Assembly: GCA_905221615.1 (NCBI GenBank)
Contig: CAJNDT010002902.1
Location: 372,001 to 436,000 of the forward strand
Source of the DNA: Symbiodinium sp. CCMP2592
Taxonomy: Eukaryota; Sar; Dinophyceae; Suessiales; Symbiodiniaceae
Reading direction: 5' to 3'
Length of the DNA stretch: 64,000 bases
Shown: piece after piece, positions 1 to 64,000 of the stretch
Layout of the letters: each line of letters starts with the position of its first letter
Position numbering within the stretch: the stretch's first letter is position 1
Translations under genes and position numbers: made by a program
The notes under the pieces: generated by a model
Database searches by the model: none
What the model was told of the DNA's origin: nothing
Seen by the model: the letters and a program-made list of their open reading frames with translations, nothing else

Positions 1-1655
1 GCAGCTCAGCGTATGGGCTACGGCGAGGATGGGGCAGCTCAGTCTCGCATGTCATATGTTGCGAAGTCACTAAGTCGGAGATTCGGCAAATCCAGAATGT
101 TAGTCTAGTTACGTCTAGTCTGGTTTGGGGAGTGAGTCACATTCCATTTTGCCGCTAGGGCCAAGGATTGTGTGGACCCATTTGAGTGACTTGCCGCGTA
201 CGGCGTACGTGTATGGGTGTGTTCTCGTGGGCCTGAGGTTGTTTTCAATCTTTTCTCATCATAGCCATGGTCATAGTTAGTTAGTTACCATGGTTCGTAG
301 TCTGCATTGCTCATTGCCCAATCGTGATAAAAGTCTATCGGATACCGGCAGCCCCATACCATGACCGAGGGCTTTCAGCCTGCCGACAACAGTTGCCCAG
401 CTCCTCGTAGAGATACGAACTTTTTCGCAGATTCTAGAATTCTAGAATCTAGAATCTAGAATTCTAGATTCTAGACCGAACACCTAAAATTCGGGCCAGG
501 TTCTTGGAGAGCGTGCAAGACGCCACAGCCGAGAGTGGCCAACCCGGCTACCACTTCATCGTCGTGGAGATGGACCACAAGTGGTGGGTCAATGCGTCAC
601 GGCCCAGGACAGTCCATTCACATGCAGTGTGTGTGTGTGTAGTGTCGTGACTGGTGAGTAGTGAGTAGTGTAGGTCTAGGTCCTGTGGGTCAGAGGTCAT
701 TGCAGGTAGGTCCAGGGCCCAGGGTCCAGGGGGGTCATGGTAGGTATGGGTTTGGAACTTTGGCATTGTGCGCCTTCAGAATGAACCGGGATATGCGTGT
801 TTATCTGTTCTGTTGCCTGGAGTGGTGGTAGCTGGTAGCTGGTAGCTTCGATATTGGACTTGGGACTTTGGACTTTGGATTCATTGGACAGGCCATATGC
901 TTTGGCATAAAGTTTAAAAGACATAAAGGCGAGGGCACAGAGGCATAGAGCATAGAGGCATAGAGTCGATCCATTGGCATCGCGTGTAGACTCAGACTCA
1001 CTGTAGATTTATCCAGTAATTCAGTGGTTGCTTCAAACATTGCAATGCTTCTTGGAGCTATGCAGCTAGGCCAGGCAGCTATTGAATTAAGGCTTGATCA
1101 GGCGGTGTCGGGTTTCACTTTGTGTCATTTGGTCCTCAGGTTTTTGTATGCCCCATGATTCCTTGACTCTTGATTCAGACTGTTGATGTTGTGCAACCCG
1201 GTCGGCGCGGATCATGATTCATGCAGAGTTGTGTCTGCAAATAGCTTTTAGGCTTAGGTCTAGGCCCAGGCACTTTAGGCCTTTAGGCCAATTCAGGCCT
1301 TGGGTAGTGGAAATGAGTCGTCAAATTAGGCCTTGAGTAGTGGAAATGAGTCGTGAGTCATAACATCGAACAGAATGTATACTTACATAACTGAAGGTCA
1401 CTCCGCACTTGTGCAGCCTCCCAAAACAAGGATGTATGTAGCAATGTAGCAGAATGTAGCAACTAGCAACGTAGCAAGAGTAAGAAGCTGTCGAGAAGTG
1501 CCCACTGCATGTAAGTATGATTACAGTTATTACAGTCACCTCAGCCGAGCATGACATTTTGTCGAGTAGAGTCTGGTGTCTGGCCTAGTGACTTAGTGGA
1601 CCTAGTGTTCATGGCTCTGAGTTTTGGATGTGGATATGTGATTCGCCGACCTCAG
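1..1655. other. Non-coding DNA, no gene recognised
   Basis: No convincing coding frame was seen. The stretch contains CTAG-centred palindromic runs, for example TCTAGAATTCTAGA units at 431-475, and repeated short words such as ATAGAGGCATAGAG near 940-970. It ends at a plausible splice acceptor (CGCCGACCTCAG, ending 1655) in front of the next exon-like ORF. It is probably intron or intergenic DNA. Confidence 0.6.
431..475. repeat. CTAGAATT palindromic simple repeat
   Basis: Alternating TCTAGAATTCTAGA and TCTAGAATC words form an almost self-complementary 45-bp run. Shorter relatives recur through the left 24 kb, near 7990-8015, 12360-12380 and 18610-18625. Confidence 0.8.
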
Positions 1656-3857
1656 CTGCGGCTGAAACTCCCGAAGCTGCTGAAGCTGCAGCAGAATCAC
1701 AAGAGGTGGCCGTGGGAGACTCGTTGCGTAAGCAGAAGCGGGCACGGTTGCAATCCAGGCGTGCTGGCAAAACAGGCAGCCATGTTCTTCGGAGGGAGTC
1801 TCGTAGAGTGTTGGAAGAAATGGCCGAGGATGCTGAGCATGTAGATCCAACTGCTGCCGATGCACAAGCAGCAACCAATCTGGATGCAGACATAGACGTA
1901 GGCAGACCGGTTGCCTTGGAGCTTGCTGTGCAGCAATCTTCAGTGGGCAATCCAATGCCTCAGCATCTTGTGGGAGTGCTGGCCCCAGGATCATCTGCGA
2001 GTCTACAAGTTTCGCTGCTACAGCTTGCGTCGGAGGAGCTATCAATTGCACAACAACATGCAGGTGCAGATGAATCACGGTCCGAGAAGAGAGCAGACGA
2101 GTCTGAGGAAGGAGATGCTGATATCTCGGCATCAGCCCTGCAGGACTTCATCGCCAGGGTATTGGATTCGGGGCCAAGGCCACAGACTGCCTTGGTTGCA
2201 GATGCAGAAGCTTTGGGCATTGCCACTCGAAGCTTCAGCCGAAACTTGATTGCGTTGGCTTCAGCAACGCATTTGTGCAGCTCAGCTTCCTGGTCATTGC
2301 ATTGCCGAATGCTGAAAGAGAGAATAGATGACGGCACTTTGAAAGTGAGACTGTTGTTGCGTCACCGCGTGTATGACGAGACGCCCGTTCGGCTGCGTGT
2401 GCCACCTGCCATGAACGATAGCCGCGGTTTGAGAGCTGCCGACAGCTGCTTAGCCAAGGTACTCCAAACTAAATTCCGCATTGCCTTGTTGCTTGAAGAT
2501 GTGGCCTCGGGTCAGTTTGCTTGCCATCATGCGCCGCTTCATGTACCGCTGCAGGCGTTGGAGAGCACAACCGGTGAGGACCTGGCAACCTCACAGATTG
2601 CTATGCACAGGCATCTTGAAGAGGTGGAGAGTCTAGGGGCCCACTGCGATCTTCGTGTGAATATTGCCACTGCGGATAGGTACTCCGGCAATCTTCGCGC
2701 TGAGGAGTTGCTCCACACGCTGCTGCCGCACGACATCCCCACTCGTTTTCCATGTCAGGTCCATGACACGAGCCGGGCCATGACCTGGCAAACAGCACCG
2801 GTCTCCGAAACAGTCACAGGCATGATTTCGACTGCCCTGGTGTTGGGCAGTGCTGGGACACTGTCCAAATTTCGGCAAATTTTGGCAGAAGAAATTGAAG
2901 CCCGCCTCCAGATACATGTTGGTGACATTCCAGGAGGTGAGATTGAGGACTACAGGCTTGCCGTGTACAACTTGTATTTGTCTTTGAACCTTGCCAAATC
3001 CAGTGACAAACGATTGAACAGGAGGAAGCGCCTTGTTCAGAGGAAAGTTTTGAACTACTTCTTGGCCATGGACATACAAGATGAGACTCAGGTGACACTT
3101 TGCACCCACGGTCACTTAGTAGATCCGGCACAGGCTATGTGGCTGGTGCGCAGATTCATCGTTCCCGCACTCGTGCCGGAGGGCCTCCGGTTGTTTGCTC
3201 GGCACAGATGGCACGGAGGAGAACTGTCAATCGATTGGTGTGGCCTTTTGCAGGCTCACCATGGCTTATTGAAGCCAGTGCTGCTTCGATTGCTGGGGCC
3301 GGTCAGCATGATTTCTCCGATTGCTGATCCTTCCTCGGGTCTCGCTCTCGCTGACGACTCGGATGTGCATGAAGGATGGCAGACTTTGGCAGTCGACATG
3401 CTCAGTCGACATGGGCAGAGAGAAACCATGGAAGCCGCACAAGCAGCGGATGCTGTTGCTGGAAGCAGTGCAGCTGCTTTGAGCAATGATGCTGAACAGC
3501 GGTTGGCGGATTTCAACACAGCCGCCAAGGCCAAAGTGCGGGCATGGATCTCAAGTGCTGATCTGAATGTTTTTGCCATTCTCAGGACTGCTCTTAATCC
3601 TGTTGTGGACCTGGTGTTTCTGTATTTGCATATTTCTTCGGACAAGTGGCGAAACCACCAAGAATGGTCTTTGTGTCAGGGCAAGGAGCGCTCCTACAAG
3701 CTGACAGAAGTCTTTTTTGGCCATGGTTTTACTGAGGCAAAGCATCGTGTGGAGAAGGTTTTCCATTCAGGTGTGCCGGCTCTGGCACAAGCTGGTTTGA
3801 CACAGGCCAACAAGAACCTGCTTTTTCGACACTTGGCAGTTTGGGTCGGGGGGTTGA
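1656..3857 (+). CDS. Hypothetical protein, exon A
   Basis: The frame is open from 1628 and encodes about 734 residues up to the proposed donor. The N-terminal ~150 residues are Ala/Glu/Ser-rich and low complexity. From about residue 170 on the sequence is well mixed, with charged helical character and conserved-looking aromatic blocks such as WRNHQEWSLCQ near the end. No family was recognised. A splice acceptor at 1655 makes 1656 a likelier left edge than the ATG at 1628. The right edge is set by a GTAACT donor at 3858; joining it to an acceptor at 3952 keeps the frame open into the next exon (split codon A|CA). Left of the exon lies non-coding DNA; the next exon is 95 nt away. It may belong to an amplified dinoflagellate gene family, but that is only an impression. 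Confidence 0.55.
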
Positions 3858-3952
3858 GTAACTTGGTTATTGGAGTTGGGTAATTCATGCCATACAGTGG
3901 CATGTGCTCTATTCAAGTCAAACAAAGGTAACAATGGTTGTTTGATTTTCAG
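3858..3952 (+). other. Intron, 95 nt, GT-AG
   Basis: The donor reads A|GTAACT and the acceptor TTTGATTTTCAG. Exon A ends after one base of a codon and exon B supplies two, so the reading frame continues. Unspliced, the upstream frame stops at 3881-3883. Confidence 0.6.
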
Positions 3953-5133
3953 CAGAGCACAGCAGCAAAGGTTTGTTGGGCAGATTGATCTGTGCCTTGG
4001 AGCACAATCTGGGTGCGATCCGCCAGCAGTGCCCATACTTGTTATTTGGGCTTCTTGCTGCCCCACCCCAGGCGTCCCAGATTGCAAAGTCGTTGATGAG
4101 GTTGAAGCCCTGCCAAGTGGACATCCTGTCGCAATGGTTTCTGGATACTTTTCCCAGTGCATCAAAGCTGCAATCCGACCTTTGCCGAGCCATGGTTCAC
4201 AGCATTGCAGCTTGTGTCTCGGTGGACGTTGCAGAAGTTGAGTGTCGGCATGCACAAGTGCGAAAGCTGTTGACTGCCAAAGGCCAGACTTGGGATACAC
4301 TTCTCGAGACCCTCAGCGCAGACTTGTTGGTGCGACAGGTTGCTAAAGCACAGGCTGATGATGCAGAGGTTTTGGATAGGTTGGCCTTCTACAAGACCCA
4401 TCCTGCGCCAGATGAAGATGCTTTTTGCGAGTTCAAGCAACAACGAGAGATGAGAGTGCAGGCCCACAAGAAGCATGCCCGGGCTGCCAAGGCCAAGCAG
4501 CGTGCCAATGCTTTGAAAAAAAAGCAACGCAAGAGGATCTTGAAACAACCTCCACAAGGTGGAGCTCAGCGAGCTTTTATGCACCAGGAGCTGCCGAAGG
4601 CTTCTCGGCAAGACTGGAAGAACCGAGGGGCTTTGTTCAAGCGAGTCAATGCAGCCTTCCACCGCCTGACAGCTGCCGAGAAGCAGAGGTTTTCGGAGCT
4701 TGGCCAAGCAGGCACCGACAGTGCCAGGGCTGGGTCAAAAGCTTTTGTGGCAGCAGAACCAAGGCCTGCAAAGCGTGCGAGAAAGCAAATCGACGACAGT
4801 AGCAATGTTTTTGTGGAAGGCTCTCATCTTGCTGTGCAACATGTGCACTCTGAAGATACCGATTGGGGAAGAATCTGCACAAAAGCTTCGGACATGCGCA
4901 AACATGCAGTGGAAGATGCTGCAGGCATAGCCCGACGGAACGAGGACACGGAAGCTTGGCAACAGGGCCATGTGGCAGCCTTCGTGGCTCAGGATTTGGA
5001 GGCAAACGAGCACTCGGCTTTGAAAGCAGACCAATTTGGTGCGGTTGTGCCTTTTGCACCCTGCCGGTATATTCCCGAAGCGGACACCTTCCCGACTGGT
5101 CGCTGGTTGAATCCTGCGGCCGAGCTAGCAAAG
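3953..5133 (+). CDS. Hypothetical protein, exon B, basic with HMG-like segment
   Basis: This continues exon A for about 393 codons. The frame stays open to a TAA at 5158-5160, but a good donor (GCAAAG|GTATTG) lies at 5133/5134. The first 130 residues look globular. A very basic Lys/Arg/Gln helical segment follows (around 4460-4550, with a KKKQRKR run), then a stretch around 4590-4700 (W..R..LFKRV..AF..LTAAEKQRFSELG) that loosely resembles an HMG box or similar DNA-binding helix set. The basic tract could serve nuclear localisation or nucleic-acid binding. That is inference; no diagnostic motif was found. Confidence 0.5.
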
Positions 5134-5740
5134 GTATTGGCCTCAGTTGCAAAATGTTAACTGAGTATTTTTGATCGGTTTCCGGGACTTAATTGACTTA
5201 GCTAAGACTTAGCTCAACTGGATGTTGATATTATGATTATGAGTATGCTTTTCGAAGGGTTTCTCCCAGTTTAATGCCTTATGTGTCTATTAAACTATTA
5301 GATTATTAGATTGTATCATCTTGTTTGGCGAGTTTAGCATTTCCGCGGTGTCGCATAATCTAGAAGAAGAGCGAAACATATCGGGAAACATATTCGTGCG
5401 AGTCGGTCCCGTGCTGCTGAGTCTTGTCAAACGTACTGACGTACTGGTACTGATAAATGACATAATGCAAATTTTCCATATTCCGGCTAGCGGCTAGCGC
5501 TAACCGGCTGGGCTCTACACTCTACACTCAGCCTTCTCAGTCATGTTGTTGTTTTTCCCAGACACTCCTACACTCCTAGGTCCTAGGTCCTATGCTGCAC
5601 TTACTACACCTACAGAGCATGCTTACTTGAGGCCAGCCTCATCAGGAATGCCGATCTTCATGGTCGGCCGCACAAGGCGATAATGCGCTTGCAAGATGAT
5701 TGGTCGTGCCGGCATAAATTGGTTCCGAGCCAGAAGGGTT
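5134..5740. other. Non-coding DNA, probable intron
   Basis: AT-rich, with CTAG and CCTAGGTCCTAGG words (near 5575-5590) and no convincing ORF. It lies between a donor-like site at 5133 and the next exon-like ORF. Confidence 0.5.
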
Positions 5741-6591
5741 CCCGTATGCTTGCGACACCGTTCAACCGCAGCTCATGCCTGCAGCACGGCATGTGCATTT
5801 GTGCCGGCGTTGGCCAACTGGCACATATGTGTCATTCGAATCTGGTCGATGCTGTCCGGCCTTTCCTTCGTTTGGTTCCGGACAAAGCTGTTAGGACTGC
5901 TCCTGAGTCGGCCGGGGCAGGTCCAGCAGTCAAGGGAAAGAAGAAAAAAAGCAAGGCCCGCTTGATGATGGAACAGTCCGAGCTTTTCTTGGAACTGCGG
6001 CCAAAGCCAAAGCACCAGGCAGCGAGTTCTGGAGAGGGCTTGGCTGGTTGGTCTGCATTGGAGGCACAGTTTGCTGCTGCGGCAACTGCTTCAAGCACTT
6101 CATGGGATGAGTACACTGACGAGTCGCTTTGGTTCTTCGTCGGCTATGCCAACTTCAAAGTCTATGACTTCACTTTCCTGGTGTTGGAATGCTTGGATGT
6201 CGAGTGCAACAGCGACGAGGTCCTGAACAAGGCTTTTTTGCACGTTCCTGATGAGAGCTTGCATGTCAGTCGGTCACGCATGGCTTTGGCTGACCTTGTG
6301 GATTTCCACAGACAGTGGAGAGCAGTGTGGTGGCAGCTGGACAACAGACATAAGCAGCTTAACAAGGATGACTTCGTGCCTGATGTTTTGGAGGTCATAC
6401 CGCTCAATCCAGAGTTGCTTCCTGTGTTTACAATCTGGCAAGGCAAAGCAGAAGAAGAGCTCAGGAGGAAGCGTGCTCCTTCAAGAAACAGCGGCGGAGG
6501 TGGGCACGGTCCTGGTGGCCCGCCGGGTGGACCGGGCGGCCGCAAGCCTCAGGCGCTTACAGTAGACACAATATACTTAGAGTCGACTTAA
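5741..6591 (+). CDS. Hypothetical exon C with Gly/Pro-rich C-terminus
   Basis: The frame is open from 5683 to a TAA at 6589-6591, but the start of real coding is uncertain. A Lys-rich patch (KGKKKKSKAR) near 5935 is followed by about 170 residues of mixed, protein-like sequence (SLWFFVGYANFKVYDFTFLV near 6130-6180). A Gly/Pro-rich tail follows near 6490-6545. A donor may lie in CAG|GCGCTT or ACA|GTAGAC near 6551-6572; non-canonical GC donors are known in dinoflagellates. No family was recognised. It lies on the same strand as exons A/B and could be a later exon of the same gene, but phase was not demonstrated. Confidence 0.4.
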
Positions 6592-6616
6592 AGTTTAAGA
6601 CTTAAATTGATTTAAA

Positions 6617-6726
6617 CAATGGTTCTGGATTTTGGTGTGTGTTTATTTTCTAGTTACTCTAGTTACTAGTTTAAAATTTAAACTAGTAACTAGAAAATAA
6701 ACACACACCACAATCCAGAACCATTG
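6617..6726. repeat. Long foldback (inverted) repeat
   Basis: The left arm starts CAATGGTTCTGGAT and the right arm ends ATCCAGAACCATTG. About 50 bp of each arm is almost perfectly complementary, apart from an extra ~9 bp in the left arm and one T/G mismatch. The arms meet at TTTAAA. This is a MITE or introner-like foldback in probable intron sequence. Confidence 0.85.
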
Positions 6727-7119
6727 GCTTACCTTCATTGCCAGAGCCACAGCTATGCCATAGCAACCATATCAGCAATGTGAACCCCGGAAGCTGGAAC
6801 TGTAAGCCCTCAAGCTGCTCAAGCCTGAGCCCTAGGCCCCTAGGCCCTAGGCCTTAGGCCTAAGTTCTTATCCCATAATCGAAGCTGCAGACCAGAACTC
6901 CAGAATTCGGCAGGAACCTCAAAGTTGGATCCCGTTCTTGCCAGAAACTCTAGACTCTTGGACGCTAGGTCGCCCTAATGCCTTACTGTAACCGTGGTAT
7001 CCGTAGGCCATAGACTCGTAGTCGTAGACTTTCGTAGACCCTAAAACTTCAGCCCTAAACCCTAAACTTTGCAATGGTCCAACATCTTCCCACCCTTCAC
7101 GCCTTATCTCAATGCCCCC
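6727..7119. other. Non-coding DNA with short telomere-like motif
   Basis: Contains CCTAGGCCTTAGGCC-type words near 6835-6860 and CCCTAAACCCTAAAC near 7052-7066. No gene was seen. It ends at an acceptor-like CAATGCCCCCAG in front of the next exon-like ORF. Confidence 0.5.
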
Positions 7120-7889
7120 AGGTCCACCAGGAGCAGAAAGGCCCAATCGAGAATTCTGCTGCGGTTGATGGAAGTCAAGCAGATGCTGATGGCAGAGATG
7201 ACCCCCCACTTCTAGACGCTGTTGATGCTAACGACGAAGATGAGTCTGAAGCTGAGTGGGAGATACTGGCAGACGCTGCCCAGGCTTTCGGAGAATTTGC
7301 AGATGATGCAGGTGAGGCTGCCTTGCTTCCTGAAGTGGAGCCAGAGCCATCATCTTCTGTTGCTGGGCCTGGTTCTGCTCTGCGTGAACTAGAAGCTGCC
7401 GTAGAAGCTTTGACAGGTGCTGAGGAGGCTGGCCCCTCCGCCGAGCCAGCAGTGCATCTGCCCGCTGCACCAGAGCCCAGGGATGCTCCTGCGGATGCGA
7501 GCAGCCGAGTCAAGACAGTGAAGGAAGAAAGCTTTCCAGTGTGGCGTCTTGGCTCTATACGCTATAATCCGAGATCGCAGACTTACACTGCTTTCTGCTC
7601 TGCACATGGCGAAGGCTGCAAAAGGAACAGAACTTGCAAAGCACCCAGCAACCGTTCAAGTAGGCCAGGGCAAGGCCGCCCTCTCGGGCAGCTGTTGGCT
7701 TGGTTGAAGGACGCAAAGAATTTTTCGGATGCCGAGCAGCATGTTCATGGATCGATGGTTCACATGGATTACGAGAGTCGCAAAGCAGCTCGGATTAGTT
7801 TCTTGGCCTTGCCCGGAGCTGCCCATTTTGCGAGGCACGAGCGTGCCAAGGAGCCTGGGGAATCCGACGTACCCCGGGTGGTCAGCTAA
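7120..7889 (+). CDS. Hypothetical exon D, acidic N-terminus and Cys-rich block
   Basis: The frame is open from 7074. The first ~130 residues are acidic and Ala/Pro-rich (DEDESEAEWEILADAAQAF). A better-ordered region then begins with WRLGSIRYNPRSQTYTAFC and contains CSAHGEGCKRNRTC near 7595-7640, a small Cys/His cluster that could bind zinc. The frame ends with TAA at 7887-7889. No family was assigned. It is collinear with the exon-like ORFs upstream and may belong to the same multi-exon gene, but splice phases were not established. Confidence 0.45.
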
Positions 7890-10800
7890 GCTCGGCTTCT
7901 TTTCTTGCTTGCCAGCTCGTGATGGGAAGCTGCACTAATTCTTCATGGCCTTGCATGTAAGAATACAGGGTTCCGGAGTTCTTTGTATACTTTAGATTTC
8001 TAGATTCTAGACTCTATTAATTCCACTACAGGTGTGTAGTATAGTGTATGGTATTGCGCTGTACAACACCGTCGATGGTACACTGGTAAAGTCACTAGTA
8101 TAGCATTGGGATAGGGCCTCGGGCCACGTGTTGTTTTACTTGTTACTTGCAGGTTTCTGATTTTTCGATCACAGGCTGATGTTCTACCTGGAGTCCTAGA
8201 GTCCTCGAGTCCTAGGTCCTAGAGTGCCGAAATCAGAATGCTGTCAACTGCTATACCTGCTACAAGCGTACCCCAAGCCACTTCGGAGTGCTTGAAGATG
8301 TGACAGCTTCAGCTGGGTGGCTCGGCTCGATGGCCATTTCTGTGGAGCAGCATGCGACCATGTGTCTCGAAGCCGGTGCGCGGCCTCAAAAGACTCGACA
8401 CTCAAGGGCTGAAGGGCCGAACTGAAGCGAATGATCCTTTATCACTCAGTCCCACTTGCTTCCCGCCCAAGGTTTCGGAGTTATAGTGATATTATAGTGC
8501 TTTACGGGTAGGGCAGGGCAGGGTCCCAAGTCAAGGACTCAAGGTCAAGGCCCAAGGCTTGTGGACTAAGAGGGTTTTCGGGCTGCCATGTTCAGGTATT
8601 GAACCTTAGCCGCCTTTTCCGGGCTTTGGACGTTGTGACAATTCAAAGGTTGACATTATGCTTGGGGCTGGGCCTGGCAGGTTTTGGTTCGGCGACCTTT
8701 GCTTCTTGGGCCCCTTGATTATGCCATATGCCGCCTGGGTCTCCAGACTCTAGACACAAGAACTTGACTCGTGATTCTATGTCTTTGTAGTTAGCTTGCT
8801 TCTCGTGGTTCTAGTGATTCTAGTGATTCTCGTGCTCTGTTTATACAATATTAACAAAAACCAAATCACTCTTGGCGTTCTCATCGGGCCACTCACTAGT
8901 CACTAGTCACTTTTGCCACATCACACAAATCATTGCCTCTTTGTTTGCAGTCACCAAGCCATACAGTCATTTATAATCAGCGCCATGGCTGCCATGGCTG
9001 ATCAGCTAATTAAACGATTTGTCGGCTTCAGTTTGCTCGCTCTTCTTTGCTGCTGCATTATGAATTAGGAAGATTAATACACTGTGTATGCTATTTTACC
9101 AAAACCAGACCAGTGGCATAAACTGCACCCGCAGCGCACACCGAGTTCCAGAACTTTGAACAAAGCCCCAGCCTACCATGGCCCAAGGCCCAAGGCCCTG
9201 AAGATATTGAACATCCGAACAGCCGAACAGTACATAAGCAGTGTAACCCTGGCCGCCAAGCCCTCGAGGTCCTAGATTCTATGACTCCAGGACTCTAGGA
9301 CTCTAGGATTCTAGGTGTAGGTGTTAGGTTCTGGGTCCTGTCCTAGGTCCTAGGTTCCAGGTCTTTTATATCTTGTAGGTCAAGATAGAGTCAGATAGAC
9401 TTAGATTCACCCGAAAATGGACCCTAGGCCCTAGTCATGCCTATAGTCACTGGTCACTAGCCACCCTGGTTTGTAAAGACATACCGCGAGACTCATTGTC
9501 GGTTCCTGTGGCCTCAGAAATTGAATCACTTGAGATCCTCATTCCCAACCTTCTGTCGACTTAGCCACAATTGGCCCGAATACACCGGCCAACACACAGC
9601 CCTTCCGCTGAAGCCTGCCCTACCTGCCTCACCCTGCCTGCTCTACAATCCCTACATTAGGCCCTACATGACTTTATACGACACCAATGATCACCAATGT
9701 AAAACCTAACCCAAGGCCTACCTAGAAATCAACTTTTCAGTCTGATGCCTGAGAACACCTAAAGCTTTACTAAAGCTAAGCATCCTTAGCATTGAACCCA
9801 ACCACAAGCCCTGCCCATGCTTCCTGTCTGACCCTGCTGTAGATCGCCTGTGTCCAGGATCTTTGTGGGCTTCCTGCGGAAGGACATTTACACTACGAAG
9901 GATGCTACGGCTTGGAAGTACATCTTGAAGGAGGGACCTTGCTGGTTGTTCGCGGCACTTTCGGGCCCAGGCTTTGGCATAAGCCCTTGCTCCTTCCACG
10001 CTTCGGTGTTGCATTGGATCCTTCTACTTGGGGCAGTTGTTTGGTACCTGGGTTACCTGGTATAAACAGTTTACTCTAGTAACTAGTAACAATACTACTA
10101 TAGTATAGTGCACTGAATATTGCACTCTGCTTGTGCACAGTAGATCCAGTAGACACAAGTTACAAGCGCTTATGAGGTGAAGTTGTGCAATATTGGTTTT
10201 GCCCAAACTTTAGGTGTCGAAGGTGTCGAACTTTAGGATATGAGACAATGTATTTAACAAATGACCCATTTAGCAAACAAATGACCCATTTAGCACCAGG
10301 AGATGATTGCGAATGTGCAGAAGCAGACCCCGAAAGAGATGCTGGACTTCTTGCTTCCGAAGGACAAGCAATTTGGACCATTGCAATTGTTGCCAGCACT
10401 GCCAAAACCGAAAGTCCGAGGCCCTGAGCCTTAAGCCCTGGGGCCCTAGAGCCGCAAGGTCCGAGGCCTATGTCTGCTGATGATGATGAAACTGCTGCCA
10501 TGTGTGCTGCAGGATTCACCTTTATTGAGCAGATGGATGGAAAAGACTTCTGCTCCTTGGCTGCAGCGCTGTTGCAGGCTCTTGTTGATGTTCGGTTCCG
10601 GGGTTGCCTAGGCTTGGGTTTGGTCCCAGGCTCCTCTGATTCTCCGGGCCCGAGGTCTCTGGCTCTGGGACATTTTGGGGATGTTTGGAGACGTTTCAGG
10701 CACGTTTCGGGAAGTTGAGGTGGGGCGGCCGAAATGTACGTTTTCCCTAGGAAAACGTGAAAAAAACGTGCCAGAAACGTGCCAGAAACGTGCCAGAAAC

Positions 10801-11285
10801 GTGCCAAACACGTAGCACCAGGATTTGGGCCTTCGGAGACTGCAGGCCCATCCCAACAACCCCGTGCCAAAGACCCAGACCCCACAAGACTCACAAGACC
10901 CCAAGGCCCAACCCATCCAATGGCCCAGTAGCTGCTGCTAGGTCCTGGGTCCCAGGTTTGCAAGCTGTCAGGTTTTAGGTTCGAGGTCCTAAGTCACAAG
11001 TCCAAAGCTCCAGAATCGTAAGGCCTGGGCCTAAGGTCCTAGAGATCCTTAGTTCTTCAGTTGCCAAGAGAATATCGAAATTCCAAGCCGATGCTTTCTG
11101 TTCTACACATTCGAGTCTACCAGGTACCAGCAAACAAGAATTTAAATTCGATGCGAACCTGACAACACCAACAACCATACACCCAGCAAAGTGCCCCAGA
11201 TTCCCCAGATTCGAACCCTAGATCCTAGATTGTATGTTGCAATGTAACACCTGGCAATCTAGCACATCCCTCGCCCCAGGATGTC
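7890..11285. other. Non-coding DNA, 3.4 kb, no gene recognised
   Basis: Short open frames here are unconvincing and often run through repeats. Visible content includes CTAG/CCTAGG words (8195-8220, 9285-9360), duplicated ACTAGTCACTAGTCAC (around 8890-8910), and a CACGTTTCTGG-type minisatellite near 10760-10810. Confidence 0.5.
10764..10807. repeat. 11-bp minisatellite, four copies
   Basis: Four head-to-tail copies of AAACGTGCCAG, the last ending in AA instead of AG. A small hairpin, ACGTTTTCC-CTA-GGAAAACGT, lies just upstream near 10739-10759. Related words in the opposite orientation (GGCACGTTTC, TTTTTGGCACC) occur near 10698 and at 24389-24440. Confidence 0.8.
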
Positions 11286-11831
11286 CGACGAAAGCCGACG
11301 GCTTCTGCTGGGAAGGGCGCAGTGGACCTCGAGTGGCAGCTGCACTCTGCACAGCTTCGCGAGTCTTTGGGTATATCATCTTCTTCTAAAATTTGGACAG
11401 GCAAGCCGAATTTCCGGGGATTGGGATTGAGCTTGACTGATCGGGTGCAGGATGCACTGGATGTTACAGCAGCCAGGATCCTGTCCAGGAAATCAAACAA
11501 CAAGCTTGAAAATCTTATGGGCACAGTTCTTGATGTGTCTCAATCTATCACGAGAGGCACTTGCACGAAACAATCGGGTCTGCACCCTTGTTTCACAACT
11601 TCTTCAGAGCTGTATTCATACAGAGAGGATAGGTTGATCCTTGCAGTCGAGATGCTTGCAATTCTGGGGTACCCAAGGGAACTGATCATTCCCCAGGATT
11701 TCACGAACCGCCAGTTGAAGCGGCTGGCCGGAAACACAATCAGTTTGCCGTGCCTGGGCATGATGCTATGGAGCTTTCTTGTGATGCGCAGGAGAGATTT
11801 CGAAGCTCCTTCAGAGATGGGTGACAACTAA
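11286..11831 (+). CDS. C5-methyltransferase-like C-terminal exon (motifs IX-X)
   Basis: The frame ends at TAA 11829-11831 and encodes about 180 residues. The last third resembles the C-terminal end of DNA cytosine-5 methyltransferases. A segment reading ILAVEMLAILGYPRELIIP occupies the place of motif IX (E..rLqGFP), and RLAGNTISLPCLG occupies that of motif X (GNav..P). Preceding blocks such as HPCFTTSSELYSY fit a degenerate target-recognition region. The catalytic motifs I, IV, VI and VIII are not present in this exon and were not found nearby, so this is either one exon of a longer gene or a fragment. The assignment rests on motif resemblance alone. Confidence 0.4.
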   Translation, partial: RRKPTASAGKGAVDLEWQLHSAQLRESLGISSSSKIWTGKPNFRGLGLSLTDRVQDALDVTAARILSRKSNNKLENLMGTVLDVSQSITRGTCTKQSGLHPCFTTSSELYSYREDRLILAVEMLAILGYPRELIIPQDFTNRQLKRLAGNTISLPCLGMMLWSFLVMRRRDFEAPSEMGDN

Positions 11832-14800
11832 ATAACTGACTACATAATTGAGTCTGTTATCTTGGGTCTTGCGCCACAACCTAGGACCTAGGACCTAAAA
11901 CCTAGCAAGAGCAAGCAGTTTGGGCTTTAGGCAGATGTCACCCACAGCATCACTGCTACCCGCTAGCCGGTAGCTGTCCCATTTCGATTCGTGTTGATGA
12001 CCGCAGAACATCTTCATGACTTTATGTCATTATGATTTTATGTCATATGTCATATGTGAAGTTCAGGTTATACTAGTCACTAGTCTATAGCTATGCCTAT
12101 GCATATGCCATATTTTATATTTTCTGTCAAGCTTCTGTGCAGTGCTTTGTTTTTTGCCAGCAGTGCGCAGTGGCCGGGGTAGTGCCTGGAAGAGTGGCAA
12201 CCCTTGCTGGCTTGTGGCTTAAGCCTTCAGGTTTGAAGCTTATGGTTTGTGGGTTTGTTCAATGTATCCAGCCCAAACATTACTCGCCCAGCTAGCCCAT
12301 ACCTGCCTAACCATTCATCCCGTCCCGGGTCTTTTGGGTCGGTTCAGGGTTCAAACCTAGAATCCTAGAATCTAGAGTCTAGAGGTTTTTGGGGAGGGAG
12401 GGAATTGTCAGGACTGTTAGGGCGAGTTTAGGGCAAGGGCTCCGGTGTGAAGGCAATGCCATGCTGCTGGTAATGATGGTCATGAGATTGTATTGTATTG
12501 TGGTCAGTCACTGTAATGATTGTAGTGTAGTGAAGTGTAGTGGTCAGTGCCCGGACGGTTGAGCCACTCCTGCCAGAAAGCAGTGTGCCTCCTGATTCTG
12601 GCTGCTGGAGACGCTGGCCCGCGTGGACCAGCGACCTGTGTGACGAGTGAGATGTGACTAGTAAGACTGGTATCTAGTAGTAAGTAGTAACTAGTAACTA
12701 ATAATACTGATCAGTGACTACTGATTAGATTAGTCACTAAGTCTCACTATGTCACTTACTAGCCGACTAGCGGCTAGTGACGGCTAGTGTAGTGTCGTTG
12801 CCTTTCGCTGTGCTCTGGGACTCTGGGCCGGTACTCTTACATCTAGGGCTTTCGTGACTAGTCAGTAGTGTCTAAAGTGACTAGGGAGTGGATCGTCTCT
12901 AGCCAGGCTGCAAACCTATAGTTTGAAGACTCTTGGAATGGTTTTGTTGTATCCAGAGAATGGAGGAGACTCGCCGGTGCCCGGGGCAAGGACTTTGACT
13001 GTGACAATGTCTTGATTTGGCTCGGCTATGGCAAGACAGCAAGACCAGGGGCCATCATCAGGCTTAGGGCGTAGGCTTTGGAGTAGTGAGTGATTCAGCG
13101 GCTCCATGATCTTTGGTTCGCTACCAATGACAAATGACCAAGAACCAAAGCGTAGTTACACAGTTACACTACCTTTTGCATATTAATCACTAATAATGGC
13201 TGATTAGTGATTGGTGATTAGTGAGTGGTGATTAGTTTGCTGCGAAGTTATTGCTTTCTTGATTAATCAGTTCTGGTGAGTGACAACTGATCAATGGTGT
13301 CGTGACGACTATGGCTATGACTATGCGGACTACGACTAGACGAGGGCGCATTTTATAATGCAGGCTTCTTCGATTTTTCTCTCCGACTCTACAAGGACCT
13401 AGGACCTAGGACCTAGAGACTTGTGACCAGTGACTAGCGGTTCGTTGACTGACGAGGCTGAGGTTGCCAGCAGTGCCACGATGCACAATTCATCATCGCA
13501 GAAATACTGTTGCAGGGAGTTGCCCTGCGCACAGGAGCTGAGGTCATAGATTTCCGACCACAGCTTGCATACAGATGGCGATTTCCGTGCAGAGGGTTCA
13601 TTGAGCCCCAACAAAGACACAGACCAATCCCAAGATCTAGAATCTAAAGTCTAAAGAGTCTGAAGTCTAGAGTCTAGAGCTTGCTTCGATATGTCACACA
13701 GTTGGATACTCACATAGTTTTGGTAATGTAGTGACCTCGTGACATAGTATTTTTTAGATTTTAATTAACATTTCGGCCAGCCTTACCCAGATCTTCAGCA
13801 GAATATGTTCTATTCTATTGATTCAACCAATTTTGTTCACTCTTAATGAGTCAATCTACTCATCCAGTCTCTTTCATCCTGATTTAGTTCTGGGCTAGCT
13901 AGTCAATGGTTGTCGCAATTTCAGGCCCGAGGCGCAGATACATCCAACAGCTTCAAATCCAAAGGCAGACATCCAGCCGCTCTGTGTCGATCATGAGAAG
14001 CTCCTGTCAACTCTAGTCAAGTCACGCTAGTCTAGAGTCTAGTATCCAGAATCCTGGACCCTAGAATTCCAGAACCAAAGTAATTTACTTAGGTCCTTCT
14101 ACATTAGAATCATTAGAATCATTAGAAGCATTAGAATCATTAGAGGCAGAGTTTAGAGTTTAGGTAATTGTAAAGCCGACAACACAACATTTTTCATACT
14201 TTGTATATGGGTTCGAATCCTAGGGCCTAGGGTCCTAGGCGACCTAGAGACCTAGAGCTAGCTGGACCTAGCTCCCACATTCTCCTCCTTCCCAGGTGGT
14301 AGATTCCTAATTGACACCAAAAGCTTCGGCTTCGTTCTCACTCGGTAAAGGTAGGTAGGCTGTACATCTGCGAAGGCTAGCTGGCTAAACCCCCGACCTG
14401 TGTCGGATCCTTCTTGCGGAGCTCGGGCATTGTGTGGCATTGTGCCAATTCGAGTGCATGTGATGCTCTCCTGCCAAAGGAGAACAGAGTACCTGACCTC
14501 TAGTTTCGCTACGCTGCTAAAGCATGGGCTTCAAGATTTACCGCATCGAGCTCCATCAGTCAAGTTGCTTCAGAAAACACTCCATGTTTTATGGACTCTG
14601 TTGGATTCCATAGCACGCTCTGCTCCAGCGCGCGCTTCCTTGACCCGCCTTTCGCCATGGCTCCCGCGGCCAAGAAGGTGTGCTCTGTAGTGTGCACTGT
14701 CGCGTACACTGTAGAGTAGAGTCTGTAGAGACTGTCTCTGTGGAATGTAAATGTCGAGTAGTAGCCTCACTAGACACAAAGTCAATTGAATCAGACACTG

Positions 14801-15344
14801 GTTTGAAAGCTTTCTTGGCAGGAGAAGATCGAGCCGGTGGAGACGGCTGCCACAAATCGACAAGCCCGAGAGCGAGAGGCCCGAGGCTGCTCATCCGCCG
14901 CAGCTCCGATTTACGTATGCTTGCGGTGCAAGAAAACTTCCAAGGACCTCGGTTTTGGTGATTGTGTGGTGAGAAAAAACCGCACCCAGTAAGGAATCAA
15001 TGTGGTCAACACATGTAGGTCAATGTGGGTGCTTGGTCTAGGTGTTGCAGGGGAAAGAAAAGTCAAAGGTTCTGCTTGGGGTTTGTTTCGGAGGGCTTAA
15101 TATTTCTCCAGGGCATAACAACTGAACTGGCTTTGTGGACAACCTGGAAAACAACTAAGTCTAAGCCAAGCGGCTAAAATAGCTAAAAACCCGAAGCCGA
15201 GCCAGCAATCCTCAATCGCTGTAGCTGTAGCAGCTGTAGCCACGCATGGTTTTCGGGTTACAGCGGCTACAGTTGGCTGTGTGGGATTGATCGATCCGGA
15301 ATCGGATTTTCGGAATTCGATGATTAGTCACTGATTAGTCTTCA
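11832..15344. other. Non-coding DNA, 3.5 kb, no gene recognised
   Basis: Contains repeated TAGTCACTAG/GTGATTAGTGA words (12655-12790, 13180-13235), CCTAGGACCTAGG (13396-13412), an ATTAGAATC array (14105-14140) and TCTAGAGTCTAG runs (13640-13680). No coding frame is convincing. It is probably intergenic or a large intron. Confidence 0.5.
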
Positions 15345-16437
15345 ATGGTTCAGGACAAGGACTTTGTCATTCTTCCCGGCCGAGATGATGCCTGTGGAAT
15401 TTGCTTCACGGCAATCACCTCAGGGTTCGACGTGGACTACGTTGACGCAATGGCGCGCTACAACTCCAAGGAGAAGGCTAACAAGCCGTTTGTGAAAGAT
15501 GTCGACAAGAGCTGTGACAGACTAGCCCGGCTTGAGGCCGACGAGGAGTTGGAGTATTTCGATCCGCCATCCTCGGTGAAGGCTGTGCAGTTGATTTCAG
15601 AGTCGATGTCGATTGAGTGCTTGTTCCTGACCGAGTGCCAACTCGTGAAGCTCATCGGCTTGACCTCCAGTGCTTTGAAGCTTGAGAAAGTCAACCGATT
15701 GAGTGAGTGTGGGCGAAAGGTAGTCGTCGGCTTTTATGTTCGCTTTGACGACCTCCCGGACGACATCAGGGAGAGGGACCTACTCGGGCTCCGCAAAGTC
15801 AAGTGGGAGCTCAAGTTCGTTGGACAGCACGACAAGGAGATCTTGCAACCAAGCCGACAGCTACGTTTGGCGCAAGGGGCTGATGTGCTGCCAGGAGTGG
15901 CTGCACGGATGCCGGATCGGTCTGCCCCCAACCCTTTGGAGCTTCTGGCAAGTATGCCGACCATCAGCTCCTTGCGCAAGAAGGCTGCCGATCTCGAGGA
16001 GAAGCGAAGGAAGAAGGATGTGGAGCTGGCCGCCAAGCTCGAAGTCGATGATGATGGCAACCCGGTCGACATCGCGGATGAGGACTCCGACGAGCCACGG
16101 ATGAAGGGAGCTTTGTCCTCTGGGCTGGGAACGACAACGATCGACAGAGATGCAGGCTTGACCAGGAAGAGGAAGAAGGGGGCCAGTGTGAAGGCAGATG
16201 CCCAAGCGCCCAAGAGGGCCACCGGCAGCCTACGTGGGGATGATGCCCAAGCTCAGTCCCAGAGTCAGTCTCAGGACGAGATCAAGGCTGCCCTCAACCA
16301 CGACCCCGAGCTTTGCAAAGTGGCACTCAAGCTCGGCAATGTTCCCGACAGCTTGACCAACTTCACAGTTCGACGGGCTCTAGAAGGTGCCAAAATGGGC
16401 AATGCATGCACCGGCGCTGGTGGCTCAGAGAGCTTGC
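15345..16437 (+). CDS. Hypothetical protein, first exon with ATG
   Basis: Starts at an ATG (MVQDKDFVILPGRDD) after non-coding DNA and runs about 364 codons to a strong donor (TTGC|GTGAGT) at 16437/16438; unspliced, it stops at 16443-16445. The first ~190 residues are mixed and acidic. A coiled-coil-like segment follows (LRKKAADLEEKRRKKDVELA near 15975-16035). A charged linker with a Lys/Arg patch (TRKRKKGASVK) and an SQSQSQ run precede the donor. No enzyme motif was seen. Exon-like ORFs on the same strand follow at 17.6, 19.0, 20.9 and 22.4 kb. They may be one multi-exon gene, although the phases of the first three do not fit if they are simply adjoining. Confidence 0.5.
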
Positions 16438-17612
16438 GTGAGTAAGCTGCTGTCAATGTGGTTTGCAGTTTGCAACAAAGTTTCGTGAGCGTAGTTTCAT
16501 GGTGCACTTCCATACATAGTTTGTGTGTGGCAGTCTCCATTGCCAAAGCATGCATTTCTGAACCAGAGAGGCCCCTGAACTTTTCAGACTTCTCTCCGAA
16601 ACTGTTAAACCTTGATTTCAGTTTGCGTCAGCTTGCAAGCAATACGGTGTAAGGCAAACTCCATGGCATGTATGGCACAGTCTATGAGTCTATGGAGCGT
16701 AGCATTCCCCAGTTGCCGATGTTGACAGTTAACAGGCACTTGAGTCACTTGAGTCAATTGACTCAATTGAGATGTTAATCAGATAATCGATTCCCGATTC
16801 TCGATTCGATCTGTGAATATGTAATACCACAGCTTTACTCGGGCAACAAATTTCCGAATCACGTAGGTGCCTCAGTTTCTCATTCGACTCCGCACCTAAG
16901 GTCTGGACTTAGACCTAGACGACTGTAATTACTCTAGTTGTCGAGTCACACACCCACACACACACACAGACCTGCGACTGTAGTCACTGTACACACACAC
17001 ACACCCACAAGCCCTCACACGCTGCAGTGATTTAAGTGTTCTGTTAAGTCTTTTGGTTTCGCGTGTTGAGGCCTTGCTGCCCTCTCGCATTTCGTTGGGT
17101 TCGCGTGTTGAGGCCTTGCTGCCCTCTCGCATTTCGTTGGGTTCGCGTGTTGAGGCCTTGCTGCCCTCTCGCATTTCGTTGGGTTCGCGTGTTGAGGCCT
17201 TGCTGCCCTCTCGCATTTCGTTGGGAAATCCATAGCTGTCTGACTTTTGATGATTCAGTAATTCAGCATTCAGATGTTGGTCGAGGAGTTGCTTACATAG
17301 GGCAGGCCTCTGAGTTTTCGCTAGGGCCGCTAGGGCCAATGTAGGTAGGGTAGGGAGCCGTGGGGGTGTAGAGATCTCACGATCGGAGAACATAGTTCGT
17401 CCTACACTTACACCCCAGCTGACTCTAGAACATATTGTACGCGGTACATTTTGCCCAATCCTGCTTAATATCTTACAATCTTCTTCGCTTTGGGAATTTG
17501 CAGCCACAGCCTAGCGCCTTTCTGGGCATAGCCTGGCCTAGATTCTAAGCATCCCAAGCTTCTGGCAAAAGGTCTTGCCAGAACGGTGCACTACGACCAT
17601 CTTGTGTTTCAG
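16438..17612. other. Non-coding DNA, probable intron, with tandem repeat
   Basis: Bounded by a GTGAGT donor on the left and a CTTGTGTTTCAG acceptor ending 17612 on the right. Includes CA-rich microsatellite (16950-17010) and four copies of a 42-bp unit. Confidence 0.5.
17059..17225. repeat. 42-bp tandem repeat, four copies
   Basis: Four essentially identical units begin TCGCGTGTTGAGGCCTTGCT at 17059, 17101, 17143 and 17185. The period is a multiple of three, so several frames stay open through it; the minus-strand frame reads as repeated NEMREGSKASTREP. Confidence 0.95.
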
Positions 17613-18149
17613 AAGGGGATTCAGTGAGGCCACTCGCCTGCTGGACAAGCTGGGAGAAGGGTCGAAGGAAGGCCGCAGCCTTTCGCGGAGGATTGCAGCT
17701 GTGCAAGCCGCTCAGCTCTTGGCGACGACTGCAGATCTTGCCACCCTGCCCTACGAGGAGAGGATTTCCAAGTATGTCCTTGTTGGAGCCACCGGCAGCG
17801 CTATCCCTCTCTTGATCAAGGTGAAGGTCACAGTTGCCGAAGTGTCAGAGGCTGTGAAGGGTTTCGTGACAGATGGTGCGGCTGCTAAGCTGCAGGGCAT
17901 CGTCTCGATGCTCATCCTTTGCAAGGGCTCTGTGGAGGAGGAGTGGAGCTTCACCAAGCCCACCTTCGCGCATGTGGTGACCGAAGCGATGCAGCTGTCA
18001 GGAGATGATGAGCGTCGGGGCCGGGAAGCTCGAGACCTGGGTACTCCGAAGGGGAAGGAGCAGGCAGAAGAGGTGGATGCAGAGATCGAGAGTCGCTGGG
18101 AGGCCGGGCCTGTTTGTTTCTCATTAGCTGACCTCAAAAGGGTTGGGAG
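17613..18149 (+). CDS. Hypothetical helical exon
   Basis: A 179-codon exon-like ORF between a good acceptor (TTGTGTTTCAG, ending 17612) and a good donor (GGGAG|GTAAAC at 18149/18150). The residues look helical and globular (SRRIAAVQAAQLLATTADLA, VKVTVAEVSEAVKGFVTDGA), with a charged C-terminal segment rich in Glu/Asp/Lys. No motif identifies a function. It lies on the same strand as the ATG-containing exon at 15345. Confidence 0.45.
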
Positions 18150-19040
18150 GTAAACGAAGAAGTTTGTGGTGGTAGGACCGGGTAGGACTAGTGATTGGCA
18201 ATGCAATTACAAGTCATCAGATTATTGCAGTATTCTCGTATCGTCGTATCATAATTATAGGGCTAGGGGTTGGTACACGTGGGGCTAAGTTTGGGCTGGT
18301 ACGTGGCGGCAAGTCAAGTCCCTTAACAGCTGTCGCAAAAGAGTCGATGAATAGCTCAATGTTAAAACATACAGTGGGGAGCTCTTCATAGTGATAATGG
18401 TGGTGTTGTGTTCATGCAGTATAGTTCTAGTTGTTTCTAGTTCTCGGCCGGCTGGGTGAAGTAATTCAGTCACAAACTTGCCCGATGTCATCCGCAGTGT
18501 TACACTTTAGATTTCATTCGACCGATGTTAGATACGCTCTTTTCTGTTGTCTGTTCCAAATTCGGCTTTCGATGGCAAAAAAAAAAAAGGTCATCTAGGT
18601 TCGATATGAATCTAGAATCTAGATTCCGATCGCGAAACAAACGGCTTGCTGGATTTTAGCTTTAGCGGCTTTAGCGAGATTTGTGGTCATAGAAAACCGG
18701 GCCCAAGTCTCCTGTGGCCCCCAATGTTTCAGCGGGCCGATTCTCCAATATATTTTCGGGCTCCTTAGTAGTTCTGGTTGTTTCACGAACAAGTGGGCAT
18801 CCCATAGCTGCTGTTGGCATTGCTGGCAGGTTGAGTCGCCCAGGTCACACGAAATCTGACGGCTATGCCGGTCACACATACAGGCGAAAATCAAAACTCT
18901 ACTTACTAACTCTAGTGACTCTAGTAACTTTACTGCAATAGAGACTGTGATTTCTGACGAAATCATGGATGGCCGAATCGTCAAACGAATCAGGTTAAGT
19001 TTCCTTTCTGTGTTTTCACGGTTGGCCCCGCTCTGTCAAG
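18150..19040. other. Non-coding DNA, probable intron
   Basis: Starts at a GTAAAC donor and ends at CTCTGTCAAG, a possible acceptor. Contains an A(12) run at 18576-18587 and TCTAGAATCTAGA near 18610-18623. No gene was seen. Confidence 0.45.
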
Positions 19041-20012
19041 GCACTGGCAGGTGCATGGGTGGATGCCTTCGCCAACGACACGCTGCTGGGATTGATCCCG
19101 GCAACGAGCACGTCCAGCTACTCACGCCTCCTGGACGTGTGCTCCTCCATGCTGACAGCCCTCAATGCGCAGGTGACCCACATCCCGGAGGACTTTCCAG
19201 CTCAGATGCGGGGCAGCATTGAGCGAGTCACATCTTTCTGCAAGTGCATTTGCTGCTTGGCTGCTCCACTCCCAAATTACATGGATTGCACTTTCCGCGA
19301 CGCCTTCGTGCTGTCCAAGTATTCGGGCACCGACTACATGGAGGCCGAGATCAAGAATGCAATTGGCAGGAAGGGTTCCTTCTGGCAGGAGGCGTTCGAT
19401 GCGGAGCAGCGTGTAAGCTCGGCAGTCAAAGAGTTCGCCCCAGTCATCCGACAGTATCTGGCAGACATGGACAAGATCATCAAGGATGCCAGTGCCGAGG
19501 ACAAGGATGAGGAACCGGGCATGGATTGCGGTGCAGCTTGCAAGCTGGTCTTCGAGGTGTTGGGCAAAAGGGAGCACATGGCGAGCAACCTCCGCAAGGG
19601 TGCCCTTCAAGATTTGGATTCCATGATCCAGAGTGTGATTCCTTTGCTCATGGAGAGGATTGCAAAAGATCGCGACCTGAAGTCGATCGCGGATGTGAAG
19701 ATCGAGGATTTCATGAAGCTGGCTTCCAAAGTCCCAGCCGTGGGGAAGCCGGTGAGCGGCTACCCCGAAGCCCTCGACAAGTTTGCGCAGTGGCAGGCGA
19801 CAAATCAGACAGCTTTGCAGAGTGCAAAGTTGAAGGAGTTGTGCCAATCGGCCACGACGGCCGAGCATGGCAAATTTGATATTGCTGCTGCTTGGGGAGT
19901 GCTCCAAACCGTGGATCTTGAGAGCGAGGAGGCGGAAGGCATCAACCTTCAGCACGTTCTGATGGCTACTTTGCAGACTGTGCATCTCAAGGCCCACAGC
20001 CACAGACTGTGA
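19041..20012 (+). CDS. Hypothetical helical exon
   Basis: About 323 codons, open to a TGA at 20010-20012. A GC donor (CTCAAG|GCCCAC near 19993) could end it earlier. The sequence is soluble and helical with several Cys (CKCICCLAAP near 19240-19265) and acidic segments (DKIIKDASAEDKDEEPG). No family was recognised. Style and charge match the neighbouring exons at 17.6 and 20.9 kb, suggesting one large host protein. The boundary with the previous exon does not give a matching phase, so an unseen exon or wrong edge is likely. Confidence 0.45.
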   Translation, partial: ALAGAWVDAFANDTLLGLIPATSTSSYSRLLDVCSSMLTALNAQVTHIPEDFPAQMRGSIERVTSFCKCICCLAAPLPNYMDCTFRDAFVLSKYSGTDYMEAEIKNAIGRKGSFWQEAFDAEQRVSSAVKEFAPVIRQYLADMDKIIKDASAEDKDEEPGMDCGAACKLVFEVLGKREHMASNLRKGALQDLDSMIQSVIPLLMERIAKDRDLKSIADVKIEDFMKLASKVPAVGKPVSGYPEALDKFAQWQATNQTALQSAKLKELCQSATTAEHGKFDIAAAWGVLQTVDLESEEAEGINLQHVLMATLQTVHLKAHSHRL

Positions 20013-20948
20013 TTCTGAGTTTGCAACTGTTGGTTTACTAACATAACTATTGCTGTTAGCACCGGAAATGATACTCATTGGAGTCTCGCGAGTGGGGAGC
20101 GAACTAAGTCAGTAGGTCAGTGTGATGCGGGGCAACACAGGGCATAGGGCATAGGGCCTAGGGGCCTGGGTCTAGTGACTAGTGACTAGTGAGTAGTGAC
20201 TAGTGACTAGTGGCCTAGTTGTGACACACTTATGAGTGCCCGGAAGAATATGGCAACCGCCGAAAGGTTTCGTTGCGTAAGGACGTGTGTGTGTGTGTGT
20301 TTTTGATTTTGTGTTTGTTTTCGTACCTGCTAGTTAGTGTTGTTGTTGTTGTCGTGTTTTCTTGGGTGTCTGTCTGGGTGTCCATGAATGCATGTGTTCG
20401 TTCAGTCAGCGGTGTTTGTCTCTCCGTATTATCTTCGTGTCTGTGCGGTGGGTTGGGTGGGTGGATGTGGCTCGTGTGTGTGTGTGTGTGTGTGCGTGCG
20501 TGTGTGTATGTGTGTGTGTGTATGTCAGTGTATGTGTGTGCGTGTGTGCATTTGAAGTCACAGTCATGGCCTAGGTCCAGGTCCAGGTCTAGGTCCTAGG
20601 TCAGCAGAGTTCCTGTACGTGTGCGTACTTAAGTGAATGACCATGTGGGTGTATGTATGTGTGGCCGTATGTGTCTGTGTACTAAGATCTTTATCGGTTC
20701 AATATCGGATTTGCTGTTTGCTGGTGTCAAACACAATTCATGGTGTCATTGCCATCAGAGCTATAGTACAGCTATAGTTATCATCGATATCATAATTACC
20801 ATTCTTGTCACTGGCTATAGTATAGTAACCATGGTAACGAAAGCAAACTATAATAGTAACTGTAGTAACTATGGTCCTATAGAAACAAATAATATGACGA
20901 AATACTCATGTCAATACAGTGATACATGTCATGTCCTGTGTCGGGCAG
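20013..20948. other. Non-coding DNA with TG-rich tracts
   Basis: Contains ACTAGTGACTAGTGAG repeats (20172-20212) and TG/GTGTGTATG-rich low-complexity DNA at 20286-20300 and 20470-20560. The short Cys/Val-rich ORFs across it come from the repeat. It ends with an acceptor-like CCTGTGTCGGGCAG. Confidence 0.55.
20470..20560. repeat. TG microsatellite
   Basis: Near-continuous TG/TGCG/TGTATG dinucleotide repeat with a second short tract at 20286-20300. Confidence 0.85.
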
Positions 20949-21743
20949 GTGGAGGGTGGATGCTCCAGGGCCCCCTTGATTCACGAAGCTCGGAAGGAGG
21001 TCGCAACCGCCAAGGGGATGTTCCAGAAAGTTCCGATGGCACTGTCTGCTAGGCAGTGGTTGTTGCAGCAGCTCCAGCTGCTGGAGGATTGCTTATCCCA
21101 TGGCCAGGCATGCAGAAGGTTCCAGGAACTTGGCCGTGACGCCAAAGAGAGGGATGCAAAGGACAGCGAGCGGATGTCATTGGATGCTGCCCTGAAGACA
21201 GTGGCTTCCCTTCGCATCAAGGCGGCCAAGAGCAAGAAGGAGAACGAGTCCCTGGCAACTTTGGCAGCATCGAAGGCCGGCGCCGTCTTCGCGGATGAAG
21301 CTGAGCCTGGGAAAGAGGATGATGCTCCCCCCACCACGGTGGATCTGGTTCTTGCTCTCGAGCATGCGTGCTGCGAGACAGCCCGGTCCATGGCAGACAA
21401 TCCGACCGAAGCGATCACAGAAGCGTTGCAGCTCCTGATCTCGAAGCAGCTGGAGGCCTGCAAATCGGACTTCAAGGAGGCCCGGAAGCTTCTGTGCGAA
21501 GCCCCGGGCGACAAGGACAAGGGCAAGGGCCAGGATGCGGCAAAAGCCGAGAAGCCTTGGACAGTGGTTGCCGGGTGGAAGGACAAGCTGCCGGAGAACC
21601 CCTCCCTTCAGCAGGTCATGGATGCAGCTGCCAGTATCTTCGGCTCCGTGGATGGATCGGCCTTGAGGGAGAAGATCGCGCACATCGAGAAGGCCGGGTT
21701 TGTAGAAAGAAGTTTGTATGACGTTGTATGTATGACTGTATGA
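20949..21743 (+). CDS. Hypothetical helical exon, Lys-rich linker
   Basis: Exon-like ORF of about 264 codons following an acceptor at 20948 (TCGGGCAG). It is rich in heptad-like helices (ARQWLLQQLQLLEDCLSHGQ; LRIKAAKSKKENESLATLAA) and has a Gly/Lys/Asp linker (GDKDKGKGQDAAKAEK near 21508-21555). The frame closes with TGA at 21741-21743, but a splice donor such as GGGTTT|GTAGAA may come just before. No function is suggested. An 83-bp foldback repeat lies 21 bp downstream, which fits intron sequence beginning here. Confidence 0.45.
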   Translation: MEGGCSRAPLIHEARKEVATAKGMFQKVPMALSARQWLLQQLQLLEDCLSHGQACRRFQELGRDAKERDAKDSERMSLDAALKTVASLRIKAAKSKKENESLATLAASKAGAVFADEAEPGKEDDAPPTTVDLVLALEHACCETARSMADNPTEAITEALQLLISKQLEACKSDFKEARKLLCEAPGDKDKGKGQDAAKAEKPWTVVAGWKDKLPENPSLQQVMDAAASIFGSVDGSALREKIAHIEKAGFVERSLYDVVCMTV

Positions 21744-21764
21744 TTACGTTAAGATCTATTAAAT

Positions 21765-21847
21765 CCAGGTGATTGGTTGATTTCCACAATGTAATAATGT
21801 AATAATAGAATCTATTATTACATTGTGGAAATCAACCAATCACCTGG
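21765..21847. repeat. Foldback (inverted) repeat, 83 bp
   Basis: The left arm, beginning CCAGGTGATTGGTTGATTTC, is the reverse complement of the right arm ending ATCAACCAATCACCTGG. About 33 bp per arm match perfectly, around a short TAATAATG/TAGAATCTA centre. It is structurally similar to the 6617-6726 element but unrelated in sequence. Confidence 0.9.
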
Positions 21848-22375
21848 ACCTGGACTCAGACTTTACATAGACTTACTTAAACCTACACTGACACCTAGGA
21901 CCTAGGACCTAGACCTAGACTCAGACCTCCACGTAGGTGCTAGGTACCCCGGTAGTCTGGTAGCAGCGGTAGCAGTAGCAGCAGCATCAACAGCAGGCCA
22001 GTAGCAGCAGGTAGCAGGTTTGGTTTCTGGTATTGGAGTATTGGTACTTTTGGATGTGTCCGATGCACCCTGGCCCTGGCCGGCCTTGGCCCTAGCCCTA
22101 GCCCTGGCCCTAGCCGCTAGCCGCTAGCCGTCGCCTAAATGGGTTAGGGCCTAGGGCTAACTCAAAGACCTGGAAGTTCAATTTTGACATAAGCCTTGAA
22201 ACCAGACTGACTAAGCCTAAGCCTTAAGCCTTAAGCCCTATAGGCCCTAAACCTTAAGGGAGGTCCAGAGTCCAGTTTGGTTAATTTCCTCATCAGTCGC
22301 AGCACGTTGACAACATGTGTAACATGTGTCAGTACTGGTTACTGGACATATCAGATATTCGCTTTTCCGTGATTC
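21848..22375. other. Non-coding DNA, probable intron
   Basis: Consists mostly of short reiterated words: CCTAGGACCTAGG (21894-21910), GTAGCAGCAG (21958-22015), CCCTAGCCCTGGCCC (22085-22115) and AAGCCTTAAGCC (22210-22240). No gene was seen. Confidence 0.5.
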
Positions 22376-22681
22376 GTGGCCGAGGCCCTGCTCGGCATCA
22401 AGACCGTACACGCAAGGTATGGTCCTCACTTGAAGCATTTTGGCATGCAGGACGAGATTATGGCATTGACGACCGGCGACTACACAGCCCTGTCAGAGGA
22501 TGGCAAGGCGATGGCTGCGTTGGGTGCCGAGGCCTTGTTGTGGTATGCCAACCAGCATACCAACCAGGCCATTGCCAAGTCCATTCTTGGTGAAGTGTCA
22601 GGACGCATTTCAGGTGACTTCGTCGACGAAGCGCGTGTGGAGAAAACTCTTTTGGCTGAGGGTCGCCGGATCCTGGGCTGA
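22376..22681 (+). CDS. Hypothetical exon, C-terminal
   Basis: About 101 codons, open upstream without a clear ATG. A possible acceptor is GGCCGAG at 22384. The sequence is mixed and helical (GKAMAALGAEALLWYANQHT) and ends at TGA 22679-22681. No splice donor is obvious, so it could be the last exon of the 15-22 kb set. Unidentified. Confidence 0.4.
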   Translation: MAEALLGIKTVHARYGPHLKHFGMQDEIMALTTGDYTALSEDGKAMAALGAEALLWYANQHTNQAIAKSILGEVSGRISGDFVDEARVEKTLLAEGRRILG

Positions 22682-24507
22682 CGCAGTTGAAGAGCTGCGA
22701 GTTGTGCAGGGCCTGTGGATCCTGAGAAGAGACCGGCCAGATCCTTTTAAAGATTTCTGTCAGCGAGCTTCAGTTTGCTCAGCTTGCTCGGTCGCAGCCG
22801 ATTAGGACAGCTGCCATGGTTGCCGCTGGCCGTGCCAACAATAGCAGTAGCAGAAGCAGCACGTTTAGTAACTAGCAGAGTAGCAGAGTAGCATTCTCGA
22901 TTCATTTTTGAGTCTAGGAGTCCAGGCCCAGGTTCAAACTTCTAAGGTTAATCGCTCTTAGCCGGGCTTGTGGAGCGATGTGCTGTCAATAGCCGCATCA
23001 AAGGATCATGCTCAGGGGCTGAGCTCAGTATAGGTTTGGGTTTGGAGTTTAAGGGTTTAGGCTATAATGTCCTTTTTCCTTGGTCTTAGGCTCTAGGTAT
23101 GCTGGTTAAAAGATTGTAAGCCTTTACCTTGTCATCCCAGGTTTTGTAGGAGTTGTACAGCTTGTGAGATTTGATTAGAGTGCAGATCGAAAGCTCCAGA
23201 TTCAGCAAATCTTTCTGCTTCAGTCAGCGGCTCAGCGGTGGCCGGTGGTGTCATTCGTCTTCGAACGTAGCGAACTACAATTTTTCAGACTTGAGAAAGG
23301 CTTTCGGCTTGAGGCGACAAAGAGCTTGTTCTGCGTCGTGCTACGAAGCTATTCTTATCATATGTCAGATGTTGCCACCCATGGGGTGTGAAGGCGTGGC
23401 GCAATCATTACGGCCATTTCGGGTCATTATGGGCCATTATGACAATGACCATTTGGCATTGCAGCAACGATAGCTCACATGAACATGTCGGTCCCATCTT
23501 CCCAAACAATGTCGAAACAGTGATTCAGGTGTCCATTGCCTCGAATAAACGCAGGAAGCAAAGCGAGAGAGAGCCAGACAGAACAAGTTTGGTGGACTGA
23601 AGTAGCAAGGGAGGGAGAGAGGCAGAGAGAGAGGGGGTGACGGGCAGGGGGGGGAGCCGGTGCCGTGGTGAGTAAGTCGAGCGAGCGAGTGAGGGAGTTT
23701 TTTCGCGACATTTCCAAAACTGGGACTAGTGATTAGTGACAACGCATGCGCCGAAACAATAGTCGGTGTCGGGCTAATGACAACTGAGAGCGAGTGGCAG
23801 CTAGCTAGTGACTGTGATTAGTGAGTGGCGTAAGTTACACTTCTTTCAGCTCCGGCTGTTGAGGACTTGATGCATGTTGGACCCATGTAGGACATCGGAC
23901 AGCCGGACAGTTTTGATGCGTGTGAATAATTGATTGGTGAGACCTTTTTGCAAATAATTGTATATTACAGTGTATATTTGTATATGAAATTTACACACGG
24001 AGTCATTTATATATTTCTTAATTTTCCGATAGATTGACCGCTTTCGATATGTTACTTGCTAGAATCTGCTAGAACCCAGAAATATGTCAACACATCGGCG
24101 ACCGAATCTCGCAGCACCATCTCCTGATAAGAGTGCTGATATTGCAGGCATTTTTGAGTCTGACGAACAAACCCTTGCATTCATACAGTAGCTCGAGTAA
24201 AGAGTACTTAGTTTAGGCTTACCACATTTACGATTTCAGTTTATTCCTTGCCGATCGTTTTTATGAAGCTATTAATACTCATTAAATAATCGCTTTCTAC
24301 TATAAGGACACATAGTATCCATACACCTTACTTTCACTCTTTATTAAGGAAAGCATATATAAATCGGTTTAAACCTAGCTTTTTGTCACGTTTTTGGTAC
24401 GTTTGTTTTACGTTTTTGGCACCAGGCCATGCACGTTTGTTTCACGTTATAATCACGTTATATTTAAATAGGAGATTATACATCCTCCATGGCAACGCCG
24501 TTTACAA
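22682..24507. other. Non-coding DNA, no gene recognised
   Basis: Mixed AT-rich DNA with a GAGAGAGGG purine-rich tract (23565-23650) and ACGTTTTTGG/CACGTTT words just before LINE-A (24389-24450). Short ORFs near 23.2-23.7 kb are not protein-like. Confidence 0.5.
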
Positions 24508-24838
24508 TTGTAGTGTTTTGGGGCGGGGTAGTTTTGGCAGTTCCCAGTGCTGGTGTCTGGGCGCCCCCGGCCAGCACTGGAGGACATCGAGGGCCGTCCC
24601 TTGGTGTGCGTAGTGGGGGTAGTGCCATTGGAGCTCCAGCCCTGTCGGTGCCTCTGGAGTCTCCTTTATCTGCAACTGACGGTTTTGCTGCTCACATCGT
24701 GCGTTAACTTGGTTGCTCCACCATTGAGACGATCAGTTTTCTGCCAGGTTGACACAGCACTGCAGCTTTTCTGTCAATGCGATTGAATTTTGGAGGGCTT
24801 GCGCTTATTCTGAGCATTTGCATCTCTGGCATTACGTC

Positions 24839-25387
24839 ATGGACCATACACAGACGGGCAGAGAACGAGGCACAGCAGCGGCAGCAGGAGAGACAACGCG
24901 ATCAGGGACTCCAGCACAGAGCCTCGACATTGCATACCTGGTTTACATCGTACAACTTGTGCAGTTCCCACTGTGGGCTTTGGTTGACTCGGGCATCAGT
25001 TGCTACTTCCGTCAACATGAGCATTGCGCAGCAACGAGAACTGAAGTCTTCGATCAAATCCAGAGCGAGGTGCAGGGTCGGGATGCAAGACATGTGCTTG
25101 AAGTTTTCTGTATGCTTCTGGACGGCGAGTATCGAACAGCCTACCTTGAAGAAGTGTATTCCTTGCTACTGCCGGCAATTGATGCCGAAATTGCACAACT
25201 TGAAGCGCGGATGCAGCCAGACCGTCTTGCACAGCTGGAAGGGTACCAACAGTCGGCCGAAACTTCGGGCCCCTTCGAGGTTATCATTGTATCAGATTCA
25301 GATGAAGCGGCCCCCGGGGCCTCTGTTGCAGATGCCGCCTCGGAAGCTGAGTCCGATGCCACGGTGCTTTATTTTGAGGCTGATTAG
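24839..25387 (+). CDS. LINE-A ORF1 protein
   Basis: The frame is open from 24749; the first ATG is at 24839, giving 182 residues. The counterpart in LINE-B (177 residues from its first ATG) aligns over the middle: a hydrophobic stretch, then D.GI..YF.Q, then a helical block with LE.F..LL.G..R..(Y/F).E..Y.LL. This conservation shows it is a real protein rather than a shadow of ORF2, which is open in another frame here. The acidic C-terminus contains EVIIVSDSDE, which fits the SUMO-interacting motif pattern (hydrophobic core followed by Ser/Asp/Glu). Function is unknown; ORF1 proteins of LINEs are commonly RNA-binding chaperones, but no RRM or zinc knuckle was seen. Confidence 0.7.
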   Translation: MDHTQTGRERGTAAAAGETTRSGTPAQSLDIAYLVYIVQLVQFPLWALVDSGISCYFRQHEHCAATRTEVFDQIQSEVQGRDARHVLEVFCMLLDGEYRTAYLEEVYSLLLPAIDAEIAQLEARMQPDRLAQLEGYQQSAETSGPFEVIIVSDSDEAAPGASVADAASEAESDATVLYFEAD

Positions 25388-25502
25388 CATAACTGAACCA
25401 ACATCCTTTGTGCAGCAGCCCCATGTGCAAGCACAACAGTGTGACAGTGTTGCAGCGCGCGTGCGCGCGCTTCCAGACGGACAGCGCTTCAATGCAGTGT
25501 GC

Positions 25503-28500
25503 ATGGCCAGAGACTGGATGTGCGTTCCCTTCGGCAAGCGTAGAGGACTGATCATTGTCATACACACCTGTATTGGTCTTATCAGACTGTTTTGGTTTGC
25601 TTGCATTGGCTTACTCCGGTTGTGTCATTGGAAATCAGAGATGCGCTATCAGCCCAGGCACGCAGCCATGCACTACCCGAATCACCCTCCTGATGCCAAC
25701 ACCCCACACCCAGATGCCAACAGCAGGAGTCGCCTCGGTCCCAAATCCGAGGATAGCAGAAGACGCAGGCCTCACTTCGGTTTTGCAGCGCACACATGGC
25801 TCATGATGATTTGCATCGCGCTGACTTGCGTCACACCTGCTATGAGTGCGAGGGTTGCTGTCGATTCCACTCCGGCAGCTGGAGTCCGAGAACAGCCGGA
25901 TCCAAATAGGCAGTCGCATCAGGCGGCGAAGCCATGTGGGACATCAGACATTAGAACCCAGCCAGTTTTTACTCAAGCCAGGAAACGAGCCTACAAGCGC
26001 GCGATGGTTCGTGCGCAGACCCAGGGAGTCACCAGGTATAGAGGACGCACCCTTAGTTTGCAACAATTGGCCGGCATGCAAGGTCGAGACGAGACAGGGG
26101 CAGCCACTTCACAGACAAGGCGCCGCTCCACACTTGACACGCATGGCTCAGATGTTTGCTTACTTTGTTGGAATGTTGGGGGTCTGTCTAACCCCATTCT
26201 TGATGAACTCCTCATTTGGTTATCCCTCCCCCAGCATCGCAATATCAAGATCATCTTGCTTCAGGAAACTAGGTGGCAGTTTAGCTCTGAATGGGAGAAC
26301 GACAACTGGTTCATCGTGCACTCGGGACACAGTAAACAGAAAGGGTCCGGGGTCATGACGCTTATATCCAAGGACTTGTGCAGTGCAGAGGACATACGAA
26401 CGAGTGAAGTTGTCCCAGGCCGGGTACTTCATACGCGAATCCCGGCTCCGGGAGGTGCCAGCTGCCTTGATGTTATCAATGTGTATCAGCATGCTTGGGA
26501 TCAGCGAGCAGACGCTGCGGAACTTCGGCGCAAACGCGCCAGGATCCTCGACAGGGTCGACACATGTCTTCAGCAGGTTCCGTGGCGCAACGTCTGTGTT
26601 TGTGCCGGTGACTGGAATGTGCAGCTTGCTCCTTCACCCGGGATGGTCGGCAACAGCACGGTGCATGTGGCAGGACAACGCCAATCAGCACCAGACATGG
26701 AGGCACTCACGGACGTTATGATTGCTAGGCACTTGGTAGCCCTCAACACCTGGTCAGGTCCGCGCAGACAGGCGTTCACCTTCGAACACCAGGAGCATCG
26801 CACTCAACTCGACTACATTTTTGCCCGGCGGCACCAGGTTACGAATCGCATGCGACAATGCAAGCCTCTCCAGGCGTTCCCGGTTACTGCTTGGCGGCAG
26901 TCGGGCCTGCATAGGCCATTAGCCGTTGTTCTTGACTATCGGTGGCAGCCTAAAGCCCGCACAACTGCCAGTAGGCGTGTGGACACAGATGCTTTGGCAC
27001 AAGCGGTCCAGTGGCACACGCCCCAGCTGCATGCGTTCCAAGATGCAGTAAGGCAACAATTGCAAACTCAAGTGATCACGAGCACACTGGACCTCCACCA
27101 GGTGCTCTATGAGAACTGTGTGCAATTCTTTCCGGCGGTTCCAGCTAGGCGGGTGTACGCTCACCAAACAGATGAAGTTCAGCAGATTGTGCGTAGCAGG
27201 TGGAGGCACTTGCAATTGGGCAAATTGTACCGGCAACAGGCGGCTACCCACCTTTCCAGTGCATGGCGGGCTTGGTACCACTTTGCTAGATTTCGAGCAT
27301 TGCGCCGTGAAGCGAACCGCAGTTCGAGGCAGGCACGCAAGCAGCGCTTTGAGCATCTCTTGATCGAAGCTGAGAGGTTTGCGTCGCAGAATAACACCCA
27401 TAAGCTGTATGCAATCATTCGACAACTTGCACCCAAACAACCATTTCGCAGGGTGAAGATCTATGGCACCGATGGTGAAATCCTGAGTCGGGTTGATGAA
27501 GCGGATAGACTCCGTGAGCACTTTCAGAACATTTTCCAAGGTGGCCAGGATCAATGGGACCATGAGTTCCATGAATGCACAGCCACTCCATCAGTTGCGG
27601 ATATTGGCTGGGCTCTTGGGCAGATCCCTCTCAGAAAGGCGGTGCCGAAACACTTCGCACCAGGTGCGGCGTGGCGTGCCACCGCAGGTATCCTAGCACC
27701 GTACGTGCATAAGACAGTGCAGTCCATTTGGAATGGAGCCCCCGTTCCTCAGCACTGGAAGGACGGGTGGCTCTTCCTTATGCGCAAACCGCAGAAACCA
27801 GGCCGCAGCCCTGGGGATTTCCGCCCTCTGTGTCTACAAGACCCTTGTGGTAAAGCTGTAATCAAACTGTTAGCCTGCAGCATACGCCACAAGGTGCAGG
27901 AGTACGCATACCGTTGCCCGCAACACGCTTACTTGCCGCAGAGATCAACAGAGGGTGCCCTGTTGAGTGTGTTTGCTAGATGTCGACAAATTAGGCAGCT
28001 CACCCAGCAAGCCGGGAACAGCATCTTTGCGCGCAGAAGTGGGCACACCTCTGCGCCGTACTCAGGAGGTTACATTTTGTCGCTTGACATGTCAATGGCT
28101 TTCGACGCTGTTCCCAGATGTCTTGTGAGAGATTCCTTGCTGGCAGCAGGGGTTGGGGATCACGAAGTACACATAATTATGGAATGGCTCACCGGCTCTA
28201 CATACCACCTTCAGCATGCACACATCAATCTACGCATCGTGACCGCGCGTGGCATCAGGCAAGGATGTACTTTGTCCCCGCTGATCTGGACATGCTTCAC
28301 TTGTTATGTTGCCTACCAACTGGAACCGACCATCCCACTCACTGACCTTCAAATTTACGCCGACGATTTTCTCTTGAGCAAAATTTTTCACACGAAGCAG
28401 CAGTTCCTTGAGGCTTTGCAGATCGTACCCAAATTCCTTTCAAAACTTGCCTCATTCGGGTTGCGAGTGAATGTGAACAAAACTGCCATGCTCATTCGGA

Positions 28501-31500
28501 TGGCACACCCCGAAGGTCGCAGGTTGTTGACACAACACATGCACACTAGCAGCAAGGGCACCTACATCAGTTGGCTGAGTGATAAACCTTTGCATGTGCC
28601 AGTCCGTCGGTCACACGTGTACTTGGGCTGTGTGATCTCCTTGTATGACTTTGAGAGTCTCACGGTACAGCATCGTATCGAATCTGCCAAGACACAGTTC
28701 TCCAGGTTACGCAGTGTGTTAACGTCCTCCCGATGCCTGGGCCTGAGAAGATGCGCTCATATTTGGCGCGCGTGCATTTGGTCGACTTTGGTGTACGGCT
28801 GGACCTGTTGTGGTTGTTCAGGGTACGTCTTGTCGAAGGCGATGGGACTCGTGAACACGCAGCTTCGTGCCATTGCCAAATCGCCGAGGCATATCACGCA
28901 AACCACAAATCAGGAAGTGTACAACCTTCTCAGTCTTCAAGACCCTGTTGTGCTCCTTAAGCAGGCGGTGGACAATCTCCGGCAACGCCTGGGCCTTGCT
29001 ACGGCCACGCCAGACATTATCATGCAAAATCCGGAAATGCTTGCACAGGCCACTTGGGCACGTGAGCAGCTGACTGACGCAGTCACAGGGTGCTGTCGCC
29101 TTGAGCGCATCGTGCCTACTGAAGGGGTTGCCTGCCCTGAGTGTGGTGTTTACTTCGACTGCGAAACTTCCATGCGCAAACATAAATCCCGTAAGCACCC
29201 GGATATCGCGCCCACCCAACCAATTAACATAAGCACCCTGTCCCGCCAAGACTTTTGCATTGATGGAATGCCGATTTGCAGAGGCTGTCACCGGCACTTT
29301 CATCATTTCCAGACCCTTTTGCGGCATGTGGCCAACGATAGATGTCCGGCCCTACGTGCACTTCTGCGTCCAAAAGCCCAGACACTGCACAATGATGGGA
29401 GTGTGCCCACAGCTGGTGCAACAATTGAGCATGATGACAGCAGCGTGCCACCACCGCCACCTTCATCACCACCACCACCGCCATCATCACAGCCATTGCC
29501 TGAACCTGAACCTGTTGCTCAAAGAGGGCAGCTTCTCTGTGACATTGCACATGGGGGCGTTCAGACGCTTCTTGATCGGATACGCAATGTTCCGGACCTT
29601 AGGGGCGAACTCATGTCACGATGCTGTCTTTGTAGGCAATGGTTCTCCGATCCTAGACACATCAAGTATCACTTGCAAAAGTCTCACAAAGCCATCTTTG
29701 ACGATTGCCAAGAGCTTGCTTTGGCTGACTGCCGGGGACTTGTCGGTGCCATCCTTACTCCATGTGAGTTTTGTGAGCAGCCGTTCACGAGGAAGTCCAG
29801 GCATGTTGTTGGCTGCCCGGTCTTGTTTCAGGCTGCCTTTTCTTGCAGAGCATATGACCGAGCTCACCAAGGAGGGTGTTTCATCTCTGTTCGGGGCAGT
29901 GCTACCAGCAGTCAGCATGCTCGAGGACGGAACAGGAGCACAGGGATCTCAAAACAAGAATCCCAGACCACCTGCGACACCCTTGACAGGGCAGGCACAT
30001 ATGGGACCGAAGGACAACAAGAAGCCAGAGAGACCAGCAAAGTTCCAGAAAGGCCAGGGCAAAGGCAAGAACAAATCAAAAAGGCAGCGCGAGACATCAG
30101 AGGCTTCTTCGGAGCGAGCACCAGAACAATCGCTGATCCCGTTGATAGCCAAGCTATGCTTGAGGCACGAGGACTCAATCAACATTCTTCAGGCAGATCG
30201 AGCATACACGATGATCTTCAAGACCACAGGCGGGGAGACCATGCTATCGACAGTCAACGATCTTTCAGTGCGATGGAAGGAACTTCAGGCTGCAGGGAAG
30301 ACCGATTGTCCCAAGCGCATGGCTCTCTTCAAGGGCATCCTCCTAGAACTCCTCACGCGGGCCAAAGCGGTGCTGAGCGTGGAGGAAAAGGTGCAGCTGC
30401 TCATTCAATACAATTGGATTGTCAAGAAGGACGGAAGGGAGCCAGCTTGGATGCCATTGGTCTGGAGTGTGGCTCAGCAGAAGGAGATCGTGTGTCCAAA
30501 TGTGGGACCGCTCCCACACTCCGATGCGGTGAAGGCGCTCGAGACGCTGCTGGCATTGGCCAGCGGGCAGATCGTGCAGCGCTTTCATCCAACGCGGCAG
30601 CTCGCGGAGGAATACACCGGCGAGGTGCTCGAGTTCAAGCTGGAGACCTCGATCAAAGGTTCCGAGGCGATGAAGGTTCACGAGGCTCTGGAGACTCTGT
30701 GCAGCTCCGCGATTTGGATGCTGGTGGGCGCCAGACTCCGACCACAGGGGCTGAAGAGAGATCCACTTGCGCGGAAACTTCAGGAGCTGCTCTCCGGCGG
30801 GTGCTGGCCCTAAAACTGCACAATCATGGCAACCTTTGTTACCAGAATGCCTTCGTGATGACTTGGCTATGGGCCACCTTGCATGCTTACACGCGTGAGG
30901 TCGGGGAACACATCGATGCACGACTAGGTCGATGCTCAGGCCTTGTTCAGGCATTGCTTTCGGGCTCATATGATCGCTTGTCGAGGGTCTTTGCTTGGAG
31001 CGCCGTCTTGCAACAGTGGTCACGACCCCAGCAACAACATGATATAGGCGAGTTTGCCATGCATGCATTGCCTAAGCTGCGGACTGGCATGATGCAAGGC
31101 CTTTGGTTTGCCAGAGTTAGAGCTGGGACCCCAGCAGTCCCAGAGGGCCGTGAAGTGGATCGCGGCCCTTTGCATCTCCCAATCACAATGCCAATTCCAG
31201 AGGATGCATGCACCATACAACAGTGCGTTGAGGCTTGGTGCCAGCAGGATGATGTTCATGCTTTGGGGTTTGCCTCGCCCTTAATCCTTGTGCAGCTCGG
31301 TCGCTTCCGACAGCGGTCACACCGCCATGTGCGCAAATTCAAAGGGATTGTTGAGCTTGATGGGATCATTAGCGTACCGGTTTTTGCCAATGACAATAAT
31401 CTGGACTTGAATCACTGTCAATATCGTGTCATTGCGGGGGCTTTCCACATTGGAAACACCCCAGCCTCAGGTCATTATCGAGGTCTCCTTTGTGAGGCTT

Positions 31501-31658
31501 GTGATGTGCCGGGTCCGGTAAACCCAGGGGTGCCTCTGCGCGCACTCGAGAATGCATTTGAGACCGATGATGGTCGTATCCCACGCAAGCTTGATAGCCC
31601 CGAACATTCGCTTATCCTCAAAAACACGTACCTTGTCTGGTTGCTCAAACAAAGTTGA
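25503..31658 (+). CDS. LINE-A ORF2: endonuclease-RT-zinc finger-USP-like polyprotein
   Basis: The frame is open from 24777, but ORF1 occupies the first part. The ATG at 25503 lies after the ORF1 stop and matches a Met at 33208 in LINE-B, giving 2,051 residues. Order: two hydrophobic segments; APE-type endonuclease (WNVGGL, LLQETRW, GDWNVQL, TQLDYIFAR, GLHRPL; about 26155-26940); reverse transcriptase (LSLDMSMAFD, RQGCTLSPL, YADD at 28356-28367); zinc fingers C..C..H..H at about 29130-29200, 29270-29345, 29620-29690 and 29760-29815; a ~340-residue linker overlapping a +1-frame ORF; then a C-terminal USP-like domain. That domain has Cys box HGNLCYQNAF (Cys codon 30837), His box SGHYRGLL (His codon 31473) and a terminal NTYLVWL. 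It would nick the target, copy the RNA and possibly cleave ubiquitin or process the polyprotein. RNase H is absent. Confidence 0.85.
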   Translation: MARDWMCVPFGKRRGLIIVIHTCIGLIRLFWFACIGLLRLCHWKSEMRYQPRHAAMHYPNHPPDANTPHPDANSRSRLGPKSEDSRRRRPHFGFAAHTWLMMICIALTCVTPAMSARVAVDSTPAAGVREQPDPNRQSHQAAKPCGTSDIRTQPVFTQARKRAYKRAMVRAQTQGVTRYRGRTLSLQQLAGMQGRDETGAATSQTRRRSTLDTHGSDVCLLCWNVGGLSNPILDELLIWLSLPQHRNIKIILLQETRWQFSSEWENDNWFIVHSGHSKQKGSGVMTLISKDLCSAEDIRTSEVVPGRVLHTRIPAPGGASCLDVINVYQHAWDQRADAAELRRKRARILDRVDTCLQQVPWRNVCVCAGDWNVQLAPSPGMVGNSTVHVAGQRQSAPDMEALTDVMIARHLVALNTWSGPRRQAFTFEHQEHRTQLDYIFARRHQVTNRMRQCKPLQAFPVTAWRQSGLHRPLAVVLDYRWQPKARTTASRRVDTDALAQAVQWHTPQLHAFQDAVRQQLQTQVITSTLDLHQVLYENCVQFFPAVPARRVYAHQTDEVQQIVRSRWRHLQLGKLYRQQAATHLSSAWRAWYHFARFRALRREANRSSRQARKQRFEHLLIEAERFASQNNTHKLYAIIRQLAPKQPFRRVKIYGTDGEILSRVDEADRLREHFQNIFQGGQDQWDHEFHECTATPSVADIGWALGQIPLRKAVPKHFAPGAAWRATAGILAPYVHKTVQSIWNGAPVPQHWKDGWLFLMRKPQKPGRSPGDFRPLCLQDPCGKAVIKLLACSIRHKVQEYAYRCPQHAYLPQRSTEGALLSVFARCRQIRQLTQQAGNSIFARRSGHTSAPYSGGYILSLDMSMAFDAVPRCLVRDSLLAAGVGDHEVHIIMEWLTGSTYHLQHAHINLRIVTARGIRQGCTLSPLIWTCFTCYVAYQLEPTIPLTDLQIYADDFLLSKIFHTKQQFLEALQIVPKFLSKLASFGLRVNVNKTAMLIRMAHPEGRRLLTQHMHTSSKGTYISWLSDKPLHVPVRRSHVYLGCVISLYDFESLTVQHRIESAKTQFSRLRSVLTSSRCLGLRRCAHIWRACIWSTLVYGWTCCGCSGYVLSKAMGLVNTQLRAIAKSPRHITQTTNQEVYNLLSLQDPVVLLKQAVDNLRQRLGLATATPDIIMQNPEMLAQATWAREQLTDAVTGCCRLERIVPTEGVACPECGVYFDCETSMRKHKSRKHPDIAPTQPINISTLSRQDFCIDGMPICRGCHRHFHHFQTLLRHVANDRCPALRALLRPKAQTLHNDGSVPTAGATIEHDDSSVPPPPPSSPPPPPSSQPLPEPEPVAQRGQLLCDIAHGGVQTLLDRIRNVPDLRGELMSRCCLCRQWFSDPRHIKYHLQKSHKAIFDDCQELALADCRGLVGAILTPCEFCEQPFTRKSRHVVGCPVLFQAAFSCRAYDRAHQGGCFISVRGSATSSQHARGRNRSTGISKQESQTTCDTLDRAGTYGTEGQQEARETSKVPERPGQRQEQIKKAARDIRGFFGASTRTIADPVDSQAMLEARGLNQHSSGRSSIHDDLQDHRRGDHAIDSQRSFSAMEGTSGCREDRLSQAHGSLQGHPPRTPHAGQSGAERGGKGAAAHSIQLDCQEGRKGASLDAIGLECGSAEGDRVSKCGTAPTLRCGEGARDAAGIGQRADRAALSSNAAARGGIHRRGARVQAGDLDQRFRGDEGSRGSGDSVQLRDLDAGGRQTPTTGAEERSTCAETSGAALRRVLALKLHNHGNLCYQNAFVMTWLWATLHAYTREVGEHIDARLGRCSGLVQALLSGSYDRLSRVFAWSAVLQQWSRPQQQHDIGEFAMHALPKLRTGMMQGLWFARVRAGTPAVPEGREVDRGPLHLPITMPIPEDACTIQQCVEAWCQQDDVHALGFASPLILVQLGRFRQRSHRHVRKFKGIVELDGIISVPVFANDNNLDLNHCQYRVIAGAFHIGNTPASGHYRGLLCEACDVPGPVNPGVPLRALENAFETDDGRIPRKLDSPEHSLILKNTYLVWLLKQS
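29854..30813 (+). CDS. LINE-A overlapping +1-frame ORF (ORF-X)
   Basis: 319 residues in the +1 frame relative to ORF2, filling the linker between the last zinc finger and the USP-like domain. It begins MTELTKEGVSSLFGAVLPAV and has a basic Lys/Gly/Gln-rich segment followed by a globular part (LIPLIAKLCLRHEDSINIL; FHPTR; WMLVGARLRP). LINE-B encodes a 318-residue homologue in the same place and frame. In one 80-residue segment I count about 49 identities by eye, whereas the ORF2 frame over the same DNA is poorly conserved and low complexity. CTTTTCTTGCAG, a splice-acceptor-like string, ends 5 nt before the ATG. The ORF stops 24 nt before the USP Cys codon. Function is unknown; no family was recognised. 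Confidence 0.75.
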   Translation: MTELTKEGVSSLFGAVLPAVSMLEDGTGAQGSQNKNPRPPATPLTGQAHMGPKDNKKPERPAKFQKGQGKGKNKSKRQRETSEASSERAPEQSLIPLIAKLCLRHEDSINILQADRAYTMIFKTTGGETMLSTVNDLSVRWKELQAAGKTDCPKRMALFKGILLELLTRAKAVLSVEEKVQLLIQYNWIVKKDGREPAWMPLVWSVAQQKEIVCPNVGPLPHSDAVKALETLLALASGQIVQRFHPTRQLAEEYTGEVLEFKLETSIKGSEAMKVHEALETLCSSAIWMLVGARLRPQGLKRDPLARKLQELLSGGCWP

Positions 31659-32262
31659 GCACACTCCTTGAGCGATGATTTTGATGCTTCCACTCACCCT
31701 AAGCCCTCAAATGTAGTGCAGCCGCTAAACTACATTTGATTCTGATGCTGCGTAGAGGCTTGGTTTCCACAACTGTTTAAACAACGTTTTCACTGGTCGA
31801 CATGCAGCTGTGCGCAGCGATGTCGGGGTCGCCTGCAGCCATACGTGGCGAGGCAATGTTAGTACCGAGAGTGTGATTTTCATGTGATCGTGGATGGAGC
31901 TGCAGTTCGGGTTGTTTTGTGCGGTTGGTTGTTGTCGTGCTGTTCTCGTTCTCGTCGTCGTCGTTCGTTCGCTGTTGCCTGTCTGTTCGTTCGTGTTCCT
32001 TTCGTTCTGTTTGTTGTGTTGTGCTGCTTTTGTTCCTGTTCTGTTGTGGGTTCCGTTGTCGTTCGTTGCTCTTGTGGTTGTGTTGTGGTGTGTTGTTGTC
32101 GGGGCTGGGCTTTGTTTGCCCGCTGGCTTTGGCCTTGGGTCTTGGGTTCGCTCGCATCCTGATTTCATGAAATCACATTGCCACCAACCGAGTGGCCGGG
32201 ATCACTCCTGCTCACCTTAGCGCTAGCCGTCCTACTTGAGCGGTGCGTGTGGAAAGGAAAAA
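31659..32262 (+). other. LINE-A 3' UTR
   Basis: About 600 nt. Contains a hairpin at 31707-31739 (TCAAATGTAGT...ACTACATTTGA), a GTTTAAACAA box and GCCTGCAGC/GCGAGGCA words also found after LINE-B, a T/C/G-rich tract (31920-32110) and a conserved terminal block from 32177 ending in an A-rich tail. Confidence 0.65.
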
Positions 32263-32273
32263 GCTTGCGCCTC
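32263..32273. repeat. Left target-site duplication of LINE-B (candidate)
   Basis: GCTTGCGCCTC directly precedes the LINE-B 5' relic and recurs at 39749-39759 directly after the LINE-B A-run. Counting the ambiguous As, the match is up to 16 bp. Confidence 0.65.
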
Positions 32274-32290
32274 AAGCACCTCGGCTCAAG
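32274..32290 (+). other. Spliced-leader-like relic at LINE-B 5' edge
   Basis: AAGCACCTCGGCTCAAG aligns to the 3' part of the conserved dinoflagellate spliced leader (TAGCCATTTTGGCTCAAG). The last eight bases are identical; upstream differences are pyrimidine transitions, one indel and the first base. It sits exactly between the left candidate TSD and the first base of LINE-B. Confidence 0.6.
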
Positions 32291-32621
32291 TTTTGTTTGT
32301 AGTGTTTGGGCGGGGTAGTCTTTGCAGTTCCCTGGTCCAGCGCTGGGCGCACCCGGCTGGTTCAGGAGGCGCAGTGGGCTGACCTACTGTGACGTAGTGG
32401 AGGGAAGCCATTGGTAGCTCCAGCTCTTGCGGTGCCTCTGGAGTGCCATACAAATCGTGCAGTGAGTGCATCCGTGTTCCAGGAACACCCAACAATTTCC
32501 GGCTCTGCATTCATCCACGCATGGTTTTTACATTGCTGCTGATTTTCTGTTACATTGGAGAACTTTTCTGGACAGAACAGACGGCACTGAAGCCTCACCT
32601 GGCCACTACGCTACAGGAGAG

Positions 32622-33155
32622 ATGGAAGAAGCATTCGAATGCCTACAGGCATCAGAACCTGGAAGTGGTAGCAGAGCGCATGCGAGCGCTGACAGTGTTG
32701 CAGAGGCCACGAGAAGGGCCACTCCAATATTGGAGAGATCCATATCTGAAGCTCTGGACACTGGGCAGCTGGCATTTTACCTCTGTTTCAGAAGCGTACC
32801 CCAACGGGCTATCACAGACATCGGGATCCATGTATATTTTCAACAGTACGCAAACCCAGATGCTGCAGCGCGACGTGAGATCACTGGGCAACTGGAACGT
32901 GAGATCAGCGGGAAAGACATGGCAGGAACCCTGGAACTGTTTCGCCAACTTTTGGAGGGAGACCATCGTGAGCAGTTTTATGAAGACATCTACGAGCTGC
33001 TGGAGCGACATGTGCGTAGCATGCAGAGACCGACTTCGCTTGCAGACTTGTTGCTTCCTCTGCCCGAAGCAAGTAACACACCCGAACCTTGCTCCCCTTC
33101 AACAGTTCTGGACTCTGACTCTTCGGAGTCGAACGCCACGCTTCCCTACTGCTGA
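32622..33155 (+). CDS. LINE-B ORF1 protein
   Basis: The frame is open from 32466; the first ATG is at 32622, giving 177 residues, close in length to the LINE-A ORF1. The central region aligns with LINE-A ORF1 (DIGIHVYFQQY; LELFRQLLEGDHREQFYEDI). The C-terminus is acidic and Ser-rich (TVLDSDSSESN), a weaker version of the SIM-like motif in LINE-A. It overlaps the 5' extension of the ORF2 frame; the real ORF2 probably starts 53 nt after this stop. Probable RNA-binding or nuclear accessory protein of the element, by analogy only. Confidence 0.65.
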   Translation: MEEAFECLQASEPGSGSRAHASADSVAEATRRATPILERSISEALDTGQLAFYLCFRSVPQRAITDIGIHVYFQQYANPDAAARREITGQLEREISGKDMAGTLELFRQLLEGDHREQFYEDIYELLERHVRSMQRPTSLADLLLPLPEASNTPEPCSPSTVLDSDSSESNATLPYC

Positions 33156-33207
33156 CCCTAAGCCCCAGCACTATCTACCTTCTCGTCACGTAGCTCTGTT
33201 GGTACCG

Positions 33208-36200
33208 ATGATGTTCAAATGCAGAGGCGCGAAGCTCAGACTTTACACGTGCTGTGGGGCTATCACATGGTTCTGGTTTGCCTGTTACGGGTTCTCCAGG
33301 TTATCGAGATTCTTCGGCAAACGCGGCCATGCATCGCTGCACAGATGCACTGTACAGAGGCCCCAACATGCACATCCATCTACGCCCCAGTATCCTGCAA
33401 ACGCCCCACCCCTCTCTCCAGGAAGAAGCAGCCGCCTCGGTCCCAAGTCCGAGGCTAGCAGGCCGGTGAAGACATTAAACTCCAGTGGAATTGTGCGTGT
33501 CATGCTGCTCTGGATAATCGCTGCACAATTTCTGTCTAAGCCTGCTAGTGGTGCGAGGGTTGCTGCTGCTTCCACAACAGCAGCTGGAGTCGAAGCACAT
33601 CAGGCTCCATCGAGCTCGCTGCCCCAGGCGGCGAAGCCTTGTGGGACCCGTGAAATCAGAGCGCAACCGGCATATAGCAACGTCAGGAAACGTGCCTTTC
33701 GGCGCGCGCTTGTGCGCGCGCAGGCGCAAGGCTCCACCATGTATCGAGGACGTAGACTTACTTGGCAACAGCTTGCGGGTGCCAGAGGTCCTGCCGAACC
33801 AGCCGCACAGCCTGGCAGACACAGGCGGGAAGTAAGGCAAGAGTGCAGTGAGAGTCCGCATTCTCCTTGCATGATCAGTTGGAATGTGGGAGGGCTCTCG
33901 AACTCCATTCTTGATGAACTTATCATCTGGCTTGAAACTCGTAAACACATCAAGATTGTTCTGCTACAAGAAACACGGTGGCAGTTTAGCTCGGAATGGT
34001 CCAGTGAGCACTGGAACATCATACATGCCGGAAACACCAAACAAAAAGGCTCGGGAGTCATGACCATGATTTCGAAGTCGCTGTGCAGTGCTGAAGACAT
34101 CAGAGTTCAGGAGATTGTCTCGGGTAGGGTGCTGCATACGCGCATCCCGGGATATGGAGGACACAATCACATTGACTTGCTTAATGTCTATCAGCATGCG
34201 TGGGACCAGCGCGCAGAGGCGGGCGAACTGAAGCGCAAACGCGCGTGGATCCTTGCGAAGATCGATGCGTGCATTCAGCAGATTCCTTGGCGCAACTTGT
34301 GCATTTGTGCAGGGGACTGGAACGTCCAGTTGGAGCCGATGTCTGACCTGATTGGTAATAGCACTAACATCCGTGTGGGACAAGCGCAATCAGCCCCGGA
34401 TATGGCGTCCCTTACAGATGTCATGATTGCACGCCAATTGGTGGGTTTGAACACTTGGACGGGGCCCAAACGCAAGGCTTACACCTTTACACACAATGGG
34501 GGACGCACCCAGATTGACTTTGTTTTTGCTCGCAAGCACCAGGTTACACGCCAGATGCGCAGTTGTCATGCTCTTGAGGGCTTCCCGGTTACTGCCTGGC
34601 GTCAATCAGGACTGCATCGCCCCCTCCAGGTCAGCTTGGATTACCGCTGGATACCGAGCAGCACGCCTCAGCAGTCCCGCCGCATTGACCATGATGCCAT
34701 CGCCACGGCGGTCAGGCAGTGCACACCCCAACTTCACGACTACCAACTTGATGTACAGACTGTCATGGCCCGGAACCCCCCTAGGGATACGAGTGCATTG
34801 CATCAGGTGCTGTATGACTGCTGCCTTCGCCACTTCCCAGCCTCGACACAGAGGCGAGAATATGCCCACAACCACGCTGAAGTCCGTGATGTGGTGCACA
34901 GCCGCTGGTTGCACCTGCAGAGAGGCAAGTACCACAGGAGGTTTGCAGCTGCTTGCATGTCCAGCGCCTGGCACTGCTGGCATCATTTTGCGAGATTTAG
35001 AGCCCTCCGCAGAGAGGCCAACAAAGCATCCAGAACTGCTCGCAGACAACGGCGACAACGGTACGAGAACCTGTTGCAAGAGGCGGAGAAATTTGCCAGA
35101 CAGCAAAACACACATAAGATGTTTTCCATCATTAGGCAATTGGCGCCGAAACAGCCGCATCGCAAAGTCAAGATTTACGGCAAAGAAGGCGAGATTCTCA
35201 GCCGTCAAGAGGAGGTTGCATGTCTCAAAAAGCACTTCTGTGATATCTTTCAGGGTGCAAGTTACGATTGGACTCACCCCATGGAGTCCCCTGCTTCTCC
35301 GCCAGCTCCTGAGACTATTTGCGCGGCGCTGGAGCGCATCCCGTTACGCAAAGCGGTCCCTGCACATATGGCTCCGGGCGCAGCTTGGAGAGCAGCTGCA
35401 CGTCAGGTCACGGACTTGGTTCATCAGGAAGCCTGCAAAGTCTGGGCGGCTGCCTCAATACCGCAAAACTGGCGTGACGGGTGGATGGCCCTAGCTGCCA
35501 AACCTCAGAAATCAGGTCGTGGCCCGGCCGATTACCGGCCATTATGCCTACAGGACCCGAGTGGCAAAGCAGTGATAGGTATATTAGCGGACCAGATCCG
35601 ACCCACAGTTCGCTTGTATGCCAACAGGTACCCACAGCATGCATACTTAGCGGGCAGATCAACTGAGGGTGCGTTGCTCAGTGTGTTCCACAAGTGCAGG
35701 GAAATCCGTGGCCTCACGCAAGCAGCAGGGAACAGCGTCTTTGCCAGGCGCAGTGGCCATACTGCGGAGCCGTACACAGGTGGGCTGATTTTGTCATTGG
35801 ACATGACGACTGCATTTGACACAGTTCCGAGAGCGCATGTTCGCGATTCCCTGATTGAAGCTGGCGTTGCACAAAGTGACGTGTCCATCATCATGTCATG
35901 GCTCACAGGTGCGACGTACCATCTCAAACATGCTCACATTAACCTGCGTATCATCACGGAAAGAGGCGTGCGCCAGGGCTGCCCACTTTCGCCACTGGTT
36001 TGGGCCTGCTTTACATGCTACATTGCTAAACGGCTGACTGATGTGATCTGTCTTGATGACTTGCAGATTTACGCCGACGATTTCATTTGGAGCTGCATTT
36101 TCCACACTAAACAGCAATTTCTGCACACACTCAGGACGGTGCCACTCTTCATACAGAAGCTTCGGCAGTATGGACTCAGGGTAAATCTCAACAAAACGGC

Positions 36201-39200
36201 TGTTTTAATTCGCATGGCCAGGCAAGAGGGCAAAGCTTTACTTAAGCTGCACCTGTGCAAGACCACCCAAGGCACTTTCCTGAACATCTTGAGTGATAAG
36301 CCCCTCCGTATCCCGGTGAAGAAATCGCATGTTTACCTTGGATGTGTCATTTCGCTGTTTGATTTTGAAAGCTTGACGGTTCGTCACCGAATCGAGGCCG
36401 CTCGGAATCAGTACTCTAGGCTACGTAGTGTTTTGACCTCCACAAGATGCATGAGCATGAAACGCAGGGCAAGGATTTGGCTTGCGTGCATATGGTCAAC
36501 ATTGACCTACGGCTGGACCTGTTGCGGTTGTTCGGGCTTTCTCTTCACTCAGGTCTGCGGTCTTGTGACCACACAGATGCGAGCCATCGCACGGTCACCA
36601 CGACACATCGCACACACCACGAATGAGGAAGTCTTTGCTATGTTGGGCTTACCAGGACCGGCTGAGCTGATGCAGCACGCCTTGGAAAACTTGCGCCAGC
36701 GCCTTCAGTTTGTCCGGCAGACTGACGACACCATCATGTGCAATCCGAAGCTGCATGCTCAGGCCAACTGGGCGTTTGAGGCGCTGACTGATGCCATTGC
36801 CAGCAAAGGCAGATTAGAGCGTGTCACCGGAACCCAGGGCGTCGCTTGCACTGAGTGTGGTATCTACTTTGACACTGAAAGTGCTATGCGCAAGCATCGT
36901 ACGCGCCAGCATCCCGAGGCGACAGGTGTGCAGAAACTTGAACTCAGTCAGGTACGGCGTGAAGTTGTGTGTGTCGACGGAATGCCTGTCTGCCGTGGGT
37001 GTGGCAAAGCTTTCCACCATATGCACACATTGCTCAAACATGTGCGCAATCAGCGTTGCCCAGGCTTGCTCAACTTAGCCAATGACAGTTCACGTGCACC
37101 GGATGAACCCGTTCCTGTTGTGCAGCGCGGTGACCTCATTAATGCATGGGGCAAGGGGGGCACTTGTGCGCTTCTCGCCTCGCTCAAGTCACAGCCTGAG
37201 CTTAGAAAGGAGCTCATGCAACACTGTTGTCTCTGCCGTCAGTGGTTCTCCGATTGGCGCCACATTAAGACACATATGCAAAAGTCGCACAAGGAGGATT
37301 ACCAAGCTTGTCATGAGGGTGCAATTGCAGACTGCAGAGGCTTGACTGGGGCCGTGCTCAATCCTTGTGAATACTGTGAGTCCTCTGTAACTAGACGTTC
37401 CCGGCATGCTGTAGGCTGCCCTATTCTCTATCAAGTTGCCTTCGCTTGCAGAGTTCATGGCAGACCTCACGAAAGACCAGATCGTCTCACTCTTCGGGGG
37501 AGTGCTGCCAGCAGTGAGCTTAGCCGCGGGCTCGCAGAGGCCGCCAGCCACCCCGCAACAGGCGGGGAGAGGGTTGCAGAAGTCGGGGTTGACGGAGCGA
37601 CCACCGAAGTACCACAAGCACCAGACCAATGGCAAAGGCAAAGGCAACGGCAAGGGTCGCTACAAGGACAAGCGGCCCAGAGAGGACTCGGAGCATACTT
37701 CGGCTCAGGAGGGAGACAATCTGGATCCTCAGTTGATACCCCTCATTGCTCAGCTTTGCCTTCGGTTCGAAGACGCAATAAACATATTACGGTTGGACCG
37801 AGCGTATGTGATGCTGTTCAAAACAAAGTCGGAAGAGTCGATTGTGAAGACCCTCCACGATCTCTCCCAGAGATGGGAGGAACTCAAAGAGGCCAAACAA
37901 ACGGACTCAGCCAAGAGGATCGCGCTCTTCAAGGGCATGATGCTGGAGCTCCAGACGAGGATCAAAGGCATGATCGAGAAGGAAGACAAGGTCAAGCAAC
38001 TGATTCAGATGGGGTGGATGTCCAAGCAAGAGGGTCGGGAGCCGATGTGGCTCCCACTCGTATGGAATGTGGAACAGCAGAAAGACGTGCCGTGCCCCGA
38101 CATGGGACCCCTCCCCCATACAAAGGCCATGCAAGCTCTGGACACATTGCTGGAATACGCATGCGGCCAGGTGATACACAGATTTCATCCCACGAGGCCA
38201 CTGGTTCCGGAGCACGCCGGCGAGATCCTGGAGTTCAAGCTGGAGGTGAGCCTGAAGGGCGTTGCGCCGACTCAGGTCCACGATGCATTGACGCAACTCA
38301 GCAACTCAGCGCTCTGGTTGTTGATCGGCGCCCGGATGCGCCCGGACGGCCTCCGGAGATCAGCAACGGCACAGCAGTTGCAGAAGCTGCTCGCAGGAAG
38401 GTGCTGCGCCTAGCACTCCGAAACACTGGTAACACATGTTACCAGAATGCCTTTGTGATGTCCTGGCTTTGGGCCCTTGTGAATGCAAACGCCAATCAGG
38501 TGGGCGGATACAACGATGAGGGATTAGGTCGCGGGCGTAATATCATCAACGCACTCCTTACGGGCTCCTGCGACAGGCTCTCCAGCATTTTCGCATGGTC
38601 GTCTATCATGCAGAATTGGCCGCGCCCTCAACAGCAGCATGACGTCTGTGCCTTTGCGTCACACGCTTTAGCCAAACTCAAAACCCCACTGATGGGGGGC
38701 AGCTGGGAGGCTAGGCGCGAGGATCCTGTTTTCCGCGTCGTGGATATGGGGTCCCAAGCTCTGCCCATCACCATGGCCATCCCTGAAGGCAAACACACAC
38801 TGCCTGAATGCATTGAGGCATGGCAACATCAAAATGCCAAACATGCTTTGGGATATGCTCCAGACTTACTTATGCTCCAGCTCGGTCGCTTCCGTCAAAG
38901 ATTGCACAGACGTGTTCGCAAATACCAGGGCATTGTGATGCTGCCTTCACGAGTGCAGATGCCGTGCTTCACGGCACCCAATGAGCTCGGCACTCACAAT
39001 GTGGATTATAGAATCATTTCGGGAGTCTTCCACCTAGGGAACACGCCGGCCTCAGGTCATTACCGGACCTTTCTGAGCGATGCTGAAGGGAGCGGGATTT
39101 CGGATAATCCTGGGGAGCCCCATGGTGCTCTCGCGAATGCCTGGGAAACTGATGACGGACGTGTGCCTATCAAGCTTGACCATACTTTAGTTGACACTGT

Positions 39201-39240
39201 GCTGACTAACACCTACACGGTGTGGCTCGCAAAACTGTGA
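33208..39240 (+). CDS. LINE-B ORF2: endonuclease-RT-zinc finger-USP-like polyprotein
   Basis: 2,010 residues from the ATG at 33208 (a second ATG follows immediately); the frame is open upstream to 32443. N-terminal hydrophobic segments match those of LINE-A, the second ending PASGARVAA versus PAMSARVAV. The endonuclease shows WNVGGL, LLQETRW, GDWNVQL, TQIDFVFAR and GLHRPL. The RT shows [19 protein letters not shown] and YADD (36070-36081). Zinc fingers: CTECGIYFDTESAMRKHRTRQH, then C2HC and C2H2 units to about 37420. The USP-like domain has NTGNTCYQNAF (Cys codon 38437), SGHYRTFL (His codon 39058) and terminal NTYTVWL. Its Cys box is closer to the classical GNTCYxNA than that of LINE-A. No RNase H domain. 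Confidence 0.85.
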   Translation: MMFKCRGAKLRLYTCCGAITWFWFACYGFSRLSRFFGKRGHASLHRCTVQRPQHAHPSTPQYPANAPPLSPGRSSRLGPKSEASRPVKTLNSSGIVRVMLLWIIAAQFLSKPASGARVAAASTTAAGVEAHQAPSSSLPQAAKPCGTREIRAQPAYSNVRKRAFRRALVRAQAQGSTMYRGRRLTWQQLAGARGPAEPAAQPGRHRREVRQECSESPHSPCMISWNVGGLSNSILDELIIWLETRKHIKIVLLQETRWQFSSEWSSEHWNIIHAGNTKQKGSGVMTMISKSLCSAEDIRVQEIVSGRVLHTRIPGYGGHNHIDLLNVYQHAWDQRAEAGELKRKRAWILAKIDACIQQIPWRNLCICAGDWNVQLEPMSDLIGNSTNIRVGQAQSAPDMASLTDVMIARQLVGLNTWTGPKRKAYTFTHNGGRTQIDFVFARKHQVTRQMRSCHALEGFPVTAWRQSGLHRPLQVSLDYRWIPSSTPQQSRRIDHDAIATAVRQCTPQLHDYQLDVQTVMARNPPRDTSALHQVLYDCCLRHFPASTQRREYAHNHAEVRDVVHSRWLHLQRGKYHRRFAAACMSSAWHCWHHFARFRALRREANKASRTARRQRRQRYENLLQEAEKFARQQNTHKMFSIIRQLAPKQPHRKVKIYGKEGEILSRQEEVACLKKHFCDIFQGASYDWTHPMESPASPPAPETICAALERIPLRKAVPAHMAPGAAWRAAARQVTDLVHQEACKVWAAASIPQNWRDGWMALAAKPQKSGRGPADYRPLCLQDPSGKAVIGILADQIRPTVRLYANRYPQHAYLAGRSTEGALLSVFHKCREIRGLTQAAGNSVFARRSGHTAEPYTGGLILSLDMTTAFDTVPRAHVRDSLIEAGVAQSDVSIIMSWLTGATYHLKHAHINLRIITERGVRQGCPLSPLVWACFTCYIAKRLTDVICLDDLQIYADDFIWSCIFHTKQQFLHTLRTVPLFIQKLRQYGLRVNLNKTAVLIRMARQEGKALLKLHLCKTTQGTFLNILSDKPLRIPVKKSHVYLGCVISLFDFESLTVRHRIEAARNQYSRLRSVLTSTRCMSMKRRARIWLACIWSTLTYGWTCCGCSGFLFTQVCGLVTTQMRAIARSPRHIAHTTNEEVFAMLGLPGPAELMQHALENLRQRLQFVRQTDDTIMCNPKLHAQANWAFEALTDAIASKGRLERVTGTQGVACTECGIYFDTESAMRKHRTRQHPEATGVQKLELSQVRREVVCVDGMPVCRGCGKAFHHMHTLLKHVRNQRCPGLLNLANDSSRAPDEPVPVVQRGDLINAWGKGGTCALLASLKSQPELRKELMQHCCLCRQWFSDWRHIKTHMQKSHKEDYQACHEGAIADCRGLTGAVLNPCEYCESSVTRRSRHAVGCPILYQVAFACRVHGRPHERPDRLTLRGSAASSELSRGLAEAASHPATGGERVAEVGVDGATTEVPQAPDQWQRQRQRQGSLQGQAAQRGLGAYFGSGGRQSGSSVDTPHCSALPSVRRRNKHITVGPSVCDAVQNKVGRVDCEDPPRSLPEMGGTQRGQTNGLSQEDRALQGHDAGAPDEDQRHDREGRQGQATDSDGVDVQARGSGADVAPTRMECGTAERRAVPRHGTPPPYKGHASSGHIAGIRMRPGDTQISSHEATGSGARRRDPGVQAGGEPEGRCADSGPRCIDATQQLSALVVDRRPDAPGRPPEISNGTAVAEAARRKVLRLALRNTGNTCYQNAFVMSWLWALVNANANQVGGYNDEGLGRGRNIINALLTGSCDRLSSIFAWSSIMQNWPRPQQQHDVCAFASHALAKLKTPLMGGSWEARREDPVFRVVDMGSQALPITMAIPEGKHTLPECIEAWQHQNAKHALGYAPDLLMLQLGRFRQRLHRRVRKYQGIVMLPSRVQMPCFTAPNELGTHNVDYRIISGVFHLGNTPASGHYRTFLSDAEGSGISDNPGEPHGALANAWETDDGRVPIKLDHTLVDTVLTNTYTVWLAKL
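37457..38413 (+). CDS. LINE-B overlapping +1-frame ORF (ORF-X)
   Basis: 318 residues, homologous to the LINE-A ORF at 29854. It begins MADLTKDQIVSLFGGVLPAV. A basic linker (GKGKGNGKGRYKDKRPRED) precedes the conserved globular part (LIPLIAQLCLRFEDAINIL; RFHPTRPL; WLLIGARMRPDGLRRS). Its ATG lies 5 nt after an acceptor-like GCCTTCGCTTGCAG, and its stop lies 24 nt before the USP Cys codon; both spacings equal those in LINE-A. Conservation of this frame rather than the ORF2 frame indicates that it is translated. Function unknown. Confidence 0.75.
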   Translation: MADLTKDQIVSLFGGVLPAVSLAAGSQRPPATPQQAGRGLQKSGLTERPPKYHKHQTNGKGKGNGKGRYKDKRPREDSEHTSAQEGDNLDPQLIPLIAQLCLRFEDAINILRLDRAYVMLFKTKSEESIVKTLHDLSQRWEELKEAKQTDSAKRIALFKGMMLELQTRIKGMIEKEDKVKQLIQMGWMSKQEGREPMWLPLVWNVEQQKDVPCPDMGPLPHTKAMQALDTLLEYACGQVIHRFHPTRPLVPEHAGEILEFKLEVSLKGVAPTQVHDALTQLSNSALWLLIGARMRPDGLRRSATAQQLQKLLAGRCCA

Positions 39241-39748
39241 CTTTCGAGCAGCATTCCGAGTGCGCAACGAAGGAGGCTGATTTCCGAACAAGTGTTTAAA
39301 CAAACTTTTCTAGGTTGTAGGCATGCTGCGGTACGCCGCGATGCCTGAGCTCTGGTAGCCTGCAGCTACTAGTAGCGAGGTAGTACGAGAGTGCACATAG
39401 CTGATGTCACCACAGTCCACGGGTTGTCTCGGTTGTTGCCGTTTGTTCTCCGTTTTGTCGTGGTCGTTCGTTTCGTTCGTGTTGGGTTGCTGCTCCTCCT
39501 CTTCCTCCCCTTTTCCCCCCCCCTCCCTTCTTCCTCTCCCCTCTCTCTCTCTCTTCTCCTCTCTCTCTCTCTCTGCCCTCTTTCTCTCCTCTCTTTCCCT
39601 TCCCCTCTCTCTCTCTTTCTCTCTTTTCTCTTTGGGACAGTGGTGATATCAAACTTGTGCATTGCCACCATACGAGTGGCCGGGACAAACCTGCTCCACT
39701 TTCGCTTGCCGTCCTACTTGAGCGGTGCGTGTGCAAAGCAAAAAAAAA
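39241..39748 (+). other. LINE-B 3' UTR with polypyrimidine tract
   Basis: Shares GTTTAAACAA, GCCTGCAGC, GTACGAGAGTG and the terminal ATTGCCACCA...GAGCGGTGCGTGTG block with LINE-A. Between them lies a nearly pure CT tract (39495-39632), where LINE-A has a less extreme T/C/G-rich stretch. Ends CAAAGCAAAAAAAAA. Confidence 0.7.
39495..39632. repeat. Polypyrimidine (CT/CTCTCT) tract
   Basis: About 138 nt almost free of purines on the plus strand, including (CT)n arrays at 39541-39575 and 39605-39630, inside the LINE-B 3' UTR. Confidence 0.9.
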
Positions 39749-39759
39749 GCTTGCGCCTC
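39749..39759. repeat. Right target-site duplication of LINE-B (candidate)
   Basis: GCTTGCGCCTC, identical to 32263-32273. The DNA to its right continues as the 3' coding end of the Polinton-like AT-hook gene on the minus strand. Confidence 0.65.
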
Positions 39760-39872
39760 GACGAGCTGCTGGTGCCGCCGGCGCATCAGGGGATTGAGGT
39801 TGTAGCTCGGGTACATCTTGTGGAACTGGCGCAGCATCTGCGGCTCGTTGCGCCGTTCGAGGTGCATCATCT
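39760..39872 (-). pseudogene. Frame-shifted C-terminal tail of the AT-hook gene
   Basis: One frame away from the AT-hook ORF, the minus strand reads well-formed protein (RRNEPQMLRQFHKMYPSYN then NPLMRRRHQQLVEAQ) up to the LINE-B junction. It appears to be the displaced C-terminus of the AT-hook gene, separated by a one-base shift near 39877 and then truncated by the LINE-B insertion at 39759. Confidence 0.5.
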
Positions 39873-39875
39873 TCT

Positions 39876-40274
39876 TTACAGTTCCAGAGTGTTTCGGGCA
39901 AGAAGCTGCATGTATCTATCTTGTCGCTCCATGTACCTGAGAGCCCGCTCCTGGGCGGGCGTCATCCTCACAGGCTCCACTGGTGGGGCAGCCTGCGGGG
40001 GCTTAGGGGGAGGCTCGGGAGTGGCTGGAGCCTTTGGAGCCTGCGGAGCGTGCGAGGGCTCGGGAGCTGGTGCTGCGACCTCCTCGACCGGGACCGTTTT
40101 CGGTGGCTTGGGTTTGTTTTTGCTTCCGGGCGGACGCCCTCTTCGCTTTGGGACTGGGGCGGCTGGCGTCTCGGGCACGGGGGCCGGAGCAGGCTCCTCA
40201 GCAGGCTCTGGGGTTTCAGTCGCTGGAGGCTCCTGAGGAGTTTCCTCCACCACCAGCTCATTTTCCTCCGCCAT
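39876..40274 (-). CDS. AT-hook, Pro-rich DNA-binding protein (broken C-terminus)
   Basis: 132 residues. Starts MAEENELVVEE and is rich in Pro/Ala/Glu. A classical extended AT-hook, KRRGRPPGSKNKPKPPK, lies near residues 43-59, followed by Pro/Ala repeats and a helical end (RMTPAQERALRYMERQDRYM). The ATG is 17 nt downstream of the penton-like stop, as in a transcription unit. AT-hooks bind the minor groove of AT-rich DNA; in a virus-like element this could help condense or organise packaged DNA. The stop at 39876 looks premature, because coding-like sequence continues in another frame to the LINE-B junction. Confidence 0.6.
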   Translation of the reverse strand: MAEENELVVEETPQEPPATETPEPAEEPAPAPVPETPAAPVPKRRGRPPGSKNKPKPPKTVPVEEVAAPAPEPSHAPQAPKAPATPEPPPKPPQAAPPVEPVRMTPAQERALRYMERQDRYMQLLARNTLEL

Positions 40275-40291
40275 TTTACTTCATTAAACAT

Positions 40292-41044
40292 TTAAGTTTC
40301 ATAGTCGAGGAAAATCGCGAAGGAAACGGAAGTGCCGCGGGTGTTAACCACATTCCCGTCGACGTCGGTGAGCTTGAACCGCAGGGTGCGCAGCGTAATG
40401 GGCCCATGCAATCTGACATAATGGCCTTCGTCGGTTCTGGTTTGCATTATGTTCCCAATGCCTTTGTCGATAATCATTTTGGCGACGATGTCCTGACCCA
40501 GGGGGCCTTTGATGTCGGCGGCGGTGGCGAGCGTGGAACAGCGGAGGAACAGCTCGCTGTACGGATTCATGGTCACGAAGGTGAAGATTTGGAGGGAGCC
40601 CTCGATGAAGGAGGGTCCGAGCAGGTGGTTGATGCTCAGGGGGCGGCTGGGCGTGGCGCCTGCAGGGTAGGAGCCGGAGCCGGGGAAGAGGCTCCGGATT
40701 TCATAGTCGTTCAAGATGCGCCTGTTCCCGTCGTAGGCCACTCCGATCTCGTTGGTTTGTTCCACGTAAGTGGCGGAGCCGTAGTTGCTGCTGATCCAGG
40801 CGGCCAGGCGCGCGCCGGTGTAGGCGCCCACCGGGAGCACCGCCCAGTTGAGGGTCTGCAGGGCCTCGTCGATCCAGTACATGTAGAAGCCGCGGTCCGT
40901 GCTGAGGAAGGCGTCGGCCACCCGGAACTTTAGCGCCGAGAGCCTGGCGCCTGTCTGCAGGTGGATGGTCTCCCCGATGTCAAATTCGAAGCTGCTGTCG
41001 TCGCCCGCCACGCGCTTGCGGGAGTCGACGTAGATCGTGGTCAT
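40292..41044 (-). CDS. Penton-like (single jelly-roll) minor capsid protein
   Basis: 250 residues from the Met of MTTIYVDSRKRV; the frame is open back to an ATG at 41248. The opening (YVDSRKR...SSFEFDIGE, then a conserved hydrophobic FRVADAFLS block) and the closing part (ITLRTLRFKLTDVDGNVVN...SFAIFLDYE) match the layout of penton-type proteins in Polinton-like elements: N-terminal VDSR.R, a beta-rich body and a C-terminal LTD..GN strand. It would form the vertex capsomer. It follows the ATPase gene, the usual association of morphogenesis genes. The 68-residue N-terminal extension is treated separately. Assignment is by remembered family pattern, not by search. Confidence 0.55.
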   Translation of the reverse strand: MTTIYVDSRKRVAGDDSSFEFDIGETIHLQTGARLSALKFRVADAFLSTDRGFYMYWIDEALQTLNWAVLPVGAYTGARLAAWISSNYGSATYVEQTNEIGVAYDGNRRILNDYEIRSLFPGSGSYPAGATPSRPLSINHLLGPSFIEGSLQIFTFVTMNPYSELFLRCSTLATAADIKGPLGQDIVAKMIIDKGIGNIMQTRTDEGHYVRLHGPITLRTLRFKLTDVDGNVVNTRGTSVSFAIFLDYET

Positions 41045-41248
41045 AAGGTGCCTTTTCTTACGGAAGAAACTCCGGGCCGCGGAGGCGTCGGACTCGTTGC
41101 TGATCTGCCGGGGGCGGTCGGGGCAAGGCCACCGCGGGTCCACCACGCGCTGCGTGCTGGTGCAGCAGCTCAGATTGTTGCACTCAGCGTCGCAGAGCGG
41201 GCCGTTGCCTAGGAGCTTCCCCACCACCTGCGACAGGATCGTCCCCAT
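41045..41248 (-). CDS. N-terminal extension of penton ORF, possible myristoylated small protein
   Basis: In frame with the penton-like ORF and overlapping the ATPase 3' end by 65 nt. It reads MGTILSQVVGK..., matching the N-myristoylation consensus MGxxxS, then a Cys-containing stretch (CDAECNNLSCCTS) and a basic end (FFRKKRHL). It could be a genuine extension that anchors the penton protein to membrane, a former separate small protein fused in frame, or simply upstream open frame. Confidence 0.3.
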
Positions 41249-41993
41249 CGTTTACGAGGAACTTGCGGTCGAAACGCACCCAAAACATGTCCTCTTTCGA
41301 GGCCCGCAGATTGACGAACCAGAAGCTGTACTTTTCTCGGGTCGCCTCCTCGTACATGCCGTAGAGCACGTCCTTGGGCAGCATGGCGCTCAGTTCCTCT
41401 ACCAAAGCGTCCAGCTCCAGCTGGTTCCGCAGGCGGAAGACGCAGTAGAACATGGTGTTCACTCGCACGGCGCTGCTCATGAGCCGCAGCTTTTGCGTCG
41501 AAACCCAGGTGCTGATGCAGTAGTGTCGGCCGCGGATGAAGAGCGTGTCCAAGATGCCATCGCCCGTTTTGCGGTGCACGGCCGGGTTATCAGCGTGATC
41601 GTCGATCACGATTAGGACCTGGTAGAGCTTCTTCATGCCCAATTGTTTGGACTGTTGGGTGATCTTCTTCTGCTGGGCCAGGATTAGCCTGAGCGCGGCT
41701 TCGTCCCAGTCATCCCACCAGCACTGCTCGCGGTCCGTGTTGACCCCCAAGTCTTTCCTTATGTACTCTTTCACGGGCTCCCACTGGGGGTCCATGTCGA
41801 TGCTGGGGCTCAGGATGTACACGCGCTCAAAGCAGCCCCGGTACTGCTCAAGGATCATCGACACGAGGAGAACGGTCTTCCCAGAAGCGGACGGCGCGCA
41901 GAGGATGCCGTTGGAGGGCGTCCTGCAGACCGCCCGGTCTCGCGGCTGCTTGACTTCGTACGTTTGGCTGGGGAAGAGCTTCACCTTTCCCAT
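41184..41993 (-). CDS. A32/FtsK-HerA-type genome-packaging ATPase
   Basis: 269 residues from the Met of MGKVKLFPSQ, 5 nt after the MTase stop; the frame is open 23 codons further upstream. Walker A is APSASGKT (GKT at residues 38-40) and Walker B is VLIVIDDHAD (Asp 131-132). An RTRGRH-like arginine region (LFIRGRHYCISTWVSTQKL) follows, including the S/T-Q pattern after a beta strand that is typical of the viral A32 family. Length fits Polinton and PLV packaging ATPases (about 230-280 residues). It would pump DNA into the capsid. The C-terminus beyond RFDRKFLVND is low-complexity and overlaps the penton extension. Confidence 0.8.
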   Translation of the reverse strand: MGKVKLFPSQTYEVKQPRDRAVCRTPSNGILCAPSASGKTVLLVSMILEQYRGCFERVYILSPSIDMDPQWEPVKEYIRKDLGVNTDREQCWWDDWDEAALRLILAQQKKITQQSKQLGMKKLYQVLIVIDDHADNPAVHRKTGDGILDTLFIRGRHYCISTWVSTQKLRLMSSAVRVNTMFYCVFRLRNQLELDALVEELSAMLPKDVLYGMYEEATREKYSFWFVNLRASKEDMFWVRFDRKFLVNDGDDPVAGGGEAPRQRPALRR

Positions 41994-41998
41994 GTCTT

Positions 41999-42631
41999 TT
42001 AGTCCATACCGCCTTGTAACATTGGTACAGGCACATTTACACTCGCGGCGATCTCCTCGCACAGCCGAGGCGGGATGGAGTATAGTTGGCCCCGGTTCTG
42101 GCCGATTCGTTCCTTGCTGCCCATGCGTTGTGCGGTCGCGGCATGGCTACCGTTGTTGAAGGCCTCGCAACGGCTAGCCTTGCAGCACACAGGACGACTG
42201 GGGCGCCAGGGCAGGTTGTTCCAGATGCGCGTCGCTTTCCGATAGCGATAACCGTACTTACAATAGGTCACGTCATCGAAGGGCAGGTGTTTCATGAAGC
42301 TGCGCGTTTTCAGCAGCCCGCTCCTGGGGTTTTCGATGGCCCACCACCGCGGGCGGAGGTACCCGATGATCTCGATGGTTCGGAGCACCAAGCGGTCGCC
42401 CTCCTCCAAGCGACGGGGTCGACGTGTCATCGCTCGAGAGAACTCGGTGCGCACGGGGCTGGCCCAGACGAGGTCGAAGTGTCCGGGCTGGAAGGCCCTG
42501 TAATCCCATTCCAGAATGTCCTCGCAGATGGCGGGGTGGCTCTGCGGGTCGGAGTCAAGACTCGGTACCTGCCAACCAATGGCCTCGAAGGCGATGCTCT
42601 TCGTGCCGGAGAACAACTCCAGCAGTCTCAT
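41999..42631 (-). CDS. C5-cytosine methyltransferase-like protein, catalytic Cys missing
   Basis: 210 residues. Motif I is LELFSGTKSIAFEAIGW near the N-terminus (SAM binding); an acidic loop LDSDPQ and ICEDILEWDY follow; motif IV should read SPPCTEFS but reads SPVRTEFS (residues 58-65). The ENP of motif VI is intact at residues 100-102 (WWAIENPRSGLLK). A block with CKYGYRYRKATRIWNNL and Cys/His residues resembles small MTases of phages and Polinton-like elements. Loss of the Pro-Cys pair should abolish methyl transfer; it looks like two compensating 2-base indels. It may be a dead MTase, a DNA-binding relic or a pseudogene. The start overlaps the small membrane ORF by 77 nt. Confidence 0.7.
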   Translation of the reverse strand: MRLLELFSGTKSIAFEAIGWQVPSLDSDPQSHPAICEDILEWDYRAFQPGHFDLVWASPVRTEFSRAMTRRPRRLEEGDRLVLRTIEIIGYLRPRWWAIENPRSGLLKTRSFMKHLPFDDVTYCKYGYRYRKATRIWNNLPWRPSRPVCCKASRCEAFNNGSHAATAQRMGSKERIGQNRGQLYSIPPRLCEEIAASVNVPVPMLQGGMD

Positions 42632-42749
42632 GTTTTTCCCAGGGCGACGAGAAAAGCCACATCGTCACGATGACGCCGAACAGTGCGATCAGCGCGCAGA
42701 GGCACTCTCCCGAAGCCGCAGGCGTCGCGACTCGTTCAGCGAACGACAT
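42555..42749 (-). CDS. Small possible membrane protein
   Basis: 64 residues beginning MSFAERVATPAASGECL, with one hydrophobic span (CLCALIALFGVIVTMWLF, about residues 16-33), then a charged tail that overlaps the MTase start. The ATG lies 27 nt from the divergent ATG at 42777. Tiny single-span membrane proteins are common in Polinton-like viruses. Support is only the hydrophobic segment and the position. Confidence 0.35.
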   Translation of the reverse strand: MSFAERVATPAASGECLCALIALFGVIVTMWLFSSPWEKHETAGVVLRHEEHRLRGHWLAGTES

Positions 42750-42776
42750 TTTTTTATTCGGGATAGAAAAAGAAGC
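42750..42776. promoter_or_regulatory. Short divergent intergenic region
   Basis: The 27 bp between two divergent ATGs read TTTTTTATTC...GATAGAAAAAGAAGC, a T-run on one side and a purine/A-run on the other. If both flanking ORFs are real it must hold a very compact bidirectional promoter. Confidence 0.3.
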
Positions 42777-43364
42777 ATGAGCGGTAAGCCAGCCCTGGCA
42801 GTTGAGCTCGGCGATCTGTCCTTCAACAAGAAGGGAGGGAAGTTCTTCCCTTTGCGCGGCACGGGCGTGCGCGCGCCTGAGTGGTCGTCCGCCGAGTGGC
42901 TCAAGATCCTCTGGCACCCGAGCGGGTTCAAGCATCCCGACGCTCGTCGGGTGTCGCTCAGCCTCGAAGCCGACGAGGGCGTCAAAACGCTCTTCCGCGG
43001 GGTCGAGGAACACCTCGTCCGCAGCCTGGCGGCGCTGTCGATAAAGGATAGCAGGCTTTTCGGCAAGGTTCTTACGGAAACGGAAGTCAAGGACCGCTTC
43101 CTCTCATGCTTGAAGACGAACGCTCGCTGCGAAGCTTTTCTGAAGACCAAGATGGACTGGGATAGGGTGCGGATCTGGGGTCCGAAGGGCGAGAAGCTCG
43201 AGGACCCAGGCGACCTCACCGGTCGGGAATGCAAGGTGAGGTGCGAACTGCGACAGGTCTGGCTGATGACGGCGCAATGCGGACTCTTGGTCGAAGTTAC
43301 CGATCTCATGCTGAAGGAGCCGAGCAGCCAACGGTGTCCGTTTTCGAATCTTGCCTCTGCCTGA
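42777..43364 (+). CDS. Possible viral ssDNA-binding-like protein
   Basis: 195 residues from the ATG at 42777, the only plus-strand gene of the cluster. It begins MSGKPALAVELGDLSFNKKG and ends in a beta-rich stretch (CKVRCELRQVWLMTAQCGLL followed by VEVTDLMLKE). The pattern, an N-terminal KKGGK...LR strand, a central helical region (VEEHLVRSL; EVKDRFLSCL), and a C-terminal W...G...V strand pair, resembles OB-fold-like proteins of large and Polinton-like DNA viruses. No catalytic motif is present. Alternative: an unrelated element-specific protein. Divergent transcription from the structural genes would fit an early replication role. Confidence 0.4.
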   Translation: MSGKPALAVELGDLSFNKKGGKFFPLRGTGVRAPEWSSAEWLKILWHPSGFKHPDARRVSLSLEADEGVKTLFRGVEEHLVRSLAALSIKDSRLFGKVLTETEVKDRFLSCLKTNARCEAFLKTKMDWDRVRIWGPKGEKLEDPGDLTGRECKVRCELRQVWLMTAQCGLLVEVTDLMLKEPSSQRCPFSNLASA

Positions 43365-44502
43365 TTCTGCGCGAAAAAACCAGGATTGGCCCTAAACACC
43401 ATGCCGCACCCCGATTTTTTCGCATTCTGAAGTCGCTCGGGGACGGTGCGCCCGAACGGCCCTCGACAGCCGGTCGTTTTGCGAGCCGACCACGCACAGG
43501 CGAGAGCTCGAATTCGGAGCGTCCTCCGCCTTGGGTTTGAGCACGATTTTGGCCAAGACGGCCTTTCCTGTCAGATCGGTGCCGGCCAGCCACGGAACGT
43601 GGTCGGTGAGGGTTTAGGATGGGTCGAACACAGCCACGCGGAATCGCCGGCCATCACGGAACCGCCTCGGTCCCGATCTTCGGGGCGCGTCCTGCCTATG
43701 TTTCACCCACCTTGCCGAGCCCGCCGGCCCAAAGCGACACAGCCAGCCTCGAGAAGGCCCGCGCATGGTCCGAAAGGCTTTGCCGGGCCGTTTCACACCC
43801 GACTGTGGCGAGAGCGCGATTTCGGCGGATACGTCCCTTAGGCCTCAAGGATTCGTGGCCTCGGGTGTTCAGTGTCAACTCGCGGCGAGCCTGTGGCTGT
43901 CGCCGACCTGATCCGTGGGGGTTTAGGACGCAGTCTCACCAGATGCTCGGTGCTGCTCGCCTTTACTCACTGATGCCATTTCTTTTTGATTTGTAGTGGT
44001 ATTCTAGCTAGGTCCGCCGACTGTTGCAGTAACATTTTGCTAGAGTGCGTTTGCCCGCTTCTTTTTAGATTGGTTCAGGGCACCCGAACCCCTCGACCCT
44101 GCAGTAGGCTTGATCGCCACCAGCCTTGCGAACGTTTTGCACTTCCCTAACCCGTAGGGCCCCTTCCCGCGTCCCAGCACTGCTTGAGTTGAAGTTGTGT
44201 TTCCCCGCGCCGCGGTTCAACAGGTCTCTGGCAACAACACTTCACGGTAGGCAGCTTGCAACACGCAGCAACATTGAGTGAGCACGGCGATGTTGTAGAC
44301 GCGGCATCTGTAGGGGCGGGTGGGAAGCAAATTTGGCGTTTCGCTGGAACCTCAGAGTGCTTGCGTGCTTCCTCTTCATCAGCTACGTCATTATGAAGGC
44401 GCGCCATTTGGCAAGTGCCAGTTTCCGTGGCTCTTTGCCCAATTGAGAAGGGCTTGCTCACACTGTGATCCGTAGGCATCTCTTGCCAACAGCGCGCTGT
44501 CA
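43365..44502. other. Non-coding or decayed DNA, no gene recognised
   Basis: GC-rich. Several overlapping ORFs on both strands are Arg/Pro/Gly-rich and look like compositional artefacts. No Polinton gene pattern was recognised, although decayed element sequence cannot be excluded. Confidence 0.45.
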
Positions 44503-45255
44503 ATGTACAGGTTGCGGAACATGGTGCGTCGTTCCTTTGCCAGTGTCTGTGTGGTGGCGCTCGTGGAGTTCCACGCTTTCGTGGGGATGAAGACGCATGT
44601 CAGACGCTACAAGCTGCAGAGCCGCAACGCTGCTTGTGTCGACAGGTTTGTGACAATGGCGCAAAGTGTGCTCAATGTAAACGGGTATGATGCGAACGTC
44701 ACACGAGTTGCCCTGGAGCTTGCCCAGAGGGAGGCGGAGGCGGAGGCGGAGGCTGCCAAGATGCTTGCCAAGAGGGACGCCGAGGCTGCTCTGGAGGAGG
44801 CTGCTACCAAATATAGATTGCTCCAGCTCAAATACTTGTCAGAGAGTTCAAGATTCTGGTTGGAGAAGATGTTCAGGGATTTTGCGGCATTTGCGCAAAC
44901 AACGCGTCTATCATCCATCCATTACAGCAACAGCGGCATCAACAAGTTTTTGGCGAACAACCCGCTGACGTGGCAGGCTTTTGCTGCCCACGAAAACATC
45001 TCGCTGGAGTTCCCTCTCAATGTATCTTTTCCAGAAGTGTCACAATCATTGTTGTATGGTAGGCTGAGCGAGCAAGTGCACGAGCCGCCAGGCTTGGTTG
45101 TGCTTCGCTTGTGGAATGATACTGCATACACCGGCGAGGTGTACTTGCTCCGCGACCTGGGTGCTCACTACAGTCGGAAGTTGGGCATTGTCGCTGAGCC
45201 ACTAGATCTGAGCCGAGCATTGGCTGACATGATGAAGCCAGACCGCCGTCAGTGA
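44503..45255 (+). CDS. Hypothetical secreted/anchored coiled-coil protein
   Basis: 250 residues from the ATG at 44503, or 244 from the ATG at 44521, which gives a cleaner signal-peptide-like start (MVRRSFASVCVVALVEFHAF). A coiled coil rich in Ala/Glu (LAQREAEAEAEAAKMLAKRD, then EEAATKYRLLQLKYLSES) spans about residues 65-115. The rest is globular and ends LSRALADMMKPDRRQ. No introns are needed and the composition differs from the Polinton-like genes. It may be a host gene or retrogene between the two Polinton-like modules. No family was recognised. Confidence 0.5.
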   Translation: MYRLRNMVRRSFASVCVVALVEFHAFVGMKTHVRRYKLQSRNAACVDRFVTMAQSVLNVNGYDANVTRVALELAQREAEAEAEAAKMLAKRDAEAALEEAATKYRLLQLKYLSESSRFWLEKMFRDFAAFAQTTRLSSIHYSNSGINKFLANNPLTWQAFAAHENISLEFPLNVSFPEVSQSLLYGRLSEQVHEPPGLVVLRLWNDTAYTGEVYLLRDLGAHYSRKLGIVAEPLDLSRALADMMKPDRRQ

Positions 45256-45684
45256 GTGTTGCGGGATTGCCAGAGAGCGTTCCTGCTCAGATGAACCAGC
45301 CGACGGCAAAAGGCAGCTGTTGAAGGGTAAGTGGACGCTGCGTAACTTGATAGGGTCGCAAGTGTTACCAGGCCGACCACAAAAAAAAGGAAAAGTTATC
45401 TGATGCAGTCGCGACGCCTAGGCGATTTCAGGATGAAGCCAGGGCGTTTGAGTCTTTGCGGTACATGTCCTAATGCTCAGACGGAGATGTCATGGATCGC
45501 GGCCTCCCTGGCGGCGATCTTGCAGCATTTACCCTAAACCCAAAACCCTAAACCCCAGTATTTGCCATGGATCACCGTCCTTTGTGCTAGTGTCGGGCTG
45601 TCGGGTGTGAAGTGGAATGCATGTCTGGGACTTGAGACCGAAGGAGCTGTGTGCACGTTTGCGGAGGTGCATGTAAAGTGAAAG

Positions 45685-45769
45685 CCAGAAAGTTGGTATA
45701 TGATTCTCCTAACCCCTTTATGGTAAATTATAGGGGATCCTACCATTAATCCACATTCCAACTTTCTGG
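45685..45769. repeat. Small inverted-repeat element, 85 bp
   Basis: Terminal inverted repeats CCAGAAAGTTGG / CCAACTTTCTGG, 12 bp and perfect, with further imperfect pairing inside (CCCCTTTA / TAGGGG). Confidence 0.7.
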
Positions 45770-46252
45770 AGTTCCCTTTACGCGTATATGTATATGCATG
45801 TATGCATGTATCTACATATGCTGTATCCGTGTATGTGTCTCGGGGATCCAAGACGAAGCCCCGGCTTAGAGAACTAGCCGTGTACGTAAATACGCAAGAG
45901 CATACGCAGTTATATCAGCATGCAAAGAGCACGCATAAGTGCCCGAACTTCACGTGCTCGCATGCACCCGTAGCAACGCCCCACTTGGACCTACATCTTC
46001 TGAGTGCGACCCTAAACTTTTAAACCCTTAGAACTATCTGCATACGCAAGCCTAGACCAGCAGAAAAGCCAACACTGACTTGCTGATGCCTGCATCATCA
46101 CTGAACTACAAGGCATGAACTATGCAGAATGCACATGAAGACGCATGCACAGGGGCGGTCGGTGCTTTCGTAGGTTGCTCCGAAGTGTTACACAGCTTGA
46201 AGGTTGATATGAGGGGGTATCACATTAGCCGGGGAAGGTTAAAGGTGCACTG

Positions 46253-46346
46253 AGTACCAAGAGGCTCCATAGTAGTCCCTTTTTATAGTTTATATGTAGA
46301 ATCCTTCAATCCCCCAATAGGAACTACTATGGAGGCTACGGGTACT
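46253..46346. mobile_element. MITE-like element 1, 94 bp
   Basis: Ends AGTACC...GGTACT. The inner terminal repeats GGCTCCATAGTAGT and ACTACTATGGAGGC are inverted and nearly perfect. The same termini occur in the element at 47019. Confidence 0.7.
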
Positions 46347-46710
46347 TATTGCTGCCTTTCGTGCAGCGTTTCAGTTCATGCCTGGGCTTTGGGCTTTTGG
46401 TTAAGAGGTTAAATAGTGTCGGCTTGCAGTTCTTGATGTGGGGTTTGATGTGCGAATGTGAAGTATATATAATATTAGTATTTCTTTATTTGTTGATGTA
46501 TATATATTGCTTGGTTTAGAAATTTCGTATTCACCTGAATGATTCATTTGATTGTTCCAAATGCAAGTACGAATGCAATGTAAATACATAGAACCTACGT
46601 ACAAAGAGACATCATAAACAACCCCCCGCCCCAGTGATTAGACCTTCTCTCCTGCAATCCCCGACACCTGCAGGCTAAATTAACCTAAGAATCCCTAGAA
46701 ACCTCAACAC

Positions 46711-46843
46711 TTAAGGGTTTAGGGTTTGGGGGTTTAGGGTTTTGGGGTTTAGGGTTTTTGGTTTAGGGTTTTAAGGTTTAGGGTTAAGGGATGAGGGTTG
46801 CCCTAAACCCTAAAGCCTAAACACTCCCTAAACTCTAAACCCA
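46711..46843. repeat. Interstitial telomere-like TTTAGGG block, inverted
   Basis: About ten degenerate GGGTTTAGGGTTT units (46711-46795) are followed immediately by CCCTAAACCC units in the opposite orientation (46800-46843). TTTAGGG is the plant-type telomere repeat, also used in dinoflagellates. Confidence 0.8.
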
Positions 46844-47018
46844 AATTCATAAAACCTAGTGAGGGGGTTTGGGTTGCCCGTGCAGGGCGGCGCCTGGAGC
46901 AGCATTGGCCCACAGCAGGGCGAGGCGATCTTTGCGCAAAGCGCGGGCACCCAGAGAACCTTGAAACCCTCGACGGTTTCGGGTTTAGGGTTTAGGGTCG
47001 GAGCTAAAGTACTAGGAC

Positions 47019-47118
47019 CTACCTAGAGGCTCCAAAGTAGTTCCTTTTTGGGGTTCAGATTTGGAATCCTATAAGGTAATCCCGAAAAGGATCTAATTAC
47101 TATGGAGCCTCTGGGTAG
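47019..47118. mobile_element. MITE-like element 2, 100 bp
   Basis: Begins CTACCTAGAGGCTCCAAAGT and ends CTATGGAGCCTCTGGGTAG, an inverted pair sharing the GAGGCTCCATAGTA core with MITE-like element 1. Interiors differ, apart from TTCCTTTT next to the left end. Confidence 0.7.
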
Positions 47119-47453
47119 AGTAGGCGCTTCTTCCATTTTTTGGGGGGTTCAGGTTCCCTTATAAGCCCCTTGAAACCAAAACCGGCACCCTTTCCTAGGC
47201 TCCTCTTGGACCCGCATTCCTAAGTCCGAAATTTTCCGCTAAGGAATAAGCCTTCAACCGTTAGACTTCGCGCTCGTTCGCACTACACCTCGCTTCTTCT
47301 GCTTCCCAGGTCATCGCCGTCTTCATCATCTTCAAAGCGCACAACCTCAGATGCTTGGAAAGGGATTTTAAGGCTTTCGCCAGGTTTCTTGAGTGGAGTT
47401 TGAGCCGAACCTTGCAGTGCATAGGAGCTTGAGCTTGGGAGCGCTTGTGGGCG

Positions 47454-47494
47454 TAGTGACCTTGTGGTGACCTTGTGGTGACCCTGTAGTGACC
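47454..47494. repeat. GTGACC 12-bp tandem repeat, block 1
   Basis: GTAGTGACCTTGTGGTGACC repeated about three times. A second block with 10-12 bp spacing lies at 47746-47798. Confidence 0.75.
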
Positions 47495-47745
47495 AGGCCG
47501 GATTCCAGTCTTTGAGCGTGCGGGCCCAAGAGTTCTGGCACGCCTGCGGTGGCTTGATTTAAAAGCTCAGAAAGCTGTGAGAGCGTCTGCATTTCTAGCA
47601 AAGCCTCGACGTGACTAAATAGTTTCGGATTTGCCGCCGCCCGCGTCTGCGCACAGGGCCCGACGCCTACTTCTACAGACAGTTTGAGCGCTCAACTGAG
47701 AGTGAACTTCAGCTAGTGCGCGTAGCGAGCTCGCAGCCACGTGGA

Positions 47746-47798
47746 GTAGTGACCGCGTGGTGACCTGTGGTGACCTGTGGTGACCTGTGTAGTGACCC
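47746..47798. repeat. GTGACC tandem repeat, block 2
   Basis: TAGTGACCGCGTGGTGACC then three TGTGGTGACC units and TGTGTAGTGACCC. Similar to the block 250 bp upstream. Confidence 0.75.
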
Positions 47799-47892
47799 TT
47801 TCCGAGGTTCTGATCTTCAGCAGCTAGCGACATTCGTCGCAGCCTCGGAGAATTGAGCCTGAGATGTGCGCGGACTCATGCCCTGCTTGGTG

Positions 47893-48573
47893 ATGTCCAC
47901 ACCCGTGAAGAAAACGCTTCGAGATGTTCGCGCCCAGCTCGAAAACGGCTGCTCCTTGCGCGGGAACACCTTGAGCGAGTCGCAGATCGAGAGTCTGAAG
48001 ATCAAGGAGCAAGCTTTGCTGAAGCGGCAGCGAGATGAGCGACTTGAGAAAGAGAAGGACCGCAAGTTGCTTCAAAGTATCGCCGAGAGCGAGGGCAACC
48101 GCGTGATCCAGCAAGTTGAAGCTTCGAGCGCTGCGTCGACTTTGGAGATTTGCAACAACGGCGACAAGAACCGGGATGTCCTCTTGGACGCCATGTCCAC
48201 GGGCTTCGCAAAACTTGAGTCCCTCTTCGCACCACGCACTCGAACGCCGCGTCAGGCAAGCGGCGAGGGTGCGAGCCCGGAGCAAAAGCAAGAGCGCGAG
48301 GAGCGCAAGAACGAGAAGAAGCGCGAGATGGAGCAGAAGAAGCGTGAGGCGGAGGAGCGCAAGGACAAGAAGAAGAGCGAGATGGAGGAGAGGAAAAAAC
48401 GCAAGGCGGAGGAGAAAGAGAAGAAGGACGAAGAGCGCAAGGCTAAGAAAGCGAAGATGGAAGATTTGAAGCGTCAGATGGCTGAGGTTATGGGGCCCGA
48501 AAGTCAGCTCCAAGAAGAAGCCCACCGCCGACTCCGAGATCAAGGAGGACGAGGCGATCGCCGGGGGAGATGA
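47893..48573 (+). CDS. Hypothetical highly charged coiled-coil protein (frameshifted)
   Basis: 226 residues from the ATG of MSTPVKKTLRDVRAQLENG; the frame is also open from 47866. Resides 30-75 form one helical block (LKIKEQALLKRQRDERLEKE). After a linker with SGEGASPEQKQ comes an almost uninterrupted Lys/Glu/Arg helix (about residues 130-210). The frame ends at TGA 48571-48573, but the +1 frame from about 48500 to a TAG at 48737-48739 reads as a natural acidic tail with a repeated KEDxAIAGG motif. A one-base change or an unrecognised splice probably separates them. Possibly a coiled-coil structural or RNA-associated protein; not identified. Confidence 0.5.
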   Translation: MSTPVKKTLRDVRAQLENGCSLRGNTLSESQIESLKIKEQALLKRQRDERLEKEKDRKLLQSIAESEGNRVIQQVEASSAASTLEICNNGDKNRDVLLDAMSTGFAKLESLFAPRTRTPRQASGEGASPEQKQEREERKNEKKREMEQKKREAEERKDKKKSEMEERKKRKAEEKEKKDEERKAKKAKMEDLKRQMAEVMGPESQLQEEAHRRLRDQGGRGDRRGR

Positions 48574-48739
48574 CATGGTCAAGGAGGACATCGCGATCGC
48601 TGGGGGAAACGTCGAGCCCCAGGAGACCAAGCAGGCTGAGACGACCGCCGAGGGCAGCGTCGAGCCAAAGGAAGAAGCTTCATCAGTGCTTCCCAGCACG
48701 TGGATTCCCAAGCTTGGTATCTTCGGACCGAAGCAGTAG
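48500..48739 (+). pseudogene. Displaced acidic C-terminal tail of the coiled-coil gene
   Basis: The frame starting at 48500 encodes KVSSKKKPTADSEIKEDE, two EDxAIAGG units, EPQETKQAETTAEGSVEPKE and a terminal WIPKLGIFGPKQ before TAG. Composition and motif repetition make it a better C-terminus than the Arg-rich end in the upstream frame. Confidence 0.45.
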
Positions 48740-49594
48740 CATCTTTGACACATCAAGCCGAGCAGATGACATCTGAGGACGGAGGCGCTTGGCTTCCTAT
48801 CTCAGCTTCGGGTGCTTTTTGGTTTTGTCCTGGAAAAGGATCGGCTCGCATTTCGTGTACATACTGCAAGACGGGCCTAGGCATAGGACAGAGCTTATGT
48901 CGTCTGACTCCGTTCCCGACGTGTTGGAGTCTTTTCTCTTCGTCGGTTGGTTCAGATCACCGACGATTGCTTTGCGAGCTGGTTATTGTCTTTCGGGCTT
49001 CTCGAGAAGCATAAGTCCCGACTCTGCTGTACAGGCAAGGGCCCTCGCTCTCGCAAACTTTTGTTGAAAGACCTGAACACACTGCCGTGTCGAAAGATGC
49101 TCCGACTTGGTTGCTTTTCTGCTCGCATCTAGTCATCGTAACAGCACCACATGCCCCTCCCCACCGCCCTGGTGCCCAGGTCGCCTGAACTTTCGACGAA
49201 TTGAAGCCTGCAGCATTGCACTAGAGCATTTACCCCGATCCTGTTCGACATCTATCAGTTCAGGCTGCCCCCAGCTCTCGCTTGAGTTCTACCGCTGGTA
49301 ATTTGTTTCTGCGGGTACTTGATCTCGTGACGTTTCGGTCAGGTCTCCTTGGCTTCAGCTTCGACGAGAGCGGGAGGTGCATTCCCGAAGGCAGCATTAG
49401 GCCGATGAGCTTGTTCTCACACTTGATGTGATGCGGTTGCCCTCTCAAGCATTTTGCTGCGTATGACCTGTCGTCCATTCAACTCGGACACAGGGTAGTA
49501 GGATTGGGGGAAGAACGAGTGAGTTCATTCGCTTCGCTGGATCTAGGATGTGATCGGACAGGAATAAAAATCCTTATTTCTGAATTCACGATCC
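48740..49594. other. Non-coding DNA upstream of the DNA polymerase gene
   Basis: No convincing gene. An AT-rich segment (GGAATAAAAATCCTTATTTC near 49560-49580) lies immediately before the polymerase ATG and could hold its promoter. Confidence 0.4.
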
Positions 49595-52500
49595 ATGGCT
49601 GACCACGCTCCCTTGAGAGTGCGTGCCGTGCCGCTCCGGCGCAATGAGTCATACTTCTTGAGGCAGGTGGCAATCGACAGGCCGGGAGGCACCGTTCAGC
49701 TCGACGACCTGAGGGCCCTCAGACACGAGTTAGATGAGCACCTTCGCATGCAGCTGTACTTCACGGTCAAGATGAAGTTCCAGCTTGAAGCTATTTTGCC
49801 AGATGCTGATCTGGACGCTGATGGGAACGTGGTGGCCCTCGAATCGCGTGAGAGCTACTTGCTGTCACCTGCTCCTTGGGTGGTCGCACCGGATGCTGAC
49901 ATCGAGAGGCGGCTCACCAGCATCGTGGAGACTGCGCGGGAGAAGGTGGAGCAACACATGGAGGCTGCAGCCCTGCGTGGGAGTGGTGATCTCATCGGAG
50001 GGATCCGTCAGGTCTACATCCTCGTCTCTCCCGGCGCCGAGATGGCTCGCCTTCCTCCTGCGCCTGCTGTGGGGAACCAGCCTGTTGGCACCTTTGTGAG
50101 GCTTCCTCCGGAGTTGGAGCGCAAGAAGTGCTTTTGGAATCCACAGACCACAGACCACAGCTGCTTCGCGTGGTGCATTAGGGCGGCCTTGCTTGGTGTG
50201 GAGAATCTTGACCGCGTAAAGCGACGGTGCCTGGCCCGTCTTACCGACTCCATGCTCTTCCAGGAAGGGTACGCGCCGGTCCATGGGCAACACAAAAAGC
50301 ATCGAGCCGAGGTGGTACCGTGCAACTTCGGGTTCGACTTCTCCTGCTTGCCAGCTGGGGATAGGGGAGTGACCTGGAGCGACGTAGAGGAGTTCGAGCG
50401 CATCAATGGGTACCGTCTTCGTATCTTCGTGTGGGAGTGGCGTAAGGTGGAGTGGCGACAGCAGACCGTCTACGAGACCGTCTTTGAGAGGGTGATTGTC
50501 AGGGAGCCCAAGCTGATGAACCATCCCTTCGAGAAGGAGATCCATCTCCTTCGTCATGAGAATCACTTCTTCTACATCTGGAACTTCAATGCCTTCATGA
50601 GCAACCAAGGCACACGCTTGCAGGGCACGCAGCGGACTCACCACCACACCCTGCATGTGTGCCCCTGCTGCCGAGCAGGGTTCCAAAAAGAAGAGAACCT
50701 GGAGCTTCACCGCCAGACACCTTGCAATTTCGACCCCTCCAAGCGGGGGTCGACGCTGAGGATGCCGAAGACGCTGGAGGACGGGAGTTTCGAGGAGGTG
50801 GTGTTCTACAATCCTGGTGCCTCCGCAGAGCTCGCTCCCTTGGTGATGTACGCCGACCTCGAGGTTGAGTCACAGCCGGCGCCTACAGAGCAAGTTGCCC
50901 GGCACACAGTCTGCCTGCAGGAGAATGTGCTCTCAGCTGCCTATGCGGCGGTGGGACGTAACGGTTACGTGCCGAAGAAGCGAGCGTTTCTGACGACCCG
51001 GCGGGAGGTTGGAGAGCACCGTTTCGCAGCTGTGGAGCGCATGCTGACGGAGATGCGACGAGAGGGGGAGCGATACTTGCTGTGGAAGAAGCGCACAAAC
51101 GTTCCACCCCGTCTTACTGCGGAGGAACAGCGGACCTTCGACGAGGCTGATCACTGCTCCACGTGCAAGATCAAGTTTGAGATTGACCATGAGCAGCGAC
51201 AGAAAGTGTGTCATCATGAACATGGTACGGGCCGCTTCCTAGCGGCGATATGCAAGCGTTGCAATGGGAAGATAGTGCAACCAAGAACGATTCCGGTGAT
51301 GCTGCATAACGGCGGGTGTTACGACTTTCGTTTCATCCTGCGGTGCTTGGCGTGGATGCGACGGAGAAGCCAAGACGAAGCGAAAGCGAACTTGCAGAAC
51401 CTTGAGCAGCTCGCCGACGATGACCTCTACGACTACCTCGAGAGCTTCAGTGATGACGAGTCCGAGGACGAGGATGCTATTCCGATGGAGCAGGTGGAGG
51501 AGGCGATGGTGGACAAACCGTGGCACAAGCTCAAACTGTCAGTGTTGTTCAAGACCGGAGAGAAGATGCTATCCTTCCGCATCGGGTGCCTTTGCTTTAT
51601 CGACACTATGAACTTCTACAAGGCCAGTTTGGGTTCTCTGATGGACGATCTGAAAAAGACGAACCCAGACAACCCTTCCCAAGTCTTTCGTCTGATGAGT
51701 GAGATTCATCCAGAGCTTCAGGAGGCTGCCTTGACAGAAGAGCGGTGTCGTAGGTTGCATCGGTACTTCGCGCCGGAGCGGAGCTTCGAGGAGATCGACA
51801 AGGAGCAGTTCTCGAGATGGACCTGGGAGCTTTTGCTTCGGAAACTCCCTATGCCATTTGAGTGGATGAACGGACCGGAAATCTGGCAGCTCCCACCCGT
51901 GTGGCACATTGATGCTTACAGGTCGTCATTGAACGGTGACTCGGAGGAGGACCTTCGCAACAAGCACCGCCTGCTCCGCGAGACGTGCGAAGTCTTGGGG
52001 TTCGAGGACTTCAGACGCGTTCACAACACCTACCTCTTTATGGATCTGTCCCTTGCGGACGTCATAGAGACGTTCCGAACGGTGTTCCACGCGCGCTTCG
52101 GTCTTGACCCAGCGCAGTTCGTCTCGCTCCCTTCGGCGGCCTACGAGGCCATGCTTCGTGGCTGCCTGACGTGCAAGCGCGTGCGACGAGTGACCAGCCC
52201 TGCCATCTACGAGTGCCTGCGCGATGTCATGATGGGCGGGCTCTCGGCCATCTTCACCCCTCATCGTCGTGCAAACTCCCCGGAGTTGGGTGATCACTAC
52301 GACCCCGAGAGGCCACATAGTTACCTGTTGACCCTGGACGTCTCCTCGATGTACCCGGCAATCATGTGCGAACCCATGCCGGTTGATGGGGGCATGTTTG
52401 TGCACTTGCCTGACAGCAGGCTGGAACGTATCAAGTGGGCATACAAGACCTTGAGCGGAATCGACTACATGGGAAGCAAGGAGAAGGAGAGCTTCCTCTT

Positions 52501-53806
52501 TGTCGTTGATTATTCCTTCCCGTTGGAGAAGCATGATCAAATCGACTGGCCTCCACCATGCCGCATGACTGTTTCAAAAGACCAGCTTTCCTCATTCACC
52601 CACGAGCTCATGGCGAAGAACGGGCTACAGTGCAGCAAGGTTCCAAAATTAGTCCCCTTCTTAGGGGCCCACAAGGAAGAAGGGGTGGATGGAAAACGTT
52701 TGGCCTTTCTTGTGTCCGTCTTGGGTGCCCGACTCGACAAGGTCCATCGCGTCATCAAATTCAGATGCGAACCTTTTCTCGCCAGTTGGATCAAGAGCTG
52801 TTATAGTGATCGCTTGGAGCTGAAACGACAGGGTCGAGGGGTCGAGGCCGAAATGCTCAAATTGGTCATGAATTCCATGTATGGGAAGCTGGTGCAGCGT
52901 TGCGAGCAGTGCCGCTGCAGCAAGGTCTTCACCGACGGGGCCAAGTTTGTTCGCGCTGCCAACGGCCACCGCATGTGCGACTTGGACTGGTTCGGGGAGG
53001 ATGAAGACTTCATGGGCGTGGTGCAGGACCTTGGCAGGGTCGTCGTCCAGAAGAGCTTGGTTCAGACTGGGCATCGGGTTTTGGAACTCTCCAGACTCAT
53101 GATGATGAAGTACCATTATCTCGGAGTCAAGAAGCTGTTCCCACAGGCACTGCCCATGTCGACTGACACCGACTCTGCCGCGTACTACATCGAGTGCGCT
53201 GAGGATCCTATGCATGCCATGGCTGCTGCTAACGAGACAGGTGGCTTCCCCTGCTACTTCGACTTGGCCAAGGACCTGGTGGGGAAGAAGGACGCAGCCG
53301 TGTCGTTGCAGCACCTGACGCCACGGCAACAGGAAATCGCCTTCGCCAGGGCTGGTGAGCTCGGGGGCTTTGGGATGGAATATCTGCCGGTCAGGATCGT
53401 TGAGCAGGTCGGTCTTCGCGCCAAGTTGTACTCGATCCTGTTCTCGGATCCGCTCAAGGGAAAGCGGAGCAAGCAGCGGGCCAAAGGTGTGATGAAAAGG
53501 GTCATGCCCGGGCACGAGGACTACGTGGAATGCATGAACACCGGCTACGAAAGCTCTGTGGAGTTCACTCAGATGGTCTCCCATCACTTCCACATGGCAG
53601 TGGAGCGGCGGCGGAAGAAAGCTCTTTCCCCCTTCAACGACAAGGTCTACCAACTGGACTCCGAAAGTGCTCGTCCCTTAGGACATTGGCGTAACAGTCA
53701 ATGCCTCACTGCCTTAGTTCATGCCTTGGATCCTGCTGGGAAGCCGTTCCAGCTCATTATGTTGTATTTGCAAGGTCGGGCAGACTTTGAGCCCGTGCAT
53801 GCGTAG
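49595..53806 (+). CDS. Protein-primed-type family B DNA polymerase (Polinton-like)
   Basis: 1,403 residues from the ATG at 49595. Order: an N-terminal region with DHSCFAWCIRAALLG (Cys 190), the Cys-containing domain seen before the exonuclease in Polinton polymerases; a zinc finger CPCCRAGFQKEENLELH (about 355-372); Exo I MYADLEVE (Asp 421, Glu 423); a Cys/His insertion CSTCKIKFEIDHEQ...CKRCNGK (from 521), like HNH/endonuclease-VII zinc modules; Exo II HNGGCYDFRFIL (Asp 577); Exo III DTMNFYKASLGSL; motif A LDVSSMYP (Asp 915); motif B LVMNSMYGKL (Asn 1093); motif C STDTDSAAYY (Asp 1191, 1193); LRAKLYSIL. All polymerase and exonuclease acids are present, so it could be active. It would replicate the element using a protein primer. 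No introns or breaks. Confidence 0.85.
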   Translation: MADHAPLRVRAVPLRRNESYFLRQVAIDRPGGTVQLDDLRALRHELDEHLRMQLYFTVKMKFQLEAILPDADLDADGNVVALESRESYLLSPAPWVVAPDADIERRLTSIVETAREKVEQHMEAAALRGSGDLIGGIRQVYILVSPGAEMARLPPAPAVGNQPVGTFVRLPPELERKKCFWNPQTTDHSCFAWCIRAALLGVENLDRVKRRCLARLTDSMLFQEGYAPVHGQHKKHRAEVVPCNFGFDFSCLPAGDRGVTWSDVEEFERINGYRLRIFVWEWRKVEWRQQTVYETVFERVIVREPKLMNHPFEKEIHLLRHENHFFYIWNFNAFMSNQGTRLQGTQRTHHHTLHVCPCCRAGFQKEENLELHRQTPCNFDPSKRGSTLRMPKTLEDGSFEEVVFYNPGASAELAPLVMYADLEVESQPAPTEQVARHTVCLQENVLSAAYAAVGRNGYVPKKRAFLTTRREVGEHRFAAVERMLTEMRREGERYLLWKKRTNVPPRLTAEEQRTFDEADHCSTCKIKFEIDHEQRQKVCHHEHGTGRFLAAICKRCNGKIVQPRTIPVMLHNGGCYDFRFILRCLAWMRRRSQDEAKANLQNLEQLADDDLYDYLESFSDDESEDEDAIPMEQVEEAMVDKPWHKLKLSVLFKTGEKMLSFRIGCLCFIDTMNFYKASLGSLMDDLKKTNPDNPSQVFRLMSEIHPELQEAALTEERCRRLHRYFAPERSFEEIDKEQFSRWTWELLLRKLPMPFEWMNGPEIWQLPPVWHIDAYRSSLNGDSEEDLRNKHRLLRETCEVLGFEDFRRVHNTYLFMDLSLADVIETFRTVFHARFGLDPAQFVSLPSAAYEAMLRGCLTCKRVRRVTSPAIYECLRDVMMGGLSAIFTPHRRANSPELGDHYDPERPHSYLLTLDVSSMYPAIMCEPMPVDGGMFVHLPDSRLERIKWAYKTLSGIDYMGSKEKESFLFVVDYSFPLEKHDQIDWPPPCRMTVSKDQLSSFTHELMAKNGLQCSKVPKLVPFLGAHKEEGVDGKRLAFLVSVLGARLDKVHRVIKFRCEPFLASWIKSCYSDRLELKRQGRGVEAEMLKLVMNSMYGKLVQRCEQCRCSKVFTDGAKFVRAANGHRMCDLDWFGEDEDFMGVVQDLGRVVVQKSLVQTGHRVLELSRLMMMKYHYLGVKKLFPQALPMSTDTDSAAYYIECAEDPMHAMAAANETGGFPCYFDLAKDLVGKKDAAVSLQHLTPRQQEIAFARAGELGGFGMEYLPVRIVEQVGLRAKLYSILFSDPLKGKRSKQRAKGVMKRVMPGHEDYVECMNTGYESSVEFTQMVSHHFHMAVERRRKKALSPFNDKVYQLDSESARPLGHWRNSQCLTALVHALDPAGKPFQLIMLYLQGRADFEPVHA

Positions 53807-54060
53807 CTGCGTAGCTTCTTCCGCGGTCAGGCTCGCTTGCCTCCTTCCGCGCTGCTGTGTTCCTTTTGCACAGACAACACAGCTTTTAACCCGCTTCGCA
53901 AAAAAATGCGATGAGCGGTACAGACGGTACAGTGGCCACAGCTCCGTTCCTGTTGTTGGCTTGGACAATGGGAGGTGGCAGACGGCACCGAACCAGCTGC
54001 AGTACGGCTAGCTGATGCAAAACCTGCCTGCTTGCTCCTTTCTTGTTCGCACGGATGTTT
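53807..54060. other. Convergent intergenic gap between polymerase and integrase
   Basis: 254 bp between the stops of two convergent genes. No hairpin terminator or TIR was recognised. Confidence 0.4.
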
Positions 54061-54843
54061 TCATGGAAGTGGTGCTGGACCTGGTGCAAGACGTACTTCC
54101 CTAGCTGCTCGGAGGTTCCGCGCTTCTCTGGAGTCTAATGCCGGTCTCCCTTCTGCCACCGCCTTGCGCAGGTCGCGCCTCACCATCTTGCTTCCAGTCC
54201 ATCCCTGCAGCGTGAAGAGAGGTCCCATGTCAGTGTATTCGATGTGCGAGATGACGTAGGTTTGTTCGCTCCAGGCTGTTTCAGTGACCCTGTAGGCTCC
54301 CCGACCCTCCCTAGGTTTTACCCGAACCCGAACCCGATCGCCCACAGCCAGCTGCTCGCGAGGTGGTGCAGCTCGCTTGGCCTGGGCGATCATCGTCTGC
54401 CTGGCACGCTCTGCTTTCGCGGGATCTGTGTAAGCTTGGTTTGGAGTCACTCCCGTGCCAGCGTGTGCCCTGTTGTTGTACTGTGCCAGGACATCGGGAA
54501 GCAACTGGTACCACCTGTTCCTGGCAGCCAGGCCTGCTGAGATCCTGCGAACAAGTGCTTCCTTGAGAGTCCTGATTGCCCGCTCGACAAAGTAGGCGTG
54601 TCCTCTTGATACCACCTTGTCGATGTCAAAATAATCGAGTTTCTGCTTGAACTCAGCCTTGAATTCTGTACCATCGTCTGTGTAGACGTAGGAAGGGATT
54701 CCCAAGTCTCGGATTATTTGTCGCCAGGCTGTCGCTGCAGCTGGAGCGGTCTTGGAAGCTAGGGGTACTGCGGAGGCTTTTTTGGTGAAGGTGTCGACCG
54801 CCACCATCATGTAACGGTAGGGCGTCGAGGAGAAGGCTTTGGC
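54061..54843 (-). CDS. Retroviral-type (rve) integrase, N-terminus truncated
   Basis: 249 residues from the ATG at 54810; the frame is open to a stop at 54844-54846. The RNase-H-fold core begins YRYMMVAVDTFTKK (first Asp), then VYTDDGTEF (second Asp) and YFVERAIRTLK (Glu). I count 30 residues between the second Asp and the Glu, shorter than the usual 35. The C-terminal part (LAVGDRVRVRVKPREGRGAY) is the SH3-like DNA-binding domain of Polinton/retroviral integrases. The N-terminal zinc-binding (HHCC) region is missing: the coding sequence ends at a spliced-leader-like string. In Polintons this enzyme joins element ends to host DNA. It is convergent with the polymerase, and probably inactive. 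Confidence 0.75.
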   Translation of the reverse strand, partial: AKAFSSTPYRYMMVAVDTFTKKASAVPLASKTAPAAATAWRQIIRDLGIPSYVYTDDGTEFKAEFKQKLDYFDIDKVVSRGHAYFVERAIRTLKEALVRRISAGLAARNRWYQLLPDVLAQYNNRAHAGTGVTPNQAYTDPAKAERARQTMIAQAKRAAPPREQLAVGDRVRVRVKPREGRGAYRVTETAWSEQTYVISHIEYTDMGPLFTLQGWTGSKMVRRDLRKAVAEGRPALDSREARNLRAAREVRLAPGPAPLP

Positions 54844-54848
54844 TCAAG
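54834..54848 (+). other. Spliced-leader-like relic
   Basis: AAGGCTTTGGCTCAAG at 54833-54848 ends with 11 bases (TTTGGCTCAAG, 54838-54848) identical to the 3' end of the dinoflagellate spliced leader. It marks where the integrase coding sequence stops and the plus-strand ORF region starts. Confidence 0.55.
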
Positions 54849-54936
54849 CACGATCTCCACGCGATCAAAGCTGGGTGTCGTAGGGTAGGACGGCTGCCAA
54901 CAGTGCTTGCCGTTTAGAAAAAGCTGTGCTCCAGTG

Positions 54937-55989
54937 ATGGCTCCGTCGTCCGGTGGCATGGCGCGCGACTACTACATGCACAAGTTGAAGTACATACTCG
55001 ACACGACCCCTGAACTTTCCCTACCCAAAGTTCCAGAGAAATCACATGTTCCATACTTCGCCGTTTGGGTTGACGGTCGAAAGTTGCGGTTTCCCTTCGA
55101 GAAGGGCAACCTCTCTGGTACTACGCCTTTGTGGAGAATCCATGCCATTTTGGCACAACAGAAACATGAAGCAATGAGGGAAGTCCTGCGCCTTCGGGTG
55201 TTGGATGGCACACATGTTTCGAGTGAAATTGCACATGCTGTTCATGTCCCTGACTGCCATGACCCTGCAAGTGATGAGCGTGACCTCTTCCTGTGCAGCT
55301 GTTTGTGGCGACGTGGACTTCTGTATGGTGTGTGCCTAGAGACAGGCTGCGTTGACAGCCCACCCAGGCTCTCCAAGGAGGGCCCAGCCTGCAGATTGCG
55401 GGCTTTCGCGAGCAATGTCGACAAGGAGGGCGGGACAGCTGCTGGGACCAAGGAGGGTGACTGCCACCCCACGATCCGCGGCGGCCCTTCTGCTGCAGAA
55501 GTCGAGGAGGCTTTCCTGGACAATGCAAGGAAGTGCCCTGACCTGGAGGTTGTTGCCGGTGCTTTTGCTAGGAGCAGCCTTGGTGTCAGGACGGGGCAAG
55601 GCTTGACGACGATGGACCTCACAGGCCCTGATCGAGCTGCGGAAGACAGCGAAGGTGGCGGCCAGTTCTTCTACCCAGCCCCGGGGATTCTGCAGGACCA
55701 CTCCAACAAGCCCGTGACCGTGTTTCAGGACAACCTCTTCTTGAAACGAGATGGTCGCGACAAGGAGTGCCAACCTGCATGCAGTGATGACAGAGGTGAC
55801 CAGTTACTCATCAGGAGCGACATGATTCAAGACAGCAGCCACCATGTAGGCATAGCAAGTGTGACTGATTTCAAGACTCAGAACAAGACCCGCAAAGGGC
55901 AAAGAAGTGAGCTTACGGCCAGCCCCATCCCCTGTGAAAACTGGTCGAAACAAGAAAATGAAGAGCCCGAGGCCACTCCCGAGCCCTAA
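54937..55989 (+). CDS. Hypothetical protein after the spliced-leader relic
   Basis: 350 residues from the ATG at 54937 (MAPSSGGMARDYYMHKLKYI), 88 nt after the relic; the frame is open 10 codons further up. The first ~130 residues look ordered (VPYFAVWVDGRKLRFPFEKG; LWRIHAILAQQKHEAMREVL). The rest is Gly/Ser/Asp-rich and less structured. No family was recognised. It is either a retrogene copied from a trans-spliced mRNA or the first ORF of LINE-C, which follows on the same strand 160 nt downstream. A minus-strand reading of the same DNA is less protein-like. Confidence 0.4.
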   Translation: MAPSSGGMARDYYMHKLKYILDTTPELSLPKVPEKSHVPYFAVWVDGRKLRFPFEKGNLSGTTPLWRIHAILAQQKHEAMREVLRLRVLDGTHVSSEIAHAVHVPDCHDPASDERDLFLCSCLWRRGLLYGVCLETGCVDSPPRLSKEGPACRLRAFASNVDKEGGTAAGTKEGDCHPTIRGGPSAAEVEEAFLDNARKCPDLEVVAGAFARSSLGVRTGQGLTTMDLTGPDRAAEDSEGGGQFFYPAPGILQDHSNKPVTVFQDNLFLKRDGRDKECQPACSDDRGDQLLIRSDMIQDSSHHVGIASVTDFKTQNKTRKGQRSELTASPIPCENWSKQENEEPEATPEP

Positions 55990-56150
55990 CCCGCCACCGG
56001 CCCGTTCTGGGCCCCCCTCTGGTAGCTTCGACTGTTGCCATGGCAAGCGGCGGAATGGACTCGGCGGCCAGAGCTTTATCGACTTCGGTGACGGTGTTGA
56101 GGACTCGAGATGGGATCGCAAAACGATGATCGTCTGGGAGGACAACCAAG

Positions 56151-59100
56151 ATGCAGGCAGTCACGCACTGCAGGAATATGACGCAACCGACCGAGCATGC
56201 TGTGCCACAACTAGCGGTGCCGACGGGGTTCCCCTCTTCTCTTTCGGGTCTAGGCCTCATGATCCCCCTAGTGGGTACCCGTGCTGTGCTGCCGCCGCCC
56301 CTGCTGCCCCCGTTTAGGTCCTTCCCTTCCCTAGGTGGGCTTCTTTCTCGAGGGCTGCTGTGTGAGGACATCACAGCCGCCAGTGACCAGTGCTTTGACT
56401 TCTCGATCAGGTCGTGCCCAGGCTTGGTCGGTGAAGCGGCCAGTTTCAACGAGGAGAGACTGCTTTGCACGATTGATGGTCGAGGTCGGTCGAAAGACCC
56501 TAGAATATCCATTGAGAGTGCGGGCTGGTTTGTGCATTGTGACCAGTTTGCTGAAAGTGACCGACATAGGCAGCATACAGGGTTGCAGGGCACGGAGGGT
56601 TCAGGTAGATCGCAAGATCCAAGCATATCCCTTAGTATCGCTTGCTTTCCTTGGAGCGCCGAATCCACTGCTGCCCTTTGCTGCGACGACACCGCTTCGC
56701 GCTTTAATTCTGACCAATTGTGGCTGCATACTGCGCTGTCAACTGGTACTGTGGGTCCAAGCAGGTCGCAAGATCCGAGTATATCCCGAGGTACCAAGAC
56801 TGTTGCCAGGAGCGCTGAACATCATGCACATGTTTATGCTGAAATTTTTCGACCTGAGGCCAGGAGACCTGACCTCCGGAGACCGAGCATCGAGCCCAGC
56901 GCTACCCAGGACCCGGGAATTCTTGATTGCATCTTTGAGGTTGCCATGTGGGTCGGGTGTGCACTGCCCTTGGCCTGTATCCCTCGGCTGCAATCTTGTT
57001 GGTCGCCTTTCGTGGGGGTGCGTGTCGGTGAAGCGAGCAATCCAGGACCTAAGGGATCCGAGGGTAAGAGCGGCTTCAATCTTGATATTGGCAGTCTCTT
57101 GGGGCCCGATTTCGCCTCGAACATCCGTGCTTTCATCGAGGCTGCAGTGCAAAAGGCCATCAAGGAAGCCCTGCAGGGCCTCTCGCTTGGAGACCGGCAA
57201 GGATCGGAGATTGAACAGCCTGGGCCGAAACGGCGCAAGCGTCAGCATGGCAAAGCGTCCGACGCACCCGCTGGGGAGGATTCTTCCGTTGACTCCGGCG
57301 CCCATGCCACCCAGCCTGACAGAAGCTCGCCAGATGCCAAAGGCAAGGCCAAAGGCGCCAAAGGCGGCGCAAAAGGCCCTGGCAATGGTCCATCGCCGGG
57401 CACTGTCGGCAAAGGTCGTGGCAAGGAAGGTGGCAAGCCCACTGAGGTAGGAAACAGCCGTGGCAAAGGAGATGGCGCCAAAGGCAAAGGCCAACCAAAA
57501 GCAGCCGAAGCGCAGCCAACCGATGAATGGCAGACCGTCGACCGCAGAAAACCGCAGGCGTCGTGGAGCTTTCGGTCCTCGGATTGGACGGCTCAGGCTG
57601 TAAACTTCGATGCTGTAGCAGATGAGCTGGAAAAAACCACTGGCGTTTACAAAGCTGTCGTACTTTGTGGGCCAGGGCAGGCCGACCTCTTGGCAACTCT
57701 GCTTCTTGGATCAAAGCGACCTCATGGGGTCGTTGCGGTCACTCCTGATCACCCTGATGCCTCAGCTCGCTGTCCTGGTGCCATAGGGAACAGCTGTGTG
57801 TTCAAGCAGGTCCATTTCCATCACATCAGCACGGCTGGAATTGAACTGCCGGGCCCAAAGGTAGCTGCTGCCAGGGCTAAAAAAGTCCTGCCGGCGAAAA
57901 CAGCAGTCTTGTATGTGAGGATTTATAAGAGGTATGTTTCCAAGGCCACCTGGAAAGATGTGATAGCAAGTCCCCAGAGAGCTTTCCACACTTGGGTTGC
58001 ACAGCAACATATGAAAGTGCAGGACAGTTGGGGCTGGGCCAAGGAGCAAGCGCAGGGGGAAGATCATAAGGTTTACGCCCTTTTTAGAGTCCCCGAGGCC
58101 GACGTTACAGCCTTCGTTGCATTGAGTGGGAGGGACGGCATCTTTATCGACCCACCGAGATGGATATCTTTCCCTTCATTTGTTGTGCAGTGGGCTGAGA
58201 AAGAGCCCAAGGAAAGTGATCTTGACTTCCTGCAACGGGTCCGGACAGTCGAAGCCCCTTATGGCATCATAGTCGGACGGAGGGGTTTGGGGAAACGTGT
58301 TGCTAGGGATGCTAATCAGGCCATCACCAGGATGTGGATGCTTGAGCATGCACCTTTCGACTGGAGTGCGGCCCAGGCTCTCGAGGCTGTATCGAGCATC
58401 TTCGCAGAAGTGACCATGACTCGCCAGCAGCGCACACGTAAGGGAATAAACTTCTTTTTCAAAGCTGCTCACACCACTGATCACGATGTCGTTGCCCTTC
58501 CCTTTGATGATGGGGACCAGACTGAAATCATGTGGTGCAGATGGGCGCCGGTCCGTGCAAGACCCCAAGCCCAAACCATCAGAACGAATGGCTCCTGGTC
58601 GCTGTTGCCTCCGCGTGACCCCTTTGGGGAAACCACCAAGGTTGCACAAGTTGTTCATCCGGAAGAGGACGAAAATCAGCAGGATGATGACGCTGCCATG
58701 AAATCGGCCAACTCAAAGGAGGCTGCTCAGGACGCTAAAGAGGCTAACGATGAGAAAGAGGCAAAGCGGGGCTCCCCGAGCAAAAGCACGAGCACTGCAA
58801 AACGCACGTGCACTGAAACCCGGGACCTTCCCGAAGGCATGGTGCAAGAAAGCGCCCCGACCGACGGTAATTGCCTTTTCCATGCTGCATCCTCGGCCTT
58901 AGCTCATGTTCTCAAGACCAAGCCAGAACCGCATAGTGTGTTACGCGCCAAAGTAGCACAACACTTCACTAAACACAAAGACCGGTACGAACTTGCTTGG
59001 GATAGAGAGATGCCGAACAAGGCTCCTGCCAGTGAGTTTACGGAGTATATCAATGCTATAGCGGAGGTCGGGACATGGTCAGGCCATCTAGAACTCGCCG

Positions 59101-60380
59101 CGCTAGGGCGCATTTTTGACGTTAAATTCGTCATTTATCCCCGGTCGCCGGACCTTGAGGTGTGCGCTGTCCACGTTCAGCAGCGCAAAAGGGTTGTAGT
59201 ATTAGCCTTTAATGGCAGCCATTATGAGTGGCTCCGGCCAGTAGATAAATTGCCGCAGGAACTGCGAGATGTTGTCACTGCCCCGCCTAATGTGCCGATG
59301 AGAGGGGGTGGCAAAGCCTCTTCGGAGGCCGGCACGGTTTTTACTGAGGCTTCCGTTTGGACACGGCCCGCGAGCTCCAAAGCTCCAAGTGGTGGGGCCT
59401 CCCAGGCCGGCACTGTGTGGACCACTAAGACTGTGAGTGCGGTGCCTCCTCCGCCCCCTCCTTTTGAAAAGGCGTGCTCCAGCGCTGGCGGCAGCAGTCG
59501 CACCAAGCGCAAGCGTCCTGCAACGGAGGTGCTCGAGGACCCTGCCAGGGAGACTGCCGACTTGGTGCAGGAAGTGGTGGAGGATCCACCGAAACGGCTC
59601 CGACGGCCAACTGGCCGGCCGCGACTGTGCTCTTGGGCCCAGGCTGGCTTTGCTAGGTGCAGGTTGTGTCCCTTTCAGGTTAAATCCGCGGGGGAACGTG
59701 ACGTGGTTGCCCAAAACCGGCTCCAAAAGCACTACCAAGCAAGGCACCCGGGCGAGACCCACTCCGGTGTTAACTTCAAGCAGCCGCTGCCAAGCCTTGT
59801 CACGCCGTTGTCCCCTGACCAAGATGTGTTCTGGAGGTGCAAATTTTGTGAGCAAGGGATTTCCTTGGAGGCTGCCACCTCGGCTGGTGAGCCCCGCTTG
59901 GTGCGTGATCGCTTGCAGCACAAGGTCGAGGCCCACCCGAACATCAGCTGGAAAACTTGGCGCAAAAACAGCTATGCTGAGCGTGCTGTGAAGGCCACTT
60001 CGACCCGCCATCGACAGACAGAGACGGCCAAAGCTGAGAAGGTGCCAGGTGACTTTACCGTCTTTCGGTGGCCCTTAGCTCTTGCACCCGACAAGCGCAA
60101 AGGGCACACTGCCCCCAACTTTGCGTTCAGATTGGCCTGGTTCTGCAACTGCTGTGGGGCCCCCTTTCATGATTTGAAGGAGGCCCAGAGACATCCCTCG
60201 CTGTGCCCGAGCATCTATGGTCAGGTCCGTGCAAAGGAGCGGCTTCGCAAGCTTACCTTGCTAAAAGGGACTTTTTGCAAAACGATCCCGGCAGGCCCAA
60301 AGCGCAATGCTGGCATGAAGCACTTTGAGACGGCAGCTGCGCTCTTCAAGAAGGCCGAGGCCCTGTCGCCGTGTTTCTGA
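56151..60380 (+). CDS. LINE-C ORF: NPGP motif, OTU protease and zinc fingers
   Basis: 1,409 residues from the ATG at 56151. Residues 1-280 are low-order, with three copies of an (S/G)RS(K/Q)DPxIS motif. A hydrophobic stretch then leads into [11 protein letters not shown] (NPGP at 297-300), a 2A-like ending. Next come Gly/Lys-rich repeats ([15 protein letters not shown]), a globular region, and an OTU cysteine-protease domain with [14 protein letters not shown] (Asp 905, Cys 908) and NGSHYEWL (His 1024). Three zinc-finger candidates begin near residues 1170 (CRLC...H..RH), 1230 (CKFC...H...H) and 1332 (CNCC...H..LC). The protein could act as an ORF1-type nucleic-acid chaperone with deubiquitinase or self-processing activity. 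It ends 10 nt into the next ORF, in a -1 relationship. Confidence 0.75.
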
Positions 60381-61872
60381 TCCGCATAGGTACCGTGAAT
60401 GTTGCTCGGGCGGGCATTAGCATCCATGCTCAGATGGATGCCTTCATGCGGGCCCAGTCACTTGATGTGGTCGTGATGCCTGAGGCAGATATCCTTGAAT
60501 ATTCGTCCGTGGGCTTTTGCAATGCTTGGCGTGCCTATGGGTGCTTTGCTGCCCTTAGCACTCCGATTGAGGGTACCTGCCGTGTCGCCCTCATCAGCCG
60601 AATCCCCTTCCGTGTGGCCCGCCTTCCTGTTGCCGAGGCTCATGGGCGCTGCGTGGCCGCGATCATGGATGTCACCGGGCCGGCCCCGGCCGCCGAATCC
60701 GTCATGATCGTGGGCCTCTACCTGAAGGTCTCAGATGAGGCAAAGGCGGCAGCTCAGGCAGAAGAAATCCTCCAACATGCATTGCAAAGTGGCTTTCGCT
60801 TCGTAGCGGTGGGGGACTACAACCTCACCCAGCAGCACCATGTGCTCTTGGAGTACCTTTCCTCCGGGATTGTGGTTGCTGGGGATGCCTGTCGACCGGG
60901 CGAAGACCTGCCGGCCACCGGCCCGGTTTACCATGGCAGGCGCCGCCGGCGCATTGACTTTGCCTTGCAGCATCCGCAACTGCTTGCTTGTGCAGTGCAG
61001 CATAGCAATGGTCCGGGCGACCACCTGACGGTCTCATATGATTTCGACTTCACTGCACCGCACATGCGCAAGGGTCCACGCCGCCGCCCACACAAAGCGG
61101 ACTTGGATGTTGGCCAGCTCGCTGCACAGCTTGATTCCTGGGACCAAGCTCCCTTCCGTCAGGCTCTTGAGCATGGGGCCCTTGACCGTGCCTGGGCGCT
61201 GCTATCTGATGTTGCTGAGGAGCTACTCTGCACTGAGGATCCCCGCGCCGTGCCCCGCTCGACCGAGTTGCTCCCTTCTCAACCTCCGGTTTGCAAGCTG
61301 CGCAACGGCCCTGTTGGATCGCCGAGCCTGTGTGCTCTTCACAAGTTGGTGGCACGGCTCCGTGTTGCCATGCACAGGCCCTTTGACCAGACCCTAAGGG
61401 CCCGCATCCTTCGTTCTCTTCGGGGTGTAAGAACCTTAGTCCCTGAGCTCCCCTTCTTTCATGAGGTTGATCAGACGATGACCGACGTGATCGAGAGACT
61501 GGTGTGCACTTATGAAAAACAGGAGGCGGAGGCCGCCAAGAAAGCTTGGCAACGGCAGACTCGAGAGGACCTGGCCACTGCAAGGACCTACATCAAGCGC
61601 CGTGCTGAGGCCGTGGCTCGTCGTGCGCAAGAGGGGCTCGCCGAAGGCCTCCCTGACAATGGCCGACACCCTGCCTTGGAGGTCGATGTGCAAGAGCAGG
61701 TGTGGCTTGACAAGTGGGCTGCGCAGCCGTCGCCAGACAACGCTGCGGTTGATCACATCCTCGACCAAGTGCCGCGCCCGGCTGCCATGCAGGACTTTTG
61801 TTTTGACATTTCCGGGGCTAAGCTGAAAGCGGCTGCGGCCTCTATGCGACATAAATCCTCGGGACCTGACGG
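60371..61872 (+). pseudogene. LINE-C APE-type endonuclease and RT N-terminus
   Basis: The frame is open from 60371 (GTG) to a stop at 62003-62005, but it is coding-like only to about 61870. The endonuclease shows [19 protein letters not shown], a VGDYNL box, RRIDFAL and [10 protein letters not shown], with the catalytic Asp, Asn and His present. A helical linker leads to the RT start ([11 protein letters not shown]). It overlaps the end of the preceding ORF by 10 nt in the -1 frame, which could be programmed frameshifting, termination-reinitiation or damage. After SSGPDGW the conserved RT sequence moves to another frame. Confidence 0.7.
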
Positions 61873-61975
61873 TTGGAACAACTGCCACAATCGTGGTGGC
61901 AATTCGCCGCGGCTCTCTGGGCCCGCTGCTTGGAGCTCGGTCGCGTCCCACTGCTGTGGACGCGGGAAGATCAAG
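61873..61975 (+). pseudogene. LINE-C RT segment in a second frame
   Basis: A short stretch reads [20 protein letters not shown] then [12 protein letters not shown], the RT region between SSGPDG and the RPI motif. It is flanked by shifts on both sides, showing at least two indels within about 100 bp. Confidence 0.6.
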
Positions 61976-63038
61976 TTTGCTGTGGAAGGACAACGGCCGG
62001 TCTAGGCCGATCACCGTGCTCCCCGTCCTCTGGAGGGCTGGCACCAAGGTCATGAATGCTCAGCTCCGGCAATGGGCCAGGTCATGGCAACTTGCTTGCG
62101 ACGTTGGTGGCATTGCGGGTGCCTCGGTCGCCACGGCCCTCTCCCAGGTGCAGCGAGAGCTGGTGCATGGCAGCCGCGGTGCTGTGCAACAGGACGTGGC
62201 GGGGTTCTTCGACTCGTTGGGTCACGACCTGACTGCCAAGGTCTTGCAACACTTGAGGGCTCCGCCTGCGTTGGTTCAGCTTTTTCAATTTGCTTGCAAG
62301 CACGGCCAGAGATTGTTTTCCCTTGAAGGGGCTCTGGGAGCCACTTGGAGGCATCCGGGACGGGGCTTGCCCCAGGGGTGCCCCCTTTCGCCGTTAATCT
62401 CGGCGGCTGTGACTCACGCTTGGTGCTGCTATACTCTGGGCTCCAGCCGGGAGCTTGCTGACAAGATTACCGGCTACGGTTACATCGATGATCGCTTGTT
62501 GCTTCTGCGGCCCCACGGCACCTTTGATGATTTGCAGCAGGCCGTGCGGCGGTCGGACCATTTTGACTCGGTGTTTGGTTTGCAACTCTCGCTGCGAAAG
62601 TGTGCTGTGGTGTCGGCACCCGACAGTGCCCCGGCTGCTGCACTTGCTGCTGCGCTTGGGTATGTCCATGCCCATCACCTTGAAACTCTCGGGGTCAATG
62701 CCTCCTTTGATAGTGAGTGGCGCCTTTTGAGATACTCGGTATACAAGGCCACCCTTCGTCTCCGAGCACTTCGAGGCCTCCGACTCACCACTCGACGGGC
62801 CCGACTCTTGATCCTTTCCTTGGTGATGCCCGCCTTGACCTGGGCTGCTGCTTTTGCGGAGCCTGATGACAAGGAGGTGCAGGCACTCTACCATGAGATT
62901 CAGTATTGCATGGAGGCCACTGCTGGCCATGGTGCTGCCAAGGTCCTTTTCTTCGAGAATGTGGGCTGGCAACTCGAGCCCCGATACAGGCTTCCTTTGA
63001 AGAGGATCTCTGTGAGGCACTCGCTCTTCACTACATGA
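61976..63038 (+). pseudogene. LINE-C reverse transcriptase core
   Basis: The frame is open from 61893, but RT-like from about 61976 ([18 protein letters not shown]). Motif A is [11 protein letters not shown], motif [12 protein letters not shown], motif [12 protein letters not shown] (YIDD instead of the YADD of LINE-A/B). The thumb region follows with LETLGV. It ends at TGA 63036-63038, where the RNase H domain continues in the +1 frame. It would copy the element RNA if the frames were intact. Confidence 0.75.
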
Positions 63039-63660
63039 GTCGACGCTCTACTTGGCTACCGACGGCTCCAGCAAGACTGCTGTTGGAGCCATGGGCTTTG
63101 CGATTCATCCACCAGAGTGCACCCTGGCCTTCGGCCATGACCTCGAGGACCAGGAGCCATACCGCTTGGAAGTCACGGCCATCTTCTACATGCTTCGGGC
63201 TTTGCGTGCGGCGGTGGCTGGGACCACTTCGGCGAGGCCATGGACATGCTCCCGGGTCTACTTTGTTGTGGATTGCGAGGCAGCGATCAAGGCGATCGAG
63301 ACGGGAGCTGGCTTCAACCTGGCGATTGTCATTGCCGAGATTCGTGCACTCCGCCTTCAGCTCCGTGACCGTCGGGTTCGAACTGAGTTCCTGTGGACTC
63401 CGTCACACGGGAAGCGGCCATCCTGGCAGCCGCCAGCTGGTCACAGCGCCCTTCGCCTTCGGGCGCTCAACACTGCAGCTGATGAGGCCGCCGGGGCTTG
63501 CATGACGAGGAGGCTACGGGGTTCTCGTCGGCAAGCTTGGGCTGCTCAGCTCGAGCACAACACGCTGTGGGAGGTCCGAGCGATCGAGGCGGCCGCCAAG
63601 ATCGCCTCTGCTTACCACGACTTCTTGAAGACAAAAGGCACCAGGCCTAGGGAAAGGTGA
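63039..63660 (+). pseudogene. LINE-C RNase H domain
   Basis: Open from about 63022 without an ATG in the conserved part. RNase HI motifs are in order: LATDGSSK (first Asp), YRLEVTAIFYMLRA (Glu), VVDCEAAIKAIE (second Asp), and NTAADEAA (last Asp), preceded by WTPSHGKR. The frame stops at 63658-63660, and a related helical tail (TAAGARLLSDLQARLVDTGA) continues in another frame to about 63780. RNase H at the end of a LINE polyprotein removes template RNA and occurs in the I and related groups. Confidence 0.7.
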
Positions 63661-64000
63661 CTTCTTGACTGCTGCTGGAGCTCGTCTGCTTTCTGACTTA
63701 CAAGCTCGGTTGGTTGACACAGGTGCCAAGCAACACTGGAAGGCTCTTCTTCTGCGAGTGTGGCTTGGGCACCACTTCGTGGGCTGCTGCGGCTGCTCCC
63801 TCTTCTGTGCTGTGGCTTGCTACGGCGCCTTCTTCTGAGCTGCTTCAACGAGTGCAACTGAGGCTGGGCTTCTTGCTTCCAAACCTTGTGTAGAGTTGCC
63901 TGTTGTAAAGTAGCCGGTTCTGAAAGAGCCCTTTACCAGAGTGGGACTCACTTCGCGCGGACTCTTTGCTTCCGTGAGTGACCCGCTGTCGTTTTTGTCG
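63661..64000 (+). other. LINE-C C-terminal tail remnant and 3' region
   Basis: Coding-like residue blocks persist in a shifted frame for about 120 nt after the RNase H stop, then degrade. No poly-A or target-site duplication is reached before the window ends. Confidence 0.45.

Follow-up and report, generated by a model that had tools for sequence, protein, structure and literature searches.

Two tandem LINEs and their +1-frame ORF

The window, i.e., the whole 64,000-nucleotide stretch that was analysed of DNA from Symbiodinium sp. CCMP2592, a dinoflagellate alga symbiotic with corals (the strain is named S. tridacnidorum CCMP2592 in the available text of PMC8045281), contains two tandem LINEs, each with a long ORF2 composed of an endonuclease, a reverse transcriptase (RT), zinc-finger-like stretches and a USP-like domain. 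In copy A, ORF2 lies at 24777..31658 on the forward strand and has 2293 codons counted from the first ATG; its Pfam domains are Exo_endo_phos at residues 465-689, RVT_1 at residues 1007-1240 and UCH, a match below the Pfam cut-off, at residues 2014-2234. ORF2 of copy B lies at 32443..39240 (+) and has 2265 codons counted from GTG, and the true start is probably further downstream both than this GTG and than the first ATG of copy A. Both copies are classed as LINEs, with Exo_endo_phos and RVT_1 exceeding the Pfam cut-offs in each, and copies of the LINE family are numerous and dispersed across the genome searched (1.098 Gb, 5,383 contigs). The USP-like (UCH) domain occupies 30816..31478 (+) in copy A, where it is reached through the overlap described below, and 38416..39078 (+) in copy B, where it exceeds the Pfam cut-off.

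In the linker between the zinc-finger-like stretches and the USP-like domain, a further ORF, here called X, runs in the +1 frame of ORF2, at 29854..30813 (+; 319 codons plus stop) in copy A and at 37457..38413 (+; 318 codons plus stop) in copy B. These are the positions given by the first-pass annotation, which had also described a common start M(T/A)(E/D)LTK, an end exactly 24 nt before the USP Cys codon and about 49 identities in one stretch of 80 residues. It was found that X starts with MTELTK in copy A and MADLTK in copy B, that in both copies the Cys codon begins 24 nt after the X stop ends, and that the best-matching 80 residues of the alignment include 49 identical ones, with 173/307 identical over its whole length. 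The ORF2 frame had been said to be diverged over the same DNA and yet to stay open; over the same codons it is identical at 90/307 residues, which is not above the unused third frame (97/307), and it contains 0 stops in either copy, compared with 12 and 15 in the third frame. The X frame of copy A is open from 29233 onwards, amounting to 526 codons from stop to stop, and this X has the relatives P0001-P0006 among public proteins. The spacing from the X stop to the USP Cys codon is also 24 nt in L012 and L017 and is 36-114 nt in nine other copies examined; in L021, X extends beyond the Cys codon. The layout is common to many divergent LINE families of the genome, beyond copies A and B.

As read by the authors from the alignment, X has a short motif at the N-terminus, then a stretch rich in Gly and Lys, and a conserved C-terminal region of ~220 residues. 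A family search for X, which had been proposed as a check, returned no useful relative in Pfam or the PDB: no Pfam-A family matched in more than 1/18 members, and the best match to a PDB chain (E 0.0029) covered 32 positions of a designed protein. Searches for X in viral contigs, and for ORF2 in viral and genome contigs, gave no loci. X points to an undescribed LINE protein family. The Gly/Lys-rich N-terminal stretch is the one feature that hints at a role, and X is tentatively proposed to be a nucleic-acid-binding partner within the RNP of the element. X proteins are also on record from S. microadriaticum and Symbiodinium sp. CCMP2456.

Several other features lie in or near the two elements. 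A PIP-box-like motif, R-D-I-R-G-F-F, is read by the authors in the ORF2 frame inside the overlap of copy A (30090..30110, +); similar motifs (…RGIxAFF, QQRSLADFF, TDIGTFF, TPIGRYF) are repeated in the RT frame of several families, including L010, L024 and L029, and one is also present in the linker of P0012, which holds no X. This motif is possibly the sole constrained ORF2 motif within the overlap. Candidate ORF1s of copies A and B lie at 24749-25387 (+) and 32466-33155 (+) and share 48/164 residues, with no Pfam match above the cut-off for that of copy B; the ORF2 frame is open over almost the whole of both (permutation P 0.107 and 0.023). Beside the LINEs, three virus-like genes are found on the reverse strand at 41184-42062, 40292-41248 and 41999-42631, one of which matches the Pfam Pox_A32 packaging ATPase family, while the other two have no Pfam match.

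Selection and stop codons in the overlap

The genome search for X gave 1,817 candidates, of which 125 matches were scored, and a stop inside X was found in 5/125. Thirty-four nested copies were read, including the window pair, with identity to copy A down to 26%; for partial copies and copies with indels, the count is limited to the portion of X that was read in a single frame (e.g., L015 past its break).

Frame-specific rates, likewise proposed as a check, differ strongly between the two frames. When four related pairs (1,257 codons) were pooled, omega in the overlap was 0.23 (0.20-0.27) for X, with single pairs at 0.17-0.29, and 1.22 (0.99-1.53) for ORF2, with single pairs at 0.97-1.76; a fifth pair, outside the pool, gave 0.47 for X and 1.66 for ORF2. 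The RT region of W_A and L012 shows the reverse pattern, with an omega of 0.26 for ORF2 and 1.02 for the phantom +1 frame, and in four USP pairs the values are 0.18-0.48 for ORF2 and 0.55-1.05 for the phantom frame. Two of these USP controls have a phantom-frame omega under 1 (0.60 and 0.55), so the method leans somewhat low, though not as low as 0.23. The W_B/L017 control includes 2 stops in L017, and the upstream control of L024/L029 was left unused, being out of phase (11 and 12 stops). Since X has an omega of 0.23, a value to which the phantom frames of the controls do not fall, against 1.22 for ORF2, X is supported as the protein under selection in the overlap and the ORF2 linker as neutral in sequence. 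Between families, X is conserved at 26-40% identity where ORF2 is neutral. The dual coding suggested by the first-pass annotation is supported by these data: X is not routinely broken, and divergence between the frames is strongly unequal.

Stop codons of the ORF2 frame are absent over the part of X read in 32/34 nested copies, with one each in L020 and L030, compared with 4-25 stops in the third frame of the 34 copies. The number expected was obtained by shuffling the synonymous codons of X 400 times and counting ORF2 stops; for copies A and B the means were 9.7 and 7.0, and zero was never reached. Across the copies, 3.1-13.4 stops are expected by permutation, or 9.8-21.5 when codons are used as in the RT region; P does not exceed 0.025 in any of the 34 copies, and in 27/34 none of the 400 permutations matched the observed count. 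The avoidance can also be seen at single codons. An X codon ending in T ahead of AA, AG or GA creates an ORF2 stop; at such risky places, counted where the residue allows T, T occurs at 0/735 compared with 448/2,349 elsewhere in a set of 13 nested X genes with pairwise identities of no more than ~78% (P 2e-58), a count that excludes the one ORF2-frame stop of L030. This copy was counted only past its stop in the permutation, omega and T analyses alike, and L020, a near-duplicate of copy B, lies outside the T count.

It might be supposed that X is untranslated and that its frame is open as a side effect of the codons used in ORF2. When ORF2 codons are permuted, the share of trials that leave X open varies between copies (0-32%), and openness alone is therefore weak evidence. 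The explanation nevertheless has practically no likelihood in view of the omega of 0.17-0.29 for X in the four pairs, its preservation across families where ORF2 is neutral, and the homologous X genes that stand free in a sister clade and contradict it.

Frameshifting, which the first-pass annotation had named as another possibility, would yield one protein, with ribosomes shifting +1 into X and then back to the USP frame and with the ORF2 linker untranslated. This agrees with the constant frame relation of X and USP in the 21 copies whose USP was mapped, and with L026, L028 and L031, in which RT and X lie in one frame. However, the continuity of RT and X in these three copies is due to small indels relative to sister copies; X of the sister clade forms an ORF by itself, with an ATG of its own; and in nine nested copies the X frame extends upstream of the ATG by 0-45 nt only, which leaves little room for a shift. 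Moreover, a frameshift would give selection no reason to hold the ORF2 frame open across X, and past the shift site the outer frame would be free to gain stops, yet stops are avoided over the whole overlap. A single frameshifted protein is considered very improbable. An RT-X fusion as a second architecture was also considered for L026, L028 and L031 and was rejected on the sister-copy alignments, and the three were treated as mutated copies.

Because the ORF2 frame is stop-free while the X protein is conserved, ORF2 appears to be translated through X as a spacer. X shows what is expected of an inner protein, namely purifying selection and cross-family conservation, and ORF2 behaves as an outer frame in openness only, its amino-acid sequence being unconstrained. 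It is considered highly probable that X is a real, separate gene of a superfamily of dinoflagellate LINEs, nested wholly in the part of ORF2 that links the last zinc finger to the USP-like domain; ORF2 would be translated across it as an open spacer of ~320 residues that joins the RT/zinc-finger part to the USP part, and the amino acids of this spacer would drift freely, with only stops selected against. Counting against dual coding are the single ORF2-frame stops inside X in L020 and L030 and the indels between the parts of ORF2 in L015, L018, L026, L028 and L031. As a separate observation, L015, L018, L020, L026, L028, L030 and L031 have an ORF2 interrupted by indels or a stop together with an X that is largely open. 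In L034, the ORF2 frame contains a stop 5' of X.

Public ORF2 proteins also keep the linker open (P0007, P0008 and P0009). When their linkers were back-translated in the +1 frame and compared with public X proteins, scores of 749, 703 and 422 were obtained, against 728 in a self check, at most 44 for shuffled linkers (12 shuffles each) and at most 25 for an RT stretch. The three proteins are thus compatible with an X in their +1 frame. P0007 and P0002, and likewise P0008 and P0004, appear to be encoded by two frames of identical or almost identical DNA. In addition, X matches lie in two very long open frames, G000:C4929:114203-115117 (5,104 residues) and G000:C415:45534-46379 (1,676 residues), which are possibly fusions with other coding sequence.

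X as ORF3 in a sister clade

The related ORF2 P0012 has a short linker and 34 matches at 28 loci in this genome. Its clade (P0012 and L039-L043) resembles the nested LINEs in that ORF2 has endonuclease, RT, zinc-finger-like and USP-like parts and in that a homologous X is present, and differs from them in the short linker, in the placement of X as a separate ORF3 downstream of ORF2 (the serial form) and in the lack of stop avoidance in the other frame. In L039, L042 and L043, X is intact, has an ATG of its own and lies 3' of the ORF2 stop; the serial copies of L040 and L041 are broken by frame changes. The gap from the ORF2 stop to the X ATG is about 33-65 nt. An X match is present on the same strand, downstream within 5 kb, at 23/28 serial loci; the pairing of loci used 26/116 X matches, and the five loci without X were compared by eye with the full list. 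Serial and nested X are identical at 65/229 residues.

The -1 frame of serial X contains 20, 15, 19 and 9 stops in L039, L042, L043 and L041, respectively, compared with 19.9, 18.7, 18.1 and 10.0 predicted by permutation, and the broken copy L040 contains 3 compared with 7.3 expected (P 0.025, fewer). T is used at 63/232 risky places and at 203/666 others in L039, L041, L042 and L043, L040 being excluded from this count as broken. Since both stops and T use in serial X are as expected, stop avoidance goes with nesting and not with X itself.

An unrooted RT tree built from 28 sequences separates the four serial members (L039, L040, L041 and P0012) from the other 24 with a support of 1.0, so that one change of place suffices. 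In overprinting, the inner gene is absent from relatives; here, X is present as ORF3 at 23 of the 28 loci of the sister clade. A tentative reading, to which somewhat less than an even chance is given, is that a LINE gene moved: ORF3 would have been relocated into the ORF2 linker in the +1 frame and would be expressed from its own short spliced-leader mRNA. If true, nesting arose by relocation and not by overprinting, and ORF2 was forced to keep a neutral, stop-free shadow frame in many lineages. The reverse direction, from nested to serial, is possible because the tree is unrooted.

Expression of X and relation to known systems

In the nested families, the X ATG lies roughly 8-17 ORF2 codons past the last zinc-finger-like motif and is followed by a stretch like S-L-F-G-x-x-L-P, the equivalent of which in serial X is W-S-F-F-x-x-Y-M-P (authors' readings). 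The X frame is open for just 0-45 nt before the ATG in L035, L037, L010b, L012, L016, L017, L019, L022 and L030; the remaining copies listed have 93-621 nt open. The short upstream opening in the nine copies named speaks for initiation at the X ATG. In the window, putative acceptor-like stretches, GCCTTTTCTTGCAG at 29835..29848 (+) in copy A and GCCTTCGCTTGCAG at 37438..37451 (+) in copy B, lie 5 nt upstream of the X ATG. With an acceptor-like site defined as CAG within 15 nt of the ATG and at least 7/12 pyrimidines preceding, such a site is found before X in 9/16 families compared with 291/1,919 control ATGs (15%); the P of 0.0002 is optimistic, because the thresholds were picked after the first sites and the families share ancestry. 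The close relatives L012, L024, L035 and L042 were omitted from this test. The site is missing in 7/16 families, and CAG within 15 nt is missing in 6/16.

It has been reported, in the available text of PMC12014239, that spliced-leader trans-splicing is widespread in all nuclear mRNA of dinoflagellates; since a leader is added to these mRNAs by trans-splicing, an internal event of this kind is the simplest route to X. X would then be translated from its own AUG on a shorter mRNA, formed by trans-splicing of the leader at the acceptor just upstream, a proposal drawn from sequence features and given a roughly even chance. The alternative mRNA use named in the first-pass annotation would be the likeliest way in which X is started. 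With both frames still coding, X might also be started by internal ribosome entry, by a separate promoter or, in the serial clade, by reinitiation, and this has a considerable probability, though one short of even. Leader-joined X copies of families A and B numbered 0 in the genome search and leader sequences 0 within the window, both weak negatives without a positive control; to the former are added, on the same side, the six families without CAG and the serial gap of merely a few tens of nucleotides. Reinitiation after the ORF2 stop, however, is unable to serve the nested form, and the enrichment of acceptor-like sites before X and the wide use of trans-splicing in dinoflagellates argue against these other starts. 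Internal trans-splicing, as favoured here, would be a possible way to express extra LINE ORFs.

Cis-splicing has to be considered as well, in which introns fuse X into ORF2 or X sits in an intron removed from the ORF2 mRNA. The acceptor-like sites before X are compatible with it, and P0010 and P0011, two NCBI models from Symbiodinium sp. CCMP2592, fuse X-frame and ORF2-frame pieces into one protein; but both models resemble predictions in which separate open frames were joined, and the fusion is probably an annotation artefact. Stop avoidance in the ORF2 frame across X, in turn, requires translation of unspliced ORF2, and cis-splicing is regarded as quite improbable. Errors in gene models at nested-X loci are probable.

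Viruses provide the best-known cases of sense-strand genes that lie entirely inside another gene. Other LINEs have short overlaps of ORF1 and ORF2 at the ORF ends and more than one ORF per element RNA; in contrast, the nested LINEs contain a whole gene of ~320 codons inside another. No nested sense ORF in a non-LTR retrotransposon was found in the literature searched, which includes few subscription papers and is represented by titles and abstract openings. The nested gene described here is old, diverse and repeated in the LINEs of a cellular genome. The surprising part is that nested and serial forms of one gene occur in sister LINE clades of one genome, which provides a natural experiment on the origin and upkeep of overlapping genes.

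The closest parallel is the hepatitis B virus, in which, according to the available text of PMC5604429, the envelope gene is nested in the polymerase gene and is described as de novo in origin. As in that virus, a complete sense-strand ORF is fully nested in a reverse-transcriptase gene, there partly over a spacer (PMC5604429). Hepadnavirus relatives without the nested gene exist, according to the same text, whereas the LINE relatives carry X as a separate downstream ORF instead. Unlike the hepatitis B virus, the host element here is a non-LTR retrotransposon, and the overlap is confined to the linker.
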